DNA of 49,585 nt, taken from positions 1 to 49,585 of the IMG/VR virus record IMGVR_UViG_3300036760_000326. One strand, 5' to 3'. Origin of the DNA: a virus. The notes beneath the pieces were generated by a model. That model worked only from the letters and a program-made list of their open reading frames with translations. It had not been told where the DNA came from and ran no database searches. The translations under genes and the position numbers were made by a program. Below are positions 1 through 49,585 of the stretch, in pieces (within the stretch, counting starts at the first letter, position 1; each line of letters begins with the position of its first letter).

Positions 1-177
1 AGCTTGACGGCCTTCGATGCCGCCGTCACATCGGGCGTCATCCCGAAGGGCGTGGCCGACACCATAACCCACACCAAGGACACGCCGGAGTATCGTTGCA
101 AATTGGAGAAGCCCGCACCTGCGGCCAAAGTCAAGGTCGCGCCAGGCGACATTGCCGCCTGGTATGTGGAGAGATAA
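1..177 (+). CDS. Unknown protein, C-terminal 58 residues only
   Basis: The window opens inside a rightward reading frame that runs without a stop for 58 codons and ends in TAA. The visible part is soluble-looking, with a run of Ala, Lys and Pro near the end (around residues 38-48) and the terminus AAWYVER. I recognise no family. The next gene begins 12 bases downstream, so it looks like part of the same rightward operon. The start lies outside the window. That the frame is coding is inferred from its continuity and its neat junction with the next gene. Confidence 0.6.
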   Translation, partial: SLTAFDAAVTSGVIPKGVADTITHTKDTPEYRCKLEKPAPAAKVKVAPGDIAAWYVER

Positions 178-189
178 CGGGAGATATGC

Positions 190-273
190 ATGAGCCAGAC
201 TGAGACTGAGATCGAGCTAACACCCTGGGCACGACACAATGAGGAGATCGAGAAGGAGGAGGCTACGGAGTGA
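190..273 (+). CDS. 27-residue acidic peptide
   Basis: A very short frame starting at ATG 190, preceded by GGGAG at a workable distance. The product is dominated by Glu and Thr (it begins MSQTETEIEL and ends EKEEATE) with no hydrophobic segment. Its stop TGA overlaps the GTG start of the next gene (GTGA at 270-273), the same coupling seen between many genes here. Function unknown. Support comes from the ribosome binding site and the overlap. It may mainly serve to couple translation to the next gene. Confidence 0.5.
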   Translation: MSQTETEIELTPWARHNEEIEKEEATE

Positions 274-608
274 GTAAGCCATTGGGCGGCTGGGGGCGGC
301 AAGACCTAATACCAGGAAATGTTACTGTGATCTTCTGGCCTAAAGCGATGTGGGAATGGTATCGCGCCAGCAGCGACGCGGTTGAGGCTATTGGCATCGC
401 TCCCGTCTTCCTTGAGGCGAAGGTCGCGGCGCTGGTGGCGGCGGCGATGCGGCTTGCACTTGCCGTCAGTGCTGAGAGAATGGCAAAGCATACCCTGGAA
501 TACCACCGTAGCCCACAGATTCAGGACGAACTTCACGTCAAGATAACCCGTGCTCTAGACGCTGTGGAAATAGCCCTCGCCCCCTTCAAGGAGGCCAGCT
601 ATGACTGA
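270..608 (+). CDS. Hypothetical protein, 112 aa
   Basis: Starts with GTG 270, with AAGGAGGAGG just upstream and a GTGA overlap with the preceding peptide. Largely helical, with an Ala-rich stretch around residues 48-70. No family recognised. Near the N-terminus it carries W-x-W-x-x-A-S-S-D (WEWYRASSD), which returns almost unchanged at the start of the next gene (WDWHDASSD), so the two share a duplicated short module. It overlaps the next gene by 8 bases. Function unknown. Confidence 0.75.
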   Translation: MSKPLGGWGRQDLIPGNVTVIFWPKAMWEWYRASSDAVEAIGIAPVFLEAKVAALVAAAMRLALAVSAERMAKHTLEYHRSPQIQDELHVKITRALDAVEIALAPFKEASYD

Positions 609-1134
609 AATCGTGCCGCCTGAAGAGCTGTGGGATTGGCATGACGCCAGCAGCGACATGACGGGGAAGCCGGAGGCGGAGGGGCCGATGTCCTCGGCAG
701 GCGAGGAGCCGATCTCGACGCCCCCCATTCAGATGTCTTGGGAGGAATGGGCGGGGTTTCAGGCGCGGCTGGAGGAGTTGGAAGCGAAGGTGGGAGCCTT
801 GGAGAAGTCATTGCCTGCGTATTATACGAAGCATCACCCGCCTGGCCCGCCAGCGCCACCTACACCGTCTTCGGGCGAAGAGCAGACGGAATCGAGCCCG
901 CCCGAAGACCCATTCTACGACCGGCCATATCAGCCGCTCAAGCCGATTCAAGTAGGTGGCCGACTATCGCTGTCAGCGGTGGTGGCAACGCTGTGGCTTA
1001 TCCTGGCCGAGCTAATTGCTAGTCGGGCAGCCACGCCACCTGCCTTTGGGCTTGACAAGGAGCTACTTAAGGAATTCGGGCTCGACGAGCTGCTCGATTC
1101 CGAGCCCTGCGATGATGAAAGGAGTGGGACATGA
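601..1134 (+). CDS. Putative membrane-anchored coiled-coil protein, 177 aa
   Basis: ATG 601 is preceded by AAGGAGG. Visible order: a W-x-W-x-x-A-S-S-D motif at about residues 11-19 shared with the upstream gene; a short heptad-like helix at about 49-70; a proline-rich linker at about 79-115; a hydrophobic segment at about 122-141 that could span the membrane; and an acidic C-terminus. The design suggests a membrane-tethered protein with a flexible arm, but no family is recognised. The stop overlaps the next start as ATGA (1131-1134). Confidence 0.75.
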   Translation: MTEIVPPEELWDWHDASSDMTGKPEAEGPMSSAGEEPISTPPIQMSWEEWAGFQARLEELEAKVGALEKSLPAYYTKHHPPGPPAPPTPSSGEEQTESSPPEDPFYDRPYQPLKPIQVGGRLSLSAVVATLWLILAELIASRAATPPAFGLDKELLKEFGLDELLDSEPCDDERSGT

Positions 1135-1475
1135 CTATTACCGAGGAGGACTTCAGCCGGGCCGCCGCAGTGGTGGCGCTAGTCAAGTATGCGCTCGGCA
1201 AGCGTGACGAGTACGAGCTTACGCCAGTCGCCTTGATGTACGCCGCCGTCGGGGGTAGCGTGTGCTCCAATGCTGAGAGGCTAGCTCTGAGCATCGATGG
1301 CTTGACTGATCTCGAAGCGAAACTCAGCCTCCTTGCCAAGACCGCTTCTGATTGGCCGGTCACGGCCACTGAGGAACCGGCATTGGAGGGTGAGGCCAAT
1401 GCCATCACCCGTCTTCAGGATGAGCCGGTCAAGAAACCGCGCCGCAAGAAGGCCAGGCGAGCCGCCCACAATTAG
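1131..1475 (+). CDS. Hypothetical protein with basic tail, 114 aa
   Basis: Starts at ATG 1131 inside the ATGA overlap, with GGAGTGG a few bases upstream. The N-terminal two thirds look like a compact helical domain. The last 20 residues are strongly basic (KKPRRKKARR), as in nucleic-acid-binding tails. No known family is recognised. DNA or RNA contact is inferred from charge only. Confidence 0.75.
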   Translation: MTITEEDFSRAAAVVALVKYALGKRDEYELTPVALMYAAVGGSVCSNAERLALSIDGLTDLEAKLSLLAKTASDWPVTATEEPALEGEANAITRLQDEPVKKPRRKKARRAAHN

Positions 1476-1491
1476 CGACGAGGCGCCCGCT

Positions 1492-1551
1492 ATGACCAGG
1501 GCTGGCATAACGCGGTACATAGTTCCGCCAACAACGGAAGGAGGTTCGTGA
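1492..1551 (+). CDS. Possible 19-residue peptide
   Basis: A minute frame from ATG 1492 to TGA 1551, whose last base is the first base of the next gene's ATG (TGATG). The ribosome binding site of the following gene lies inside it. A weak GACGAGG precedes its own start. It is listed because the junction matches the coupling style of this operon. It could equally be a chance frame in a 75-base spacer. Confidence 0.25.
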   Translation: MTRAGITRYIVPPTTEGGS

Positions 1552-1733
1552 TGGACAAAATTAAGGAGGCATTGTTTGAGCGGGGAAAGCTAGCCCTCCG
1601 TCCGGCCTTCATCATAAAGGGCTGCAAGAAACTCGGCGACGGCACCACGCTACTCACTGAGATCGGCTGGCTAGACATCAGCATGACGGCCAATCCAATG
1701 CCGCTGCCGGGGGAGGAAGCGCCTGCTGTCTAA
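1551..1733 (+). CDS. Hypothetical protein, 60 aa
   Basis: ATG 1551 lies six bases after AAGGAGG (1538-1544), which favours it over the in-frame GTG at 1548. The short soluble product begins MDKIKEALFERGK and ends in an acidic stretch. No family recognised. Its TAA is immediately followed by the ATG of the next gene with no spacer, so the two are probably translated together. Confidence 0.65.
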   Translation: MDKIKEALFERGKLALRPAFIIKGCKKLGDGTTLLTEIGWLDISMTANPMPLPGEEAPAV

Positions 1734-1847
1734 ATGGAGCAATACGTCGTCTTCTTTCCATTCTGGCCGGTTATCATCGGCCTCCTTGCCGTCAGCTTGG
1801 CGCTAATGGGGTTGGGCGTCTTAGCCGGATGGCGGGGAGGCAATTAG
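1734..1847 (+). CDS. 37-residue single-span membrane peptide
   Basis: Starts at the ATG directly abutting the previous stop (TAAATG) and encodes 37 residues. The centre is a continuous hydrophobic stretch of about 25 residues (from VVFFPFWPVII through LGVLAG), followed by a short end with one Arg. This is a typical phage membrane microprotein. Candidates include a holin-like or superinfection-immunity peptide, but nothing in the sequence decides between them. It has no good ribosome binding site of its own, so coupling is likely. Confidence 0.55.
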   Translation: MEQYVVFFPFWPVIIGLLAVSLALMGLGVLAGWRGGN

Positions 1848-2046
1848 AGGGAAGGGGGTAGGGTTGCACTGCTAGGCAAGGAGCCGAAGGGCGGCAGTGC
1901 CTCATCGTAGGGGTCAGCCCCCCGGTAGAGAGACAACAGGGAACATGGATCGCCGTCGCATGAGTGGAGTTGTCCACAGAATTGTACTCGTGAGAGCCGA
2001 GAGGCGATGAGCCTACCCCCTAACCATATAGAAGAAGAGGAATAAG
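1848..2046. other. 200-base gap, no convincing gene
   Basis: Between the membrane peptide and the zinc-finger gene. It contains a 7-bp inverted repeat (GCACTGC at 1866-1872, GCAGTGC at 1894-1900; loop 21) without a T-run. It also holds a 21-codon frame from ATG 1945 to TGA 2010 that is Arg-rich and has only a weak GGGA upstream. I cannot support either as a functional element. No sigma-70 promoter is evident. Confidence 0.5.
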
Positions 2047-2496
2047 ATGGCGCACCCCGGCTGTGTCCTATGTCAAGGGCGATGGCGATGTTCCCTACAC
2101 AAGCACTTCGGAGAGGACGGCATTCTCGTACTATTGCCGCCGCCGAACAAGGAGGCAAAAAACTATCGCCTCGCCTTCTTCTGGGCCGAGGACGACAAGG
2201 TGAGGCATGTGGCGCTGCCCGTGGGCGATTGGCAGGAGGCGAAAGCCCGCTATCATTTGGCATTATGTGCCGGGAGAGCCGAGAAGGTTCGGGAGATAGT
2301 TATCCAACTGGCCCGTCCGCCGATCCGATATGGAGCGCCACCACCTAGACCAACAGCCTGTGGCCACTGTGGGGGCCAGCAGCTAGAGGCCATCGATGAT
2401 TTGTTCGGCGGTTATTGGTCATGCTTGACATGCGGCGCAACATCCGATCCCGATACCGTGCCGCCAGATGTACTATTAGAGATACGAGGCCAATGA
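2047..2496 (+). CDS. Double zinc-finger protein, 149 aa
   Basis: ATG 2047 follows an AGAGGAATAAG region. Two metal-binding motifs are visible: an N-terminal cluster C-V-L-C with a further Cys and His (residues about 6-17) and a C-terminal zinc ribbon with C-x2-C at about 101-104 (CGHC) and C-x2-C at about 121-124 (CLTC). The middle is a small mixed domain. Zinc ribbons usually mediate nucleic-acid or protein contacts. The precise role is unknown. Its stop overlaps the RNA ligase start as ATGA (2493-2496), so the two are likely co-expressed. Confidence 0.75.
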   Translation: MAHPGCVLCQGRWRCSLHKHFGEDGILVLLPPPNKEAKNYRLAFFWAEDDKVRHVALPVGDWQEAKARYHLALCAGRAEKVREIVIQLARPPIRYGAPPPRPTACGHCGGQQLEAIDDLFGGYWSCLTCGATSDPDTVPPDVLLEIRGQ

Positions 2497-3647
2497 CCAA
2501 GGAAGAAGAGCAGGCACTCGAAGCTCTTGGCCTCCCGATGAAGGAGCTATCGCGCTTTGACGTGCAAGATCCATTCAACGGGAACCAGCTAGAAGGCTTC
2601 ATCTCCCACCGGAGCGACCACCGCTATGGTGCGCTCTACATCACGCGGGTCAACGGCAAGCCGATGCCTCAGCTTATCCTCGCCACACCCAAGTTTCCCT
2701 ACCCAATGGACAAACAAGGGACATTCCACTTCCCCAAGGATGTGAAGCGTGTCGAGGCGTATGAGAAAATTGATGGCACCTCGCTTTTTTCCTATAAGTA
2801 CCGCACCTGGGACGGCGAGACCTGTGTCACATACAAGACCCGACTCCTACCAGTGGTTGGTGAATCCCGCTTCGGCCCCTTCCTCACCTTCTGGCGTGAG
2901 ATGCTTGAACGCTATCCAGACATCCCAGCCGCGGTACTCCGTTACCCCGGCTATGGCCTAGGCTTCGAGCTATTCGGAGCCAGAAATAAGCATCTCATAA
3001 TCTATAACATTCCATTGGACACACGCCTACTTTTCGGAGTCCGGCTAGATGGGACATTAGAGCCGCCATCCATTATTGAACAGCAGCCCTGCCCAATACC
3101 TAATTGCGTCACAGCCCATACCCTGAAGGGCCTAGAGAACGTCTACAAGGCCATGCAAGATGAGTTAGAGGCGGGACTAACCACGGACGACGTGCTAGGC
3201 GGCTACAGGGGCGCTGAGGGGCGCGTGTGGTACGTGGCGGTGCCGGGGCAGTGGCTCGCCTTCAAGTGTAAGCCGGAGACTATTGAGGCCATCCATTGGG
3301 CCGCCGGTGGTCTTGGCATCTCGGTCATCAAAGCAACAGCCTACAACGTGCTTGAGAATCATCCCCACTGTACGCCGGAGCTAGTGCGCGAGCTACTATT
3401 GGAAGAATTCAACGAGACAGAGATTGACCTAGCCTGGGCGGTAGTGATGCGCGTATCGGCCCAGATCAACGAAGAACTTGAGATGCGGGAGCAGATCTTA
3501 GACCTCTATCGGCAAACAGGGCTGGACTTCAATGCCGATCCACCTGCCGTCATGCGGTTATTGGCGCCGCATTTCCAGAAGAATCAGATGAGCCACGTTT
3601 ATACGTTGCTCAGTCGACATCTCGGCCCAACCTCACCGGAGCCGTAG
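2493..3647 (+). CDS. RNA ligase (covalent nucleotidyltransferase family), 384 aa
   Basis: ATG 2493 is chosen because it overlaps the previous stop as ATGA. An earlier in-frame ATG at 2415 would overlap the upstream gene heavily. Ligase motifs appear in order: motif I K92-I-D-G with the AMP-accepting Lys, motif IIIa in GFELFGARNKH (about 157-167), motif IV A-E-G-R-V at about 241-245, and motif V AFKCKP with K258 and K260. These are the hallmarks of ATP-dependent RNA ligases and related polynucleotide ligases. No zinc-finger or BRCT domain is attached, which argues for RNA rather than replicative DNA ligase. No polynucleotide kinase partner is visible. In phages such ligases repair tRNAs cut by host anticodon nucleases. 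That role is inference here. Confidence 0.85.
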   Translation: MTKEEEQALEALGLPMKELSRFDVQDPFNGNQLEGFISHRSDHRYGALYITRVNGKPMPQLILATPKFPYPMDKQGTFHFPKDVKRVEAYEKIDGTSLFSYKYRTWDGETCVTYKTRLLPVVGESRFGPFLTFWREMLERYPDIPAAVLRYPGYGLGFELFGARNKHLIIYNIPLDTRLLFGVRLDGTLEPPSIIEQQPCPIPNCVTAHTLKGLENVYKAMQDELEAGLTTDDVLGGYRGAEGRVWYVAVPGQWLAFKCKPETIEAIHWAAGGLGISVIKATAYNVLENHPHCTPELVRELLLEEFNETEIDLAWAVVMRVSAQINEELEMREQILDLYRQTGLDFNADPPAVMRLLAPHFQKNQMSHVYTLLSRHLGPTSPEP

Positions 3648-4395
3648 GGCCCTGTAGGTAAAAGATCATCTCGTCAGCATGCCAGAAGCCTAACATCGGT
3701 ATCCAACAATAGTCTGGATGTAAATCAAGCCAATCCCACCATAATCGATCCCAGTGCTGCACCAGCCGCCGCTGGATCTCCTCCGGCAATTCGGTGAGTG
3801 ATGGCAAGGGCAGAACCGTGCGGTTATAATCCCGCCGAGTTTCTACATCAATGTAATATTGGTAGCCCCGCAATCGCTCGGTGATCTCCTCTTGGCTGAT
3901 CTGCCGCCGGTAGGGAAGCGGATCGGAGATCATCTTCTCTGGGTCGAAGAACCATTGAATGGCATCCTGCGTGACCCACATCATAGCATCGGCTAGGGCG
4001 AAGGGCACTGTATCACTGGCGTCGAACATCTCTAGCCCAAAGTGCCCATCTTCATGCCCCTCCTCGGTATAATATCGCAGGGTGAAATGGCCTCTAGGAA
4101 ACTCTGGCGATAGATCGGGCCCGCCATAGCTCTCACCGAAGAAGTAGGAACGAGCTAAGTGGAGCCCACCGGGAAGGGTGGCAAAACCATCTTCTGGGCC
4201 ACCATGATTTAAGATCCAAACCTTCGTCTTGTGGCCCGCGATATGTCTGCTACGGAGATTGTTGTCGAGAGGACAGTTGAGAACGCAGTCCACCACCCGG
4301 CAACTTATGCTCTGCATGCTACAGAACCAGCATTGACCCGATGCGGTAGGCATAAAGCAGCGAAGATTACAGGGAACATTTGGCTTGCAGGGCAT
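3610..4395 (-). CDS. Unknown protein with Cys-rich N-terminus, 261 aa
   Basis: Starts at ATG 4395, two bases after the stop of the upstream gene, so the start is supported by coupling. The first 45 residues contain eight cysteines (including C-W-F-C at about 22-25). The rest is an acidic, Trp- and Tyr-rich globular domain (for example WFF, WDRLWWDWLDL). No family is recognised. The Cys cluster could bind zinc or an iron-sulphur cluster. It is the last gene of the leftward block, and its final 38 bases overlap the end of the RNA ligase gene on the other strand. Confidence 0.7.
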   Translation of the reverse strand: MPCKPNVPCNLRCFMPTASGQCWFCSMQSISCRVVDCVLNCPLDNNLRSRHIAGHKTKVWILNHGGPEDGFATLPGGLHLARSYFFGESYGGPDLSPEFPRGHFTLRYYTEEGHEDGHFGLEMFDASDTVPFALADAMMWVTQDAIQWFFDPEKMISDPLPYRRQISQEEITERLRGYQYYIDVETRRDYNRTVLPLPSLTELPEEIQRRLVQHWDRLWWDWLDLHPDYCWIPMLGFWHADEMIFYLQGPTAPVRLGRDVD

Positions 4396-4397
4396 GA

Positions 4398-4610
4398 CTA
4401 TCTCGGACGTGCGCCATCACCGGCATCGCGGCGCTGATCTGGGCACAAACGGCGTGGGGTATAGTAAATCTCTGGGTTGCCATCCGGCAATCGCGGCGCT
4501 ACCTTCGGCGTGATGGTCGGCAGCGTAGATGGGTCAACCTGCGGTGTCCCCGGCGGTGTGTCAGGAGTCGCCGGTGGTGCTTCTCTCGGCTTAGGCTCAA
4601 CAATAGGCAT
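4398..4610 (-). CDS. Proline-rich small protein, 70 aa
   Basis: ATG 4610 directly follows the TAG of the upstream gene, with GAGGTG at a good distance. The first 50 residues are rich in Pro and Thr (PPATPDTPPGTP) and look disordered. The last 20 are basic. No family recognised. The tight packing on both sides supports translation. It may be a linker or scaffold-type protein, which is inference only. Confidence 0.6.
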   Translation of the reverse strand: MPIVEPKPREAPPATPDTPPGTPQVDPSTLPTITPKVAPRLPDGNPEIYYTPRRLCPDQRRDAGDGARPR

Positions 4611-4934
4611 CTAAATCACCTCATATTGCTCCTGGGCCTCCTGAATGACCTCCGCGAAGGCGACTCCATAATTGTCGAGAAGCTGGGCAATGATAGCTGC
4701 CGCCAGTGGGATGTTGCCTGGCATGATAGCCACGAGTGGCTGCTTGTCATTGTCATAGACCACGAGCCCAACGGCAGCCGGATGGTCGATCATTGGATCA
4801 TTCACAGCCTCGACCGTCAACGTGCCCAATACCCGACTCAACGGCCCCGCCGGGGCTGTGCATACATGAAATGTCACGAAAACACGGTCTGTGACCGCGC
4901 TTGGCCTAAGTCCCTTCTTCGCCGGAATATCCAT
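4611..4934 (-). CDS. Hypothetical protein, 107 aa
   Basis: ATG 4934 is preceded by AGGAGATAGCA. The sequence alternates beta-like and helical segments: a hydrophobic, small-residue stretch VGLVVYDNDK in the middle and a helix containing PLAAAIIAQLLDNYG near the C-terminus. No signal peptide or metal motif. Function unknown. Its TAG abuts the ATG of the proline-rich gene. Confidence 0.7.
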   Translation of the reverse strand: MDIPAKKGLRPSAVTDRVFVTFHVCTAPAGPLSRVLGTLTVEAVNDPMIDHPAAVGLVVYDNDKQPLVAIMPGNIPLAAAIIAQLLDNYGVAFAEVIQEAQEQYEVI

Positions 4935-4953
4935 TGCTATCTCCTATTATGGT

Positions 4954-4979
4954 GAGGCTGGGCCGCCTTGCCCAGCCTC
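4954..4979. other. Perfect 10-bp stem-loop
   Basis: GAGGCTGGGC and its exact complement GCCCAGCCTC flank a six-base loop. It sits just upstream of the 107-aa gene in the leftward direction and is not followed by a T-run, so it is not a classical intrinsic terminator. It may act as an RNA processing or stability element inside the polycistronic message. Confidence 0.45.
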
Positions 4980-4985
4980 GAAGGA

Positions 4986-5088
4986 AGGAGGTTGGCCAAG
5001 ACGGAGAGAGGGAGAGAACGCCTTGGCCTGCCCATGCCGCACTTGTAGCATAGGGCCAGGCGCCTCTCCTGTCACGCGATAGTCCGAT
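4986..5088 (-). other. Short gap with no supported gene
   Basis: About 100 bases between the 62-aa membrane gene and the stem-loop. A leftward 34-codon frame from ATG about 5053 to TAA about 4949 runs through the stem-loop, with AGGAGAGG some 12 bases upstream of the ATG. The spacing is poor and the product has no recognisable feature, so I do not call it a gene. Confidence 0.3.
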
Positions 5089-5277
5089 TTAGCCTTGGTC
5101 GATCACGCGCAACTCCTGAACAGCTTGTGCGATGATGACCGAAAAGAATGCCGTTGTGCTAGCGGACAGCCCCAGCAGGCCAAGCATGTCGCCTAGCTTA
5201 GTGAGACCGCCGATAGCCGCCGCAATCGCCACGCTCTTGACGATACGGAGCAGCAATGCCTTTAGTTGCTTCCTCAT
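5089..5277 (-). CDS. Small membrane protein, 62 aa
   Basis: ATG 5277 has a strong GGGAGGT site. The product has a basic amphipathic start (MRKQLKALLLRIVKS), then one or two hydrophobic segments (about 16-38 and 42-55) and a short polar end. Size and arrangement resemble small phage holins, but no amidase or other lysis gene is next to it, so the function is open. It sits in a run of three other membrane or zinc-ribbon genes. Confidence 0.65.
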   Translation of the reverse strand: MRKQLKALLLRIVKSVAIAAAIGGLTKLGDMLGLLGLSASTTAFFSVIIAQAVQELRVIDQG

Positions 5278-5289
5278 GTTACTACCTCC

Positions 5290-5409
5290 CTAGCACCTTC
5301 GGTGCCAGTCTTTCCAAATCAGGATGATCGCCCATATCCCCAGGACGATGAAGCCACCAGCCATCCCATAGCCCGCTACCAGCCGCCAGAATGGGTCAAT
5401 CAGGGCCAT
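5290..5409 (-). CDS. 39-residue single-span membrane peptide
   Basis: ATG 5409 follows GCGAGGGCAGCT and overlaps the end of the upstream zinc-ribbon gene by 14 bases. The product begins MALIDPFWRLV, has a hydrophobic stretch of about 22 residues (GGFIVLGIWAIILIW), and ends basic (KDWHRRC), giving the usual positive-inside anchor. A longer frame reaching back to 5646 exists but would run through the whole zinc-ribbon gene, so only this short form is supported. Function unknown. Confidence 0.55.
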   Translation of the reverse strand: MALIDPFWRLVAGYGMAGGFIVLGIWAIILIWKDWHRRC

Positions 5410-5665
5410 AGCTGCCCTCGCCCATGATGGCGCCGACGTCGACATCCTGCTCCGGCCAGCCACAGCGGTTGCAGAATGGCCCATCTGGATTTTGTGGGTT
5501 CGCATTGAATAAGCCATCCGCGGGCTCGCCGCAACGTGGGCACCGTCGCATGGGCGCCCACTCCTCACCGCAGCCGGGACAAACATTGCCAATGAAGTCG
5601 AACGTCGGCGTCCCACAGATGGGACATAACTCACCAGCACACCCAAGACGTTCTGCCATGATCAC
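5396..5665 (-). CDS. Triple zinc-ribbon protein, about 89 aa
   Basis: The start is either GTG 5665, which shares its G with the upstream TAG, or ATG 5659. The GGAGG lies upstream of both. Knuckles of the form C-x2-C follow one another: CPICG (about 14-18), CPGCG (about 29-33), CPRCG (about 42-46) and CNRCG (about 65-69), which makes two stacked zinc ribbons. Such proteins bind nucleic acid or partner proteins. Nothing further identifies this one. It is flanked by membrane peptides on both sides. Confidence 0.7.
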   Translation of the reverse strand: MIMAERLGCAGELCPICGTPTFDFIGNVCPGCGEEWAPMRRCPRCGEPADGLFNANPQNPDGPFCNRCGWPEQDVDVGAIMGEGSYGPD

Positions 5666-5991
5666 TAGTCCTCCTCAAGCCCCTCACGCAGGTCTGCTAT
5701 CGCCCGGCGCCCATCCTCTGTGAAGCGGCTCCAATGGTAGTAGTCAAGAACGCCCCAAATCTCGCGGACAGCGCGGGTTACTACAGTGAATGGGTTGCTA
5801 TCAGAGGCACGGAACCCCGCCGCATACGCCACCCAAGAGGCTAGGATACCTGCCCCCACCCCTAGTTTCACCGAGCCCAAGACCTCGACCAGGCCGAGGG
5901 ACACTAGCGCCCCACCGACAGCGGGTAGCAGCGCAAATTTGCAGATAAACCGGATGAACCATGTGATCGTGTCCAGCATTGTGTCCAGCAT
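5665..5991 (-). CDS. Membrane-associated protein, 108 aa
   Basis: ATG 5991 is placed after AAGGAGTGAGAGA. The first 60 residues hold two hydrophobic segments (about 9-34 and 42-60, Gly- and Ala-rich), followed by a soluble acidic C-terminal half. No family recognised. Topology suggests a small inner-membrane protein with a cytoplasmic tail. The stop TAG overlaps the next GTG. Confidence 0.65.
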   Translation of the reverse strand: MLDTMLDTITWFIRFICKFALLPAVGGALVSLGLVEVLGSVKLGVGAGILASWVAYAAGFRASDSNPFTVVTRAVREIWGVLDYYHWSRFTEDGRRAIADLREGLEED

Positions 5992-5995
5992 TCTC

Positions 5996-6550
5996 TCACT
6001 CCTTTAGAAGCGTTCTGGCGTCACGCCAGGTGTAGCCATGCCGGTGGAGTTCCCACCAGCAGATCAGACGGATCTTGTGGTGGAACCAAAAAGCGTCGAA
6101 CCACCAGATCCAGTTGTCCCTTGATAGCTTTATGTGATGTGATGGGCGCCACGGATGCAGCAGACGTCGACCGGGGCGCACACAGCGCCATTGAAAGATC
6201 TCCGCCTCCGAGCCCACATAGCCGACGAAGCCTTTTTTAGACAGCCAGCAGAGCGCCCGACCAATCAGGAGACGGCGATACCCGCTCCGCAGCAGCCAAC
6301 CCACCTTGCAGGCCAACCATATAGGCAGCGGCCTAGCATAGGTGACGCTGAAGAACTGGTAATCCCAACCCACCATACGATAACCAAGCGCCTCTGGCTT
6401 CATCACTGCCCGCTCTATACAACCGAAAGTGAACCGCGCCACGCATGGCCGCTTATCGAACTCCACGCCCGCTTTGTCGCCCTCATACCTAGTATAGATC
6501 ACGGGGGTTGCCACCGTGCCCGGCTGGTATTTGTATGTAACCGTTCCCAT
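5996..6550 (-). CDS. Hypothetical protein, 184 aa, Trp/Arg-rich
   Basis: ATG 6550 is favoured: it comes one base after the stop of the methyltransferase gene. Upstream in-frame ATGs would lie inside that gene. The protein is rich in Trp, Arg and Tyr, especially the last 60 residues (WIWWFDAFWFHHK). It contains one moderately hydrophobic helix (about 76-100) that might associate with membrane. No catalytic motif or family is recognised. It is probably co-translated with the methyltransferase. Confidence 0.65.
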   Translation of the reverse strand: MGTVTYKYQPGTVATPVIYTRYEGDKAGVEFDKRPCVARFTFGCIERAVMKPEALGYRMVGWDYQFFSVTYARPLPIWLACKVGWLLRSGYRRLLIGRALCWLSKKGFVGYVGSEAEIFQWRCVRPGRRLLHPWRPSHHIKLSRDNWIWWFDAFWFHHKIRLICWWELHRHGYTWRDARTLLKE

Positions 6551-6551
6551 G

Positions 6552-8555
6552 CTAGGGCATCCTCTCCCAGTATTGTACTCGATGAGCGGCAATATTACAA
6601 TATCCCTCATCAAGATCAATGCCGATATACTCGAAGCCCTCCAAGACCGCCGCGGCCAGCGTTGAGCCGCTACCACAGAATAGATCGAGCACGAGGCCCT
6701 CCGGCGGTGTCACTAGCCGCACAAGGTAGCGCATAAGGGCAATGGGCTTCACCGTTGGATGAGGGTTCCTAATCTCCTTCCGAGTGCGCCCGGCACCAGC
6801 ACGGGGGCTATTTAGTCCAGCGGAGCCCTCCTCACGTCCAAGATTCTCTGCGCTGTTAACAGGGGGGAGATCTTCTAACCCCGCCTCCCGCTCTGCACGA
6901 GAAGCCTTGGCACAGTAAAAATAACGGGAAGCGCCGCCGGAGTCACCGTATGTTCCCTGTCCTGTTGCCTCATCAGGCATATTGCCGTGATAGCCGCCAG
7001 CCCCAAGGCTAGCCTTACGTTGCTGTCCAGGCTTCATGTAGCCGCTCGTTCTTTTCCCGCTCTGTGCATCCAGCATGGCGGCAGGACACTCAGGATTGGT
7101 GTGGATGTGCACGGGCTCCTTGCCATCAGCATCACCGTAGTTGACGACCTCGCCCTGCTTCCTTGTGATAGAACCGTACCCAGGATATTTCTCTTGATGG
7201 GAGACAACTGGATGTGGCTTTGTGCCTTGTATCTCACCCTCCTGTGTCCTCTCACAAGTGCATTCCAGCATGAGGTTCGCGGGCCAACGGCCAGCGGGTT
7301 GTTCATATTCTCCGGCTTGGGCACGCTGCATGCCCCAACCATCATCGCGGGGCGTTCCCGTCTTGGCATAGGCTCCACCATCAAGATTCTCTTTTGTCCT
7401 TATCCGGCAGGCGTCGATATTCAGCGCCCCGGTGCCCCACTTGAGGACGTTGGCGGCGACGGTAGGCTCCGAGAGCGGCTTGCGGGCCAGGACAATGGGC
7501 TCCCAGGCGGGCTTCAGGGCCGTGCCCCAGCCTTCCCACTGGCGGGCAGCATCGGTGGCGGGGGCGGTTAGTTGTAATCGTTCAGCTAGCGTCCTCTTAT
7601 CATCTCCCTGAGTAACATAGCCTTCGAGAGTATTATCCAAGGATTCCTTGCCCCAACTCTTATCAATCGCTCGTCCTTGCTCGATAGAACGTGGGTGAAT
7701 ATACCGTCCGACAACTTCCCGCTCCGCTCCCGCCGCCTTGTCTATTGCTTTGCTCACGTCCAGCGATTTCGGAAATCCTTGTGAAAAAAGCCACATGAGG
7801 CAGTCACGTACCTCGAAGCCCGCATCCTCGATAGCGCACGCGAGCCGGTGATAAGTGCGGGTGCCGCCAAAGGCAAGCAGATAACCGCCCGGCTTGAGTA
7901 CGCGAAGAGCCTCTCTTGCCCAATGAAAACACCACCATTGATAGGGATCAATTCTGATTCCTTGAGGCGCATAGGGACGTGTCGCCATCAAGCGCTGCCT
8001 GGCCTCCTTCATTGTTCCCCAGGCACCTCGCTGATGGTTGAGCCAAGCATCTAAAGCCTCTGACCAAATAGAGAACTCGCGTGCCTTCTTCGCACGGAGC
8101 GGAAAAGCCCTAAAGAGATCACGTAGAGCTAGACAATCCGCCTTACTACTGATGCAATAGCGGGCCTGTGGGTTGCCCTTCCGATCCTGACTCGTGCGCA
8201 GAAGATGCTGCGCGAGAGAACCGATCCCGCCAAGCTGCTGCTGAATCGCCTCCAACACGGGCGCATCATCCTGCCGAAGACATAAGCTGAACTGGCAATC
8301 GTAGGTCTCAACACCATTGACGTGCTTCTTATGCACTGAAAAGCAGCCTTCGCCGTCCACGAAGCCAGCGAACCAATGTCCAAAAGCAGGATCGATCCCT
8401 TTACCACGGAAGGTATCAAATTCCTTACCCATGAAGCCAAGGCCGTAGGGCGGGTCGGTCACGATGGCATCCACCGAGTTGTCCTCGATCTGGGCTAGGC
8501 CCTCAAGGACATCGCAGCACAGAATGACGCCTCTGCTGGTTTCAAGCTCTTTCAT
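6552..8555 (-). CDS. DNA methyltransferase (N6-adenine/N4-cytosine type) interrupted by a LAGLIDADG domain, 667 aa
   Basis: ATG 8555 begins the frame. Motif IV D-P-P-Y-G is at 34-38 and the AdoMet-binding FCGSG is near the C-terminus (about 626-630), preceded by NPHPTVKP (597-604). This order fits beta-class amino-methyltransferases. KPGGYLLAFGGTRTYH (221-236) continues the catalytic domain. Between FDTFRGKG (about 47-53) and WAREALRVLKPGG sits an extra segment of about 150 residues containing WFAGFVDGEGC (61-71) and PLRAKKAREF (152-161), typical of LAGLIDADG homing endonucleases. The frame stays open across both junctions. Methylation target unknown. A role in protecting phage DNA from host restriction is inferred from the family. 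Confidence 0.85.
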   Translation of the reverse strand: MKELETSRGVILCCDVLEGLAQIEDNSVDAIVTDPPYGLGFMGKEFDTFRGKGIDPAFGHWFAGFVDGEGCFSVHKKHVNGVETYDCQFSLCLRQDDAPVLEAIQQQLGGIGSLAQHLLRTSQDRKGNPQARYCISSKADCLALRDLFRAFPLRAKKAREFSIWSEALDAWLNHQRGAWGTMKEARQRLMATRPYAPQGIRIDPYQWWCFHWAREALRVLKPGGYLLAFGGTRTYHRLACAIEDAGFEVRDCLMWLFSQGFPKSLDVSKAIDKAAGAEREVVGRYIHPRSIEQGRAIDKSWGKESLDNTLEGYVTQGDDKRTLAERLQLTAPATDAARQWEGWGTALKPAWEPIVLARKPLSEPTVAANVLKWGTGALNIDACRIRTKENLDGGAYAKTGTPRDDGWGMQRAQAGEYEQPAGRWPANLMLECTCERTQEGEIQGTKPHPVVSHQEKYPGYGSITRKQGEVVNYGDADGKEPVHIHTNPECPAAMLDAQSGKRTSGYMKPGQQRKASLGAGGYHGNMPDEATGQGTYGDSGGASRYFYCAKASRAEREAGLEDLPPVNSAENLGREEGSAGLNSPRAGAGRTRKEIRNPHPTVKPIALMRYLVRLVTPPEGLVLDLFCGSGSTLAAAVLEGFEYIGIDLDEGYCNIAAHRVQYWERMP
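7937..8384 (-). mobile_element. In-frame LAGLIDADG homing-endonuclease domain inside the methyltransferase
   Basis: About 150 codons (roughly residues 58-207 of the methyltransferase). The single LAGLIDADG-type motif AGFVDGEG with its catalytic acid, the LRQDDAPVLE segment and PLRAKKAREF with FSIW match single-motif enzymes that act as dimers. The edges lack intein splice residues: there is no Cys or Ser at the N-edge and no His-Asn before the C-edge. The segment is also too short to hide a group I intron core beside the coding part. It therefore looks like a protein-level insertion. Exact borders are estimated from where methyltransferase sequence resumes. Confidence 0.75.
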
Positions 8556-8581
8556 ACCTTAACGCTCACGTAAAGGTTAGC

Positions 8582-8827
8582 TCATCCACGCTCGCCCTTC
8601 TCGACCCGCGATCCCCGATCCGCCTCCTTGACGTAGGCTACCCAGGCAGGATTAAGCGGTGGGGCATGCTCGCCGCACCCCACCCACGACCACGGCAGGT
8701 ATTTGGGTGGCGGCTCTAGCTGCTTGTGGCGGCGCCGGAGGCAGTGAGCCATCTCATAGACCGCCAACTCGATCCCTAGCACCACCAGACCGCCGATGAT
8801 GCCACAGACGACAGACTCCATGTTCAT
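8582..8827 (-). CDS. Single-span membrane protein, about 81 aa
   Basis: The ATG at 8827 overlaps the upstream stop as ATGA. A second ATG two codons later is also possible. Residues about 4-27 form one hydrophobic helix (VVCGIIGGLVVLGIELAV), followed by a basic segment LRRRHK and a proline-rich soluble tail. The likely topology is N-out, C-in. No family is known to me. It lies directly upstream of the methyltransferase in the transcript. Confidence 0.6.
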   Translation of the reverse strand: MNMESVVCGIIGGLVVLGIELAVYEMAHCLRRRHKQLEPPPKYLPWSWVGCGEHAPPLNPAWVAYVKEADRGSRVEKGERG

Positions 8828-9102
8828 TCGAACCCCCTAGCCGGATACACATCCCCATTGGCGGCGATCTTCTCGTTCTCGTAATCTGCGGCGACACGAC
8901 GGTAAAACTCGAAGCCGATGGCGGCCAGGACGCCCAAGATCTCGTTCATGGTGGCATAGCACTTGTGGTGATGGGACAGATAGCTAAGGCAGATGCGGGT
9001 CAAAACGTAGTTTAGCTCACCCACCGAGGCACAGAATTCGCCAATCCGGGCGGCACCCTGCCTGTTCAACTCGTTCCGCCGAAACTGCTCAATGTATGGC
9101 AT
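8824..9102 (-). CDS. Conserved phage protein (DUF6899-like), 92 aa
   Basis: ATG 9102 follows AGGAGGAGAAC. The architecture MPYIEQFRR, then VGELNYVLTRICLSYL, then a helix with GFEFYRRVAADYE and EKIAANGDVY, matches a small family seen repeatedly in phage genomes. Those homologues share GELNY and the final NGDVY. The function of the family is unknown. The assignment is from memory of the pattern and was not tested by a search. Confidence 0.7.
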   Translation of the reverse strand: MPYIEQFRRNELNRQGAARIGEFCASVGELNYVLTRICLSYLSHHHKCYATMNEILGVLAAIGFEFYRRVAADYENEKIAANGDVYPARGFE

Positions 9103-9111
9103 GTTCTCCTC

Positions 9112-9588
9112 CTAACCTGCGCCAGCGTAGGCTTCAAGGAAGCGCAAGGCTTCCTCCTGCGTGTAGAAGATCAGCGCACCGGCAGCTTTAATGAAACCAT
9201 GTTGTGCATAGACTTGTCCTGGACGGGCCACAAGGACGATAACCGTATCATTCTCTGAAGCCCAACACATCTCCCAATCAGAGCCCAGAGAATAATGGGC
9301 ATCATCCTTGAGTGGCGTGACATTGACAAAGAGAATGTCACTCCGCTTGACCTCATGGCGGTCAAAGTGGAAAAATGCCTCCCGCCGACTGAGCGGGTGG
9401 TCATCATTGCCCTCCGGCTGGATCACATAATCATCTGGCAGGTGAGCGGTCTCGGTCTCGATAGGCGAATAACACTCATAGCCTGCCGCTTCTAGGCGTG
9501 CGTGCGCTTCCCGCACCCAGGCCATCGCCTCAGCCACAGTGAGGCCGGTCATGGGCCCGGAGAGGTAGGCGTGGATGGGCGACTTCAT
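9112..9588 (-). CDS. Nucleoside 2-deoxyribosyltransferase-like protein, 158 aa
   Basis: ATG 9588 overlaps the upstream TGA (ATGA). YLSGPMTGL at about 8-16 is the nucleotide-binding start of the nucleoside deoxyribosyltransferase fold. A second conserved patch, GSDWEMCWA (about 102-110), carries the acidic residue expected at the active site. Members transfer deoxyribose between bases or hydrolyse nucleotides, so a part in phage nucleotide metabolism is likely. A second, divergent copy lies two genes upstream. Substrate unknown. Confidence 0.75.
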   Translation of the reverse strand: MKSPIHAYLSGPMTGLTVAEAMAWVREAHARLEAAGYECYSPIETETAHLPDDYVIQPEGNDDHPLSRREAFFHFDRHEVKRSDILFVNVTPLKDDAHYSLGSDWEMCWASENDTVIVLVARPGQVYAQHGFIKAAGALIFYTQEEALRFLEAYAGAG

Positions 9589-10004
9589 CTAAACAGCCCT
9601 CGCATAGCGGCTAAAGGATTGACCCCCCACTCACCGGTCTCTGATGGCTGCCGTAAGCCGCTCTCACGTATGATGCGGGCGGTAACAAAGGATGTATGCT
9701 GCTCGCGCTTGTCATCTAGGCAGCATAGCTTGGCATTGATGTCTACACACACCGGCGAGACCTCCACAATGTCCTCAATCTCCGCATCCACTAGGATATA
9801 GGTGCCATAGACCGACTTGAGCCAGCCGCCCAAAGTCTCATAGCTCAAACGCGCCGTTAGCTGGCATAGGCTAGCCATGCCCTCCCAGGACTCCGCCGCC
9901 CATGCATCTAACCACAGGATAAAGGTGCCAATGGCGGTCTCTCGCTGTGGTAGCCAGCCTTGTGCCCGTATGGAGTCAAGTCCATGAATTCTCTTTCCGC
10001 CCAT
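9585..10004 (-). CDS. Hypothetical protein, 139 aa
   Basis: ATG 10004 has GGAGGAG upstream and overlaps the end of the previous gene by 29 bases. A longer frame starting at 10040 has no good site. The sequence is a compact mixed fold with two cysteines in KLCCLDDKR. No family recognised. It lies between two deoxyribosyltransferase-like genes, which hints at nucleotide metabolism but proves nothing. Confidence 0.65.
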   Translation of the reverse strand: MGGKRIHGLDSIRAQGWLPQRETAIGTFILWLDAWAAESWEGMASLCQLTARLSYETLGGWLKSVYGTYILVDAEIEDIVEVSPVCVDINAKLCCLDDKREQHTSFVTARIIRESGLRQPSETGEWGVNPLAAMRGLFR

Positions 10005-10476
10005 CGCTTTTCTCCTCCGTAAGCTGATAGCCTCTATCAAGAAATGAATCGAGGAAGTTTATGGCATCTTCGACAGTCTCAGCAAAATAGGAGGCATAAT
10101 GCTTACACCAAGGATGATCCTTATACTTAGTGCCGACGACAACAACGGGTTTATGGTATAGGATAGCGGCTTCTGCCCACTCCATTGCCGTGCCCCAACT
10201 GGGATAGTCGCCGGTCAAAATTAGGACTACATCAGCACGATGCACATCATCCTCATCGCGTTGAATAAGAGCCGCGTCCGTCACTCCCAGGAGTGCCACC
10301 GTCTCCGGCCCATCCATAGGCTGCTGTAACGTGCTCAAGATCTCCCTGCCGCGAAGCGGGTCTAGTATGTCCCAACCCCGCGCAAGGAGCAGGCTAGCGG
10401 CTTTGTCATGATCTGTTTTCGCTTGCTGATATGTGTGGCCTGCTAGGGCCCCCGAAAGGTAAACTACTCGCCGCAT
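9976..10476 (-). CDS. Nucleoside 2-deoxyribosyltransferase-like protein, 166 aa
   Basis: ATG 10476 is preceded by GGAGGTAAAAC. It starts with VVYLSGALAG (about 4-13), has a central acidic strand RADVVLILTGDYPSWGTAMEWAEA (split here as RADVVLILTGD then WGTAMEWAEA, about 79-103), and a strand VVVVGT. This is the same fold order as the 158-aa protein. Sequence similarity between the two is limited to these motifs, so they probably differ in substrate. The reaction (base exchange or N-glycosidic hydrolysis) cannot be told from sequence. Confidence 0.7.
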   Translation of the reverse strand: MRRVVYLSGALAGHTYQQAKTDHDKAASLLLARGWDILDPLRGREILSTLQQPMDGPETVALLGVTDAALIQRDEDDVHRADVVLILTGDYPSWGTAMEWAEAAILYHKPVVVVGTKYKDHPWCKHYASYFAETVEDAINFLDSFLDRGYQLTEEKSDGRKENSWT

Positions 10477-10748
10477 GTTTTACCTCCATATAGACATCGC
10501 TGCCATGCCAATACGAGCCAGCCCAGCGCTTCTAATCCCGTTAACCCAGCAGCAAGCAGCAAGGACAATGATAGGTCTACCACTGCGATGAGCCCCAGGA
10601 TAACCACCATCAGCAATGAAGCCGATAATGGCACTGTGCTGGCCTTCCTCTTCCATTGCAAGCGAATTATGGGCAGCACCGCAAGCAACAGGCATGTTGT
10701 GGCTACCGCCAAAAGCAAGTCGGCATGGACTGCGATCCATCCCATCAT
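10464..10748 (-). CDS. Two- or three-span membrane protein, 94 aa
   Basis: ATG 10748 (or the adjacent ATG 10745) follows AGTAGGATATA. Hydrophobic stretches cover about 4-27, 42-60 and 62-83, separated by the basic loop RLQWKRK. No lysis or transport family is recognised. An overlapping frame of similar length in the same direction lacks these features and was discarded. The end overlaps the next gene by 13 bases. Confidence 0.65.
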   Translation of the reverse strand: MMGWIAVHADLLLAVATTCLLLAVLPIIRLQWKRKASTVPLSASLLMVVILGLIAVVDLSLSLLLAAGLTGLEALGWLVLAWQRCLYGGKTCGE

Positions 10749-10760
10749 TATATCCTACTT

Positions 10761-11456
10761 CTAATGCTGCACAAATGCAACATCGCCCTTCCTACCCCTA
10801 ACACAATAGAGACAGGATTCGCAATTTGGTTTTCTACCTTGTTCCTCTGGGCAGACATAAGCCAGCCGACCCCTCGCAAGCACATAGCTAGCCTCCGACA
10901 TTGGGCCTGGTGGCAGCACATAAGCTCGACGCCATGTGGCGGGTGGTAAGTCCTGGCCCGTCCGATCAATACTAGCGAAAAGCTGGATGTTGGGGAGGGC
11001 GCGAAGCCGCTCCAATGCAGGCAGCAAGGATGGCACTCGCCAAGATCGGGTGTAGGCCCAAAAGTATACATCGGGGTGCTTCTTAACTAGAGCGATCCAT
11101 GCCTCGATATAAGCCACCGTGTCGAAGTCTCCCGTAACGTGCAAACGCACCAAGGCTGCCTCACCGGGCAGCGAAGGAAGTGAGGGCCCATTGAGGGTGT
11201 TCTCCTTGTAGACCTGCCACACCAAGGGCGTGGTGGCCCGGATGCGCAATGAGTAACAATACTCCAAGCATTCGCGGGCGCCAGGGCACGTGCCGCCGTC
11301 TTCGGGCCGACCGGGAAGTTTGCTGTAGGTGAACACATTGGGCCCTATCTTGAGATTTCCCCTTCCCCATCGGCTAATAAAAGCACCACGGGTATCGGGC
11401 AGGAAAACCTCTAGCTCACAGCGGCGGGCCTTAATCTTGCAATCACTGATACTCAT
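10761..11456 (-). CDS. GP88-like phage protein, 231 aa
   Basis: ATG 11456 has AGGAGAGAAGG. The N-terminal half carries the pattern of the GP88 family of phage proteins: G-N-L-K-I-G-P-N, then TCPGARECLEYCYS with three cysteines (about 56-69). Further cysteines follow at the C-terminus (CPEEQGRKPNC, then CLYC). The middle, with RLHVTGDF and PDVYFWAYTRS, fits the family core. The biochemical function is not established. The Cys pattern recalls metal- or cluster-binding proteins, which is inference. Confidence 0.7.
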   Translation of the reverse strand: MSISDCKIKARRCELEVFLPDTRGAFISRWGRGNLKIGPNVFTYSKLPGRPEDGGTCPGARECLEYCYSLRIRATTPLVWQVYKENTLNGPSLPSLPGEAALVRLHVTGDFDTVAYIEAWIALVKKHPDVYFWAYTRSWRVPSLLPALERLRALPNIQLFASIDRTGQDLPPATWRRAYVLPPGPMSEASYVLARGRLAYVCPEEQGRKPNCESCLYCVRGRKGDVAFVQH

Positions 11457-11500
11457 CCTTCTCTCCTAACCAAGGGCTCCCCCTACCAGGATGGCCAAGG

Positions 11501-11713
11501 TCAAACCCTATTTTCATGTCTCTCTCCTAGCCGAATCATCCCGGCATGTAACTCATCAAAGTATGGGGCCAAGACCTCATCCTTCGCGTAGAGCAGGTCG
11601 AGTATGGTATTGATCCCCGCCTCCTTGAGCCGCCGGTAGCACCGAATCGAGAGGCCCACCGTCTCGATACGCTCAGATAGCAATGCAACCCAAGGATCTA
11701 CTTTCCGCGCCAT
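11501..11713 (-). CDS. RNA polymerase alpha-CTD-like protein, 70 aa
   Basis: ATG 11713 lies inside the end of the RNase HII gene (16-base overlap). Residues about 14-40 (ETVGLSIRCYRR, then LKEAGINTILDLL) closely follow the helix-hairpin-helix core of the C-terminal domain of bacterial RNA polymerase alpha, where the consensus has L-S-V-R, L-K-R-A-G-I and T-V-x-D-L. A further helix with ELHAGMIRLGE follows, as in the alpha C-terminal domain. In alpha this domain binds UP-element DNA and activators. A free copy on a phage could alter host transcription, which is inference from similarity. Confidence 0.6.
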   Translation of the reverse strand: MARKVDPWVALLSERIETVGLSIRCYRRLKEAGINTILDLLYAKDEVLAPYFDELHAGMIRLGERHENRV

Positions 11714-12408
11714 CGCTTTGCCTTGTATTCGAGCCGCTCGCGTACCGGCACCCAGCGCCAGAGCGGGCGGTAGCTGCGCCGGTGAATCGGGCTAATGCCA
11801 TTGGCCTCCAATGCCGCCATGTGCTCCGGTGTCCCGTAACCGAAATGCCGTTGGAATCCATAGCTCTGCCAAACGAGTGCCGCTTGGCACATCGATGCAT
11901 CACGCCTCGTCTTCGCTAGGATTGAGGCCGCCGAGACGACCTTCACGAGGGCATCAGCTTTAATCATGTAATACCAGGGAACGCCCAACTGTTCTAAGAA
12001 TGGCTCTAGCTTCTGCCAGTTACTCACCGTGCCATCCAGCAGGATGGCTTGGAGCTTCTTGTTATAAAGCGAGAGAGAAAAAGTTAGACTAAAAAAAGCT
12101 CGGTTAGCGGCGAATGCCACTGCCGTCGCCAGTCCAAGCTCATCGATCTCCCTAGCAGATGCCTCTCCGATCCCATAAGGGCAATGGGACTTCAGCTTGT
12201 CACTTAGCTCGCACCGCTTTGCTGCCCGCAGACGCTTGGAGTCTTGGATAGCAGCCAGCACGTCAGGAGGAAAATCCTCTGGCAGCATCGTCGCGGCGAC
12301 CACCACGGGCCCGGCCCAGGCCCCGCGGCCAGCCTCATCGACGCCAATCACGGGCCCGTTGAAATAAAGTTTGTCCCATTCCTCAGCCGAGATCAAAATT
12401 CCTGGCAT
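11698..12408 (-). CDS. rnhB: Ribonuclease HII, 236 aa
   Basis: ATG 12408 follows AAGGAAAAG. The GVDEAGRGAWAGPVV block (22-36) contains the catalytic D24 and E25. DSKRL (56-60) and the later ADALVKVVSAASILAKT block with its Asp complete the acidic active site. GYGTPEH further on is typical of RNase HII. The length is close to that of bacterial enzymes. It removes ribonucleotides and RNA primers from DNA and probably works with the neighbouring polymerase during phage replication. Confidence 0.92.
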   Translation of the reverse strand: MPGILISAEEWDKLYFNGPVIGVDEAGRGAWAGPVVVAATMLPEDFPPDVLAAIQDSKRLRAAKRCELSDKLKSHCPYGIGEASAREIDELGLATAVAFAANRAFFSLTFSLSLYNKKLQAILLDGTVSNWQKLEPFLEQLGVPWYYMIKADALVKVVSAASILAKTRRDASMCQAALVWQSYGFQRHFGYGTPEHMAALEANGISPIHRRSYRPLWRWVPVRERLEYKAKRWRGK

Positions 12409-12604
12409 CTGGCTTTTCCTTCCTCACCCAAACCCATACATCATCAGCGAGCGCAGTGCCGCCAGCGCGGTAGCCCGCAAGCTCCTCGAAGGAGTCAAAG
12501 CCTAATGATGCATAGTGGCGCATACGGTCGGCTGTGTCCGGTGGATATTGTCTGGCACCGTTCTCATGCAGCTTAGCATTCGTCTTGATGAAGTAGCCCG
12601 GCAT
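12383..12604 (-). CDS. Hypothetical protein, 73 aa
   Basis: ATG 12604 is preceded by GGAGAGCTAGG and comes one base after the upstream stop. Small soluble protein with no motif recognised. Its last 26 bases overlap the RNase HII start, suggesting coupled translation. Confidence 0.6.
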   Translation of the reverse strand: MPGYFIKTNAKLHENGARQYPPDTADRMRHYASLGFDSFEELAGYRAGGTALADDVWVWVRKEKPDARNFDLG

Positions 12605-12605
12605 C

Positions 12606-12860
12606 CTAGCTCTCCGGCACTATGATCACTTGGCCCAATAGAATTAGATTTCTATCCCTCGCCCGCTGCTGATCGAGCAATTCCTTGAGCACGCTCTCCG
12701 GGAGCAAGACCGGCAGGAATTCGATCTGTCGGTGCGGTAGTGCTAGACCTCTCGGCGCGACGATCTTAGGCACATAGCCTACCACCAATGTACCGTCCGG
12801 CATCTCACGCTTGGCGTGGCTACCGAATGTTGTTACCTCCGTCTGTGGTTCATCAGGCAT
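12606..12860 (-). CDS. Hypothetical protein, 84 aa
   Basis: ATG 12860 shares its first base with the TAA of the polymerase gene (TAATG). A longer frame starting at 12929 would lie within the polymerase and is rejected. Probably a small beta-rich domain (TLVVGYVPKIVAP) followed by a helix (SVLKELLDQQRARD). Function unknown. Confidence 0.6.
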   Translation of the reverse strand: MPDEPQTEVTTFGSHAKREMPDGTLVVGYVPKIVAPRGLALPHRQIEFLPVLLPESVLKELLDQQRARDRNLILLGQVIIVPES

Positions 12861-15466
12861 TATGCGGCCTCCTTCTTCTCCTCTATTAGGGTGCCAGTGA
12901 TGTCGAGAGTAAATTGCCACTCGCTCCACCGCAGCCCCCAGTTTACTTCAGCGGGCAACTGCCATTTCAGCAATTTCGCTGGAATGACCGCCATCTGCTC
13001 CTGTAGGTAGCGTGCCACTTCCTCGGCGTGTGTCACCGGCACCTCGAAGGCCAAGGAGTCATGCACGCTCATCACCATCTTCACACCCAACCCGGCCAGC
13101 CAAGCATCCTCACTCAAAGCCGCCATCGCCATGCTATGGATGTCGGCGGCACTAGACTGCACTGGGAAGTTATAGCCTTGCCGTAGCATGTGACCAAAGA
13201 CCTTTTTGAAGCCACGATAGTCGCGCATGGTCTTGATACCGTGGAAGTGTCGGCGCCGTCCAAAGCAATTCTCGCGGTAGCCGTCACGCTTCATGCCGAA
13301 ACGTGCGCGGGCGAAATAGCGGGCTAACCCAGGCAGGCGCTTCATATATGCTTCGATACGCTTCCGCGCCTCCTCCCGACTACACCCCCACCGACGGGCC
13401 ACGCCATAGTCCGTCATGCCATAGCTGAGACCAAAGTTGAAGACCTTGGCGCGGTCACGCAAATCCTTATGCTTTGTCTTCCACTCAGTATCCGGCAGGT
13501 CAGAATCGATTTCTGGATAGAGGACATGGCGGGCAATCCATAGATGTTGATCCTCACCCGCCTCTAGCAACTTGATAAGCTCCTTCTCACCGGAGAGATA
13601 GGCTAGGATACGCAACTCGATCTGGCTGTAGTCCGCCTCCATAAACACATACCCTTCGGGAGCGCAGAACAGCCGCCGGATATACTCATAGATCTCCGGG
13701 CGATCCTCGGTGTCCTTGGGGATATTCTGCAAGTTGGGCGATGTGCTGCTCCGGCCTGTCACCGTCCCGTCCACCCGATAGGTGGTGTGGATGCGCCCGT
13801 CCTCCTCGATGGCTTGAAGAAGACCGCTCTGCTTCCCTTCTGACCCCAGCAGAAATGAGTTACGCAACTTGGTCAGAGTACGCAGGATGAGCAGTGAATC
13901 AATAATCGGATGTGTGCCTTGTAGCTCCTTCAAGGCTTCCTTGTCTGTGCTGACATGCTCTGGATGCAGCGTGTTCCCCTCTCGACATGTGGCGCAGGCT
14001 GAGCCGGTGGTCTTGGTCAAGATATGGGGCATCGGCAGCTTGAGATCTACATACAGGAGTTGCTGCAACTGTGGCGTAGAACCATAGTTAAATTCCTCAT
14101 TCGCACCCTTCGGCAGGTGCGAATAGAACTCGACCTCGGCCTCACGGATTAGCCTGTCAGTCTCTCTAATAACCTCTGACGCCCTCTTCTCATCAACGAG
14201 CACGCCGTTTTCTTCAAGGCGCATAGCGGCACGTTGGGCGGGCATTGTAATATTCTCAAAGATCCAGCGGGCATTACCCTCTTCATCAAGCATCCGATCA
14301 AGCTCAATCGCCACGCGCATAGTGCAGTCGGCATCCGCCCCAGCATACTGATCCCGCACCTCTTCCTCTACCCGCTCCATGTGCGCCTTGTTCTCACTTT
14401 GCTCAATCACGTCATGGTCATAGTAAGGCATCGACGAAAAAAAGCTGCGTAGGGTTTCCAACGCATGCGACCCACCCTCATTGATGAGGCTGTAAGCTAA
14501 CATAGTATCGAAAGCGAATTCCTGAACCTCAATGCCGAGTGTGGTCTTGAGGAAGTGAAGATCAAATTTAAGGTTTTGGCCAATCTTGGGCACATCGCTT
14601 TCCAGCAGGCCCTTGAGCGCTGCCAGCACCCGTCGCATCTCATTGGCTGACCAAATAGGGCGATAGTCCTTACCCACCAGCGGAACAATCCATGCCCGCC
14701 CCGGAGCGTCAGTGAAGGAGACACAGAGAATATGATCCTTGCGCCAGTTGAGGCCATCTGTCTCGCAGTCGAAGGACAAGCAGTCGGCCTGCTGTAGGCG
14801 TTTACAAACCTCCTCGACCTCCTCAACAGTAGTACACGACTTGTAGTCGCCCAAGCCGGGCGGCATCTTCTTTGGACTCCTTAGCTCCTTAACCAACTTC
14901 TTAATATCAAAGATGCAGGAAGGCTCGTCCTCGAAGTTATGCAGAACAGCCGAGGGGTGGATGGTGGGGATAACCTTACAGCCCAGACGTTCATTCCAAA
15001 ACACATGCCCACGAAGCCTCGTGATGCCCTGGTCAGCCAATTCACCCAGTACCGCTGCTGCGGCAGTGTTACCGGCGACCATCACGATCTGCGGCTTGAT
15101 ATGTTCCAAAGCAGCCCAGAGGAAGGCATTACAGTTGGCCACTTCTTTGTCGGTGGGCTTGCGATTTCCTGGCGGCCAGCAACGGCAGGCGTTATCCCAG
15201 TAGACATCACGATCTGGATCGATACCGGCCTCCCGCATCCACCGGCGGACGGTCTGACCAGCAGGGCCTATGAGAGGGCGCCCCTTCTCATCTTCGGTAG
15301 GGCCTGGTGCCTCGGCGATGTACGCGATAGCGGCTCCTTGGGGGCCCCAGCCATTTACGATCTGCCGCCGGTTGGCACAGAGCTTATCGCAGCGCAGGCA
15401 GTCCTTGACCTTGTGCCCCTCGACCACTGGCATCGGGGGCTCCTCCCTCTTCTTTCGTGTCGGCAT
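12860..15466 (-). CDS. Uracil-DNA glycosylase fused to family A DNA polymerase, 868 aa
   Basis: Residues about 20-190 are a family-4-type uracil-DNA glycosylase: C23-x2-C26, C96 and C112 as likely 4Fe-4S ligands, EAPGPTEDEKGRPLIGPAGQ at 52-71, and the IHPSAVL active-site block at 169-175. Residues about 208-400 are a 3'-5' exonuclease: D233-x-E235, N298 with D302, and Y374-x3-D378. Residues about 401-868 are polymerase: motif A with D612 in EADYSQIELR, motif B with R670, K674, F678 and Y682, and motif C V-H-D-S at 801-804. All catalytic parts are intact, so this is probably the phage replicase, with uracil removal built in. A C-x2-C...H-x2-H insertion lies at 491-504. Confidence 0.92.
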   Translation of the reverse strand: MPTRKKREEPPMPVVEGHKVKDCLRCDKLCANRRQIVNGWGPQGAAIAYIAEAPGPTEDEKGRPLIGPAGQTVRRWMREAGIDPDRDVYWDNACRCWPPGNRKPTDKEVANCNAFLWAALEHIKPQIVMVAGNTAAAAVLGELADQGITRLRGHVFWNERLGCKVIPTIHPSAVLHNFEDEPSCIFDIKKLVKELRSPKKMPPGLGDYKSCTTVEEVEEVCKRLQQADCLSFDCETDGLNWRKDHILCVSFTDAPGRAWIVPLVGKDYRPIWSANEMRRVLAALKGLLESDVPKIGQNLKFDLHFLKTTLGIEVQEFAFDTMLAYSLINEGGSHALETLRSFFSSMPYYDHDVIEQSENKAHMERVEEEVRDQYAGADADCTMRVAIELDRMLDEEGNARWIFENITMPAQRAAMRLEENGVLVDEKRASEVIRETDRLIREAEVEFYSHLPKGANEEFNYGSTPQLQQLLYVDLKLPMPHILTKTTGSACATCREGNTLHPEHVSTDKEALKELQGTHPIIDSLLILRTLTKLRNSFLLGSEGKQSGLLQAIEEDGRIHTTYRVDGTVTGRSSTSPNLQNIPKDTEDRPEIYEYIRRLFCAPEGYVFMEADYSQIELRILAYLSGEKELIKLLEAGEDQHLWIARHVLYPEIDSDLPDTEWKTKHKDLRDRAKVFNFGLSYGMTDYGVARRWGCSREEARKRIEAYMKRLPGLARYFARARFGMKRDGYRENCFGRRRHFHGIKTMRDYRGFKKVFGHMLRQGYNFPVQSSAADIHSMAMAALSEDAWLAGLGVKMVMSVHDSLAFEVPVTHAEEVARYLQEQMAVIPAKLLKWQLPAEVNWGLRWSEWQFTLDITGTLIEEKKEAA

Positions 15467-15471
15467 AGTGG

Positions 15472-15777
15472 CTAGTCGGCCTCCTCGCTAGCATCCTCGA
15501 CATGAAAACCTCGTGGCAGCCTTTCTATTGGCGACGGTGGCCTCCAATACTCAGCAGCGGTATAGCGTGGAGTCGCAAATTCGCGCTTTGTGCGGCAATA
15601 CTTGCAAATTTCATTCGTCATCAGCCCGTGGGTTGTCACCAACCACCAATGCTTGCCAGTCGGTGACTTTGAGCAACGAGCCGCCGCTAGATGGCTAGCT
15701 CGTCGCCCAGAAGTATGTACGCCTGAACAAGCGCCCATAGCTTGTCTGCGCTCTTGGTCTTGCCGCATTGGATGCAC
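15472..15777 (-). CDS. Small zinc-ribbon-like phage protein, up to 101 aa
   Basis: Start uncertain: GTG 15777 has AGGAAG seven bases upstream, while ATG 15738 would give 88 residues and less overlap with the upstream gene. The conserved part is GKHWWLVTTHG, then E-I-C-K-Y-C-R-T-K-R-E-F. It resembles a small phage family in which a tryptophan-rich strand precedes a C-x2-C knuckle and the sequence RxF. The role is unknown. It lies five bases upstream of the polymerase start in the transcript. Confidence 0.6.
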   Translation of the reverse strand: MHPMRQDQERRQAMGACSGVHTSGRRASHLAAARCSKSPTGKHWWLVTTHGLMTNEICKYCRTKREFATPRYTAAEYWRPPSPIERLPRGFHVEDASEEAD

Positions 15778-15950
15778 TTGTAGACTTCCTCTCTCATCCC
15801 AGCATAGGTATCGATGTCGAAAGCCATATCGCCACGGAACCGAACGGGCAGGCTCGCATCTGCATTATGCACGCAGACCTTGAGGAGTACCCTCGGCAAT
15901 CGAAAGTGGCCCTGATGTTTATCAAATATAAGCTGCTCCCGATATGGCAT
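15687..15950 (-). CDS. Hypothetical zinc-knuckle protein, 87 aa
   Basis: ATG 15950 has GAGGTAG at a suitable distance. The protein has a mixed N-terminal domain and one C-x2-C knuckle (KCIQCGK, about 58-64). Function unknown. It begins eight bases after the intein-bearing phosphoesterase and overlaps the next gene. Confidence 0.6.
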   Translation of the reverse strand: MPYREQLIFDKHQGHFRLPRVLLKVCVHNADASLPVRFRGDMAFDIDTYAGMREEVYKCIQCGKTKSADKLWALVQAYILLGDELAI

Positions 15951-15958
15951 CGCGTCAT

Positions 15959-17761
15959 CTACCTCGTTCGCCGCCTCTTCGTCACCCGTGGATAGAACTC
16001 GCCTTCGGCATGAAAACCATCGGGATAGATCTGAACGGGTATGAGGTGTATCTTGCGATTATGCACTACGCCATAAGTATTGTGCGCCGCAAACCCTGCC
16101 GCGAAGTACGTGGCGGTGTCGGTTGTGAGCGTCGCCACTTCCTTTACTCCGGCGGGCTCCACAGCAACCACGCGGCAGTCTTCCAACCCAAATGCCGCTC
16201 CCAATCCATTGGGGTCAAATTTCCCCAAGAGGCGCGGGGGTCTCGCATCCCCCATTAGACGCAGGGAGTCGATACGCCCTAACACGAGCGTCTTTTTGGA
16301 TCGTTCCGCATAGCGAGCATAGCCAACCCCACGCGCCACAAGCGTCGATTCAACTGCTCGCAGAAACTCGTTAGGTTTCTGCGTAAATCGAAGCCCATGC
16401 TGCCCATGCTGCTGCGCCAGAGAGCCTTCACCATCAAAAGCAGCGGCTAAAAAACCAGCCGCATAGCTCTCATCCCGGCACCATACCGGCAAGTAACGGA
16501 CTAACCGAGCATTACACCGGCCAGAGATCAAGGCATCTGTCCGCTTCCAATGGATGCCATCACCGGCCCCAAGCCCTTCGCGGACGAGCCAGCGATGCTC
16601 TCCTGTTGCGTATAACTCCTCCCCGCTTTCCAAAACGATTCGGTAAACCGGCAATAGCGTCGAGGAGGCCGCAAGCACACAACCGCTACGAAATCGTCGA
16701 GGCATCCCCTTGCCGGGCGCCTCCTCATCAATGGCCACAAGATAGTCACCAACCTGAAGTGATCCAGCGGGAACCCACGTCAGGTTCGCCATCAAAACCG
16801 GCGTATCGCTTGTCACGCAAAAGGCTTGTTGCCAGTTGGGGAATGGCGCAAATTCTAGGTCAAAACGGCAGATACACCCATTTTCAACATAGCTGTGGCT
16901 ACCGGAGGCGTCCGTCCAGCCATAGGCGCTGAAATGATGGCTATGCCCACAGAGGCCACTAGAGCCCGTAGCGATAGCCATGTAGCGCGAGACGTTGATC
17001 GGATATGCCTTCGATGCGCTAGCCTTATATCCGTGCTCAATCCTGTAGCCGAGGAAGTCAAGGACGCTCATGTAGGGCAGGCCCCTAATCTTCAATTCCT
17101 CAAAGCGCAAGAGAGCCGATAATTCAAGGTTACGCAGGCCCGATAGCTCCTTCCCATACCGCCATAACCAACGGCGCAATCGATCCTCGTGGTTGCCCTC
17201 AATAAAGATCCGCTCGGCATCTGGATTAGCCTCGGCTCGACGAGCCAGCCAGCCATGTGTGTCATCTAACTCGTCCTGAAGGTGGAACCGCCTAGATGGG
17301 TTCTGGTCGTACTTGCTGATGAGGTAGAAATCGCTAATATCGCCATTATAAACCTCTAGGTTCGGGTGGAGGTCATTCCAGAAATGCTCGACCGCCTCTA
17401 GCGTGGCATCATCTTGGAATGGCCGCTGCACATCATTGATGATGATGATGCGGTAGCCATCCGGCAGATCCCGCATCCGAATCTCCTCAAAGCGCCGAGG
17501 CTCCTCAAAGAGCGATTCCTGCGCCAGGACACGTCGCACGCGGTTAGCATAATGGGTGTCGCAGTATTTTCGGTTTGGGCTCGTGGTCTCAAAGGTATTC
17601 AGGCAGCCTTCCCAGGCACAGTGCTTGGTACACACCGTCGGCTCATGCTTCGCATTCTGCATACGAGGGCCGCCGCGATGTGCATCACAATACTTGCGAC
17701 CAGTGCTCTTACCGTCGAAGGTCTCCGGGCAGCCCTCCCAATGACACTTTATGGTAGCCAT
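15959..17761 (-). CDS. Metallophosphoesterase with twin zinc fingers and an intein, 600 aa precursor
   Basis: ATG 17761 abuts the upstream stop. Two N-terminal zinc-finger-like repeats are C6, C11, C25, H28 and C48, C53, C67, H70. The calcineurin-type phosphoesterase follows: NDVQRPF (109-115, with Gln where many relatives have His), NGD (139-141), GNHEDR (189-194) and GHSHH (272-276). At residue 315 the protein is interrupted by a 247-residue intein ending in His560-Asn561, followed by Thr562. Splicing would yield a 353-residue enzyme joined at QQAF/TYGVV. Likely a nucleic acid phosphoesterase guided by the zinc fingers. The substrate is not known. Confidence 0.85.
   Translation of the reverse strand: MATIKCHWEGCPETFDGKSTGRKYCDAHRGGPRMQNAKHEPTVCTKHCAWEGCLNTFETTSPNRKYCDTHYANRVRRVLAQESLFEEPRRFEEIRMRDLPDGYRIIIINDVQRPFQDDATLEAVEHFWNDLHPNLEVYNGDISDFYLISKYDQNPSRRFHLQDELDDTHGWLARRAEANPDAERIFIEGNHEDRLRRWLWRYGKELSGLRNLELSALLRFEELKIRGLPYMSVLDFLGYRIEHGYKASASKAYPINVSRYMAIATGSSGLCGHSHHFSAYGWTDASGSHSYVENGCICRFDLEFAPFPNWQQAFCVTSDTPVLMANLTWVPAGSLQVGDYLVAIDEEAPGKGMPRRFRSGCVLAASSTLLPVYRIVLESGEELYATGEHRWLVREGLGAGDGIHWKRTDALISGRCNARLVRYLPVWCRDESYAAGFLAAAFDGEGSLAQQHGQHGLRFTQKPNEFLRAVESTLVARGVGYARYAERSKKTLVLGRIDSLRLMGDARPPRLLGKFDPNGLGAAFGLEDCRVVAVEPAGVKEVATLTTDTATYFAAGFAAHNTYGVVHNRKIHLIPVQIYPDGFHAEGEFYPRVTKRRRTR
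16079..16819 (-). mobile_element. Intein with LAGLIDADG endonuclease domain, 247 aa
   Basis: Begins with Cys in CVTSDTPVLM (block A) and carries the T-G-E-H block B (ATGEHRWLV). It then has an AAGFLAAAFDGEGSL LAGLIDADG-type motif, and ends with the block F/G pattern ATLTTDTATYFAAGFAAHN followed by Thr as +1 residue. These are the residues needed for standard protein splicing. At 247 residues with one clear LAGLIDADG motif it is a small inteinic endonuclease, perhaps with a degenerate second motif. Extein function should be restored after splicing. Confidence 0.9.
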
Positions 17762-18262
17762 CTAGTTCCTCCCAACATAACTCAATAATCGCTCATTGAG
17801 CACACCTGTAGGGTCAAAGACAAAAAACGTGTTGGGCAAGATAGGCGTCTGGATTTCGAGTCGATCTCCTATGCTGTCGCTCATTATAATATGCAGTACC
17901 AAATTGCCAGAACGCCGGAAGCCATCAATCAACCGCAGGGCCATATCCCACGGGATACCACTGATCCGAAAACCGCATAGTGGGCGCCCCGGTGGGTACA
18001 TTTCACTAGTAGCGGCACAAACCATCCCAGGCAGCGAGCCCGGCGAATCCACATCATAGACAAGAGTAAGCTGCCAAGGCGAGGCATTCAGCAATATCAT
18101 ACTCTCAAAGGCGTCGGTGGCCAAAGAATAACTGGATATGATGTCTAAATGACAAACCGAATGATTCAGATAGCCATCATACCGACTGAATACCACTTCA
18201 TAGCCATCCCCTTCGAAACTGCACTCGTATTGGCAAGGCTCCTGGTGATCTCGCTCATCCAT
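17762..18262 (-). CDS. Hypothetical protein, 166 aa
   Basis: ATG 18262 starts the frame. The ribosome binding site is weak. The protein has a beta-rich look and several aromatic strands (YEVVFSRYDGYL, TFFVFDPTG), with Cys residues in the first 40 positions. No family recognised. It directly abuts the phosphoesterase gene. Confidence 0.65.
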   Translation of the reverse strand: MDERDHQEPCQYECSFEGDGYEVVFSRYDGYLNHSVCHLDIISSYSLATDAFESMILLNASPWQLTLVYDVDSPGSLPGMVCAATSEMYPPGRPLCGFRISGIPWDMALRLIDGFRRSGNLVLHIIMSDSIGDRLEIQTPILPNTFFVFDPTGVLNERLLSYVGRN

Positions 18263-18306
18263 GTCTCTAGCCTACCTCAGTCGACTCCGAAAAGCAAGTG
18301 GACGCC

Positions 18307-18801
18307 TTATTTAGCATCAAGCCGCAGCCTTCGCAGCCCAGCGACCGCAATGGCATAGGCGTCATATAGGTCAGGCGGACTCCAATCCGCCGGAAGATGA
18401 AAGTGCTGACACAGGAAGTCCTTGATAGCCGCCTTGTCAGCATTACCTTTCCCTATGACCTCCTTTTTCCACGTCGGGTTCTGGATGAAGTAGCATGGAA
18501 TACTCCATGTCGCACAGACCAGACGGACGTTGTGGATAGCGGCGGCCATCTGTACGAGGCTCCGGCTCCCACCCACGAAGGCCGTATCTTCACACCACAC
18601 ACTGTCCCGCTGCGAGTCCAGATTGTCAACGGCCCATGCCGTGAAGTCCTCGTAGAGCGAGCAAAGGCGCTCTTCGGCTAGGCGGGCCTTTGAACTTCCA
18701 ACGATTTCCATACCCAAAATGACCGGCTTACCATCCACAGGTGCCTCGGCTAACCGGATGATAGCGTAATAGCGCGTTGAAGGATCAATACCGATGATCA
18801 T
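18307..18801 (-). CDS. RuvC-like Holliday junction resolvase, 164 aa
   Basis: ATG 18801 is chosen: it overlaps the methyltransferase stop as ATGA and has AGAAAGG six bases upstream. RNase H-fold motifs are visible: GIDPSTRYYAI (5-15) with the first catalytic Asp, CEDTAFVGG with the Glu (about 70-78), the WKKEVIGKGNADKAA segment (about 111-125), and PDLYDAYAIAVAG with the final Asp (about 142-154). It resolves four-way junctions left by recombination-dependent replication. The recombination genes lie just upstream in the same message. Confidence 0.82.
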   Translation of the reverse strand: MIIGIDPSTRYYAIIRLAEAPVDGKPVILGMEIVGSSKARLAEERLCSLYEDFTAWAVDNLDSQRDSVWCEDTAFVGGSRSLVQMAAAIHNVRLVCATWSIPCYFIQNPTWKKEVIGKGNADKAAIKDFLCQHFHLPADWSPPDLYDAYAIAVAGLRRLRLDAK

Positions 18802-20057
18802 ATACATCCTTTCTTAAAATGAGCCAGCAACAGCCTCTTCCCGATCCATTCGATGACCGTCACGGTATTAGCGTCTCCGAGAGCAGCGCACCGCCTGCCA
18901 TCTGAGCACCGTGGACATGGGTCATCAAAGGGGGGATCGTCATGGGTGTGAACCCAGTCATCAGGAAAGGATTGAAGTCTAGAACACTCGACTGGGGTTA
19001 GTCGTCTAACAGAATAAGGGGCGTGTTCTGATGCCAAGGGTTCCCATCCCCCGTCGGGCGCAGGCAGCGCACAGCCATAGTAGGATTGCTCATCTCCTTG
19101 TCCTGGGGCTGCTCGCCTGATGCCTCCTGAGCCTGAACCGCCGATGAGTGGCACACAGACGACATTCCCCTCGTCTCCGTGGCTGTCGCTTCCTCCCCAG
19201 CGGTTGGAGCGCAGGGGCTGGGCGACGGCCTGCGTTACGCTGACGGGGTGGGTTGCCCCCTCTCGGTATCCTGTCTGGTTGGCTCCTTGATGGGCGGTTT
19301 CGAGGACGTAGGTATCATTATCGAGGTCTCCCCGCCATCCTTGCCCCTTTGCTCCGAGAGGTTTCGCAATGCCATCTCCAAGGATATCGGCAAAGCCCGC
19401 CCCCGCCTTTCCGCCCGTCGGAGTATCCCCGCCGCCGCCTTCGGGCTCAAAAAGTATTTCGGGTGGACATGGGGCTCCAAGATGTCCGACAATGTAGACA
19501 CGGCGGCGTCTCTGGGGCACTCCGAAATATTGGCTATCAAGCACTCGCCACGCCAAGCCATACCCGCATTCGGAAAGCGTTTCGAGGACGATCCCCATGT
19601 CTTGACCTTGCTGCGAAGACAAGAGACCAAGAACATTCTCGATAAGGAGCCATCGGGGTTTGAGAAGTGTGACCACACGGGCGAACTCGAAGAAGAGTCC
19701 ACTGCGTTCCCCTGCGAGTCCAGCCCTCTTGCCAGCGACCGAGAGATCCTGGCAGGGGAAGCCGCCGCAGATGAGATCAACACGCAGGGATAACCCTGGC
19801 CGGGCTTGCCCCCGCCTGACGTGAGTTGATGGCTGTACGGCGTCAGTAATACCTCGGCCCTCTGATTCTCGGAGACAGCCATCGGGGAAGTCTCGCACGT
19901 CTCCCCATCGGGGGACATCGGGCCAGTGTCGGGCAAGGATTTGGCTCCGCCAAGGGTCGACTTCAACCTGCCATTTAGTTTTCCAGCCCGCCTTTTCGAG
20001 ACCATAATCCATACCTCCGATGCCGCTGAACAAAGAGCCAACTGTTGGCCTTCTCAT
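18798..20057 (-). CDS. dcm: DNA (cytosine-5) methyltransferase, 419 aa
   Basis: ATG 20057 has AGGAG five bases upstream. An in-frame TTG at 20072 is less likely. Motif I FSGIGGMDYGLE is at 10-21. Motif IV G-F-P-C-Q has nucleophile C102. IENV is motif VI, QRRRRVYIVG motif VIII and RLTPVECSRLQSFP motif IX, and DANTVTVIEWIG stands at motif X. All catalytic motifs are intact. The target recognition region (about 215-330) is Gly-rich and unlike well-known enzymes. It probably modifies phage DNA against restriction. A 268-codon frame runs inside it in another register (19235-20041). Confidence 0.9.
   Translation of the reverse strand: MRRPTVGSLFSGIGGMDYGLEKAGWKTKWQVEVDPWRSQILARHWPDVPRWGDVRDFPDGCLRESEGRGITDAVQPSTHVRRGQARPGLSLRVDLICGGFPCQDLSVAGKRAGLAGERSGLFFEFARVVTLLKPRWLLIENVLGLLSSQQGQDMGIVLETLSECGYGLAWRVLDSQYFGVPQRRRRVYIVGHLGAPCPPEILFEPEGGGGDTPTGGKAGAGFADILGDGIAKPLGAKGQGWRGDLDNDTYVLETAHQGANQTGYREGATHPVSVTQAVAQPLRSNRWGGSDSHGDEGNVVCVPLIGGSGSGGIRRAAPGQGDEQSYYGCALPAPDGGWEPLASEHAPYSVRRLTPVECSRLQSFPDDWVHTHDDPPFDDPCPRCSDGRRCAALGDANTVTVIEWIGKRLLLAHFKKGCI
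19235..20041 (-). other. Long alternative frame overprinting the C5 methyltransferase
   Basis: In the +1 register of the methyltransferase gene, 268 codons are open. The derived sequence has VLISSAAASPARIS (about 87-100) opposite the PCQ region, and later LSDILEPHVHPKYFLSPKAA then GILRRAERRGRALP (about 184-218). From memory, both segments recur as predicted proteins in phage genomes, partly beside or inside cytosine methyltransferase genes. There is no convincing start or ribosome binding site at 20041. It is recorded as a frame of interest and not as an established gene. Confidence 0.35.
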
Positions 20058-20068
20058 ACTAGCTCCTC

Positions 20069-20143
20069 TCAAATATCGCGCTCATATTCATCTATGCCCA
20101 TTGCTCTCGGCGGCTCTGTATCGGGGTCAATACCGATAGTCAC
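20069..20143 (-). CDS. 24-residue peptide
   Basis: GTG 20143 shares its first base with the upstream TAG (TAGTG), and GGAGGAGAG lies a few bases before it. The frame closes with TGA 12 bases before the methyltransferase ATG. The product is acidic (begins MTIGIDPDTEPP, ends DEYERDI). No known family. The start-stop overlap and site match the real genes around it, so it is probably translated. Confidence 0.5.
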   Translation of the reverse strand: MTIGIDPDTEPPRAMGIDEYERDI

Positions 20144-20871
20144 TAGACTCTCTCCTCCCGTCGTGACCGCAGGCGCCGGAAGGTCGCACCCTTGCGCCCG
20201 TGGCCCTTCTGAATCAAATAAGCCGAGTCCGCAATGTCCACCAAAGCCTGCTCGTGGCTAACCACGAGGATCTGGAAGTCTAGCCGGTCGCACAACTCCC
20301 GGAGAACATCGCCAAAGGCGGGGATTAGATCGGGGTCGGCATTTGCAAACGGTTCATCTAAAACCAGCAACCGGCGCAGTGGTGGGCGGGCACTCAAGAT
20401 TAAGAGGGCTCGGAGCAGAACATTTAGGATGGCGATTAGGGTGCCACCTTTCGCGCCCATGACCCCCGTTTCCAAAGCATCTTTGCCTTCTCCCTGAATG
20501 ATACGCAGATCTACCGTTGTAATATCGGCCCGTACCTTCGGCACCAAGACGAGCTTGATTGGCTCCTCAAAGACGATTGACAAGCCACGGGAAATGACCT
20601 CCGCAACGGACTCCTGAAATTTACGTTGCCACGCTTCTTCGAGGCCCTGAAGAAGAGTCGTGACCTGTTCCAAGATCTCGACCTCTCCTTGTGATACCGA
20701 TAGGGCCTCTTGAGAACCGGACAATTGGCGGACAACCTCTGAGCGCACACCCTTCGCCTCCGCGATAGTGTCGGCCAACAAGTCACTAGCGGCACCAAGA
20801 TCTTCTATCCAGTCGCCGATAGACCCAAGGCTAGGCTTCTGTCGTTCCGGCAAGGCTAGCCTCCGCATCAT
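20143..20871 (-). CDS. C-terminal half of a split Rad50/SbcC ATPase, up to 242 aa
   Basis: A coiled-coil region (about 25-95) leads into an ABC-type ATPase half: a Gly-rich signature-like M-G-A-K-G-G (138-143), Walker B with L-L-V-L-D-E (168-173), the D-loop ANADP, and the H-loop V-V-S-H-E-Q (203-208). No Walker A is present. The partner with Walker A is encoded separately at 22108-23061. Start uncertain: ATG 20871 has no clear site, whereas TTG 20853 lies six bases after CGGAGG. Together the halves would form the DNA-end-tethering ATPase that works with the Mre11-like nuclease between them. Confidence 0.82.
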   Translation of the reverse strand: MMRRLALPERQKPSLGSIGDWIEDLGAASDLLADTIAEAKGVRSEVVRQLSGSQEALSVSQGEVEILEQVTTLLQGLEEAWQRKFQESVAEVISRGLSIVFEEPIKLVLVPKVRADITTVDLRIIQGEGKDALETGVMGAKGGTLIAILNVLLRALLILSARPPLRRLLVLDEPFANADPDLIPAFGDVLRELCDRLDFQILVVSHEQALVDIADSAYLIQKGHGRKGATFRRLRSRREERV

Positions 20872-21109
20872 CGAGCATTGCTCGCATCTCTTGCAAGGTG
20901 ATTTGTAACTTCCCTAGCTTCTTCTGGATCTCGCCACCTATGTCACTAGAGGGCTCATAACCCAAGGCCCGAATCTTCTTCTCGGTGGCATCAAATGCGG
21001 CCTGCGCCGCCTCCAAAGCGCCCTCGGTCTTGGCGAGGCGCGTCTCAGTCTGTTTAATCTGCTGCCGTAGCGTATTGATGGTCGCTACGATGTCCTCATC
21101 ACGTGGCAT
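20831..21109 (-). CDS. Small coiled-coil protein in the Mre11-Rad50 cluster, 92 aa
   Basis: ATG 21109 follows AGGAGGTAGT. Nearly the entire sequence is heptad-like helix, in two segments of about 30 residues (residues 8-45 and 58-88) split by a Gly/Pro turn (LGYEPSSDIGG), so it could fold as an antiparallel hairpin. It sits between the Mre11 gene and the Rad50 C-half and overlaps the latter by 41 bases. It could be the missing coiled-coil segment of the split Rad50 or an accessory subunit. This is inference from position and structure. Confidence 0.7.
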   Translation of the reverse strand: MPRDEDIVATINTLRQQIKQTETRLAKTEGALEAAQAAFDATEKKIRALGYEPSSDIGGEIQKKLGKLQITLQEMRAMLDDAEASLAGTTEA

Positions 21110-21118
21110 ACTACCTCC

Positions 21119-22111
21119 TTAGAGACCCGCGGCCTGTAGGTAAGCCCGAAGGCGCTCCTTTACATTATCTGGCACGCCGGTCAAAGCCGCCAGCATCTCT
21201 TCAATGGGTTGATCCTCAAGCACAAGAGAAGCCGCAAGCTGCTCAGCGAATTCCGCCAGGTCGGTGTCCTCACCCGCAAGCTCCGCCGGTAGAAAGACCT
21301 TCTCTGGCGGCAGCATCCCTGGTATCGGTGTCGGCTCTAGCTGCATCCCATCCTCGTCGATGAAAATTCGCACGAAGTTACGCGGCGTCTTAGGATTCAG
21401 ATTCTCTGCCGTCCTAGTGATGCGAGATAATGCCCCCAGGTTGATGAATGTTCCACCACCGGGCATCTCGGCCATGCCGAGGACATCATGGATGTGCCCG
21501 CAGAGCATCAGGTCAACTGGGCCATGCTCATCGAGCGGAATCTGATGCACGCCGATGTGCGGGTATGGCTTGACCCCACTTTTCGGAAGGATCGAGCCAT
21601 GCACAACCATGATCACGTAGTCCGCGGACTCAGCTTCGGTCTGCTCCTCCTCGGTCAGTGCATAGTAGAATGGATCGATGTCGCGCTCACTGTCGTAGGG
21701 GCGCCCGATAAAGAGCACGCGCTTCGCATCCTTCTCGAATATCCAAGTAGATCCTGAGTCAGGCATTAGGAGCCGGACAGCGCCGGTTTGTGCCAGAACA
21801 CCGAGCGGCTGCTTCTCCAAGGAAGCCAGTCCCATCTCGGTCATGTCATGATTACCGGCAACGCCAATCACAGGAACCGGCAAGGCTGCGAGTAGCTGAT
21901 ATAGTCTCCGCACGAGGCGATGAGAAGTCCTATCTGGGCGCTTTCGATGCCAGAAGTCGCCCGTAATGACCAGGACATCACATGGCTGATCGCGCATCAT
22001 CGCTGCAATGGCCTCTAATTTAGCGAAGATTTGTTCACCATATCCCTGCTGCCGACCGAGCGGCGGCCCATCCGAGAGATGTGGATCATTAATGGCCCAT
22101 ATTGAGATCAT
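21119..22111 (-). CDS. Mre11/SbcD-like nuclease, 330 aa
   Basis: ATG 22111 overlaps the Rad50 N-half stop as ATGA. Calcineurin-type metal motifs: N-D-P-H (8-11), G-D (51-52), G-N-H-D (86-89), a later His in VVHGS, and CGHIHD. The C-terminal 90 residues form a helical part that may bind Rad50 (PIEEMLAALTGVP). The protein is expected to trim DNA ends and open hairpins with Mn2+, in complex with the split ATPase encoded on both sides. Confidence 0.9.
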   Translation of the reverse strand: MISIWAINDPHLSDGPPLGRQQGYGEQIFAKLEAIAAMMRDQPCDVLVITGDFWHRKRPDRTSHRLVRRLYQLLAALPVPVIGVAGNHDMTEMGLASLEKQPLGVLAQTGAVRLLMPDSGSTWIFEKDAKRVLFIGRPYDSERDIDPFYYALTEEEQTEAESADYVIMVVHGSILPKSGVKPYPHIGVHQIPLDEHGPVDLMLCGHIHDVLGMAEMPGGGTFINLGALSRITRTAENLNPKTPRNFVRIFIDEDGMQLEPTPIPGMLPPEKVFLPAELAGEDTDLAEFAEQLAASLVLEDQPIEEMLAALTGVPDNVKERLRAYLQAAGL

Positions 22112-23061
22112 CTATCCCCCAAAACTGTGCCGCATAGCGGACACACGGTAAGCGATCCAAGAGCATCCGCCAAGAGCTTCTCATACCGATCAAGCGTCGC
22201 CTGCAAACTCTCCTGCTCACGTCGGAGAAGCGTCAATTGCTCCTTAGCGTCATGCCTACCCTGTACGGCATGAGCAGCCTCTTCCAAGTCGGATAAGGCA
22301 GCATCAAGCCTGTCCAAATCTTCGCGCCGTGGTAACTCAACCTCTCGCCGGGCCTGGGCCGCCTGATACAGCCGCCAAAGCTCGGTAGCTTCCTGCAACC
22401 CATTATATGTGTCCTGCGCCCGTAGCAATGCCGCCGCGATCTCTTTAGCCAACCGCTCAACGTCAGTAGTATCGACCAAGGCTGCGAGGTGCGTCTTGAG
22501 GCCCTCGATAATCTGGTCATATCTACCAACGTCCTGCTTGGCCCGCCGTAGATCACGAGCCGAAGCGACCTGTGCTTCCACTAACACTGCGAGCTTCGTC
22601 ATCTGCGCCAGGGCACGAGCCACCTTGCCTGCGGACTCCATGAGCAGCAATGGCTGGTCATATTGATCATGAATTTGTGGCGCGACGGAGAAGCCTTTAT
22701 CGATGTCAATGCTGCGGATGCCAAGGAGTGCTGTAAGCTCCTCCGGCACGGCACCGGCGAGCTTTCGATACTCCTGATGATCTGTCACATCGCCGATGCC
22801 CTCCTGAGCATAGCTAGCGCCACCCTTTGCATCCTTATCCCAGATGATCCGGCGGCCCTCTAACTCTACCATGACCTGACAATGGGTCGTACCCTTGCGG
22901 ATAAAATCAGCGCCAGTCTGGTTGAAAATGAGGGCTGATAGTGCGCGAAGAAGCGCACTCTTTCCAAGATTTCCCGGCCCGACAATTACATTCAAGGCAC
23001 CTAACGCTAGGTCAGCCTCCGAAATGCTCTGATAATTGGTAACTTTAAGCCGCGTTAGCAT
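22108..23061 (-). CDS. N-terminal half of a split Rad50/SbcC ATPase with terminal zinc hook, 317 aa
   Basis: Walker A G-P-G-N-L-G-K-S is at 28-35 after the start LKVTNYQSISEADL, which is typical of Rad50 and SMC-like N-lobes. A coiled coil of about 110 residues follows (roughly 185-300). The last 11 residues contain the zinc-hook motif C307-P-L-C310. In whole Rad50 the hook is in the middle of one chain. Here the chain ends at the hook and the C-terminal ATPase half is a separate gene (20143-20871). Dimerisation through the hook should still be possible. Confidence 0.85.
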   Translation of the reverse strand: MLTRLKVTNYQSISEADLALGALNVIVGPGNLGKSALLRALSALIFNQTGADFIRKGTTHCQVMVELEGRRIIWDKDAKGGASYAQEGIGDVTDHQEYRKLAGAVPEELTALLGIRSIDIDKGFSVAPQIHDQYDQPLLLMESAGKVARALAQMTKLAVLVEAQVASARDLRRAKQDVGRYDQIIEGLKTHLAALVDTTDVERLAKEIAAALLRAQDTYNGLQEATELWRLYQAAQARREVELPRREDLDRLDAALSDLEEAAHAVQGRHDAKEQLTLLRREQESLQATLDRYEKLLADALGSLTVCPLCGTVLGDR

Positions 23062-23067
23062 TTGGCC

Positions 23068-24201
23068 TCAACCGCCATCTTCGTCCTCGTCAAGGTCGTC
23101 GTCCGCGACACTAGATGGCGCTGAAATGACTAGCTTATTGCGGGCCTCCTCTAGCGCCTCCATAATGCTCGGCTCATCAGCCATGACTTCAGCAAGTTGA
23201 GACTCACGGAAACGCCGGTCGCCATACTTGCACCAGCCCTTTTCTTTGGTCACAATGCCCAATGCCAAGGCTACTGACAAAATCGAGGCCAGCTTGTCGA
23301 TGCCATCATCGAAGTTAATCACAATCTCGGCTTCGGAGAATGGCGCGGCCTTCTTGTTCTTCTGCACCTTAATCCGAGAGCGGATCGCGTATGGCGTCTT
23401 ATCGCTCCTACGCAAAATCTCGGTGCGGTGACACGTCAGAATCACCGAGCTATGGAATCCCAAGGGCCTTTCGGCAACCATCGTCTTAGACTGCCCTCGA
23501 CCGGCCCAACCACCCATGCTGATGCGATCCTTCTCCTGATTGATGAAGATCAGGAGAATGCACTCCTTGGCGATCCTGCGCGTCAATCGGCGTAGTGTAG
23601 AGGAGAGCGCCTTTGCATGCGGGCCAACCAGCACATCGCCGGGCTCGCCTTCCAACTCAGCCTTCGTCGGCGTCCCAGCCACCGAATCCCAAACGATAGT
23701 GACAAGAGTTTCAACCCCGGTCTTTTTGCGGGAAGCGATCACGGCATCAATGGTCTTCTCGATCTCACCCGTTGCCTCTTCCACTGTCTCTGGCTGCATA
23801 ACAATGAGCGTTTCGGGATTGATTCCCATGCGCTCTGCCCGCTCCTCATCAAAGGCGGCCTCTGTGTCCAATAAGACACCAATACCACCACGCGCCTGTG
23901 TCTCGGCCAAGACATGGACAGCTAGAGTGGATTTGCCTGATGCCTCGGCGCCCACAATGGTCACACTCCGTCCCACTGGTAAGCCAGGCCGATGCAGTGC
24001 GAAGTCCAATGCAAAAGATTGCGTCGAGACATAATCCTTTACATGGCTGAAAAGCTCGGAATCCGTTAGAATTGATGCCGAGCCATCGCCGAAGGCTTTA
24101 TGCACTGTCCCGACGATAGCGCTGATTGTCTCGCCACGAGCATCCTCTATGGAGGCAGGGCCTTCCTCGGTCTCCTGCCCCCTTGCCGCTCCCTTTGTCA
24201 T
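23068..24201 (-). CDS. recA: RecA-family recombinase, 377 aa
   Basis: ATG 24201 follows GGAAAG. Walker A G-A-E-A-S-G-K-S is at 84-91. VTIVWDSVAG is the Walker B strand, and loop-like segments with GRGQSKTMV and LIFINQEKD match RecA. Residues 39-60 hold an extra acidic, Ser-rich stretch, and the C-terminus is very acidic (DDDLDEDEDGG), as in bacterial RecA where it regulates DNA entry. It catalyses strand exchange in recombination-dependent replication, next to SSB and Mre11-Rad50 genes in one transcript. Confidence 0.9.
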   Translation of the reverse strand: MTKGAARGQETEEGPASIEDARGETISAIVGTVHKAFGDGSASILTDSELFSHVKDYVSTQSFALDFALHRPGLPVGRSVTIVGAEASGKSTLAVHVLAETQARGGIGVLLDTEAAFDEERAERMGINPETLIVMQPETVEEATGEIEKTIDAVIASRKKTGVETLVTIVWDSVAGTPTKAELEGEPGDVLVGPHAKALSSTLRRLTRRIAKECILLIFINQEKDRISMGGWAGRGQSKTMVAERPLGFHSSVILTCHRTEILRRSDKTPYAIRSRIKVQKNKKAAPFSEAEIVINFDDGIDKLASILSVALALGIVTKEKGWCKYGDRRFRESQLAEVMADEPSIMEALEEARNKLVISAPSSVADDDLDEDEDGG

Positions 24202-24207
24202 ACCAGA

Positions 24208-25146
24208 CTACTTTCCCGCTCGCGTGCGGAGAGCCCGGCTAACCCGACGGCTCGCGCTCTCGGTTCGGCGTGCTGGACGCGCCGCAGGCGCCTCTTGCTC
24301 CTCTTCCTCCTCCGGCTCCTCCTCCGGCTCCTCCTCATCTGGGAACCGTGGGCCATGCCCACGTGCCGGAGCAGCCCCAGCCCGACCACGTGCTAGATGC
24401 CGTAGAGAAGTCCGGCGAGGAGCTTCCTCTTCTTCCTCTTCCTCATCTTCCTCAGCGGCCTTGGCCGTGGCCTTGCCGGTGCCTTCATAGACTGACTGCA
24501 TCTCAGCATCGGATGGGTAGTCGAGGAATGTCGCCAGGTCGGTCAAAGCACCCTCCTTGTCGATGTCCGCCAAGAGTGGGTTCTTCTGCACCAATTCATC
24601 AGAGGGGAATGAAGAAGAACGCTTGGCGGCCTTGACGAAGTATTCGGTGTTTATGCCCGATCCGGTCTTCTCTACGATGAGGTCATAGCCGTCCTCCAAA
24701 TCCGTGATGTCGCCGTACTCCCTGTCCCTGACGTAGTAATGCACTTGGCGCATAGCCTTAACACCAGCCGACCATACCTGCACGCCTTTCTCCGGGTGTG
24801 CGATGTCGACGATGTTCATGAGGTACTTGCGCTTCGGGAACAGGTCTTTCGCCTCAGCCTGATCATCCTCGTCTGAGGACTTCTTCAGACTATTCGCCAG
24901 GCTACACAGGAAACAAGTATCCCGTACCCCGGCGGCTAGCGGACAAGGCATCGTGCGGTCATCGGGCCCGATGCCATAATGAAATGCCGTCTCAAAGAAG
25001 TAGCGCCCAGCCTCGGCAGCTTCCTCCGACCAAGGCGGCAAGATGCGGATGCGGTTGCGGCCTTCTGCTACCGCCCAGTAGTTTCCGCCGCCCTCTAATG
25101 CCTGGGCGACCTCATCCGCCTTGTCAATGTTCAGTTTGTACGCCAT
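24208..25146 (-). CDS. Single-stranded DNA-binding protein, T4 gp32-like, 312 aa
   Basis: ATG 25146 has GGAGG. The first 190 residues resemble gp32-type phage SSBs: RIRILPPW, a metal site with C68, C77 and C80 in MPCPLAAGVRDTCFLC (67-80), and KYLMNIVDI. The tail from about 220 is low-complexity: Glu runs, Arg/Ala segments, Glu runs again, and a strongly basic end (SRRVSRALRTRAGK). SSB tails normally end acidic to recruit partners, so the basic end is unusual. The corresponding DNA has long GAG/GAA repeats. It precedes recA by seven bases. Confidence 0.82.
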   Translation of the reverse strand: MAYKLNIDKADEVAQALEGGGNYWAVAEGRNRIRILPPWSEEAAEAGRYFFETAFHYGIGPDDRTMPCPLAAGVRDTCFLCSLANSLKKSSDEDDQAEAKDLFPKRKYLMNIVDIAHPEKGVQVWSAGVKAMRQVHYYVRDREYGDITDLEDGYDLIVEKTGSGINTEYFVKAAKRSSSFPSDELVQKNPLLADIDKEGALTDLATFLDYPSDAEMQSVYEGTGKATAKAAEEDEEEEEEEAPRRTSLRHLARGRAGAAPARGHGPRFPDEEEPEEEPEEEEEQEAPAARPARRTESASRRVSRALRTRAGK

Positions 25147-25154
25147 TTTGCCTC

Positions 25155-25331
25155 CTAGATCACCAAGCTAACGAGCTTGGCGACTCCTACTGCGAACCCC
25201 GCCCAGAGCGCGGCGTTCACGCCAAATGAAACCAGTTGCGCGACCAATCGCGCAGGCAACGGTGCGAGGATCTTGCCGAATGGAACGGCCAGCCCTTCGC
25301 CCAAATCGAATACATAGAATAGTGTGTCCAA
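25155..25331 (-). CDS. 58-residue hydrophobic peptide with TTG start
   Basis: TTG 25331 is preceded by AAGGAGAAATAAGG, which fits the other sites here, and the frame ends with TAG nine bases before the SSB start. The product begins MDTLFYVFDLGEG and has two hydrophobic stretches (about 13-36 and 36-58, rich in Ala, Val and Leu), suggesting a small membrane protein with one or two spans. It fills what would otherwise be a 200-base gap. No family known. Confidence 0.55.
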   Translation of the reverse strand: MDTLFYVFDLGEGLAVPFGKILAPLPARLVAQLVSFGVNAALWAGFAVGVAKLVSLVI

Positions 25332-25343
25332 CCTTATTTCTCC

Positions 25344-25826
25344 TTATACGGAGCGCTCACTAGCGCTCCACTCATGGCGCCGGTCACGGAGAAGCTCAGC
25401 AATCATCTCCCGCCGATGCACTAATGCCTGTCGGATCGCGCCTAAGATGCCGGAATCACGCTGGGCATCCAGCCATCGCTCACTGAGTTCCCGTACCTCC
25501 TTGTCGAGCTTTATCTCCGAGGCGATACGGCTTTCCGTTGTTTTCTTACCTTCCTCGGCAAATTGCTTCCTGATCCACCTTTCTGCCTCGGCCTGTGTGA
25601 TCTCAAGGTCGCGCTTGAGCCATCGTTCATGAGCCGCAGCTTCCTCGGCTAGAAGCGCCCAACGCGCAAAGAGAGAGGAATGTTCGCTGGCCTCCTCATC
25701 AAGCGCATTCGGATCAATCTTGAGGCGGGCAAGGAGATCTTCGATCTCCTCCGATAGGTCGGTGTCATTGCAGTAAACCCCCTGCTCGAACACCAATGAT
25801 TTGAGATCGGTTTTCCTATGTGGCAT
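25344..25826 (-). CDS. Helical protein, possible UvsY-like recombination mediator, 160 aa
   Basis: ATG 25826 follows GGGGAGAATTAGCT and overlaps the spacer after the upstream TAG. Almost wholly helical and charged. An acidic N-terminal region (LSEEIEDLLARLKID) is followed by a conserved-looking helical series with TESRIASEIKLD and AIRQALVHRREMIAELL. Length, charge and position beside SSB and RecA recall UvsY of T4, which loads recombinase onto SSB-coated DNA. Sequence similarity is too low to be sure by eye, so the assignment is inference. Confidence 0.5.
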   Translation of the reverse strand: MPHRKTDLKSLVFEQGVYCNDTDLSEEIEDLLARLKIDPNALDEEASEHSSLFARWALLAEEAAAHERWLKRDLEITQAEAERWIRKQFAEEGKKTTESRIASEIKLDKEVRELSERWLDAQRDSGILGAIRQALVHRREMIAELLRDRRHEWSASERSV

Positions 25827-25828
25827 AG

Positions 25829-26212
25829 CTAATTCTCCCCTTGCAGGGGCAGCGCCGTTTTATCCTCGATTGCCCACCTATCCAGGACTGTAATTTGGCG
25901 GTCATCGACACCGATACCGAGACGCTCGTATTCCATGAGCGCAAAGGCACACCAAGCGACAGATGCAAGTGGGTGTTGGCCATCGTCGGGATCGATGGTG
26001 CGGCCCTCGCGCCATGCTTCAAGATGGCGGTAGAGAGCAGCGATGATGCGGCTCCACACCATTCCACGGAGCCAATTGTGGTCAGAATATTTAGCTGCCC
26101 CAATAGTATAGACCTGAGCTAGCTCATGCAGGGGGTGCGGTGGAATAAGGTCATACCGCAGCTTCATCGGGCCGCCACCGATGCGGCCATCATTCTTGCG
26201 GCCTTCGAGCAT
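25829..26212 (-). CDS. dATP/dGTP pyrophosphohydrolase-like protein (DUF5664), 127 aa
   Basis: ATG 26212 follows AGGAGGGAGTG. The pattern KLRYDLIPPHPLHELAQVYT, then GAAKY with NWLRG, then RHLEAWREG and HPLASVAWCAFAL, matches the DUF5664 family, whose members in some phages hydrolyse dATP or dGTP to shape the nucleotide pool. The acidic and His residues expected for metal binding (ELA, RHLEAW, D in GRTIDPDDG) are present. The exact substrate is unknown. Confidence 0.75.
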   Translation of the reverse strand: MLEGRKNDGRIGGGPMKLRYDLIPPHPLHELAQVYTIGAAKYSDHNWLRGMVWSRIIAALYRHLEAWREGRTIDPDDGQHPLASVAWCAFALMEYERLGIGVDDRQITVLDRWAIEDKTALPLQGEN

Positions 26213-26230
26213 TGGACACTCCCTCCTAGT

Positions 26231-26503
26231 CTAGGGTAATATCAAACCACCCTTGTCGTCAACCCCCCGGATCTCGATGACCGGATTGACCGAAATCTGC
26301 AATTCCCGCTGGGCCATAACCGGCTTCGGATTAGCGCCGGGAGTCCGCCTCTTGATGAAGGCGACGGCCTTGGCTTTAGCTTCTGCCGCAGTCAGAGCCG
26401 GTATAGATCGCACCCAGCCCTCGATAATCTGCCCCCCAACCTTCTCTGTTAACTTCACACGCCAATAAGCCTGCATATCCTGATGATAGGGAATACTAGT
26501 CAT
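26231..26503 (-). CDS. Hypothetical protein, 90 aa
   Basis: ATG 26503 has AGGAGAG six bases upstream and overlaps the previous stop by eight bases. An earlier start at 26524 is less well placed. A small alpha-beta domain: an N-terminal strand (YWRVKLTEKVGG), a helix AEAKAKAVAFIKRR, and closing strands (NPVIEIRGVDDKGG). No family recognised. Confidence 0.65.
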   Translation of the reverse strand: MTSIPYHQDMQAYWRVKLTEKVGGQIIEGWVRSIPALTAAEAKAKAVAFIKRRTPGANPKPVMAQRELQISVNPVIEIRGVDDKGGLILP

Positions 26504-26966
26504 GTAGGCTCTCCTGCGGGGCAATCACGTGTTCGTCCCGTCGTAGCCGCTTCTCCCGACGAAGCTCCTGCAAATATGGGGGCACCTCACCATCACGTGC
26601 AAAACAATCGTCGGCGCCGCAATATGGGCAATGAGGCGGTGGTGAGCCATCGGGAACAGCAAAGCCCCGCATATCCGCATCGCAGAAATAAAAGACATCG
26701 CCCTCTTGTAGCTCGCCCGGCGTTCTCCATTCGAAATCTACCGACTTCGGTTCGAGAAGGATGACCCATGCGGTCTTATCCTTGTGGAGCAAGATCGCAC
26801 TACCCTGCTTCTGACGGAACCGCTGCACATTAATCGCGTTATACAGGCGCCTCAACTCTAGCAATGATGCACAATGGATGAGCACGAGAGCACCAGCAGC
26901 GGCCTCTCCCAAGAGGCGCCTCGTCTGCCCCTTAATCTCTCTGGCATTGTACTCATGAACGTTCAC
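26496..26966 (-). CDS. Hypothetical zinc-knuckle protein, 156 aa
   Basis: GTG 26966 overlaps the primase stop as GTGA, with GAGGCGGGA upstream. The N-terminal half is an alpha-beta domain (GALVLIHCASLLELRR, then TAWVILLEP). A C-P-Y-C-G knuckle with a following Cys lies at about 113-121, and the end is basic. Its position next to primase suggests a replication accessory role, which is not proven. Confidence 0.65.
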   Translation of the reverse strand: MNVHEYNAREIKGQTRRLLGEAAAGALVLIHCASLLELRRLYNAINVQRFRQKQGSAILLHKDKTAWVILLEPKSVDFEWRTPGELQEGDVFYFCDADMRGFAVPDGSPPPHCPYCGADDCFARDGEVPPYLQELRREKRLRRDEHVIAPQESLHD

Positions 26967-27913
26967 TGGATTCCCGCCTCTGCGTAGTCTGCATGTCTCA
27001 CTGGACGCGCCTCACGGAGCGCTCTATCCAGCATAAGCACAGGTGCATTGCCTGGATCATAGCCCTTCGGCAGATGGGCAATGCAGACCTCGACATCCGG
27101 CGGCAGCCGGTCGGCATAACGTATCGCTTGCAACCCGGCGTCAGCATCATAGCAGAAGATGAGGCGCTCAAAACCGCCTGCCCTCAACAGATCTACTTGC
27201 CTCGTGCTGATTTTATTACCCAATGTGGCAATGGCACGCTGCGGCAACCGCAAGGCGTCAAACACACCTTCCACCAGCACAGCCTCGCGCTCCCCCACCA
27301 CATGGTCATAATTGAACAAGCAAGAGGCCATTCGCATGCCAGTATCATTCAAATACTTCCGACGGGCTTTACCAATGGCGCGGGCGACCCATGACCGTAG
27401 CTCGCCCTCCATGTAGATGGGCACGACAATACGGTGGTGATACTCCCCAACCCGACAATACCCTATGCGGTATTTCATTATGAGAGATGGAGCGAACCCA
27501 CGGCCAATCAGGTAGTCCCAATAAGGCTGACTGGCCGGAGTAGGCGGCATCGTCAGTGGACGGAAGTGCTCCGGCAACTGGGCTGGCTTAACCGGGGACA
27601 GCGGTTCTACATCCCGGCCTATAAAGGCCACCGACCGCGCACCGCTGGCGATAATATCCACCGCAGCCATGCCCTCAGCCCCAGACACCAACTTCACAAG
27701 GCCCAGAGCATTGCCCTTCCAACCACAGTTGAAACATAGCCCCAACTTCTTGCTCTGAGAAACATACAGGCGAAACTTATAATCATGGCAATGAGGGCAT
27801 TTAATGATGACCTGCTGCGACTCAGTAAATCGCACCTGAAAACCCTGCTGGCGCAACCACCGTCCTACATCCCACTGCCGAATAGCTGTATCGAAATTGC
27901 CTCGCCTACTCAC
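26963..27913 (-). CDS. DNA primase with CHC2-type zinc finger and TOPRIM domain, 316 aa
   Basis: GTG 27913 is chosen, with GGAG seven bases upstream and overlap with the helicase stop. Zinc finger: C39-P-H-C42 and C60-F-N-C63. The TOPRIM core is visible as AVLVEGVFDALRL with its Glu and FCYDADAG with D-x-D. ARKYLND, as in bacterial and T7-like primases, precedes it. No helicase part is attached, because the helicase is the adjacent gene. It lays RNA primers for lagging-strand synthesis. Confidence 0.88.
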   Translation of the reverse strand: MSRRGNFDTAIRQWDVGRWLRQQGFQVRFTESQQVIIKCPHCHDYKFRLYVSQSKKLGLCFNCGWKGNALGLVKLVSGAEGMAAVDIIASGARSVAFIGRDVEPLSPVKPAQLPEHFRPLTMPPTPASQPYWDYLIGRGFAPSLIMKYRIGYCRVGEYHHRIVVPIYMEGELRSWVARAIGKARRKYLNDTGMRMASCLFNYDHVVGEREAVLVEGVFDALRLPQRAIATLGNKISTRQVDLLRAGGFERLIFCYDADAGLQAIRYADRLPPDVEVCIAHLPKGYDPGNAPVLMLDRALREARPVRHADYAEAGIQ

Positions 27914-29348
27914 CAAACTTCTCCCCCGGCTCATCCTCATAGTCCGAAACTACCGTCATTGCCAGCGACGTATCCTCTTCAGCTTTCTCCGGCCTTATTC
28001 GCTCACGGAACCGCGTCGTGGCAAAATCGTATTGGATCTCCAAGGCCGTCTCCGATCCTTTGGCGCGGCGTACTTTCGCCAAGAGAAAATCCACATAGTT
28101 ATGATGCCGCATCGCGTCATCCTGACCAGCAGCGACTACGAATGTTGCATCGAATACCTTAGCAAAAGCGCCTTGGATATGCTTGAGTGTGAGGCGCCTC
28201 CTATCCAGAGCTTCGCGGTTCCCCTGCGCCGCTGTCCAAATAGCAAGATCCTGCTCTTTAGCCAGACTAACAAGATCCTGATAGATCTGCGGCTGGCCCT
28301 CGTGGGCACGCTCAAAGTGGCCGCGGGGCTGCATGCGGTCAGCATAATCTACGATGATGAGCTTTGGGTCGCGCCCATCCATACGGATGTTGTCTAGGTC
28401 GGCAATTAACCCATCTACTGTGGCCGACCGTGGCGGAATATCTCTGATGAGTACGTCTTTCCCGGCAGCGCCCGTCAGCAGGCAGCGATGTCGAAACTCG
28501 CTAAGGAGATCCCCCACCGTCTTGCCTTTGTGCCCACGAACGAATCCCATCTCAGCCCTACCCTGTGTCGTCCATTCCTTGAGATCGTCTATGCAGACAC
28601 CCATGCCGCTAGCCATAATGCGGAGCCGAATCTCGTCATAATCTACCTCGAACGTGTAGTACACCACATCAAGGCCCTGCACTAGACCAAAATAGGCCAG
28701 ATGGCAGAGCCACATACTCTTTCCACGCCCTGTCGGTGCGATGAAGCAAGCAAGCTCACCGGCTTTAAGACCGCCCCCCATCCGATTATCGAGGGTCGGT
28801 AGGCCGGTGCTGTAGTAGCCGCCCTCTAACTCAACAGAGGCGATACGTGCAAGCGCTTCATTCATGTCGCCCCACAAAGCTGAAGACCGCACCGGGGGCT
28901 TCAAGAGCGCGACGCGGGCACCATTGATGATGTCAAAGGCCGCTTCTACGCCCTCATCATCCAAGGCTGCAAGAGCCTCACGCAGAGCCAATGATGTACG
29001 TTGTATGCGGCAGAATTCCTCAGCCTCAGCGCATACATAATCAAAATCACCTTTGTCTACTGGCTCTAGGTGATCATAGAGACGTAAGACGCCCTCAACT
29101 GTGACGTTCTCCCGCTCTAATCGCCCCGCCTCCTCATCGCTTTCTAGTCTTCGCTCTAAGACAGCAGCCGTCGGTGCATTCCCATAGACATGGAAGTGCT
29201 CCTGCGCGATCTTCACGAGGTAGCGAGCCTCTGGACTGCCGAAGAATTGCGGCCAAAGATTTTCCGAGAAGGTAAGAAGAAAGCGACGCTTATGCCAGAG
29301 CAGCCAAAGAATTTGCCGGGCCAGCAATCGCATACCCTGATCAGACAT
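27906..29348 (-). CDS. Replicative DNA helicase, DnaB/gp41-like, 480 aa
   Basis: ATG 29348 overlaps the previous gene by eight bases. The N-terminal 160 residues are helical, as in DnaB. The RecA-like motor follows: TGLPTLDNRMGGGLKAGEL, Walker A A-P-T-G-R-G-K-S (204-211), YYTFEVD (the usual SLEM region), the Walker B strand LIIVDYADR, and an AAQGNREAL segment. It ends in an acidic tail that overlaps the primase start, consistent with joint assembly of helicase and primase. Confidence 0.88.
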   Translation of the reverse strand: MSDQGMRLLARQILWLLWHKRRFLLTFSENLWPQFFGSPEARYLVKIAQEHFHVYGNAPTAAVLERRLESDEEAGRLERENVTVEGVLRLYDHLEPVDKGDFDYVCAEAEEFCRIQRTSLALREALAALDDEGVEAAFDIINGARVALLKPPVRSSALWGDMNEALARIASVELEGGYYSTGLPTLDNRMGGGLKAGELACFIAPTGRGKSMWLCHLAYFGLVQGLDVVYYTFEVDYDEIRLRIMASGMGVCIDDLKEWTTQGRAEMGFVRGHKGKTVGDLLSEFRHRCLLTGAAGKDVLIRDIPPRSATVDGLIADLDNIRMDGRDPKLIIVDYADRMQPRGHFERAHEGQPQIYQDLVSLAKEQDLAIWTAAQGNREALDRRRLTLKHIQGAFAKVFDATFVVAAGQDDAMRHHNYVDFLLAKVRRAKGSETALEIQYDFATTRFRERIRPEKAEEDTSLAMTVVSDYEDEPGEKFGE

Positions 29349-29928
29349 TGCCCAGCAACCTATCCCTCGTCATCTTCTCCTGCACGATCCTGGGGTAATT
29401 GAGCTTAAAGTACGTCCATGTGGTGCCCTCGTCGTCGTTGCGATGCTCCCAGAAGAAGGTGACAATCTGCTCAAGCTGTTCTATTGTAGCCTGCCGAAGC
29501 AGCGACTTGATGATCCCCACATCCCGCCCATAAGCGATGTCATAAGGCTGATGCATTTCTCGCATGTGCAGGGATGCCCAGAGGCGCAAGAGAACGTCAA
29601 TGTCGCCCCCGACTTGCGTTGGTCGTTTCTGATAGACCGTCGCAATTTCACGTGCTGATGCGGGCAAGGGTGGCAGATCTCGAATGGTGATTCTAATCGG
29701 CATGATCTCGCCTCCTTCACAAGAGATAAATCCCAATATCTCTAGACATCGCAGCCGTCTTCCAATCATCGCCGGGCTGTCTCCACAAAGCTCTGAGGCT
29801 AGCCGCAACGTGGGCGCACGCTTGCTCCGCACACAATCGCATAGGTAAGCATATAGGGCCGCAAATTGCTTTGGCAGGAGCTTCTCCCACGGGCTGCCTT
29901 CGATGCATGGAAGCCGCTTAGTCCTCAT
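29341..29928 (-). CDS. Winged-helix replication protein, helicase-loader candidate, 195 aa
   Basis: ATG 29928 lies within the end of the upstream gene. Residues about 18-75 form a winged helix (LASELCGDSPAMIGRRLRC, then LEILGFI). The C-terminal part contains YDIAYGRDVGIIKSLLRQ and TIEQLEQIVTFFWEH (about 128-165), a pattern seen in phage primosomal and DnaD/O-type proteins that recruit helicase. It immediately precedes the helicase gene in the message, which supports a loader role. This remains inference. Confidence 0.6.
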   Translation of the reverse strand: MRTKRLPCIEGSPWEKLLPKQFAALYAYLCDCVRSKRAPTLRLASELCGDSPAMIGRRLRCLEILGFISCEGGEIMPIRITIRDLPPLPASAREIATVYQKRPTQVGGDIDVLLRLWASLHMREMHQPYDIAYGRDVGIIKSLLRQATIEQLEQIVTFFWEHRNDDEGTTWTYFKLNYPRIVQEKMTRDRLLGNV

Positions 29929-30160
29929 CTATCGTTATGAACCCATTTGAGCATAGAGTCTCTAATGCCGATAAGAGCGCGGTCTTCGACATCCGCAGTA
30001 TCCGCGCTAAGAGGCGCAGGTCAACTCGTGTCCCATCGTAACAGGTGCGGCGAAGCTCCATATAGACCTTCCAAGGACGTGGCCCCACAATAAAACACCA
30101 CTCCCTCCACGCCGGAGCTAATTGGCCTAAGCGAGCTTCATGGAATACCTCAACCAACAT
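29918..30160 (-). CDS. Small winged-helix protein, 80 aa
   Basis: ATG 30160, just inside the end of the HNH gene, is favoured. A longer frame to 30196 would overlap it more. The C-terminal half has DLRLLARILRMSKTALLSA then LETLCSNGFITI, a winged-helix core like that of the next protein. Possibly a DNA-binding initiator or regulator. It pairs with the 195-aa winged-helix gene, which it overlaps by 11 bases. Confidence 0.55.
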   Translation of the reverse strand: MLVEVFHEARLGQLAPAWREWCFIVGPRPWKVYMELRRTCYDGTRVDLRLLARILRMSKTALLSALETLCSNGFITIDED

Positions 30161-30677
30161 GCCGCCAGTTTCTCCCATGCAGAATCGCCGAGACATATCC
30201 AGCGCTCACGCCATACTGCCTCGCAATAGCTGCCTGTGTGATCGTGCCCTTGAGCTTGCGAATCTGCCTAACCTGGCGTTCCGTCAACCTCGCCTGTCCG
30301 TTGATAGAGCCCGCAGTAGGGCGACGTAGCCCAATAGCATAGGCATGAATGGCATTCTGCTGCGGCGTCACCCATTTGAGATTAGAGGCGCTGTTGTTGA
30401 GCTTATCGCCGTCTTCATGGTTGACCTGATGCTCTGTTGTGGGTGACGGGCCTATGAACGCTTCAGCAACAAGCAGATGCACAGGACGCTTATGCGGCTG
30501 ATTGGCCGTATGGAGATTGACTAGCAAGTAGCCGCTATGGACTTGCCAAGGAGCGAGAACCCGCCCAACCCGTGCGCCCATAGAGGCACGCACTCGCCTA
30601 ACTCGACCCCGATTCGAGACCTCATACCAGCCCTCGTAGCCAATCACAGGGCGCCACATCTCTTCACTAGGCGGCAT
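30150..30677 (-). mobile_element. Free-standing NUMOD4/HNH homing endonuclease gene, 175 aa
   Basis: ATG 30677 lies within the last 11 bases of the helicase gene. Domains in order: NUMOD4-type WRPVIGYEGWYEVSNRGRVR (8-27), an HNH core with VHLLVAEAFIG, VNHEDGDKLNN and NLKWVTPQQN (about 75-117), and a C-terminal helix-turn-helix (ITQAAIARQYGVSAGYVSAI) that would read the DNA target. Such genes spread by cutting phages that lack them. Both ends overlap neighbouring genes, so it has been closely fitted into the operon. Confidence 0.9.
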
Positions 30678-32205
30678 GACTTCCCCAGAAACCAGGCTCG
30701 GCCATCTTCTTCCACAGGGCTTCCGGTGGCAGAATCTCTACCTCGAAGCCAACCCCTCTGTAGGCCGCCATGCGCGAGCGAGAATGCTTGTTGAGTCGTT
30801 CGCTATGGCGATCAAGGAAATCGATCACGATGACATGAGACTTACCGGGCGCAGCCCGCAAGCCCCTCCCGACTCTCTGTAGGGCCTTGTGCTTTGCCCT
30901 ATATCCGCCCGCCATGATGACCAATCCCAAAACAGGCAGGTCAATTCCTTCTTCCAGGATAACTGACGAGAGCAGAATTGGCAACCGGCCAGCACCGAGG
31001 CGCTTCAGCGCCCGTTTTCGAGCCGAGGTCGGATGGCTGCCATGATAGAATTCCGCATAACCAGCGCCATCCTCGAAGTAGCGGAGAATGTTCCGGCCCT
31101 GAGCAAGATGCTGCAAGAGCACGAGGGTCGGCTGCTTAGCGGCAGCCGCAGCCTCAGCACAGCGGGCAATCATGGCGTTGCGCTCTCGATGCTCCACGAT
31201 ACCGTCCCTGTACTCCTTTGCCCAACTGTACAAGTACTTGCCGGTTAGCTCGTCATGCCCATCGAGCCGCTCGAAACCAGGGTCAATCATATAGATCTTG
31301 GGTGGCACCAAGATCCCCTCCTGAATCGCCTCCTGCGGGCCGAAACTGAAGATAATCTCGCCGGTCACGGCCACCAACCGCAGTTCGCTGGCTTTATCGC
31401 TTTTGAAGGGCGTCGCGGAATATCCATACCTGAAATATGCTTCCGTTACCGCATTACAGGTCGCATAAAGCGTGCGGGCCGGGACATGGTGCGCCTCATC
31501 CAAGTGGAGCGCCTTAAACTGCCGCAGCCATTCCTGCATCCCACGCCGGTCATGCTCCAACATTGAGTAGATGGTCTGATAAGTAGCGATGGTAATGAGG
31601 CCGGGGTCAAATAGATTGTCTCCGACCATACCAAAGACCTTATCCGTGCCCGCATTGGGAAAGCATAGTGTTTCCTCAAACCGCTCTAGGGTCTGGTAAG
31701 CCAACTCGCGCCGGTGGACGAGAATCAGCGTCGGCACCGCCAGCAATGTAATAATCGAACCCATCAGATGGCTTTTGCCCCAGCCGGTAGCTGCCTCAAA
31801 CACACCTCTTCCAGCTTCGATCCCGCTCACAGCGGCGTTCTGCTGGCTCTCACGCAGGGTAGTGGTGTTCTGCCCCTCTGACAATCTTTTATCGGGGTCT
31901 GGCACAATACGCTGGTCATACAGGCGCACTTCTGAACCCTGGTCGGCCAGGAAAGAGGAAACACGCGGCACAAGGCCAGCGGGGAAGCTCCCATCTCGAC
32001 GCCGCAGAAGATGAATCCTACCGTCCCATACTCCCGATTTGTATTTTCTCATGAACCTATAACCTTCGGGATAGTAGGACAATAAGCGGTCAACTTCCTT
32101 ATAGAGAAGCGGAGAAGATAGCCGCAATCTTGCGACAGTATTAGTCATCGCAATCTCGGCTAGAGAATGCGGGGCAGGCCCCGGCTTACCTTCCATTGGC
32201 GCCAT
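30667..32205 (-). CDS. Superfamily 2 helicase, UvsW-like, up to 512 aa
   Basis: Motif I A-T-G-W-G-K-S at 139-145, the Walker B box D-E-A-H at 236-239, S-A-T-P at 263-266, and motif VI ALQRVGRGLRAAPG near the end. An N-terminal domain with LLSYYPEGYRFMRKYKSG and WDGRIHLLRR resembles the DNA-binding front of T4 UvsW. UvsW-type enzymes reverse forks and remove R-loops or D-loops. Start uncertain: ATG 32205 or ATG 32148 (MTNTVARLRL), neither with a strong site. Confidence 0.85.
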   Translation of the reverse strand: MAPMEGKPGPAPHSLAEIAMTNTVARLRLSSPLLYKEVDRLLSYYPEGYRFMRKYKSGVWDGRIHLLRRRDGSFPAGLVPRVSSFLADQGSEVRLYDQRIVPDPDKRLSEGQNTTTLRESQQNAAVSGIEAGRGVFEAATGWGKSHLMGSIITLLAVPTLILVHRRELAYQTLERFEETLCFPNAGTDKVFGMVGDNLFDPGLITIATYQTIYSMLEHDRRGMQEWLRQFKALHLDEAHHVPARTLYATCNAVTEAYFRYGYSATPFKSDKASELRLVAVTGEIIFSFGPQEAIQEGILVPPKIYMIDPGFERLDGHDELTGKYLYSWAKEYRDGIVEHRERNAMIARCAEAAAAAKQPTLVLLQHLAQGRNILRYFEDGAGYAEFYHGSHPTSARKRALKRLGAGRLPILLSSVILEEGIDLPVLGLVIMAGGYRAKHKALQRVGRGLRAAPGKSHVIVIDFLDRHSERLNKHSRSRMAAYRGVGFEVEILPPEALWKKMAEPGFWGSHAA

Positions 32206-32235
32206 AAGCGATGCTGGTATCGCGCCGGTTCCTCT

Positions 32236-32697
32236 CTATGAAGCGCACTGGGCTCCTGTCTCGACCACTCCCACCTTCGCCAGCTTGTCCAGATCAGCCA
32301 TGACGCGCTCAAGCTCTTCAGCCCAGTGCTCCATGATCAAACTGGCCTGCCGCTCACTTTCGGCGGCAATACGCACGATCTCCTCAAGCTGGGCCCTAGT
32401 GGATGCGGCCCTCGACCGAGCCAGTAGATCATTTACCTGCCGGATCTCATCTGGCGTCAGATTATCAACCTTGGGCGCCTTTTCAAGAGCCTGCCGGTGC
32501 CTTGCTGTCAGGAGTGACTGGGAGTGCGCATCGGCATAGGCGCCCAAGAAGCGCTCGCTCAAGGCACGCTTCTCAGTTTCCAACCGCGTCTTTTTGATGC
32601 TGGGATCAATACGCTCGATGAGATCGCGGTAGCGTTCCTCAACAGTTTGCTTCGTCATGATTCGGGCCAACCTCCTTCGTTGGGCTCTGTTACTCAT
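32236..32697 (-). CDS. First gene of the early operon, coiled-coil protein, 153 aa
   Basis: ATG 32697 begins MSNRAQRRRLARIM, a common start for small phage proteins, and lies 25 bases below the promoter -10 box. An alternative ATG 32658 has GAAGGAGG but at long spacing. A longer frame reaching 32850 would include the promoter and is rejected. The product is highly charged and helical, with continuous heptad-like stretches from about 20 to 145. Function unknown. First position in an early operon would suit a host-takeover or regulatory role. Confidence 0.65.
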   Translation of the reverse strand: MSNRAQRRRLARIMTKQTVEERYRDLIERIDPSIKKTRLETEKRALSERFLGAYADAHSQSLLTARHRQALEKAPKVDNLTPDEIRQVNDLLARSRAASTRAQLEEIVRIAAESERQASLIMEHWAEELERVMADLDKLAKVGVVETGAQCAS

Positions 32698-32721
32698 AAC
32701 CCGGTTCAACCTCTCACCGCC

Positions 32722-32750
32722 ATTATCCACAGGCAGCCATACGTTGTCAA
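32722..32750 (-). promoter_or_regulatory. Sigma-70-type promoter for the leftward early operon
   Basis: Reading leftward, TTGACA (32745-32750) is followed by exactly 17 bases and GATAAT (32722-32727), five of six matching the consensus -10. It points into the first early gene, whose ATG 32697 lies 25 bases below the -10 box. No comparable site was found elsewhere in intergenic DNA of this window, so it probably drives much of the early block. Confidence 0.75.
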
Positions 32751-32788
32751 GGGGTCGGTTATGGTGACAGGTTAGCCAACCCACGGCA

Positions 32789-32989
32789 TCATAGTTCCTC
32801 GTAGAGAACTTCAAATGTAGTAGAAATAGCACTCGTCCCCGTTGTCGCAATAGCTAGACGTTCGCCCTTTTTGACAACAAAGGGTATCCGCAGCAGTTGT
32901 GTGCCTACGCCAGAGAGGCCCGCCGTGCCTAGTTCAGGGAATGGCAAAATGGCCCTGGGCTGCTCGGAACCAGCCGCGCCGGAAGCCAT
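32789..32989 (-). CDS. Possible small beta-rich protein, up to 66 aa
   Basis: The frame has a convincing beta-strand-like second half (GVGTQLLRIPFVVKKGERL, then TSAISTTFEVLYEEL) reminiscent of phage structural proteins. The first half overlaps the recombinase remnant in another register, and no good start or ribosome binding site is visible. It may be the surviving C-terminus of a former structural gene. Low confidence that it is expressed. Confidence 0.35.
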   Translation of the reverse strand: MASGAAGSEQPRAILPFPELGTAGLSGVGTQLLRIPFVVKKGERLAIATTGTSAISTTFEVLYEEL

Positions 32990-33176
32990 GCACGCCGCAG
33001 AACGTGAGCCCCGCAGCGGTGAAGCGTCGTTGTAGGGCCGTGCGGAGCCCGTTGAACGTCATGGGGATGCCTATGCGCGAGAGGAATAGGGCATCCTTCG
33101 GTTCATGCGCCGGGCGCCGCCGCAGATACCTGAATAGACTGTTATCGAGGATTCTGCAAGCTAGTCCTACAACTAG
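32934..33176 (-). pseudogene. C-terminal remnant of a tyrosine recombinase (integrase)
   Basis: An 80-codon open stretch follows a TAG (33177-33179). It reads DALFLSRIGIPMTFNGLRTA, then LQRRFTAAGL, then GVHGFRRGWFRAA. This matches the catalytic-domain end of tyrosine recombinases, including the H-x-x-R box (H-G-F-R). The catalytic Arg-I, the Lys region and the nucleophilic Tyr are all missing. It has no proper start; an internal ATG at 33062 would give 42 residues. It is therefore a fragment of an integrase gene left at the border between late and early modules. Confidence 0.7.
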
Positions 33177-33240
33177 CTAGAATTATTTCTCGATTCCTAG
33201 CAAATGCGTAGCTAGTCTATTTAGGTATATTTGGGAAAGG
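33177..33240. other. AT-rich intergenic stretch with CTAG clusters
   Basis: Short AT-rich segment between the end of the tail fibre gene and the recombinase remnant. With the flanking 20 bases it holds several CTAG tetramers, including CTAGCTAG at 33173-33180. No hairpin with T-run is visible, so there is no clear terminator for the late genes. Its place beside an integrase remnant makes a relic attachment site thinkable, without proof. Confidence 0.35.
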
Positions 33241-36200
33241 TTATATCTGCCCCACGTACTGAAGATTGATGCGTGTCTGTGTGGTCGCATTCTTGGAAAA
33301 CCAGAGGGTGATATAGGCACGCGAACCTTCCCAACGCGCCTTCATTAGGAATGTCTGATACTGTATGAACCCTGTGCGGGGGTCAACCTGTAGCTTCCCT
33401 GTTTCCAGAGATTCAGCATAGGTCTCCCAGGGGTGAAAGATTACAAACGCACCGCTGGCTGTCCCCGATGTCTGCCAAACCCCAACGAAGAAGATAGCCG
33501 CAACCCCGATATTGGCGCACCAGGCGGTCACATCAATATCCACAAACTGATTGCTACGGCCTAGATTCGTGGCACTCTTGGTCGTGATGGTGTCGCCACT
33601 CTGCCAGCCCGCCACATCGCCAGGGGTAAAGTTCTGTACCTTCAGTGTCTTGGCCGTCTTGTTGACTGTCCCCTGGACAATCATCGCCTTCGTGTTCCTG
33701 GTCGTGTTGCGGAGCACCATGCCGCCCGTCATCGACGCTGGGTTTGTCCCAGCGGTGAAGGTCACGGTATAGGTGCCATCGCCATTGTTAACCGGAGCCC
33801 CGTTGATGGCACCAGTGTAGGGTGTACTGTCCGATAGGTCATAGGGTGTATCGGTGGCCGTCTGAATGATGAACGTCGCGCTAGGCGCAAAGAGAGGCAC
33901 CCCAGCGCCCTCTATATCTGCAACACGGTCGGCAAGCTGGTCTAGTGCACCATCAACATTACCGGGGTCAACCCCGGCATCCCAATCACCCAGGACAGCC
34001 GGAGTGTAGGTAACGTCTGCGGCATCGGGCGTACATGAGCCACCGCCACTTACCGTTGCCCATGACAATGTGGCCACACCGCCAACCGGCGCTGAGGACT
34101 GAAGCACCTGCCCAGCAGTCGGGTCGGTCGCGGGCCAGACATAGATGATGTCTGTTGTACGTGTTGTGTTGGCTCGATGCCCGATATAGTTGGAGTTGTC
34201 CAGGTCATAAAGGCGTAAAGTGTTCTCGGCGGAGATACCAAGCGCACCTGCGACCTGTGCTGTAAGGCCAGCGAGGAGCGCAGCGTCAGCCCCGATGTAG
34301 GCGCGGAGAGCATTGAGGTCGCCCGCCGTTGTATTGGACGGGGCGGCAACGGAGCCAATCCGAGCGTGCCCAGCTAGGCGGAGGGAATCATCTGAGTAGA
34401 GCACGTCAGCAGCGCCTCGGTAGAGGTTGGTGTCTCTAGCGGAGCCCCAGGCGATAACACCATTAGCCGGGGTGTCCGTGTTCAGCCAGAGGGCCGCGGT
34501 CAAAGCGCTGTTGATACGAATACCGATGTCGGTGGTCGGCACAACCCCCAGACAGGCGTCAATGTCGATGCCATAGCTCGCCCCCAATGCCGTGCCCGCA
34601 TCCGTAGCGAACCCACGAATGATGTGTAGGCCACGGGCTGTCGTGACACTACCCAAGGAGACCGAGTAGGCCACCTTTACCGCATTCAGACTCGTGACTG
34701 TCGTGGCCGCAACCCCTTGTACCGCCGAGAGGCGCAGACCTTCCAGTGCAGCGACATCGAAGGCCCCGGAGTCATGCGAGATGTAGGCGTACAGGGCCGC
34801 CGCCGCGCCTAGCCAACTAGCTGTTGGCCTGACAAATGCATCGACCTTGAGAGCGCGGTAGTCATCTGAGGCCGCCCCAGCGGGGGGTGACATTCGGGAC
34901 GAGATGTAGCAGGAGTTCCTGATGCCGCCCGTAGGTGTCCAGATGTCAATCACTTGGAACAGGCGGGTCTCGCCATCAAGCGTGCTACTGCCCAAACCCA
35001 TCTGACCGGAGGGGAAGAAGTTGGCGATGACCGTTCCCCCACCGACCGTGCCGGAGTAACAGCCTATCTTGAGTTTGAAGGCGTCGGAGCGGTCACTGCC
35101 TATGTACCAGCCCACGTTTGCGTCATTGAGGAAGAAGAGAGGATCTCCGCCGCCGTTGTCTGTCTGACAGATGATGCGAGCGTCAGCGGTTCCGGCAGCT
35201 ACGTTCGTGTTGTAAACACGGAGGTCAACTGCACCCCAACTACGTGAGAGAGCAATGTCAGCGTCAACCGCAGGCGTACTGCCGCCGACGCTAAACTTGC
35301 CGGTGACAATGAGGCTGTCATCTGTCTTGAGCGTGTCCGCAGCCGAGCGATAGAGGGTAGTATCGGTGCCAATGAGAAGACCCCCCGCCGAGCCTGTAAT
35401 AGGCAGTTGAAGCTGGCCCTCGGCGGTTAATTTCATCTTTAGCGTTTCTGTCCACGGCGATGCGTCGAGAGCAGCAAAGAACATGAGGTCATCTTCATTG
35501 GGCGTAATTTTCCACATATCAAATGCCGCGCCATAGTCCATAGCCACATGGAGGCCAAGGATACCGCCCCCGACCTGACCGGTCGCATTACCATAGGCGG
35601 TAAACTGACCCCGCCGTGCGTCCCAGACGCCGCTCGTGATGTCACCTTGCGGCACCGTCAGATGGGTATTTGTGCTGTCTGTGGTCACGGCCAGCATTAA
35701 GGTGCCTGCACTGTTCAAAACACGAATGTAGTCGGCGGTCTGTCCCGCAGCGCCCCAAATGATGATTCCCCGTCGGGTAGAGGCATTAGGCGCGATGGTG
35801 AGCATAGCATCACCGAAGACATCGGGGGTGCAGCCAATGCCTGCCTCGGTGCCCACTTGGAGGGTAGCGCCCACGTAGAAGGCATCGTCCGTCTTGAGCA
35901 CGTTAGCCGCTGACCGATAGAGGTTGGTGTCTCTAGCGGAGCCCCAGGCGATAACACCGCTAGCCGGGGTGTCCGTGTTCATCCAGAGGGCGGCAGTTAA
36001 AGAGCTACCAATGCGAATACCGATGTCGGTGGTCGGTACAGCACCCGCAGCGGGAACAATCTCGATGCCAACACCCGTCCCGATAGCCCCAGCATCACCC
36101 ACGATGCCTCGGTAGACCTGAAGGCCGTATGCTTCCGTTATCGTTCCGGCGACTGCTCGATAGACAAACTGACCGCCGATGGCGGCCCCGACCGTTGTAC

Positions 36201-37125
36201 CGGCCACGGCTTGGTCAGCTTCGCCGACTATGCCGGTGAGGGCACGGAAGGGATTGGTGAGGTCAAAGGCGCCAGCGTCGTGGATTGCGATCCCGAAGGT
36301 GCCTACATGCTGCCCGGCGTGGGCCGCCGTTGGGTGTACCCGAACATAGAAGTCCATTACGTGAACTTCATCAGCGGAAACGCCAACTCCGGGGGTTGAA
36401 GTGATGTCAGCGCCCATGACATTTCTCACGCCGCCTGTAGTGGGCACAAATGTACGGGCAAGCCTATAGATCTGTTCGGTCGGGAAGGCGTCATCATCGC
36501 CGATGTGAAGACGAAAAGCCGTGATGTCTCCGGCTCCCACGTTAGTCGGAGCAGTTATGCCGCCTATGCGCAAATAGCCTCCCGCCTTTACATCGCCCAC
36601 AAAGGTCGGCCCGTGGTGGCCCCAGAGATAAGCCCGCCGGTCGGTAACGCTCGCAATGACGCCACCAGCCATCACTGCCTCGGCCAGGGGGATGCAGTTG
36701 GCCGGGAAGCCGGTCGTATTTGTGGCGACAACGCCGGAATTGTTGACGAAGATATAGTTGGTCGCGGCGTCAGTCAAGGCAATGCTGCCCGCAGCAATCA
36801 GCGTATAGGTCTCATCGATGCGGACATGGCCCTCCTCAAAGTCAACACTGAGGCCGGGGCCTGCCGTGACGTGCAGGGACTTTGTGTGCTTCGAGCCATA
36901 AAGGACATGCTCCGCCGCGGGCGGGGGTTGGCCTCCGCCTCCGCCACCTCCGCCTCCGCCTCCGCCACCTCCGCCTCCGCCGCCTCCGCCTCCGCTACTT
37001 CCGCTTCCGCCATAGACGATGACGCGGCCATCTGTTAAGCGGCCAATAAGGGCCTTGAGATGGTCAATCTCAGCGATAGCATAGGCACTTAGCTGGGACT
37101 GTCCGTATTTTTGTTGTCGGCGCAC
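33241..37125 (-). CDS. Large tail fibre or tail appendage protein with glycine run, 1294 aa
   Basis: GTG 37125 starts the frame. After a short coiled-coil-like N-terminus comes a run of 21 glycines (45-65), then LYGSKHTKSLHVTAGPG. The body consists of repeated beta-structured units: PTTDIGIRI, ALWMNTDTP or ALWLNTDTP, GVIAWGSARDTNLYR and LKTDD recur at least twice. The C-terminal 200 residues form a different beta domain. It is the last late gene, a usual place for host-recognition fibres. Receptor binding is inferred from location and repeat architecture. Confidence 0.75.
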   Translation of the reverse strand: MRRQQKYGQSQLSAYAIAEIDHLKALIGRLTDGRVIVYGGSGSSGGGGGGGGGGGGGGGGGGGGGQPPPAAEHVLYGSKHTKSLHVTAGPGLSVDFEEGHVRIDETYTLIAAGSIALTDAATNYIFVNNSGVVATNTTGFPANCIPLAEAVMAGGVIASVTDRRAYLWGHHGPTFVGDVKAGGYLRIGGITAPTNVGAGDITAFRLHIGDDDAFPTEQIYRLARTFVPTTGGVRNVMGADITSTPGVGVSADEVHVMDFYVRVHPTAAHAGQHVGTFGIAIHDAGAFDLTNPFRALTGIVGEADQAVAGTTVGAAIGGQFVYRAVAGTITEAYGLQVYRGIVGDAGAIGTGVGIEIVPAAGAVPTTDIGIRIGSSLTAALWMNTDTPASGVIAWGSARDTNLYRSAANVLKTDDAFYVGATLQVGTEAGIGCTPDVFGDAMLTIAPNASTRRGIIIWGAAGQTADYIRVLNSAGTLMLAVTTDSTNTHLTVPQGDITSGVWDARRGQFTAYGNATGQVGGGILGLHVAMDYGAAFDMWKITPNEDDLMFFAALDASPWTETLKMKLTAEGQLQLPITGSAGGLLIGTDTTLYRSAADTLKTDDSLIVTGKFSVGGSTPAVDADIALSRSWGAVDLRVYNTNVAAGTADARIICQTDNGGGDPLFFLNDANVGWYIGSDRSDAFKLKIGCYSGTVGGGTVIANFFPSGQMGLGSSTLDGETRLFQVIDIWTPTGGIRNSCYISSRMSPPAGAASDDYRALKVDAFVRPTASWLGAAAALYAYISHDSGAFDVAALEGLRLSAVQGVAATTVTSLNAVKVAYSVSLGSVTTARGLHIIRGFATDAGTALGASYGIDIDACLGVVPTTDIGIRINSALTAALWLNTDTPANGVIAWGSARDTNLYRGAADVLYSDDSLRLAGHARIGSVAAPSNTTAGDLNALRAYIGADAALLAGLTAQVAGALGISAENTLRLYDLDNSNYIGHRANTTRTTDIIYVWPATDPTAGQVLQSSAPVGGVATLSWATVSGGGSCTPDAADVTYTPAVLGDWDAGVDPGNVDGALDQLADRVADIEGAGVPLFAPSATFIIQTATDTPYDLSDSTPYTGAINGAPVNNGDGTYTVTFTAGTNPASMTGGMVLRNTTRNTKAMIVQGTVNKTAKTLKVQNFTPGDVAGWQSGDTITTKSATNLGRSNQFVDIDVTAWCANIGVAAIFFVGVWQTSGTASGAFVIFHPWETYAESLETGKLQVDPRTGFIQYQTFLMKARWEGSRAYITLWFSKNATTQTRINLQYVGQI
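34421..36038. repeat. Imperfect direct repeat in the tail fibre gene
   Basis: About 120 bases beginning TAGAGGTTGGTGTCTCTAGC at 34421 are nearly repeated starting at 35918, an offset of 1497 bases. They encode the same peptide unit twice (PTTDIGIRI through GSARDTNLYR). A shorter related unit lies around 35340. This indicates duplication of a fibre module and a possible target for recombination. Confidence 0.8.
36931..36993 (-). repeat. Triplet repeat encoding 21 glycines
   Basis: Sixty-three bases composed only of GGA, GGC and GGT codons, largely alternating GGAGGC. In the mRNA this makes a run of Shine-Dalgarno-like GGAGG cores inside the gene. Such tracts change length easily by slippage. 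In the protein it is a flexible linker between N-terminal attachment part and shaft. Confidence 0.9.
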
Positions 37126-37173
37126 GGTTACACCGCCTTACCTAAATAGCGACGACTGGCTACTTTCATGTCG

Positions 37174-40100
37174 CTAGCCTACCCTGATTGCTAGTCCACC
37201 CTGCGGCCATCCATTGATAGTACCGATCTTGGTGTCCCAGTCATACTGCATGACTGTCCAACTTGCCTCTAAGTCGGCTTTCGTCGCAGTCGCGGGTTTC
37301 ATGCGAGCCACCGGCGCCGGGTCTGTGCCAGGGCGAGCCATAGACGAATAGAAGATGAATAACCGTTCACCATCGGGGTTGTATGCTAGGGCATGCTTAG
37401 TTTCAATAGTGTTAAGGTGAAGCTCCTCCCACGTGTCGCCGTTATCGGAAGAGCGAGCCAAACACATATCTGTATCCTGACTCCGTATCAACCCAAACAG
37501 CCACATGCCGCAGCGTATGAAGTTCTGCCAGTCAATCGCGTTGGGTGTCGCCGTATACTTCAGTGTCCAAGTGCCCCCGAAATCATCCGAGACACTAACC
37601 TTACAGTGTTGGTGATGCGCCGCGATCAACCGCTGGTTCTGCCCCCAGATAATCCAAATTGTGCTGTCATCACCTCCAGAGTGGCTTGGCCCATTTTTCA
37701 AAGTCCATGTCGCCCCGCCATCAAGTGACACTGCCACCTTATTCCAGATAGTGCTATACCCAGCAATAGCCACGACCTGTTGTGCGTTGTTGGGGTTCAC
37801 TGCAATTGAGTTGAAGGGCACGGCGTAAGCACTAGTGAAGTGCGCCCGCTGTGTCCATGACCCGGCGGCGGCAGTGGGGCTGCTGTGGATATAGACATCC
37901 GTCGGGTACGCGGCTCCGGTGCTGTGCGTGCAGGCCCAGAAGGTGCCGTCAGGCCCTTGCGTCACCGCCGAGCAGTTCGCTAGTACCGGGTTGAATGTGA
38001 GGCCCTCGTCTGTGCTCAGCATCAAGTCTCCCCACGTCATCGAATCCCATGTCGACTGATAGAACAACTTAGTGCCGAACCACTGAAGTTTCCTTGCATG
38101 AAGGTCGAGACCCTGCTTAATAATCTCCCACGATGTTCCCGCCAACTTACAGAGGTTCACGCTCGTCCTAGCCACATTCACGTAGATGAGCCATACCTCG
38201 TCAGGTTCCTGATTGCTCTCCGCCGCCTGAGCTACGAAGCTGATCATCCTACCAAGGGCTGACGCTGGCCAAGTCGAGATACCGGCAGCGGGACGGATAA
38301 AGTTGACCTTCACACCGCCATCGGTTGTCTTCCACAGCCCCTCGATACTCGCACCGAAAAAGAGCGTGGGATGATCCTTCACATTCATAGCATGCCACGG
38401 CTTGTTGGCGGCGGTTCCGGGCAAGACCCAAGACGTAGAGTTGACCGAAGGCAAGGCACCGCTGGGCACAATGGAGCCGTTATCATCCCACTGCGTCACG
38501 ACGGCCACCTGCGCCATAAATAGCTCGGCCCCAGGTGTGCGCCCATAGATTTTGTAGCCGGTAGCGCCAGTAACGGCGGCCCATGTGACCCTAACACCCT
38601 TCGGGCCATCAGCGATAACAATCGTCGTCTCTGCCGAGGCTAAAGTTTCTCCATTGTCATTTAGTGCCGACACACGATACCCATAGGTGCCATTCGCCAG
38701 CGAGCCTGCGACCTTTGAAAGTGTGGGCGCTCCCGGTGCGGGTAGCTGCTCTACTGTGCGATGCCAGTTGACGCCATCCGCCGTAGTCCACATCTCCTTG
38801 TCGGCAAAGGCCGCCAAGAATGTGCCCGCAGTGCCGCCCTCCTCACCTACCGGGGCACCTTCCGGGCAGACAAAACGACCATCAACGAGACCCGCCGCGA
38901 GGCCAACAGCGTTTTGCCAAACCACAGGCGATGCATAGAGATCAGCGGTATACATAATAGCTGGCTGACGGGTTCCAGTGAAGATAATGCAAAGCTCTGG
39001 GAATACGTTGGCCGCGGCCTCTGCGATATGGTCGGCTGCTGCGCTGGGCGTGAAGGCAGACATATCGGGCTGGAACCAGATCTCGGAGTTATCCTGCCAA
39101 TTCCACTGAATCAGTGTGTAGGGGGCATCGCCTCGTCCACCGAAGACGAAGACTACCGGCGGGCCCTTTGGAGTAGCGATACGGGTCAGAGGGAAGCTGC
39201 CCCCGAAGTCGTGGTAAAGCTCCCATGTAGCTCCGCCGACCGACCAATAGAGTCGCCCATTCTGCGTGCAGGCCCAAACGCGATTCTGAACGTTCGTGTC
39301 CCACCAGATATGATTGATAGGCGACCCCGCCGGTTCAGTGAAGACCAAGGTTGGGGCCGTCGCTAGCTGGTCGGTACTGCGGTATATCTTCCCATTGTTG
39401 GTGCCGAGCAAAATCACGCCGAGATCATCTGGGCCTCCATATTCAGCCGCCGACACTGAGATAAACTGGCCACTTGGAGCCGCCTTATCATGCCAAGTAA
39501 AGCCGCCATCTGGGGTGAACATACCGGCGCCGGTGCCCGCAGTGCAGGCCGCCGCAATCGTGGGTACGAACTGATTTTCGACCGCGCCAGGGCCGATGTA
39601 GATCGTCTTGGTGATCGAGGTCTTATAGCCATCGTTGTCCGTGACCTCCAATGTAATATCCACAGTCGTCATGACCGTCGGATCATAGACAAAAGAGATG
39701 TCCACCAAGTTGGCGCCCTGTTTGTCATTGGGTGGGTTGTAAGTATCTGTCCAGTGATAGTTGGCGATGGTGCCATCAAGGTCTACCGAGAGGCTGTGGC
39801 AGCTAACCAATGCCCGCATCTGCGTGCCGATAAGTTCGTGCTCGACCTTGTAGACGAAATCAGCAATAGGGGCGACCTTACCGCTTGTGCCCGACTGATC
39901 ACCACCCATGAGGTCAAGCGTCGTCTCACATTGCCCATCGGCAAAAGTATGCGTGTAGCCTTCAACAAACCAATTGACGGTGCGCCCAGTTACAGCGGCG
40001 TCTTGTATACCGATGGTCATGGCCAAGCGGATGTCGGGGTCGAGAGGCACGGTCATAGAGATCCGCTCGATGATGCGGTGATACTTGTCGAGCAGCCGGA

Positions 40101-40920
40101 GCGCCACTGCCGTTGCCTTTGCCACATCCTCGATGAGATCATTCTGATAGTTCATCGAGTATAGCTCATGCGGGCCCTCCACTAAGTCATTAGAGTCGGT
40201 GAAAACAGGCGGCGATTCGATCTGCGTCTGTCCCGCATTGCCTTCCGAATCCTGGCTACCCAGAGCCGCGCCACTAACAATGACTTCCTTCTTCACCTGA
40301 TCGGGGTCTTCATCATCACTGATGTCATTTACCCAAGGCGCCGTGCCCGTGGTGGTGTAAGTACGGAAAGGCGACGGTGCGGGCGCTGCTAGGAGTTTCC
40401 GAATTACCAGCCCACCAGAAGGTAGTTCGAACATGCGATGGCCATCAACGTCTATAATCTTCTGGACAGCATCGCCGGGCGTAGTCACATCGATGATGGC
40501 ATCCTGCACCACACCGATTTGCCAAGCCACCATATCTATCGAGCGATCAGTGATACCCACATCGTTGAGAATCGTCTCAACCGCCGCTTGTGCAGAGACA
40601 TTGGTGAAGACCCAACCAGCGACCTTGAAAGGCTGCCAGAGCTTTTGTGTCTTACCTACACACTGAATGGTGGATTGGCCTGGTGAGTGCTGCCGACGTT
40701 TAACTTTGCCGGTGAAGAGGCGCCCGGCGAGATCGATGGTGACGCTCATGTTACGCTGAATCCAATCGGGTAGCTTACCAGCAACAGTCACATCGGCGGT
40801 CGGCACCGGCGAGTCCAATGCGAAGTGAACCGAGGCACTCACGATGTTCTGAAGGGCAATGCCTCCCACCGCGACGGCTGGGGTCACGCTTCTTGTCGCT
40901 GAAGTAACTGAATAGGCCAT
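37174..40920 (-). CDS. Tail hub/baseplate protein fused to PKD, Fn3-like and sialidase-type propeller domains, 1248 aa
   Basis: The first 360 residues look like a tail hub (gp27/gpD-type: LFTGKVKRRQHSPGQ, NVSAQAAVETILNDVGITD). A PKD-like domain follows (about 360-450, ITLEVTDNDGYK). Then come BNR/Asp-box-like repeats (DGGFTWHD, SVGGATWEL, SLDGGATWTLK, SDDFGGTWTLK, SSDNGDTWEEL) across roughly 460-1200, interrupted by an Fn3-like unit (about 735-830, TYGYRVSALNDNGET). BNR repeats build beta-propellers. Attached to a tail hub they may bind glycans or stabilise the tip. No sialidase active site is identified. Confidence 0.72.
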   Translation of the reverse strand: MAYSVTSATRSVTPAVAVGGIALQNIVSASVHFALDSPVPTADVTVAGKLPDWIQRNMSVTIDLAGRLFTGKVKRRQHSPGQSTIQCVGKTQKLWQPFKVAGWVFTNVSAQAAVETILNDVGITDRSIDMVAWQIGVVQDAIIDVTTPGDAVQKIIDVDGHRMFELPSGGLVIRKLLAAPAPSPFRTYTTTGTAPWVNDISDDEDPDQVKKEVIVSGAALGSQDSEGNAGQTQIESPPVFTDSNDLVEGPHELYSMNYQNDLIEDVAKATAVALRLLDKYHRIIERISMTVPLDPDIRLAMTIGIQDAAVTGRTVNWFVEGYTHTFADGQCETTLDLMGGDQSGTSGKVAPIADFVYKVEHELIGTQMRALVSCHSLSVDLDGTIANYHWTDTYNPPNDKQGANLVDISFVYDPTVMTTVDITLEVTDNDGYKTSITKTIYIGPGAVENQFVPTIAAACTAGTGAGMFTPDGGFTWHDKAAPSGQFISVSAAEYGGPDDLGVILLGTNNGKIYRSTDQLATAPTLVFTEPAGSPINHIWWDTNVQNRVWACTQNGRLYWSVGGATWELYHDFGGSFPLTRIATPKGPPVVFVFGGRGDAPYTLIQWNWQDNSEIWFQPDMSAFTPSAAADHIAEAAANVFPELCIIFTGTRQPAIMYTADLYASPVVWQNAVGLAAGLVDGRFVCPEGAPVGEEGGTAGTFLAAFADKEMWTTADGVNWHRTVEQLPAPGAPTLSKVAGSLANGTYGYRVSALNDNGETLASAETTIVIADGPKGVRVTWAAVTGATGYKIYGRTPGAELFMAQVAVVTQWDDNGSIVPSGALPSVNSTSWVLPGTAANKPWHAMNVKDHPTLFFGASIEGLWKTTDGGVKVNFIRPAAGISTWPASALGRMISFVAQAAESNQEPDEVWLIYVNVARTSVNLCKLAGTSWEIIKQGLDLHARKLQWFGTKLFYQSTWDSMTWGDLMLSTDEGLTFNPVLANCSAVTQGPDGTFWACTHSTGAAYPTDVYIHSSPTAAAGSWTQRAHFTSAYAVPFNSIAVNPNNAQQVVAIAGYSTIWNKVAVSLDGGATWTLKNGPSHSGGDDSTIWIIWGQNQRLIAAHHQHCKVSVSDDFGGTWTLKYTATPNAIDWQNFIRCGMWLFGLIRSQDTDMCLARSSDNGDTWEELHLNTIETKHALAYNPDGERLFIFYSSMARPGTDPAPVARMKPATATKADLEASWTVMQYDWDTKIGTINGWPQGGLAIRVG

Positions 40921-40927
40921 CTCTCAC

Positions 40928-41278
40928 CTAGCGGGCAATAAATTGGATAGTATATGCATATCTTCCTGTGCGCAATGTCTCGAAACTTGCCTCCAAGATC
41001 TGGCAACTCTGACTCACGCCATCCGAGTCTACCAGCGCCCCCACGGTTAGACCGCCGAAGTAACTCATCATTTGGTTCTTGAAGGCCAACGTACAGTGCC
41101 CGCGGATCGTCCGCCGAGCGCTCTCGAACCCGAAGTTGGTGAGCACATCGATGTCTGAGTTTAGAGGCGTATGGATCACCACCTTGCGCTTCTTATTCCA
41201 ACTGTCCGACTGGCCACGAGTAGGCACACAATCCCAGGGGAAAGCGTAGCCAGCAAACGACCAAGCATTCGTAACCAT
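40928..41278 (-). CDS. Small tail protein, 116 aa
   Basis: Starts at ATG 41278, 11 bases after the tape measure stop. Beta-rich, with aromatic strands and the C-terminal YAYTIQFIAR. Its place between tape measure and hub genes matches small distal-tail or baseplate proteins (LysM-like or Dit-like adaptors) in siphoviruses and myoviruses. No specific motif allows a firmer name. Confidence 0.6.
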   Translation of the reverse strand: MVTNAWSFAGYAFPWDCVPTRGQSDSWNKKRKVVIHTPLNSDIDVLTNFGFESARRTIRGHCTLAFKNQMMSYFGGLTVGALVDSDGVSQSCQILEASFETLRTGRYAYTIQFIAR

Positions 41279-41289
41279 CTATACTACCC

Positions 41290-44200
41290 TCACACTCTGG
41301 GAATCCCGACCCCGTGCAGCACGAGAGGGCTGTTCATACCCGCTTCTGCCGCAGCCTTGTCAAGATACTCGGACACCATCGACAGTATCCGCATTTTCAT
41401 CTGATCCCACTGGTCGCCGATAGCGTGGATGTCGAAACGTGGCGCGAATATCGCGCCCTTGCCGCCTTGTGCCGCACTCGCCTTCAGGAAGTCCAAGATA
41501 CGAGATGTATCCCTGGCAGATGCAATAGAGGAGCCACGAGGCAGGGCCAACAACTCCCTGCCACCCTCACCGACCATTGCCAGTCCACCCAAGAAATCGC
41601 GCACACCATGTTGCTTCCCAGGAATTGGCCCTGTCGGTGTCCATGAGAGTAGCTGCTGTATGGTAGGAGCGCTGGTGAGCATTTCTTGCCACTGTTCTGC
41701 CCATGCGATAAACCGTTTAGAGGCTTCCTCGCTCATCCCAGTCGCTAAAGCGACACCGGCAGCTTCACCAACCGCACTGAAGGCCCTGAACGCATCCGGG
41801 TTGTTCTGCAAATATAGCAAGAACTTATCGGATCCCTCCAAGAATCCATGCTTCTCCCTCTCGGCGATCAATGCATCCAATCCCTGCTCCCCACCAAGAG
41901 ACAATGCCACCAAGCCCTCTCCAATAACACGCAGGTTTGGCGCCAGGGAGTCCTTATCACGCGCATATTGATCAGCAAGCTCATTGGCCAATGCCGCCGG
42001 AATGTTCAGAGCGACTAGTGCCTGCCCCACAGCATCACGCGGGAATGATAATGTGACGGCCAGCTTCCCTAGCGCTGCGAGTTTATCGGCTTTTGACAGC
42101 GTAGAGGCATTCATCTTCTCTATAAAGGCATTCAAAAGACCGTCCGTCGTCCCAGGGAACTCCTTATCCATTTCTTCCCTTACTGCATCAGCATAGGTCG
42201 CCGCCGAAATTGCAGCCGAGTTCTCCATACTGGCCCCAAACTGCGGGCTCGACACAGCCGCTTGAAGCCCTTGTTTCCCAAGAGCAACAAATTGATCAGC
42301 TACTTCGGGCCAACGGGCACCAAATGCATCTTCGCCAGCACGAACAAGATCCTCCATAGTCATGTCCATTAGATCTTGTGGAGCAGCCTCCGGTAATAAC
42401 TTTGCGGCCTCCTGATATGCGACTACGACGCCTTGAACCATGTCGTCTGCCAATTTGTCTGTGACCTGTGGTAGCCCGCGCTCCAAGCGCTTCTTATATT
42501 CCTCGGCCTCTGGCAATGTAAAGATGCCAGGGATTGCAGCAGAAATTGGGATATGCTCCATAGGTTGTGTGATCTCTTCCGGCATCGCTTCAATAGCACC
42601 ACCAGCCCCCTCTGCGGCGGCCTGAATAGCATTGAGCCTTTCTACGGCAAATTGGGCCGTACTCTCCAAGGCCGATTGGAAGTCAGATAGTGCGCTGTCC
42701 ACAATTCCGAGGCCATCACTCAAAGCCGTAAGGCGATCCTGTGCAGCCTGCCATGCCGGAGTTAGATCAGCAACAAGGGTTTCCTGTGCATCCAATTTCT
42801 CGTTTGCTGCTTGTGCCGCAGGCGTAAGATCGATCTGTTGTTGCACAACATCGCGCACGGCTGAAACAAGGGTGGGTGCCGCCACCTCCTTAGTCAGCGT
42901 CCCTTCAATCATCTCCATTTGATGCCGCGCCTCGCCAATAGTCCGCGAAAACTCAATCTCGACGCGCGAGCGCTCATGCGTCAGATCACTAATCTGGCGT
43001 TGGATGGTAGCCCGTTGTGCTTTATTGGCCGGAGTGTCGGGCAGAGACTCTAGCGCATACTGTAGCTCCTCAAGCTGCCGATCTATCTCATATCGGGCCT
43101 GCTTATAGGCGGCCTCACCCGCAATCGGCGTCTGATTAAGCTCATCGATCCGATCCTTCACGCGACTAAGGGTCTTATTGATCTTATCTGCCGCGTCCTG
43201 ATACTCTTTCAGGGTCTTCTTCTGCGCTTGCATGGTGTCGTCCAAAACACCAAAATCACGGCGGGCATCATCGACCTGTTGACTTAGAGCGGCCTCACTG
43301 TCTGCTAATTCATTTACTGCCGCGCTTGCGGCCTCATAAGCCGTCGGAGAACCGCCGATAGCTTCTAGGGCCTCACGAATCGTCGATAGGTTGGCGGCCC
43401 TAATAGCGGCGTCCACAGCGGAAAGACTGTCGTGAAGAACCGTTAAGGCTTTCTCTGCCTGATCCATAGCAGCGGCGGCAACGCCAATGCTGGCGAATTG
43501 CTTGGACAGCCGCTCCAATGCATATCGAGATTCATCAGCGACATGCGGCACCTTCTCCAATGGGCTAATGATTTCCGCCTGTACCGCTCCGCCGGTTCCA
43601 CCAAGAGAACTCGTTGTGTCCTCAGCAGCTTGCGTCACCTCACCCAAAGAAGCCGCCGCCCTATCATATCCCTCAGCTAATCTCTGTCCTGTGGTCTCCG
43701 CTTTTTCTTTAGCCCCGCCGAAAAACTTGTTCTTCACAAAGGAGTAAGCCGCGCCCAGAGCCAATAACGCTGTGATGGCCACGCCAACCCAACCCATCAT
43801 GCGCGACATAGCCAAACCAGCCGAGGTGGTGGCGGCAGCCGCATCCGCCGCAGCAGCGGCTTGTGCCATAGTAGCGCCTGTAAGAAGCGCCTCCTCAGCG
43901 GCAGTCGTGGCCGCCGCTGCTCCTTCTGCCTCTATTGCAGCAGTCGACATAAACATTGCCGTTACTACTGAGGCTACAGCGGCCCGGAGCCCCCCAGCAA
44001 CCTTTACCACTAACCATAGCGCCGAGGAAAATAGGAGCAACCGCGTTGATAGTCCTCCCGTTGCGCTGTTCAAATCACGGAATAGTCGGGCCAGACCAGC
44101 GATGGGCGCCGTGAGCATTCGGAAGGCGCTGCCCGCGAAATTGATAGCCGCCGGGAGTTTCTGCGCCAACCAAGTGATGACTGGGCGGAGAGCCTCAATA

Positions 44201-45348
44201 ACATAGGCTTGAAAGCGCGTGCCCAACACACGAAGTTGGAACATAAGGCTTTTCTGCTGCTCCGCCAAAGCTCGCGCCGTTGCACCAGCACCCGAATGAG
44301 CTTGCGCCATCATAGCCAACATACGGAGGTATTCCTGACCTCCCGCAGCCGCCAAGGGAAAGATAGCACGGATAGCGCGGACGTTACCAAACATCTTGAC
44401 TAAAGCGGCATCATTGTCCCCGGCCTTAGCCGCGATGTCCGCTATCACCGCTGGAAAACCCTTTGCCTGTATAGCCGCGGCGCTGAAATCAATACCAAGC
44501 TGCTTTGCTGTGTCCTGCGCTTGCTTGCTGGGTTTCAAGAAAGCGGTCATAACAGCGTTTAGGTTCGTCATTACTCGACTAGGTTTCTGCCCCTGCCGAG
44601 TCAATTCAACGATACCAGCGCCGAGTTCATCGAGGTTGATATGGAGAGCCGCTGCCGTAGGAAGAACCAGGCCGAGCGTATTAGCAAGATCCTCAAAATG
44701 CACCACGCCCAAGTCAACAATGCGAAAGAGACTGTCCATAACATCCCGCGCATCAGACACCGGGCGCTTATAAGCGTTGAGAATAGCGGCTAAGATCGTG
44801 GCAGAGGTCTGGGTCGTGGTAAGTCCGGCAGCAGCGCCTTGTGCGGCTACCTTGAGAAGCGCCAAAGCATTCGATCCAGAGAAACCAGAAGAGACAAGCT
44901 CATAGAGGGCCGCAGATAGATCTACGGCGGATTTGCCAGCCGAGTCACCGCTAGAGACCAAATGCAAGACGGATTCGCTCATCCGATCCAAGGATGCATC
45001 GGATTGCTTAGTAAGTGACTGGACATTACGCATATTCTCATCGAACTTAGCGAGGCCACCAATTATGGAGTCGAGCCCGGCATTGACAAGCACCAGGCCA
45101 CGATAGAAAGCAGCGAACCCAAGGCCCATCGCGGCCAAGTGGCCCATGTTGCCCTTGAGCATACCAAAGAAACCGCGGGTTTGTGTATCGGCCTTATAAA
45201 CCCCCTTGGTTAACGTATCGATACCGCCCGCAGCCGTGCCCGCGGACGCGCCGAAACCTTGGATGAGCCCTTGTGCCTGCGTCAGCCCTGTTTGTAGCTG
45301 AGTAGCATCAGCCCTAATCCGAATGGTGACTTCGTTTAGACTAGACAC
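41290..45348 (-). CDS. Tail tape measure protein (TP901 core type), 1352 aa
   Basis: GTG 45348 overlaps the chaperone stop. Starts with VTIRIRADATQLQTGLTQAQ. The TP901 core covers about 85-420 (KFDENMRNVQSLTKQ, AALYELVSSGFSG, LTTTQTSATILAAIL, AALHINLDELGAGI). Hydrophobic segments lie around 440-530, followed by long coiled coil (about 620-900) and a mixed C-terminus. At about 1352 residues it would predict a tail of roughly 200 nm if the usual rule of about 1.5 angstrom per residue holds. It sets tail length and passes DNA during injection. Confidence 0.92.
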   Translation of the reverse strand: MSSLNEVTIRIRADATQLQTGLTQAQGLIQGFGASAGTAAGGIDTLTKGVYKADTQTRGFFGMLKGNMGHLAAMGLGFAAFYRGLVLVNAGLDSIIGGLAKFDENMRNVQSLTKQSDASLDRMSESVLHLVSSGDSAGKSAVDLSAALYELVSSGFSGSNALALLKVAAQGAAAGLTTTQTSATILAAILNAYKRPVSDARDVMDSLFRIVDLGVVHFEDLANTLGLVLPTAAALHINLDELGAGIVELTRQGQKPSRVMTNLNAVMTAFLKPSKQAQDTAKQLGIDFSAAAIQAKGFPAVIADIAAKAGDNDAALVKMFGNVRAIRAIFPLAAAGGQEYLRMLAMMAQAHSGAGATARALAEQQKSLMFQLRVLGTRFQAYVIEALRPVITWLAQKLPAAINFAGSAFRMLTAPIAGLARLFRDLNSATGGLSTRLLLFSSALWLVVKVAGGLRAAVASVVTAMFMSTAAIEAEGAAAATTAAEEALLTGATMAQAAAAADAAAATTSAGLAMSRMMGWVGVAITALLALGAAYSFVKNKFFGGAKEKAETTGQRLAEGYDRAAASLGEVTQAAEDTTSSLGGTGGAVQAEIISPLEKVPHVADESRYALERLSKQFASIGVAAAAMDQAEKALTVLHDSLSAVDAAIRAANLSTIREALEAIGGSPTAYEAASAAVNELADSEAALSQQVDDARRDFGVLDDTMQAQKKTLKEYQDAADKINKTLSRVKDRIDELNQTPIAGEAAYKQARYEIDRQLEELQYALESLPDTPANKAQRATIQRQISDLTHERSRVEIEFSRTIGEARHQMEMIEGTLTKEVAAPTLVSAVRDVVQQQIDLTPAAQAANEKLDAQETLVADLTPAWQAAQDRLTALSDGLGIVDSALSDFQSALESTAQFAVERLNAIQAAAEGAGGAIEAMPEEITQPMEHIPISAAIPGIFTLPEAEEYKKRLERGLPQVTDKLADDMVQGVVVAYQEAAKLLPEAAPQDLMDMTMEDLVRAGEDAFGARWPEVADQFVALGKQGLQAAVSSPQFGASMENSAAISAATYADAVREEMDKEFPGTTDGLLNAFIEKMNASTLSKADKLAALGKLAVTLSFPRDAVGQALVALNIPAALANELADQYARDKDSLAPNLRVIGEGLVALSLGGEQGLDALIAEREKHGFLEGSDKFLLYLQNNPDAFRAFSAVGEAAGVALATGMSEEASKRFIAWAEQWQEMLTSAPTIQQLLSWTPTGPIPGKQHGVRDFLGGLAMVGEGGRELLALPRGSSIASARDTSRILDFLKASAAQGGKGAIFAPRFDIHAIGDQWDQMKMRILSMVSEYLDKAAAEAGMNSPLVLHGVGIPRV

Positions 45349-45745
45349 TGGATTGTTCCTCGTCCGCTACCTTAACAAATTTGACAGGCAACCCCATCAA
45401 CTGCACTTGCTGCTCCGTTAGCTCGTGCAGAAGAGGCGTGCCCGACGGCGCCTTAACATCGCCGCTGTCCTCGGCCCTCTCGCGCTCACCCGAATCGCCA
45501 AGCAACCCTAGAAGCTCCTCTGCATATTCCCGTGGCAGACCAGCCACAAGCACCTGCCACCGGCGCTCGTCTGTAATACGCCGTTCCCGCGCCCGCAATA
45601 GAAGTCGGATCTGCGGAAGTGATAGCCGGTCGAGCACATCCTCAAGGGTAAAGGCATACTCAGCCAGCAGTAACTCGATTTCGCCCGCTATTCCGAGGTC
45701 GTCGGCGTCTGGGGCAGAGCCGCCTTGACCCGACTCCCTAGTGCG
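45341..45745 (-). CDS. Tail assembly chaperone extension (gpT part), read by -1 frameshift
   Basis: Downstream frame of the chaperone pair. It joins the upstream protein by a -1 shift at TTTTTTC: after about 135 residues of the first frame, reading continues as RTRESGQGG, then ADDLGIAGEIELLLAE and LDRLSLPQIRLLLRARERR for about 134 residues, giving a fusion of about 269. An independent GTG at 45637 exists but would discard the first 36 codons, which continue the same helical domain. The fusion guides tape measure folding and tube assembly. Confidence 0.8.
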   Translation of the reverse strand, partial: RTRESGQGGSAPDADDLGIAGEIELLLAEYAFTLEDVLDRLSLPQIRLLLRARERRITDERRWQVLVAGLPREYAEELLGLLGDSGERERAEDSGDVKAPSGTPLLHELTEQQVQLMGLPVKFVKVADEEQSSV

Positions 45746-46149
45746 AAAAAACCGCGGATCAATACCTCCGGCTCATTCTGATCCCAGAGCGTCTCGAAGA
45801 TCTTGAGCGCCTGCCCCGGCATTGCATGCTCGGCGATATAATCAACATCTTCTGTGTCGAGCACAGAAGCCAGGAACCGTGGCAGCACATCTGGCACCGC
45901 GGCTAGCATAGCAACCATTAAGCTAGCCACCTGCGATGTGGAGATATTTGCTAGATCAACCGATGCCAGTGAAACAAACATTGGTGTCTCTACCAGCGCG
46001 TTGATCTCGGTAGCCACCGTGCTCAATACACGGGATAGGCCGCGGATCGACAATGGACGCTGCTTATACTCCCGTGCCCCAATCTTCCAAACGACTTCGG
46101 GCTCCAAATACACCTCTGCCGGTGTCTTACTGGCCTTCCCTTTAGACAT
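45688..46149 (-). CDS. Tail assembly chaperone (gpG-like), 153 aa
   Basis: ATG 46149 is preceded by GAGGTAAGCC. Helical protein with a central region VASLMVAMLAAVPDVLPRFLA and an end LIRGFFALGSRV. Located between the tube protein and the tape measure gene, where chaperones of this kind always lie. About 18 codons before its stop is a -1 slippery sequence leading to the longer gpGT-like form. Confidence 0.82.
   Translation of the reverse strand: MSKGKASKTPAEVYLEPEVVWKIGAREYKQRPLSIRGLSRVLSTVATEINALVETPMFVSLASVDLANISTSQVASLMVAMLAAVPDVLPRFLASVLDTEDVDYIAEHAMPGQALKIFETLWDQNEPEVLIRGFFALGSRVKAALPQTPTTSE
45745..45751 (-). promoter_or_regulatory. Programmed -1 ribosomal frameshift site
   Basis: In the coding strand the heptamer T-TTT-TTC lies in the correct register (codons GGT TTT TTC). 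Slipping back one base leaves perfect or near-perfect pairing in both sites and opens the frame ending at 45341. This is the canonical X-XXY-YYZ form used in phage tail chaperone genes. Confidence 0.85.
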
Positions 46150-46340
46150 GGCTTACCTCCTCACATAAGAGACAGTGACGCCCAAGTAATGAGCGTCGGA
46201 AAAATACGCATAGCGCTATCACTGGTGTTTTACAAGGGGGCGAGGGCCCAGCTATGCGCCTCGCCCCCCGATTGACGGGGATGCCGCGGTATCCCCGTAT
46301 TGCCCGTCGGTCAGCCCCCTACCGACGGAGGGTTATGTCA
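46150..46340 (-). other. Intergenic region with three consecutive stem-loops
   Basis: Between the tube protein and the chaperone. Read leftward: ACCGACGG/CCGTCGGT (46304-46328), ATCCCCGT/ACGGGGAT (46275-46298, eight-base loop), and a longer stem of GGGGGCGAG-type pairing (46236-46268). A 10-base palindrome ATAGCGCTAT follows at 46210-46219. None is followed by a proper T-run. They could lower transcription or stabilise the tube mRNA so that the tube protein is made in excess over the chaperone. Confidence 0.7.
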
Positions 46341-46934
46341 TTAAGCGTTGCGCTCGATAACAAGCTGCCCCAGCAGATCTTGGTCGGAGCGCGACATTAG
46401 TGGCATCGCCCGGAAGGTACACTTCATGATGGTGCTACCCTCACGAGTGTACCGCATAGCAGGCGCCGCCTGCTGATATGCTTGGTACAACATGACAATG
46501 GTGTACCGCTGTGGGTTCGTACCAGGAATGGACGAGACCAGCGTGATCGACTGTAGGCCGACAGTCGCCCCCGTCGGGCTCGTGGTGCCGAACGTAAACG
46601 TGTCGGTTTTAGGCGTGCTCCCATTATCGACAGTCAGCTTCACCTGCTGCAAGGCATCCTGCAAGTTGGCCGCCGCATATTCCAGCAGCGTGAATTCCAA
46701 CTGCATCTGCTCCTGCGTCGCAAAGACGGCCACTGGCGAGAGCACCTGATCGGCTAGCTCCTCATCATAAGTGACCTCATAAGTGAACACTGACTCACCC
46801 TGCGTCAGGCCCATCTCAGTGCCCGACCCAGGTACGCCATTAGTCAATGCCAACGGAGTGAACGCAGCGGGCGGTGTCACATTAGCATACAGGCGGCCAG
46901 CCGCGACACGTATCTTGGTTGGATCGAGTGCCAT
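46341..46934 (-). CDS. Major tail (tube) protein, 197 aa
   Basis: ATG 46934 has GAGGAGTAGAAGTT. The start MALDPTKIRVAAGRLYANVT and the beta-rich body (VFTYEVTYDEE, LTVDNGSTPKTDTFTFG, RYTIVMLYQAY) fit tube proteins that stack in rings around the tape measure. The position before chaperone and tape measure supports the call. A strong ribosome binding site and stem-loops behind the gene suit high expression. Confidence 0.78.
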   Translation of the reverse strand: MALDPTKIRVAAGRLYANVTPPAAFTPLALTNGVPGSGTEMGLTQGESVFTYEVTYDEELADQVLSPVAVFATQEQMQLEFTLLEYAAANLQDALQQVKLTVDNGSTPKTDTFTFGTTSPTGATVGLQSITLVSSIPGTNPQRYTIVMLYQAYQQAAPAMRYTREGSTIMKCTFRAMPLMSRSDQDLLGQLVIERNA

Positions 46935-46939
46935 AACTT

Positions 46940-47239
46940 CTACTCCTCGGCGGTGCCTTCAGGAGACCCTGAAACGGGCTCCGCTACTTCAACTTCCGGT
47001 GCGACCTCAAATGAGGAACGCTCAGTGGGTGGTAGCTCCGTCACCGGAGCCGGTTCCTCCGGCTCTTGGAACTCTAGTGCCTGTGCGGGATACTCCACAA
47101 AAAATGGAGCATCCTCCACCGAGACCTCCACAGGCACTCCACGATCAAACGTGTAGACGGCCCCAGAGGGGCCCGGAATCTTATATGTGTCTGCCTGTCC
47201 GCGATATACGATGCGAACAGATTGCTTCCGCTTTGCCAT
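46940..47239 (-). CDS. Small acidic structural or assembly protein, 99 aa
   Basis: ATG 47239 has GAGGTGAAAG. The first 50 residues form a small beta domain (VRIVYRGQADTYKIPG, TFDRGVPVEVS). The rest is Glu/Pro-rich and probably disordered. Such short proteins occur beside tail completion genes in many phages, but no function is established. Confidence 0.62.
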   Translation of the reverse strand: MAKRKQSVRIVYRGQADTYKIPGPSGAVYTFDRGVPVEVSVEDAPFFVEYPAQALEFQEPEEPAPVTELPPTERSSFEVAPEVEVAEPVSGSPEGTAEE

Positions 47240-47313
47240 CTTTCACCTCGCATCAGACGGCTACACCTAGCCTAGCGCATCGAGCGCCATGAGCCAAGAG
47301 TTGAGCCGATTTA

Positions 47314-47778
47314 CTACGTCGTCACGGCCATCATCATGCCATGATAGCCGAGAACCGTATGCCAAACCTCCTGATCCGCATCGAAGGTCTTGGTGTAGCC
47401 GGTCGGGTGGAACATCCAGACGAACAGAGTCGCCGTCGTCAGCACTGTCTCCGATCCTTCCTCTAAGAGATATGCAACCCGCCTAGCAATAGCATCCGCT
47501 TTATCTCCGTCTGGATCACGCACCCACACATGGATGTCCATACCGATGTCGCGGATGTCGTGTGTCTGCTCCGCTGGCGTTGGCAGATCCGAAGTCACGT
47601 TGAAAGTGATCCAGCATTTGTTGCGGATTGCCACCGCTGTATCGAAGGCCACGAATGCCTGATAAATCCGCGGATCATCAGGATCAGCGCCGAGCAATAC
47701 CGACAATGTGCTGTCGGCGTGTAGTACGCCGAATAGCGCAGTCAGAAGCTCAGCCGCCGCACCCGTCGTGGGAACCAT
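47314..47778 (-). CDS. Tail completion (terminator) protein, 154 aa
   Basis: ATG 47778 starts the frame. The ribosome binding site is weak. The order of a helical start (AAAELLTALFGVLHADSTL), beta strands with CWITFNVTSD, the helix ADAIARRVAYLLEEG, and final strands resembles the tail-terminator family (gpU/gp17/DUF3168-like). It would cap the tail tube and join it to the head. Assigned from fold-like pattern and position. Confidence 0.62.
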   Translation of the reverse strand: MVPTTGAAAELLTALFGVLHADSTLSVLLGADPDDPRIYQAFVAFDTAVAIRNKCWITFNVTSDLPTPAEQTHDIRDIGMDIHVWVRDPDGDKADAIARRVAYLLEEGSETVLTTATLFVWMFHPTGYTKTFDADQEVWHTVLGYHGMMMAVTT

Positions 47779-47784
47779 CGCGTA

Positions 47785-48147
47785 CTACCAGCCCAGCGCC
47801 AACAAATCAACCGTGCCCACGATGCTGGCTTCGGCCAGATAGAAGTAGTCCTTATCCGCGCCACTTTTCTGGTTGAACAAACCAGGCGAGTATGGGCCAA
47901 AGGCATAATATTTGCTGGCTACAATAGCCGTCGGGCCCAAGTCACCTGTGCGCCCATATGGGTCTGCCACCGATGTCACGGTCACGGAGATGCTCGAAGC
48001 CGCCTGAGTCCGCACCAGTACGATTACATGCCCGCCACCGTTAAACACCTTATGGCCTAATGCATCAGCGGCAGTCCAACCGGCGGTGATGTCTTTACCC
48101 GCAGCATCGCCAGGGGCGACCTGCACGGGAAGGTTTACTTGCGCCAT
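47785..48147 (-). CDS. Putative virion protein, 120 aa
   Basis: ATG 48147 has GGAGG. Beta-rich sequence with Gly/Ala turns (TAGWTAADALGHKVFNGGG, SISVTVTSVADPYG, YYAFGPYSPG) in the style of small head decoration or tube-associated proteins. Position among connector genes supports a structural role. Exact function unknown. Confidence 0.6.
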   Translation of the reverse strand: MAQVNLPVQVAPGDAAGKDITAGWTAADALGHKVFNGGGHVIVLVRTQAASSISVTVTSVADPYGRTGDLGPTAIVASKYYAFGPYSPGLFNQKSGADKDYFYLAEASIVGTVDLLALGW

Positions 48148-48148
48148 C

Positions 48149-48334
48149 CTAGTCCTCCTCCCGCCGCTTATCGGCGGTTCTGATTATGGCAGTCTTAATA
48201 GGCAGCCGCCTAGTCTTGATCTCCGGCTCGCCAGAGCCAGCGACCTCGGCCTCCTGGGAGAGATCGATCTTCTGTGGCTGCGCCTTTAGTTTCTTTGCCA
48301 TCGTTATCCCTATTGTCGGCTTCTTCAGAGGCAT
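48149..48334 (-). CDS. Small basic protein, about 61 aa
   Basis: ATG 48334 (GAGG eight bases upstream) or ATG 48301 (MAKKLKAQPQ, preceded by AGGG). Highly charged, mostly Lys, Arg and Glu, with no hydrophobic core, so probably disordered or nucleic-acid-binding. Function unknown. It is packed between two connector-region genes. Confidence 0.5.
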   Translation of the reverse strand: MPLKKPTIGITMAKKLKAQPQKIDLSQEAEVAGSGEPEIKTRRLPIKTAIIRTADKRREED

Positions 48335-48353
48335 CGTCAATGCCTCGCCCGAC

Positions 48354-48845
48354 TTACTTTGCGGCCCTGATAATTTCTTCGGTAGCTACAGCTAATTCAG
48401 CTTCTAGCTGGGCTCTTGCCATCGCCGCAGCAGGCCCTAAGAAAGGGCGGGCCGCCATGTGAATTGTCCCATCATGAACGAAATGTGCATAATGAATCCA
48501 TGACCCAATTTCCGAAGAAAAGCCGCCTTGCGCCAAATCACCGCCCACGACTTTCATAGGATCAGTCGCGGCGAGGTCAGCGCCCCCAAAGGCGGCCTGC
48601 TCGTCCCCGGAATGATCGATGTCAGGCGGCGCGGCATGACTGCTGCGCATCAACGTGCCAGTACGTCTATACCCGCGCTCCGGCGTGGCATAGATCATCG
48701 ACTGCAAACTTGCTCGCACCTGCGCCTGTAAAGATAATGCTGCCCGTCCTACGGCACGTTTAACAGGCGTCATGGCCCCCAGAGCCAACCGCTGACAAAG
48801 CTCTATTGGGCCCGTTGCATCTACGATGATTTCGATAAATGGCAT
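48354..48845 (-). CDS. HK97 gp10-like neck protein, 163 aa
   Basis: ATG 48845 (MPFIEIIVDATG) is favoured because an earlier ATG at 48908 lies within the upstream gene. The helix with RAVGRAALSLQAQVRASL, then YRRTGTLMRSS, and later WIHYAHFVHDGTIHMAARPFLGPA follows the HK97 gp10/gpZ pattern (G-T, Y-A-x-x-V-x-x-G, R-P-F-L). This family completes the tail-side neck of the head-tail joint. Confidence 0.78.
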   Translation of the reverse strand: MPFIEIIVDATGPIELCQRLALGAMTPVKRAVGRAALSLQAQVRASLQSMIYATPERGYRRTGTLMRSSHAAPPDIDHSGDEQAAFGGADLAATDPMKVVGGDLAQGGFSSEIGSWIHYAHFVHDGTIHMAARPFLGPAAAMARAQLEAELAVATEEIIRAAK

Positions 48846-48855
48846 GATATAGCTC

Positions 48856-49203
48856 TTAGTGGAACTTACGTAACCGAAGGAGCCAATGATGCCCTCGGCC
48901 AGCCGCATCGACGACGGCCATCACATCATAGCGCTCGCCGGTCGTCTCATCCTCCACAATGTCGTCATCCAAGATCGGCACCGACACTGCCCCGCATGGA
49001 ATCCAGCAGCCATAATATTGCTTATAAAGCTCACCGCCCGGTGTACGGAACTGCGGCGGTGGAGGCATCGTCCGCAGGACGTAGGGCTGGATCGCTGCTG
49101 GCACATGCATGGCGAGGATCTCCGTTTCCTCGCTGGATGTGCCGGAGGGCTTAATCGTGCGCTTAGACCGTTTGATCGTAACCAGCTTGTTCAAGCCGAG
49201 CAA
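48856..49203 (-). CDS. Head-tail adaptor (head closure) protein, 115 aa
   Basis: TTG 49203 is preceded by AAGGATAAGCCA. A small beta-barrel-like protein: NKLVTIKRSKRTIKPSG at the start, then AMHVPAAIQPY, DDIVEDETTGERYDVMAV and a final HWLLRLRKFH. This is the usual layout of SPP1 gp16-type head closure proteins, and the place between connector and gp10-like gene fits. Confidence 0.65.
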   Translation of the reverse strand: MLGLNKLVTIKRSKRTIKPSGTSSEETEILAMHVPAAIQPYVLRTMPPPPQFRTPGGELYKQYYGCWIPCGAVSVPILDDDIVEDETTGERYDVMAVVDAAGRGHHWLLRLRKFH

Positions 49204-49213
49204 TGGCTTATCC

Positions 49214-49585
49214 TTACTTTAGAGGCGTCATTCGATAGAATTCGAGGATCTGCCGAGCCGCTTCCGGTATCGGGCAGGCAAATCCGGCAGGCTCGCCATC
49301 CCCACGCCCCACAGTTACAGAATAGGTGCCGATTACGAAGCTCCGTACCCCGGCGACGCCTTCTTCGATAAGTTGCTTCTGAGCAATCGTAGATGCTGCG
49401 ATGAGTACCACGGCGAGCTTCACTTCCTCTGGGATGGTAGTGTAGCCAGCTTTATAGGTCACATCGATGACAGGCTCCGAGATACCGAGGGTCAGTAACT
49501 CCGGCGTCAAAGTCGTAGCCGAGGCTAATGAGGCCAGCACGATGTAATGCTGTGTATTGTTGATAAGGAAATCAACCACGCGCAA
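49214..49585 (-). CDS. Head-tail connector protein, partial (N-terminus outside window)
   Basis: The frame runs to the right edge of the window, so the true start is not visible. The visible 123 residues are helical, with VTYKAGYTTIPEEVKLAVVLIAASTIAQ (split here as VTYKAGYTTIPEEV then KLAVVLIAASTIAQ) and YSVTVGRGDG. GYxxIP followed by a hydrophobic helix is typical of SPP1 gp15/HK97 gp6-type connector proteins. It would sit under the portal. Confidence 0.7.
   Translation of the reverse strand: MRVVDFLINNTQHYIVLASLASATTLTPELLTLGISEPVIDVTYKAGYTTIPEEVKLAVVLIAASTIAQKQLIEEGVAGVRSFVIGTYSVTVGRGDGEPAGFACPIPEAARQILEFYRMTPLK

Follow-up and report, generated by a model that had tools for sequence, protein, structure and literature searches.

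A single-motif LAGLIDADG domain as a probable splice-free insertion in a beta-class DNA methyltransferase of phages

The usual view of homing elements that reside inside genes is that they depend on a splicing partner to spare the host gene. Several LAGLIDADG endonucleases with a single motif, namely I-MsoI, I-CreI, I-TnaI and I-Vdi141I, act as separate proteins, and I-Vdi141I and I-CreI are titled intron enzymes in their structure entries. The enzymes of the I-OnuI group have two motifs and, in fungal mitochondria, are fused to a ribosomal protein. LAGLIDADG inteins place a homing nuclease in frame inside the host protein together with a Hint splicing domain.

The closest described cases come from actinophages. 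In 2023, a lone LAGLIDADG domain was described in nine actinophage methylases, Taj_79 and others, all of them confined to cluster F (Gosselin 2023, PMC9957025). The sections of that paper devoted to these domains present an AlphaFold model of Taj_79 with LAGLIDADG as a separate domain, describe most of the domains as less divergent than their methylases, and report no strong evidence of their transfer from lineage to lineage. The corresponding sections of a 2025 paper (Arsenault 2025, PMC11855218) describe the lone domain as lacking a detected intein or intron and apparently inherited vertically. The latter paper also describes the ShiLan domain, an unspliced mobile insertion in the same family of methyltransferases (MTases), which read through it in frame. 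We found no report of the LAGLIDADG insert outside actinophages, nor of its mobility, in the titles and abstracts listed by searches of the open-licence literature. We therefore argue that the evidence of mobility and wide spread given below is new, while the arrangement itself has already been published for actinophages.

The DNA studied here is a virus record of 49,585 bases, IMGVR_UViG_3300036760_000326, which we call the window. An uninterrupted open reading frame on its minus strand encodes a protein of 667 amino acids that matches the Pfam family N6_N4_Mtase with E 7.3e-31. Motif IV (residues 34-37) precedes motif I (residues 622-632) in this protein, which is the order of beta-class DNA MTases. 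Its parts are as follows.

6552..8555, minus strand: whole gene, beta-class DNA MTase with embedded LAGLIDADG domain, 667 residues (open reading frame and Pfam)
8409..8555, minus strand: MTase N-terminal part, residues 1-49, through and beyond the FMGKEFD motif
8445..8456, minus strand: MTase motif IV, DPPY, residues 34-37
7956..8393, minus strand: LAGLIDADG endonuclease domain, approximately residues 55-200 (Pfam match at residues 63-167, models and structure matches)
8346..8372, minus strand: LAGLIDADG motif FAGFVDGEG, residues 62-70, including Glu69 (DGEG invariant)
7947..7979, minus strand: low-confidence linker behind the domain, approximately residues 193-203 (pLDDT below 50 at residues 194-200)
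6555..7946, minus strand: MTase C-terminal part, residues 204-667, opening with a helix that ends in LRVLKPGG
7884..7895, minus strand: KPGG, residues 221-224
6660..6692, minus strand: MTase motif I (SAM binding), VLDLFCGSGST, residues 622-632

Elsewhere in the window are genes for a DNA polymerase (12860-15466), a metallophosphoesterase (15959-17761), a DnaB-like helicase (27906-29348) and another helicase (30667-32205); this is a replication-gene region of a phage-like genome. A small open reading frame at 9112-9588 has weak similarity to phage nucleoside 2-deoxyribosyltransferases.

The original prediction was that a LAGLIDADG domain is fused in frame inside the MTase between DPPY and KPGG. 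It is borne out by the frame, which is open throughout, and by the Pfam family LAGLIDADG_1 (PF00961), which matches residues 63-167 with E 3.9e-12 and 47.4 bits, where the cut-off is 23.1, far beyond chance. The borders first proposed, 7937-8384 (about residues 58-206), were right as to the place and needed adjustment as to the extent, since the folded domain spans about residues 55-200 (7956-8393). The embedded domain is a complete LAGLIDADG domain with a single motif. Its solved relatives by sequence are I-PnoMI (E 1.8e-11), I-AabMI, I-OnuI variants and I-MsoI. Modelled alone, the domain has a mean pLDDT of 89.6 and matches solved structures of I-OnuI variants with Z up to 17.6, I-Vdi141I with 16.5, I-TnaI with 16.3, I-CreI with 15.8 and I-MsoI with 15.3; Z is 15.0-17.6 across the best 50 solved entries listed. 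The G+C content is 0.556 in the insert, 0.571 in the remainder of the gene and 0.564 in the window, and these nearly equal values give no sign of a recent arrival.

The described systems each share something with this locus. The Taj_79, Akhila_67 and Kersh proteins, in which the published text speaks of a “second homing endonuclease” (Gosselin 2023, PMC9957025), have the same MTase family, insertion place and a homologous domain without a splicing element, but the window insert belongs to another branch of inserts, together with those of L062-L066 and RcMrWorf, and the published set, as described there, to cluster F only. As presented in the 2025 paper (PMC11855218), the nuclease of the ShiLan domain is of the HNH type and encoded in a different reading frame, whereas the window has LAGLIDADG in the frame of the MTase. 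Akhila_67 also contains, at another site, an in-frame LAGLIDADG intein with the Hint domain that we did not detect in the window protein. The free-acting single-motif enzymes resemble the window domain in motif number and fold (Z 15.3-16.5), but the window domain is embedded in an enzyme. The ribosomal protein 3/homing endonuclease fusions of the I-OnuI group likewise join an endonuclease to a host gene product, though not inside a loop of a phage enzyme.

The segment is an insertion and not native to the MTase family, as follows from the distance between the WD and PGG motifs. It is 17-19 residues in 30 rows of insert-free relatives and 52-64 in four more, as against 165-180 residues in 16 of 17 insert-bearing rows; the pattern misread one insert-bearing row (L065), one insert-free row (L044) has no motif, and one relative with a loop near 90 residues (L061) fell outside the filter. 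A search with the whole protein found 40 viral contigs, and the insert is present in none of the 39 that are readable. The alternative that the segment is a native target-recognition region of the MTase is therefore ruled out, because all these contigs and the insert-free rows of the spacing count are devoid of it and close pairs of phages differ by it (see below). The long loops of four insert-free MTases were also considered as decayed inserts; this found no support, as scores equal to theirs were reached by 126 to 215 of 300 shuffles. In our opinion, the window probably carries a single-motif LAGLIDADG homing endonuclease that is tolerated, free of splicing, as an in-frame plug-in in a permissive loop of a phage beta-class MTase.

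When 50,697 phage records were searched by tblastn with the segment, 17 matched at E ≤ 1e-3: 14 of Mycobacterium phages (10 different phages) and three of Rhodobacter capsulatus phages. The domains of the latter, RcMrWorf, RcAqua and RcAquaphina, are 55% identical to the window segment in this search, and those of the Taj_79, Akhila_67 and Kersh kind 36-39%. The segment lies inside an MTase gene in all 17 records; 16 carry a methylase or methyltransferase annotation, and the remaining one, a second record of Mantra, is labelled hypothetical. The joined flanks of the window segment, used as a query, match 659 records; genes with the insert are thus in the minority.

A search with a profile built from the insert yielded 70 viral and 18 genomic loci. 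The context was classified for 63 of these 88 loci (53 viral and 10 genomic; L062 and L064 were judged by eye), and the 25 unclassified loci (viral L115-L131; genomic L138-L140, L144-L146, L148 and L149) all have E 6e-6 or weaker. Seventeen of the 53 viral loci have the domain within an MTase; among them are IMG/VR copies of known mycobacteriophages, as well as L085, L086 and L088, whose open reading frames are equally long. The same holds for two of the 10 genomic loci, from a Dormiibacter MAG (L132) and the MAG Bpl_9 (L133). Most of the other classified loci are open reading frames of approximately 120-260 residues. A related MTase was found near free LAGLIDADG relatives in only one of 28 loci (L082) within the fetched flanks, and 72,556 plasmid records gave only two weak LAGLIDADG matches. 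These data argue that MTases with a lone LAGLIDADG domain are more widespread than reported, occurring in environmental viral contigs and in two bacterial MAG contigs. The MTases of Kersh (L003) and MAG Bpl_9 contain a further in-frame insertion right after KAIDKQR, helix-turn-helix-like by eye. The MTase of Akhila (L004) has the lone LAGLIDADG domain plus a true intein at another site, which is also noted in the published description (PMC9957025).

The Rhodobacter phages include carriers and non-carriers of the insert. It is present in three of 23 records; 19 of the 20 insert-free ones match the query at 89-94.5% DNA identity over 70% of its length, in a stretch of 1284-1290 bases, and the last, RcCWillis, at 75%. 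The DNA was read for four of these 20. Between RcMrWorf (with the insert) and RcSalem (without it), 40-base blocks match at 35-40 positions of 40, mostly 39-40, outside a single region. This region spans about 0.7 kb, from some 24 nt after the gene start to the codons that immediately precede PGG, and comprises a diverged 5' flank, the insert and a short piece on the 3' side. Successive blocks of the 5' flank match RcSalem at 21/36, 25/38, 29/40, 38/40 and 29/40. The flank is thus patchy: it has diverged but retains one well conserved part, unlike a uniformly foreign tract. The C part of RcMrWorf has 99% amino-acid identity to RcSalem (332/335), and the N part 72%. The N part is also 71% identical to the IMG/VR contig L066, and the inserts of these two are 73% identical at the amino-acid level; judging from these identities, a donor of the L066 kind is possible for RcMrWorf. 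The insert-free state and its flanks are common to phages of the RcSalem type and the more distant RcCWillis, and thus the insert in RcMrWorf is probably derived. The terms LAGLIDADG and intein are absent from the main text of the R. capsulatus phage paper (PMC8601537).

Four of the five actinophage pairs compared have a near-identical insert inside more diverged MTases. The insert tract of Taj is 99.2-99.6% identical to those of Phalconet, Hegedechwinu, Akhila and Mantra. In the Taj gene this tract with more than 99% identity begins at nt 122-127 and ends at nt 626-673, with the insert itself at nt 166-594, and the MTase flanks of the same pairs are 70-81% (left) and 68-93% (right, 300 nt) identical. 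Synonymous distances between Taj and Phalconet are 0.00 in the insert and 0.70 in the next 100 MTase codons; between Taj and Mantra they are 0.01 and 0.72. A fifth pair, Taj and Kersh, has diverged in both the insert and the MTase (insert 73% identical in amino acids, ratio of amino-acid to silent change 0.13).

We compared trees of the MTase and of the insert. The quick tree of the MTase C part has 36 rows, 17 insert-bearing and 19 insert-free (the latter taken from those at hand); insert-bearing near copies, identical rows and L085 were left out, and columns filled below 30% were dropped. The insert state needs 12 changes on this tree, of which starred branches enforce at least seven; with shuffled labels the mean is 12.1. 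A single clade of insert-bearing MTases is rejected (p 2e-69). Imposing the two insert clades on the MTases is rejected as well (p 0.0028 and 2.8e-5). Individual placements in this tree are uncertain owing to its long branches. The insert tree, with 18 inserts from MTases and 21 free relatives, needs four changes and does not reject a single clade of MTase inserts (p 0.715), which may indeed form one clade. Taken together, the two trees fit one capture followed by spread. The window itself illustrates the incongruence. Its insert is 59-64% identical to those of RcMrWorf, L062 and L063 and 36-43% to those of Taj, L089 and L068. For the MTase C part of the window, the identities are 41-53% with the former and 52-57% with the latter.

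The discrete exchanged regions, the presence or absence in near relatives and the incongruent trees suggest, on sequence comparison, that the domain moves between MTases. The exchanged regions could alternatively come from ordinary homologous recombination, as actinophage MTases are mosaic elsewhere in the gene too and such recombination is described as frequent in these MTases in the published account (PMC9957025). It is also conceivable that the domain was captured once, was inherited with the MTase, was lost many times and has ceased homing. The possible single clade of MTase inserts agrees with this, as do the cluster F analysis and the vertical inheritance described in the cited sections of the two actinophage papers (PMC9957025, PMC11855218). 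We nevertheless regard such a domesticated domain as unlikely: the insert is probably derived in the Rhodobacter phages, it is far less diverged than its MTase in the four actinophage pairs, and the window is closer to RcMrWorf in the insert than in the MTase (59% vs 41%) with the reverse for Taj (43% vs 57%).

A recruited LAGLIDADG fold could also serve the MTase as an extra domain for target recognition or regulation. The segment adjoins the active-site motif in sequence, its DNA-binding fold is predicted to be retained, and all 17 phage records have it inside this MTase. PF00961 matches all 25 members of the insert-domain alignment at E ≤ 0.01. However, the motif residues D, G, E and G (DGEG) are invariant in all 25 rows, those of free relatives among them, and mere DNA binding would not demand this. 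One of these residues is Glu69, the acidic residue at the motif end, which we presume to bind metal. In addition, the presence of the segment varies among near-identical MTases, and a long variable region further on in the MTase could recognise the target. There is thus little chance that the domain was recruited in this way. Since free relatives of the domain exist, its activity in the embedded state is our assumption. No clear Shine-Dalgarno sequence was seen by eye at the in-frame ATG, GTG or TTG codons that could start the endonuclease separately, and any product of such a start would continue into the MTase.

The state of the MTase was assessed with a model of the uncut 667-residue chain, built as a single chain from an alignment of 31 sequences. 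Its mean pLDDT is 70.3 and pTM 0.60; 194 of the 667 residues are below 50, the majority of them in the central MTase region, and the insert blocks have 65-95. Residues 6-666 align with M.BceJIV (244 aligned, Z 25.8, rmsd 3.2) and with CcrM (243 aligned, Z 25.8), and residues 55-201 match LAGLIDADG enzymes with Z 15.7-18.2. Since the MTase fold aligns across the insert and the LAGLIDADG fold is separate, the MTase is predicted to close around the insert, and the uncut chain to be an intact MTase with a separate LAGLIDADG domain. D34, P35 and P36 are invariant across the 31 rows, and Y37 is present in at least 90%. DPPY and motif I are each found in 21 of 22 insert-bearing rows, several of which are near copies (the search pattern missed the DPPY of L062, which its sequence shows). 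The exception for DPPY is L064, which has DPPA. The exception for motif I is L085, in which the MTase frame shifts directly after WVYGSG, downstream of an intact insert; the shift has a biological or assembly origin, and L086 and L088 have an open reading frame of the same length. Some insert-bearing MTases may thus be dead, and these two cases speak for an inactivated MTase whose gene persists merely as a vehicle of the endonuclease. For the window this is very unlikely: it has both motifs, the model keeps the MTase fold, and comparison with L063 gives pN 0.34 and pS 0.74, so amino-acid sites have changed less than silent ones, the latter being saturated and hence allowing no dN/dS ratio. The window protein presumably retains MTase activity.

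The claim that the segment lacks signs of an intein or intron was upheld. The 667-residue protein has no splicing (Hint) family in Pfam at E ≤ 1 (with most matches weaker than about 0.1 removed by the filters) or in NCBIfam at E ≤ 0.01, and the sole intein-related match, to the endonuclease subdomain PF09062 (E 0.017), falls short of the cut-off of that family. No splice-junction residues of an intein were found, and by eye the downstream border stretch of the insert contains no Asn. No Rfam family matches positions 7700-8700 at E ≤ 1, no Rfam intron reaches the gathering score anywhere in the window, and hence no catalytic RNA core of a group I or group II intron was found. The segment of about 145 residues is filled by the endonuclease fold, which leaves no room for a splicing module. 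The segment is presumably not removed; its excision by an unrecognised RNA or protein splicing is highly improbable, as nothing direct favours it beyond the true intein and other insertions described in the same gene family (PMC9957025), and the missing splicing signs and the filled segment oppose it. Of the three options left by the original prediction, a tolerated insertion in a double-function enzyme fits best, given the intact MTase fold in the model and the preserved motifs, while inactivation and an unknown removal found no support.

If the domain is indeed a tolerated plug-in, the chain would most likely be left uncut, with the MTase folding around a loop of already variable length and the endonuclease forming its own domain apart from the MTase. 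Single-motif LAGLIDADG relatives act as dimers. In a cell infected by two phages, the endonuclease, presumably as a dimer, would cleave the MTase gene that lacks the insert, whereupon repair would transfer the domain along with some flanking MTase sequence. We infer that the embedded domain cuts DNA and that homing is the cause of the exchanges.

The Rhodobacter phages with and without the insert are cultured and nearly identical, so that both mobility and MTase function are directly testable in them. On balance we lean towards a third gene-internal lifestyle, neither intein nor intron, in which a splice-free plug-in homes into one permissive loop across the MTases of unrelated phages and leaves a bifunctional MTase-endonuclease. 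If this is true, a suitable loop would suffice for a homing element to live inside a gene, and no splicing partner would be needed.

Follow-up and report, generated by a model that had tools for sequence, protein, structure and literature searches.

Rad50, or SbcC, is one chain in which the zinc hook lies mid-chain and the LSGGE signature is intact, and no CC protein, the small coiled-coil protein described below, takes part. The window analysed here, a stretch of virus DNA of 49,585 nucleotides (IMG/VR record IMGVR_UViG_3300036760_000326), encodes the Walker A half and the Walker B half of such an ATPase in separate genes, with other genes between them. This raises the question whether the locus specifies a single Rad50 that is made in pieces. 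Our analysis indicates that it probably does: we read the locus as a phage Mre11-Rad50 (SbcCD-type) DNA-end-processing complex in which Rad50 is made as three proteins, and give this reading a probability of roughly 0.76. The N-half of Rad50 is called WA in the following, the C-half WB and the small coiled-coil protein CC.

A four-gene cassette in the recombination region

The cassette lies on the minus strand in the order WA, SbcD/Mre11, CC and WB (Table 1), with a RecA/UvsX gene on one side and a DNA methyltransferase gene on the other. An earlier note, made from the sequence alone, had claimed that the Walker A half ends at a C-P-L-C hook, that the Walker B half is a distinct gene, and that Mre11 and a 92-residue coiled-coil protein lie between the two halves. 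All three claims held. WA terminates in CPLCGTVLGDR, with cysteines C307 and C310 of 317 residues and a tail of seven residues between the hook and the stop; WB has its own reading frame; and SbcD/Mre11 and CC lie between the halves. The coordinates in the note were exact to the base.

Table 1. Positions of the cassette genes, their motifs and neighbouring genes in the window.
Feature	Position	Strand	Remarks
WA, Rad50 N-half: ATPase head and one ascending helix up to the zinc hook	22108..23061	(-)	317 aa
Walker A GPGNLGKS, WA residues 28-35	22957..22980	(-)	G28, G33, K34 invariant in alignment
Zinc-hook motif C-P-L-C, WA residues 307-310	22132..22143	(-)	family profile matches Rad50 hooks 1l8d, 6zff
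SbcD/Mre11-like phosphoesterase	21119..22111	(-)	330 aa; five catalytic motifs intact
CC, coiled-coil protein, helix-turn-helix, conserved G-x-x-P turn	20831..21109	(-)	92 aa; fold from the relative L098
WB, Rad50 C-half: N-terminal coil, then ATPase lobe with Walker B and H-switch	20143..20871	(-)	242 aa
Signature-motif equivalent K-G-G-T, WB residues 141-144	20440..20451	(-)	S-G-G-E in Rad50
Walker B LLVLDEP, WB residues 168-174	20350..20370	(-)	
H-switch histidine H206 of WB	20254..20256	(-)	
UvsX/RecA-like recombinase (neighbour)	23068..24201	(-)	same recombination region
gp32-like single-strand DNA binding protein (neighbour)	24208..25146	(-)	
RuvC-like Holliday junction resolvase (neighbour)	18307..18807	(-)	

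The SbcD protein carries the phosphoesterase motifs DPH9-11, GDFWH51-55, GNHD86-89, HG171 and GHIH205-208 and matches Pfam Metallophos at 2.5e-13. The stop codon of WA overlaps the start codon of SbcD (ATGA), CC is preceded by a strong Shine-Dalgarno sequence (AAGGAGG), and WB starts 41 nt inside CC; the four genes therefore resemble one translation-coupled operon.

Both halves are homologous to Rad50

When the family profile of WB was compared with the PDB, ten Rad50 chains matched below 1e-10, the best being 3qkr_B (4.5e-15) and others including 1ii8_B and 1f2t_B; several of the ten come from Rad50 crystal constructs with two chains, of which they form the C-terminal one. The best matches of the WA profile were Rad50 heads (5f3w, 1.7e-16). 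Its positions 412-473 matched the solved zinc hooks 6zff_A (residues 21-82; 2.8e-6) and 1l8d_A (1.7e-5), and the latter match, over residues 4-64 of 112, comprises the ascending helix and the hook and gives out at the start of the descending helix. Modelled with AlphaFold2 (mean pLDDT 82.8, pTM 0.46), the window WA has a head like that of Rad50, followed by one helix (residues 144-303) with no return strand, and a fold search with this model found the Rad50 ABC-ATPase 1f2u as the best PDB entry (1.6e-5). Residues C307, P308 and C310 are invariant across 32 aligned WA relatives; because of this, and because the genes recur in about 120 loci, the arrangement exceeds chance. The genes, their motifs and conservation, the Rad50 homology of both halves and the terminal position of the hook are in this way shown by computation.

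Among the best matches is the two-chain catalytic domain of Rad50 (1f2t, 1f2u, 1ii8), in which separate N and C segments form a working head. That domain is a laboratory construct, whereas the split in phages occurs naturally, with arm and hook retained.

Some of the features expected of Rad50/SbcC are present. The N-lobe with Walker A and the C-lobe with Walker B and the H-switch are homologous; and the CxxC hook at the tip of the arm is supported by conservation and the profile match, with zinc binding inferred. That the complex works with a Mre11/SbcD nuclease is suggested by an intact adjoining gene and by natural SbcD fusions, physical interaction being inferred only. The serine ABC signature (LSGGE/Q) was found neither in the window nor in most relatives, and none of 77 distinct WA proteins belongs to a single chain with a mid-chain hook and a head half at either end. 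The serine of the signature (S793 in Pyrococcus furiosus Rad50) aligns with Lys in the window WB and mostly with Arg in relatives, the motif reading K-G-G-T in the former and R-G-G-G in most of the latter. In Rad50 this serine contacts ATP. Since the serine is replaced and the title of PDB entry 1us8 calls the signature motif essential to ATP binding, the ATP cycle must be differently arranged or weak. In view of these departures, we file the complex as a variant and not as an ordinary member of Rad50/SbcC. The variant probably functions like Rad50/SbcC; that it assembles, binds zinc, cycles ATP and processes DNA ends is in each case inferred.

The cassette recurs in phages and prophages

Relatives of the window proteins, only 20-30% identical to them, occur in the annotated phages Bacillus phage vB_BboS-125, Tunturiibacter phage Tunturi_5, Microcystis phage Mvi-JY20 and Microbacterium phage Magritte and in a 485-kb jumbo phage. 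Bacillota prophages and viral contigs were added later, and profiles were built from these relatives. Single-protein scans of viral contigs, made with the window halves and Mre11, the Microcystis C-half and the Tunturi N-half, returned no relatives. In all, parts of the split Rad50 were found in about 120 loci from phages and prophages of Bacillota, cyanobacteria and Acidobacteriota and from jumbo phages. The profiles identified WA in 119 loci, CC in 113, WB in 124 and SbcD in 122, counts that include overlapping loci from one contig; four loci without a CC match have a 78-84-aa ORF at exactly the CC position. In 77 non-redundant WA proteins that bear a hook, a median of 13 residues follows the CxxC, L159 with 138 being the exception. 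Stand-alone WB (an open frame of roughly 150-315 aa, E below 1e-17) was present in about 63 of 398 Bacillota genomes and a long fusion in three; all 20 of the stand-alone loci that were reopened contained all four genes.

The search for the gene order in other phages that the earlier note had called for has thus been done. The order of the window, WA-SbcD-CC-WB, is found in Mvi-JY20 and in jumbo phages, and two others exist, SbcD-WA-CC-WB and WA-CC-WB-SbcD. The position of Mre11 between the halves is one of three arrangements and is not essential. Where WA, CC and WB occur together, their order is colinear with a one-chain Rad50. Distances of about 100 kb in Tunturi_5 and about 93 kb in Magritte separate WA from WB; the halves must therefore be able to meet as separate proteins. 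The four proteins have correlated distance matrices (r 0.84-0.93), as compared with at most 0.38 in 500 permutations. This correlation could possibly stem from shared descent alone.

Natural fusions

In three Bacillota genomes (L089-L091) SbcD, the WA head and WB are joined in one chain of 684-700 aa, which has no hook and almost no arm. Several phages (L127, L141, L165 and L169) encode SbcD fused to a WA with a terminal hook, with CC and WB as separate genes. Both kinds of fusion, together with the joint absence of hook and CC, speak for a common complex, assembly itself being inferred.

We take L141 to be Bacillus phage 0305phi8-36, an identity that is inferred. Yoshida et al. 2011 (PMC3175470) described the SbcDC fusion of this phage as a Mre11/Rad50 fusion protein. 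For 0305phi8-36 and Anaerostipes they stated of one P-loop NTPase segment that it 'was not observed'. In L141 the counterpart of this segment is a separate downstream WB gene, with a CC gene in between. If the identity of L141 is correct, the split arrangement would explain the 'missing P-loop segment' reported in 2011.

CC as a possible return arm, and the length of the stalk

The fact that the WA chain ends at the hook means that the antiparallel partner of its ascending helix must be another chain. From head to hook the window WA measures about 157 residues; CC (92) and the N-terminal coil of WB (about 80-99) together reach a similar length, about 165 aa. In gene order CC comes after the hook and before WB; Magritte and the fusions L089-L091, which lack the hook, lack CC as well. 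A CC match in Magritte (E 4.8e-4) was rejected because it falls in an unrelated ORF. L159 has no separate CC gene, and its hook chain runs on as coiled coil over the 138 residues; a search with two sequences showed a weak resemblance of this extension to CC (E 0.02), which is suggestive only.

The earlier note had guessed that CC completes the return arm. The guess fits the colinear order, the lengths, the joint absence with the hook and L159; it remains an inference. The note's related idea, that the split would let the two arms be assembled from different subunits, rests on an assembly that is likewise inferred.

The fold of CC was predicted with AlphaFold2 from WA and CC of L098 modelled as one chain. 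The single stop between the two genes was read through as a modelling device, and no claim on translation is made. In this model CC is no single rod: a turn, at which its conserved G-x-x-P sits, links a helix of 45 residues to one of 25. Solved structures gave just generic helical and PPR matches to the CC profile, which we took as chance.

The lengths of the WA arm cluster at 152-156 (window), 198-210, 249-261, 296-308 and 352-358 residues, and the self-correlation of WA sequences peaks at shifts of 47 and 94. The helix of the L098 model breaks at about 200, 254 and 301. The window represents the shortest stalk form, in which the ascending and returning lengths agree. In the longer relatives the WA arm reaches 200-356 aa and CC plus the WB coil stays near 165; the return strand therefore cannot span the whole arm there. 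The possibility that the return arm scales with the WA arm was rejected, with a correlation of -0.21 (some WB lengths include upstream ORF extensions). The extra 47-residue units of the longer arms probably fold on themselves, or else stay single.

Alternative explanations

The strongest rival reading concerns CC, which could possibly be an accessory protein, such as a hook cap or an Nbs1-like adaptor, and not the return arm; the ascending helix would then pair with a second WA or fold back. This view gains support from the helix-turn-helix form of CC in the L098 model, from the helices about 47 residues apart into which the long arms of relatives break, and from the fact that CC does not lengthen with the arm. 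On the other hand, the window arm (about 157 aa) agrees in length with CC plus the WB coil, and the CC gene always comes after the hook and before WB, is missing together with the hook and is perhaps fused behind it in L159. It is very unlikely that the two halves are independent neighbouring proteins that form no joint ATPase. The separation of the halves by tens of kilobases or more in Tunturi_5 and Magritte could be cited in favour of this, but each half lacks the catalytic motifs of the other, their Rad50 matches are complementary, they are fused in L089-L091 and they almost always co-occur.

The earlier note had named an assembly error as an outcome that would refute its reading, and such an error, or decay, can be all but excluded as the cause of the split. 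No evidence favouring either was found. Mre11 lies between the halves, the reading frames are clean and have start signals, and the same split occurs in isolated phages, in prophages of finished chromosomes and on plasmids; a stop codon is kept in six loci in which WA and CC are adjacent in frame (L003, L098, L093, L113-L115). It is this recurrence in unrelated genomes, together with the kept stop codons, that rules the error out. We also consider it very improbable that the module serves defence or counter-defence, as a system of the Lamassu, MADS or Gabija type, and not replication or recombination. The halves do show weak profile matches to LmuB, Mad3 and GajA, proteins with the same ATPase fold. 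However, the window cassette has RecA/UvsX, a gp32-type SSB and RuvC as neighbours, and the SbcD nuclease is present throughout; the full protein set of Lamassu, MADS or Gabija gave no match, and no partner gene specific to one of these systems was seen.

Proposed mechanism

In the split Rad50 that we favour, WA would supply the Walker A motif, the Q-loop, the ascending arm and the terminal zinc hook, and WB would add the Walker B motif, the H-switch and the part of the descending arm nearest the head. Together they would join into one ABC-type ATPase head, and two such heads would sandwich ATP over an SbcD dimer. We infer that CC pairs with the outer ascending arm beside the hook and, together with the coil of WB, makes up the missing return strand, and that two WA proteins are joined at their tips, where their terminal CxxC motifs share one zinc ion. 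Driven by ATP, the heads would open and close and so gate SbcD at DNA ends, and SbcD may trim the ends of the phage DNA for the neighbouring RecA/UvsX, SSB and RuvC, in the manner of T4 gp46/gp47. The assembly of the halves, the role of CC as return arm, dimerisation through zinc, the nuclease role and ATP cycling are all inferences.

Discussion

A genuinely split Rad50 with Mre11 and a small coiled-coil protein as partners is strongly supported by the conserved cassette, the Rad50 profiles and the natural fusions, and we consider it likely. With Rad50/SbcC and Mre11/SbcD of bacteria, archaea and eukaryotes it shares the ABC-type head, the CxxC hook, the coiled-coil arm, the SbcD/Mre11 partner and the adjacency of the genes. 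T4 gp46/gp47 and their relatives (phrog_77, phrog_100) are likewise a phage SbcC/SbcD pair in a recombination region, and both halves match phrog_77 weakly, in complementary parts; T4 gp46 differs in that it is a single chain.

The split appears to have gone unrecognised in many other phages and prophages. WA, CC and WB of relatives fall in PHROG 16465 ('exonuclease'), 18563 (unknown function) and 15167 ('ATPase'), respectively, and PHROGs neither connects these families nor calls them a split Rad50. The window WA matches 16465 at 3.4e-25 and the window WB 15167 at 1.7e-10; relatives reach up to 1e-150, and their CC matches 18563 at 2.6e-32. No match of the window CC to 18563 was among the PHROG hits shown. 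Neither the window nor the relatives tested reached the cut-off of any NCBIfam family. One plasmid relative is annotated as 'ParA'. A survey of jumbo phages (PMC7824862) found SbcC and SbcD to be near universal and does not mention the split in the relevant passages; the open-licence literature that we searched, which leaves out subscription papers, yielded no description of a split Rad50/SbcC.

A bolder reading, which to us could as easily prove wrong as right, is that the cassette represents a separate branch of Mre11-Rad50 in which the chain is broken twice, once directly behind the hook and once midway along the return arm. The stalk would then be modular and built from several proteins, with a length set by the number of WA units of ~47 residues; the hook subunits could be freely exchangeable, and the head would work although a basic residue stands where the signature has its serine.

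These results propose a function, as yet inferred, for three phage families that are annotated as 'exonuclease', as 'ATPase' or as of unknown function. The split Rad50 also offers small, separately expressible parts for biochemistry and makes the replacement of a single arm possible. Rad50 and SMC proteins are thought to relay signals between the head and the hook or hinge via one continuous coiled coil. A natural and widespread Rad50 that is cut at the hook and in mid-arm provides a direct test of whether the continuity of this coil matters and, if the bolder reading is true, communication between head and hook would need no continuous chain.

Signature motif and stalk of the split Rad50

In the Walker B half (WB) and in all of its relatives, the serine of the ABC signature motif is replaced by Lys/Arg. 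ATP binding by Rad50 requires a serine at this position. The stalk of the Walker A half (WA) varies in length as a ladder with a step of ~47 residues (77 loci), and the internal repeat in the stalks agrees with this step. A DNA cytosine methyltransferase-like gene with a TTG start lies immediately downstream of WB.

Coordinates of the features discussed
Feature	Location	Strand	Remark
WB signature-motif site	window 20440-20451	-	serine position Lys
DNA cytosine methyltransferase-like gene	window 18798-20072	-	
Magritte Rad50 half, gp155	L002:6001-7053		
Magritte Rad50 half, gp2	L001:284-934		
vB_BboS-125 SbcD gene	L004:8247-9227	+	
SbcD-WA fusion	L159:3594-5909	+	extends beyond hook
SbcD-WA fusion	L165:2293-4755	+	very large
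SbcD-WA fusion	L169:3199-5616	+	very large
SbcD, Rad50 N-head and C-head, single chain	L089:4764-6818	+	
SbcD, Rad50 N-head and C-head, single chain	L090:5652-7754	-	
SbcD, Rad50 N-head and C-head, single chain	L091:5583-7670	-	

Separated and fused relatives

Microbacterium phage Magritte retains both Rad50 halves, ~93 kb apart, with neither a hook nor a gene for the small coiled-coil protein (CC). The public record of Bacillus phage vB_BboS-125 leaves SbcD unannotated; the gene falls in the gp36-gp37 gap. A P-loop segment was described in 2011 as missing from the SbcDC fusion of phage 0305phi8-36 (Yoshida et al., PMC3175470); in L141, which we take to be this Bacillus phage, the segment is a gene of its own downstream of the fusion.

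The L159 chain carries 138 coiled-coil residues after the hook, a separate CC gene is absent, and the chain is possibly a natural WA-CC fusion. The fusions of L165 and L169 reach 805-820 aa; their arm values of 682-712 are an artefact of leaving the SbcD part untrimmed. The three single-chain fusions (684-700 aa) lack the hook and all but lack the coiled coil; by sequence, they represent an armless form of Mre11-Rad50.
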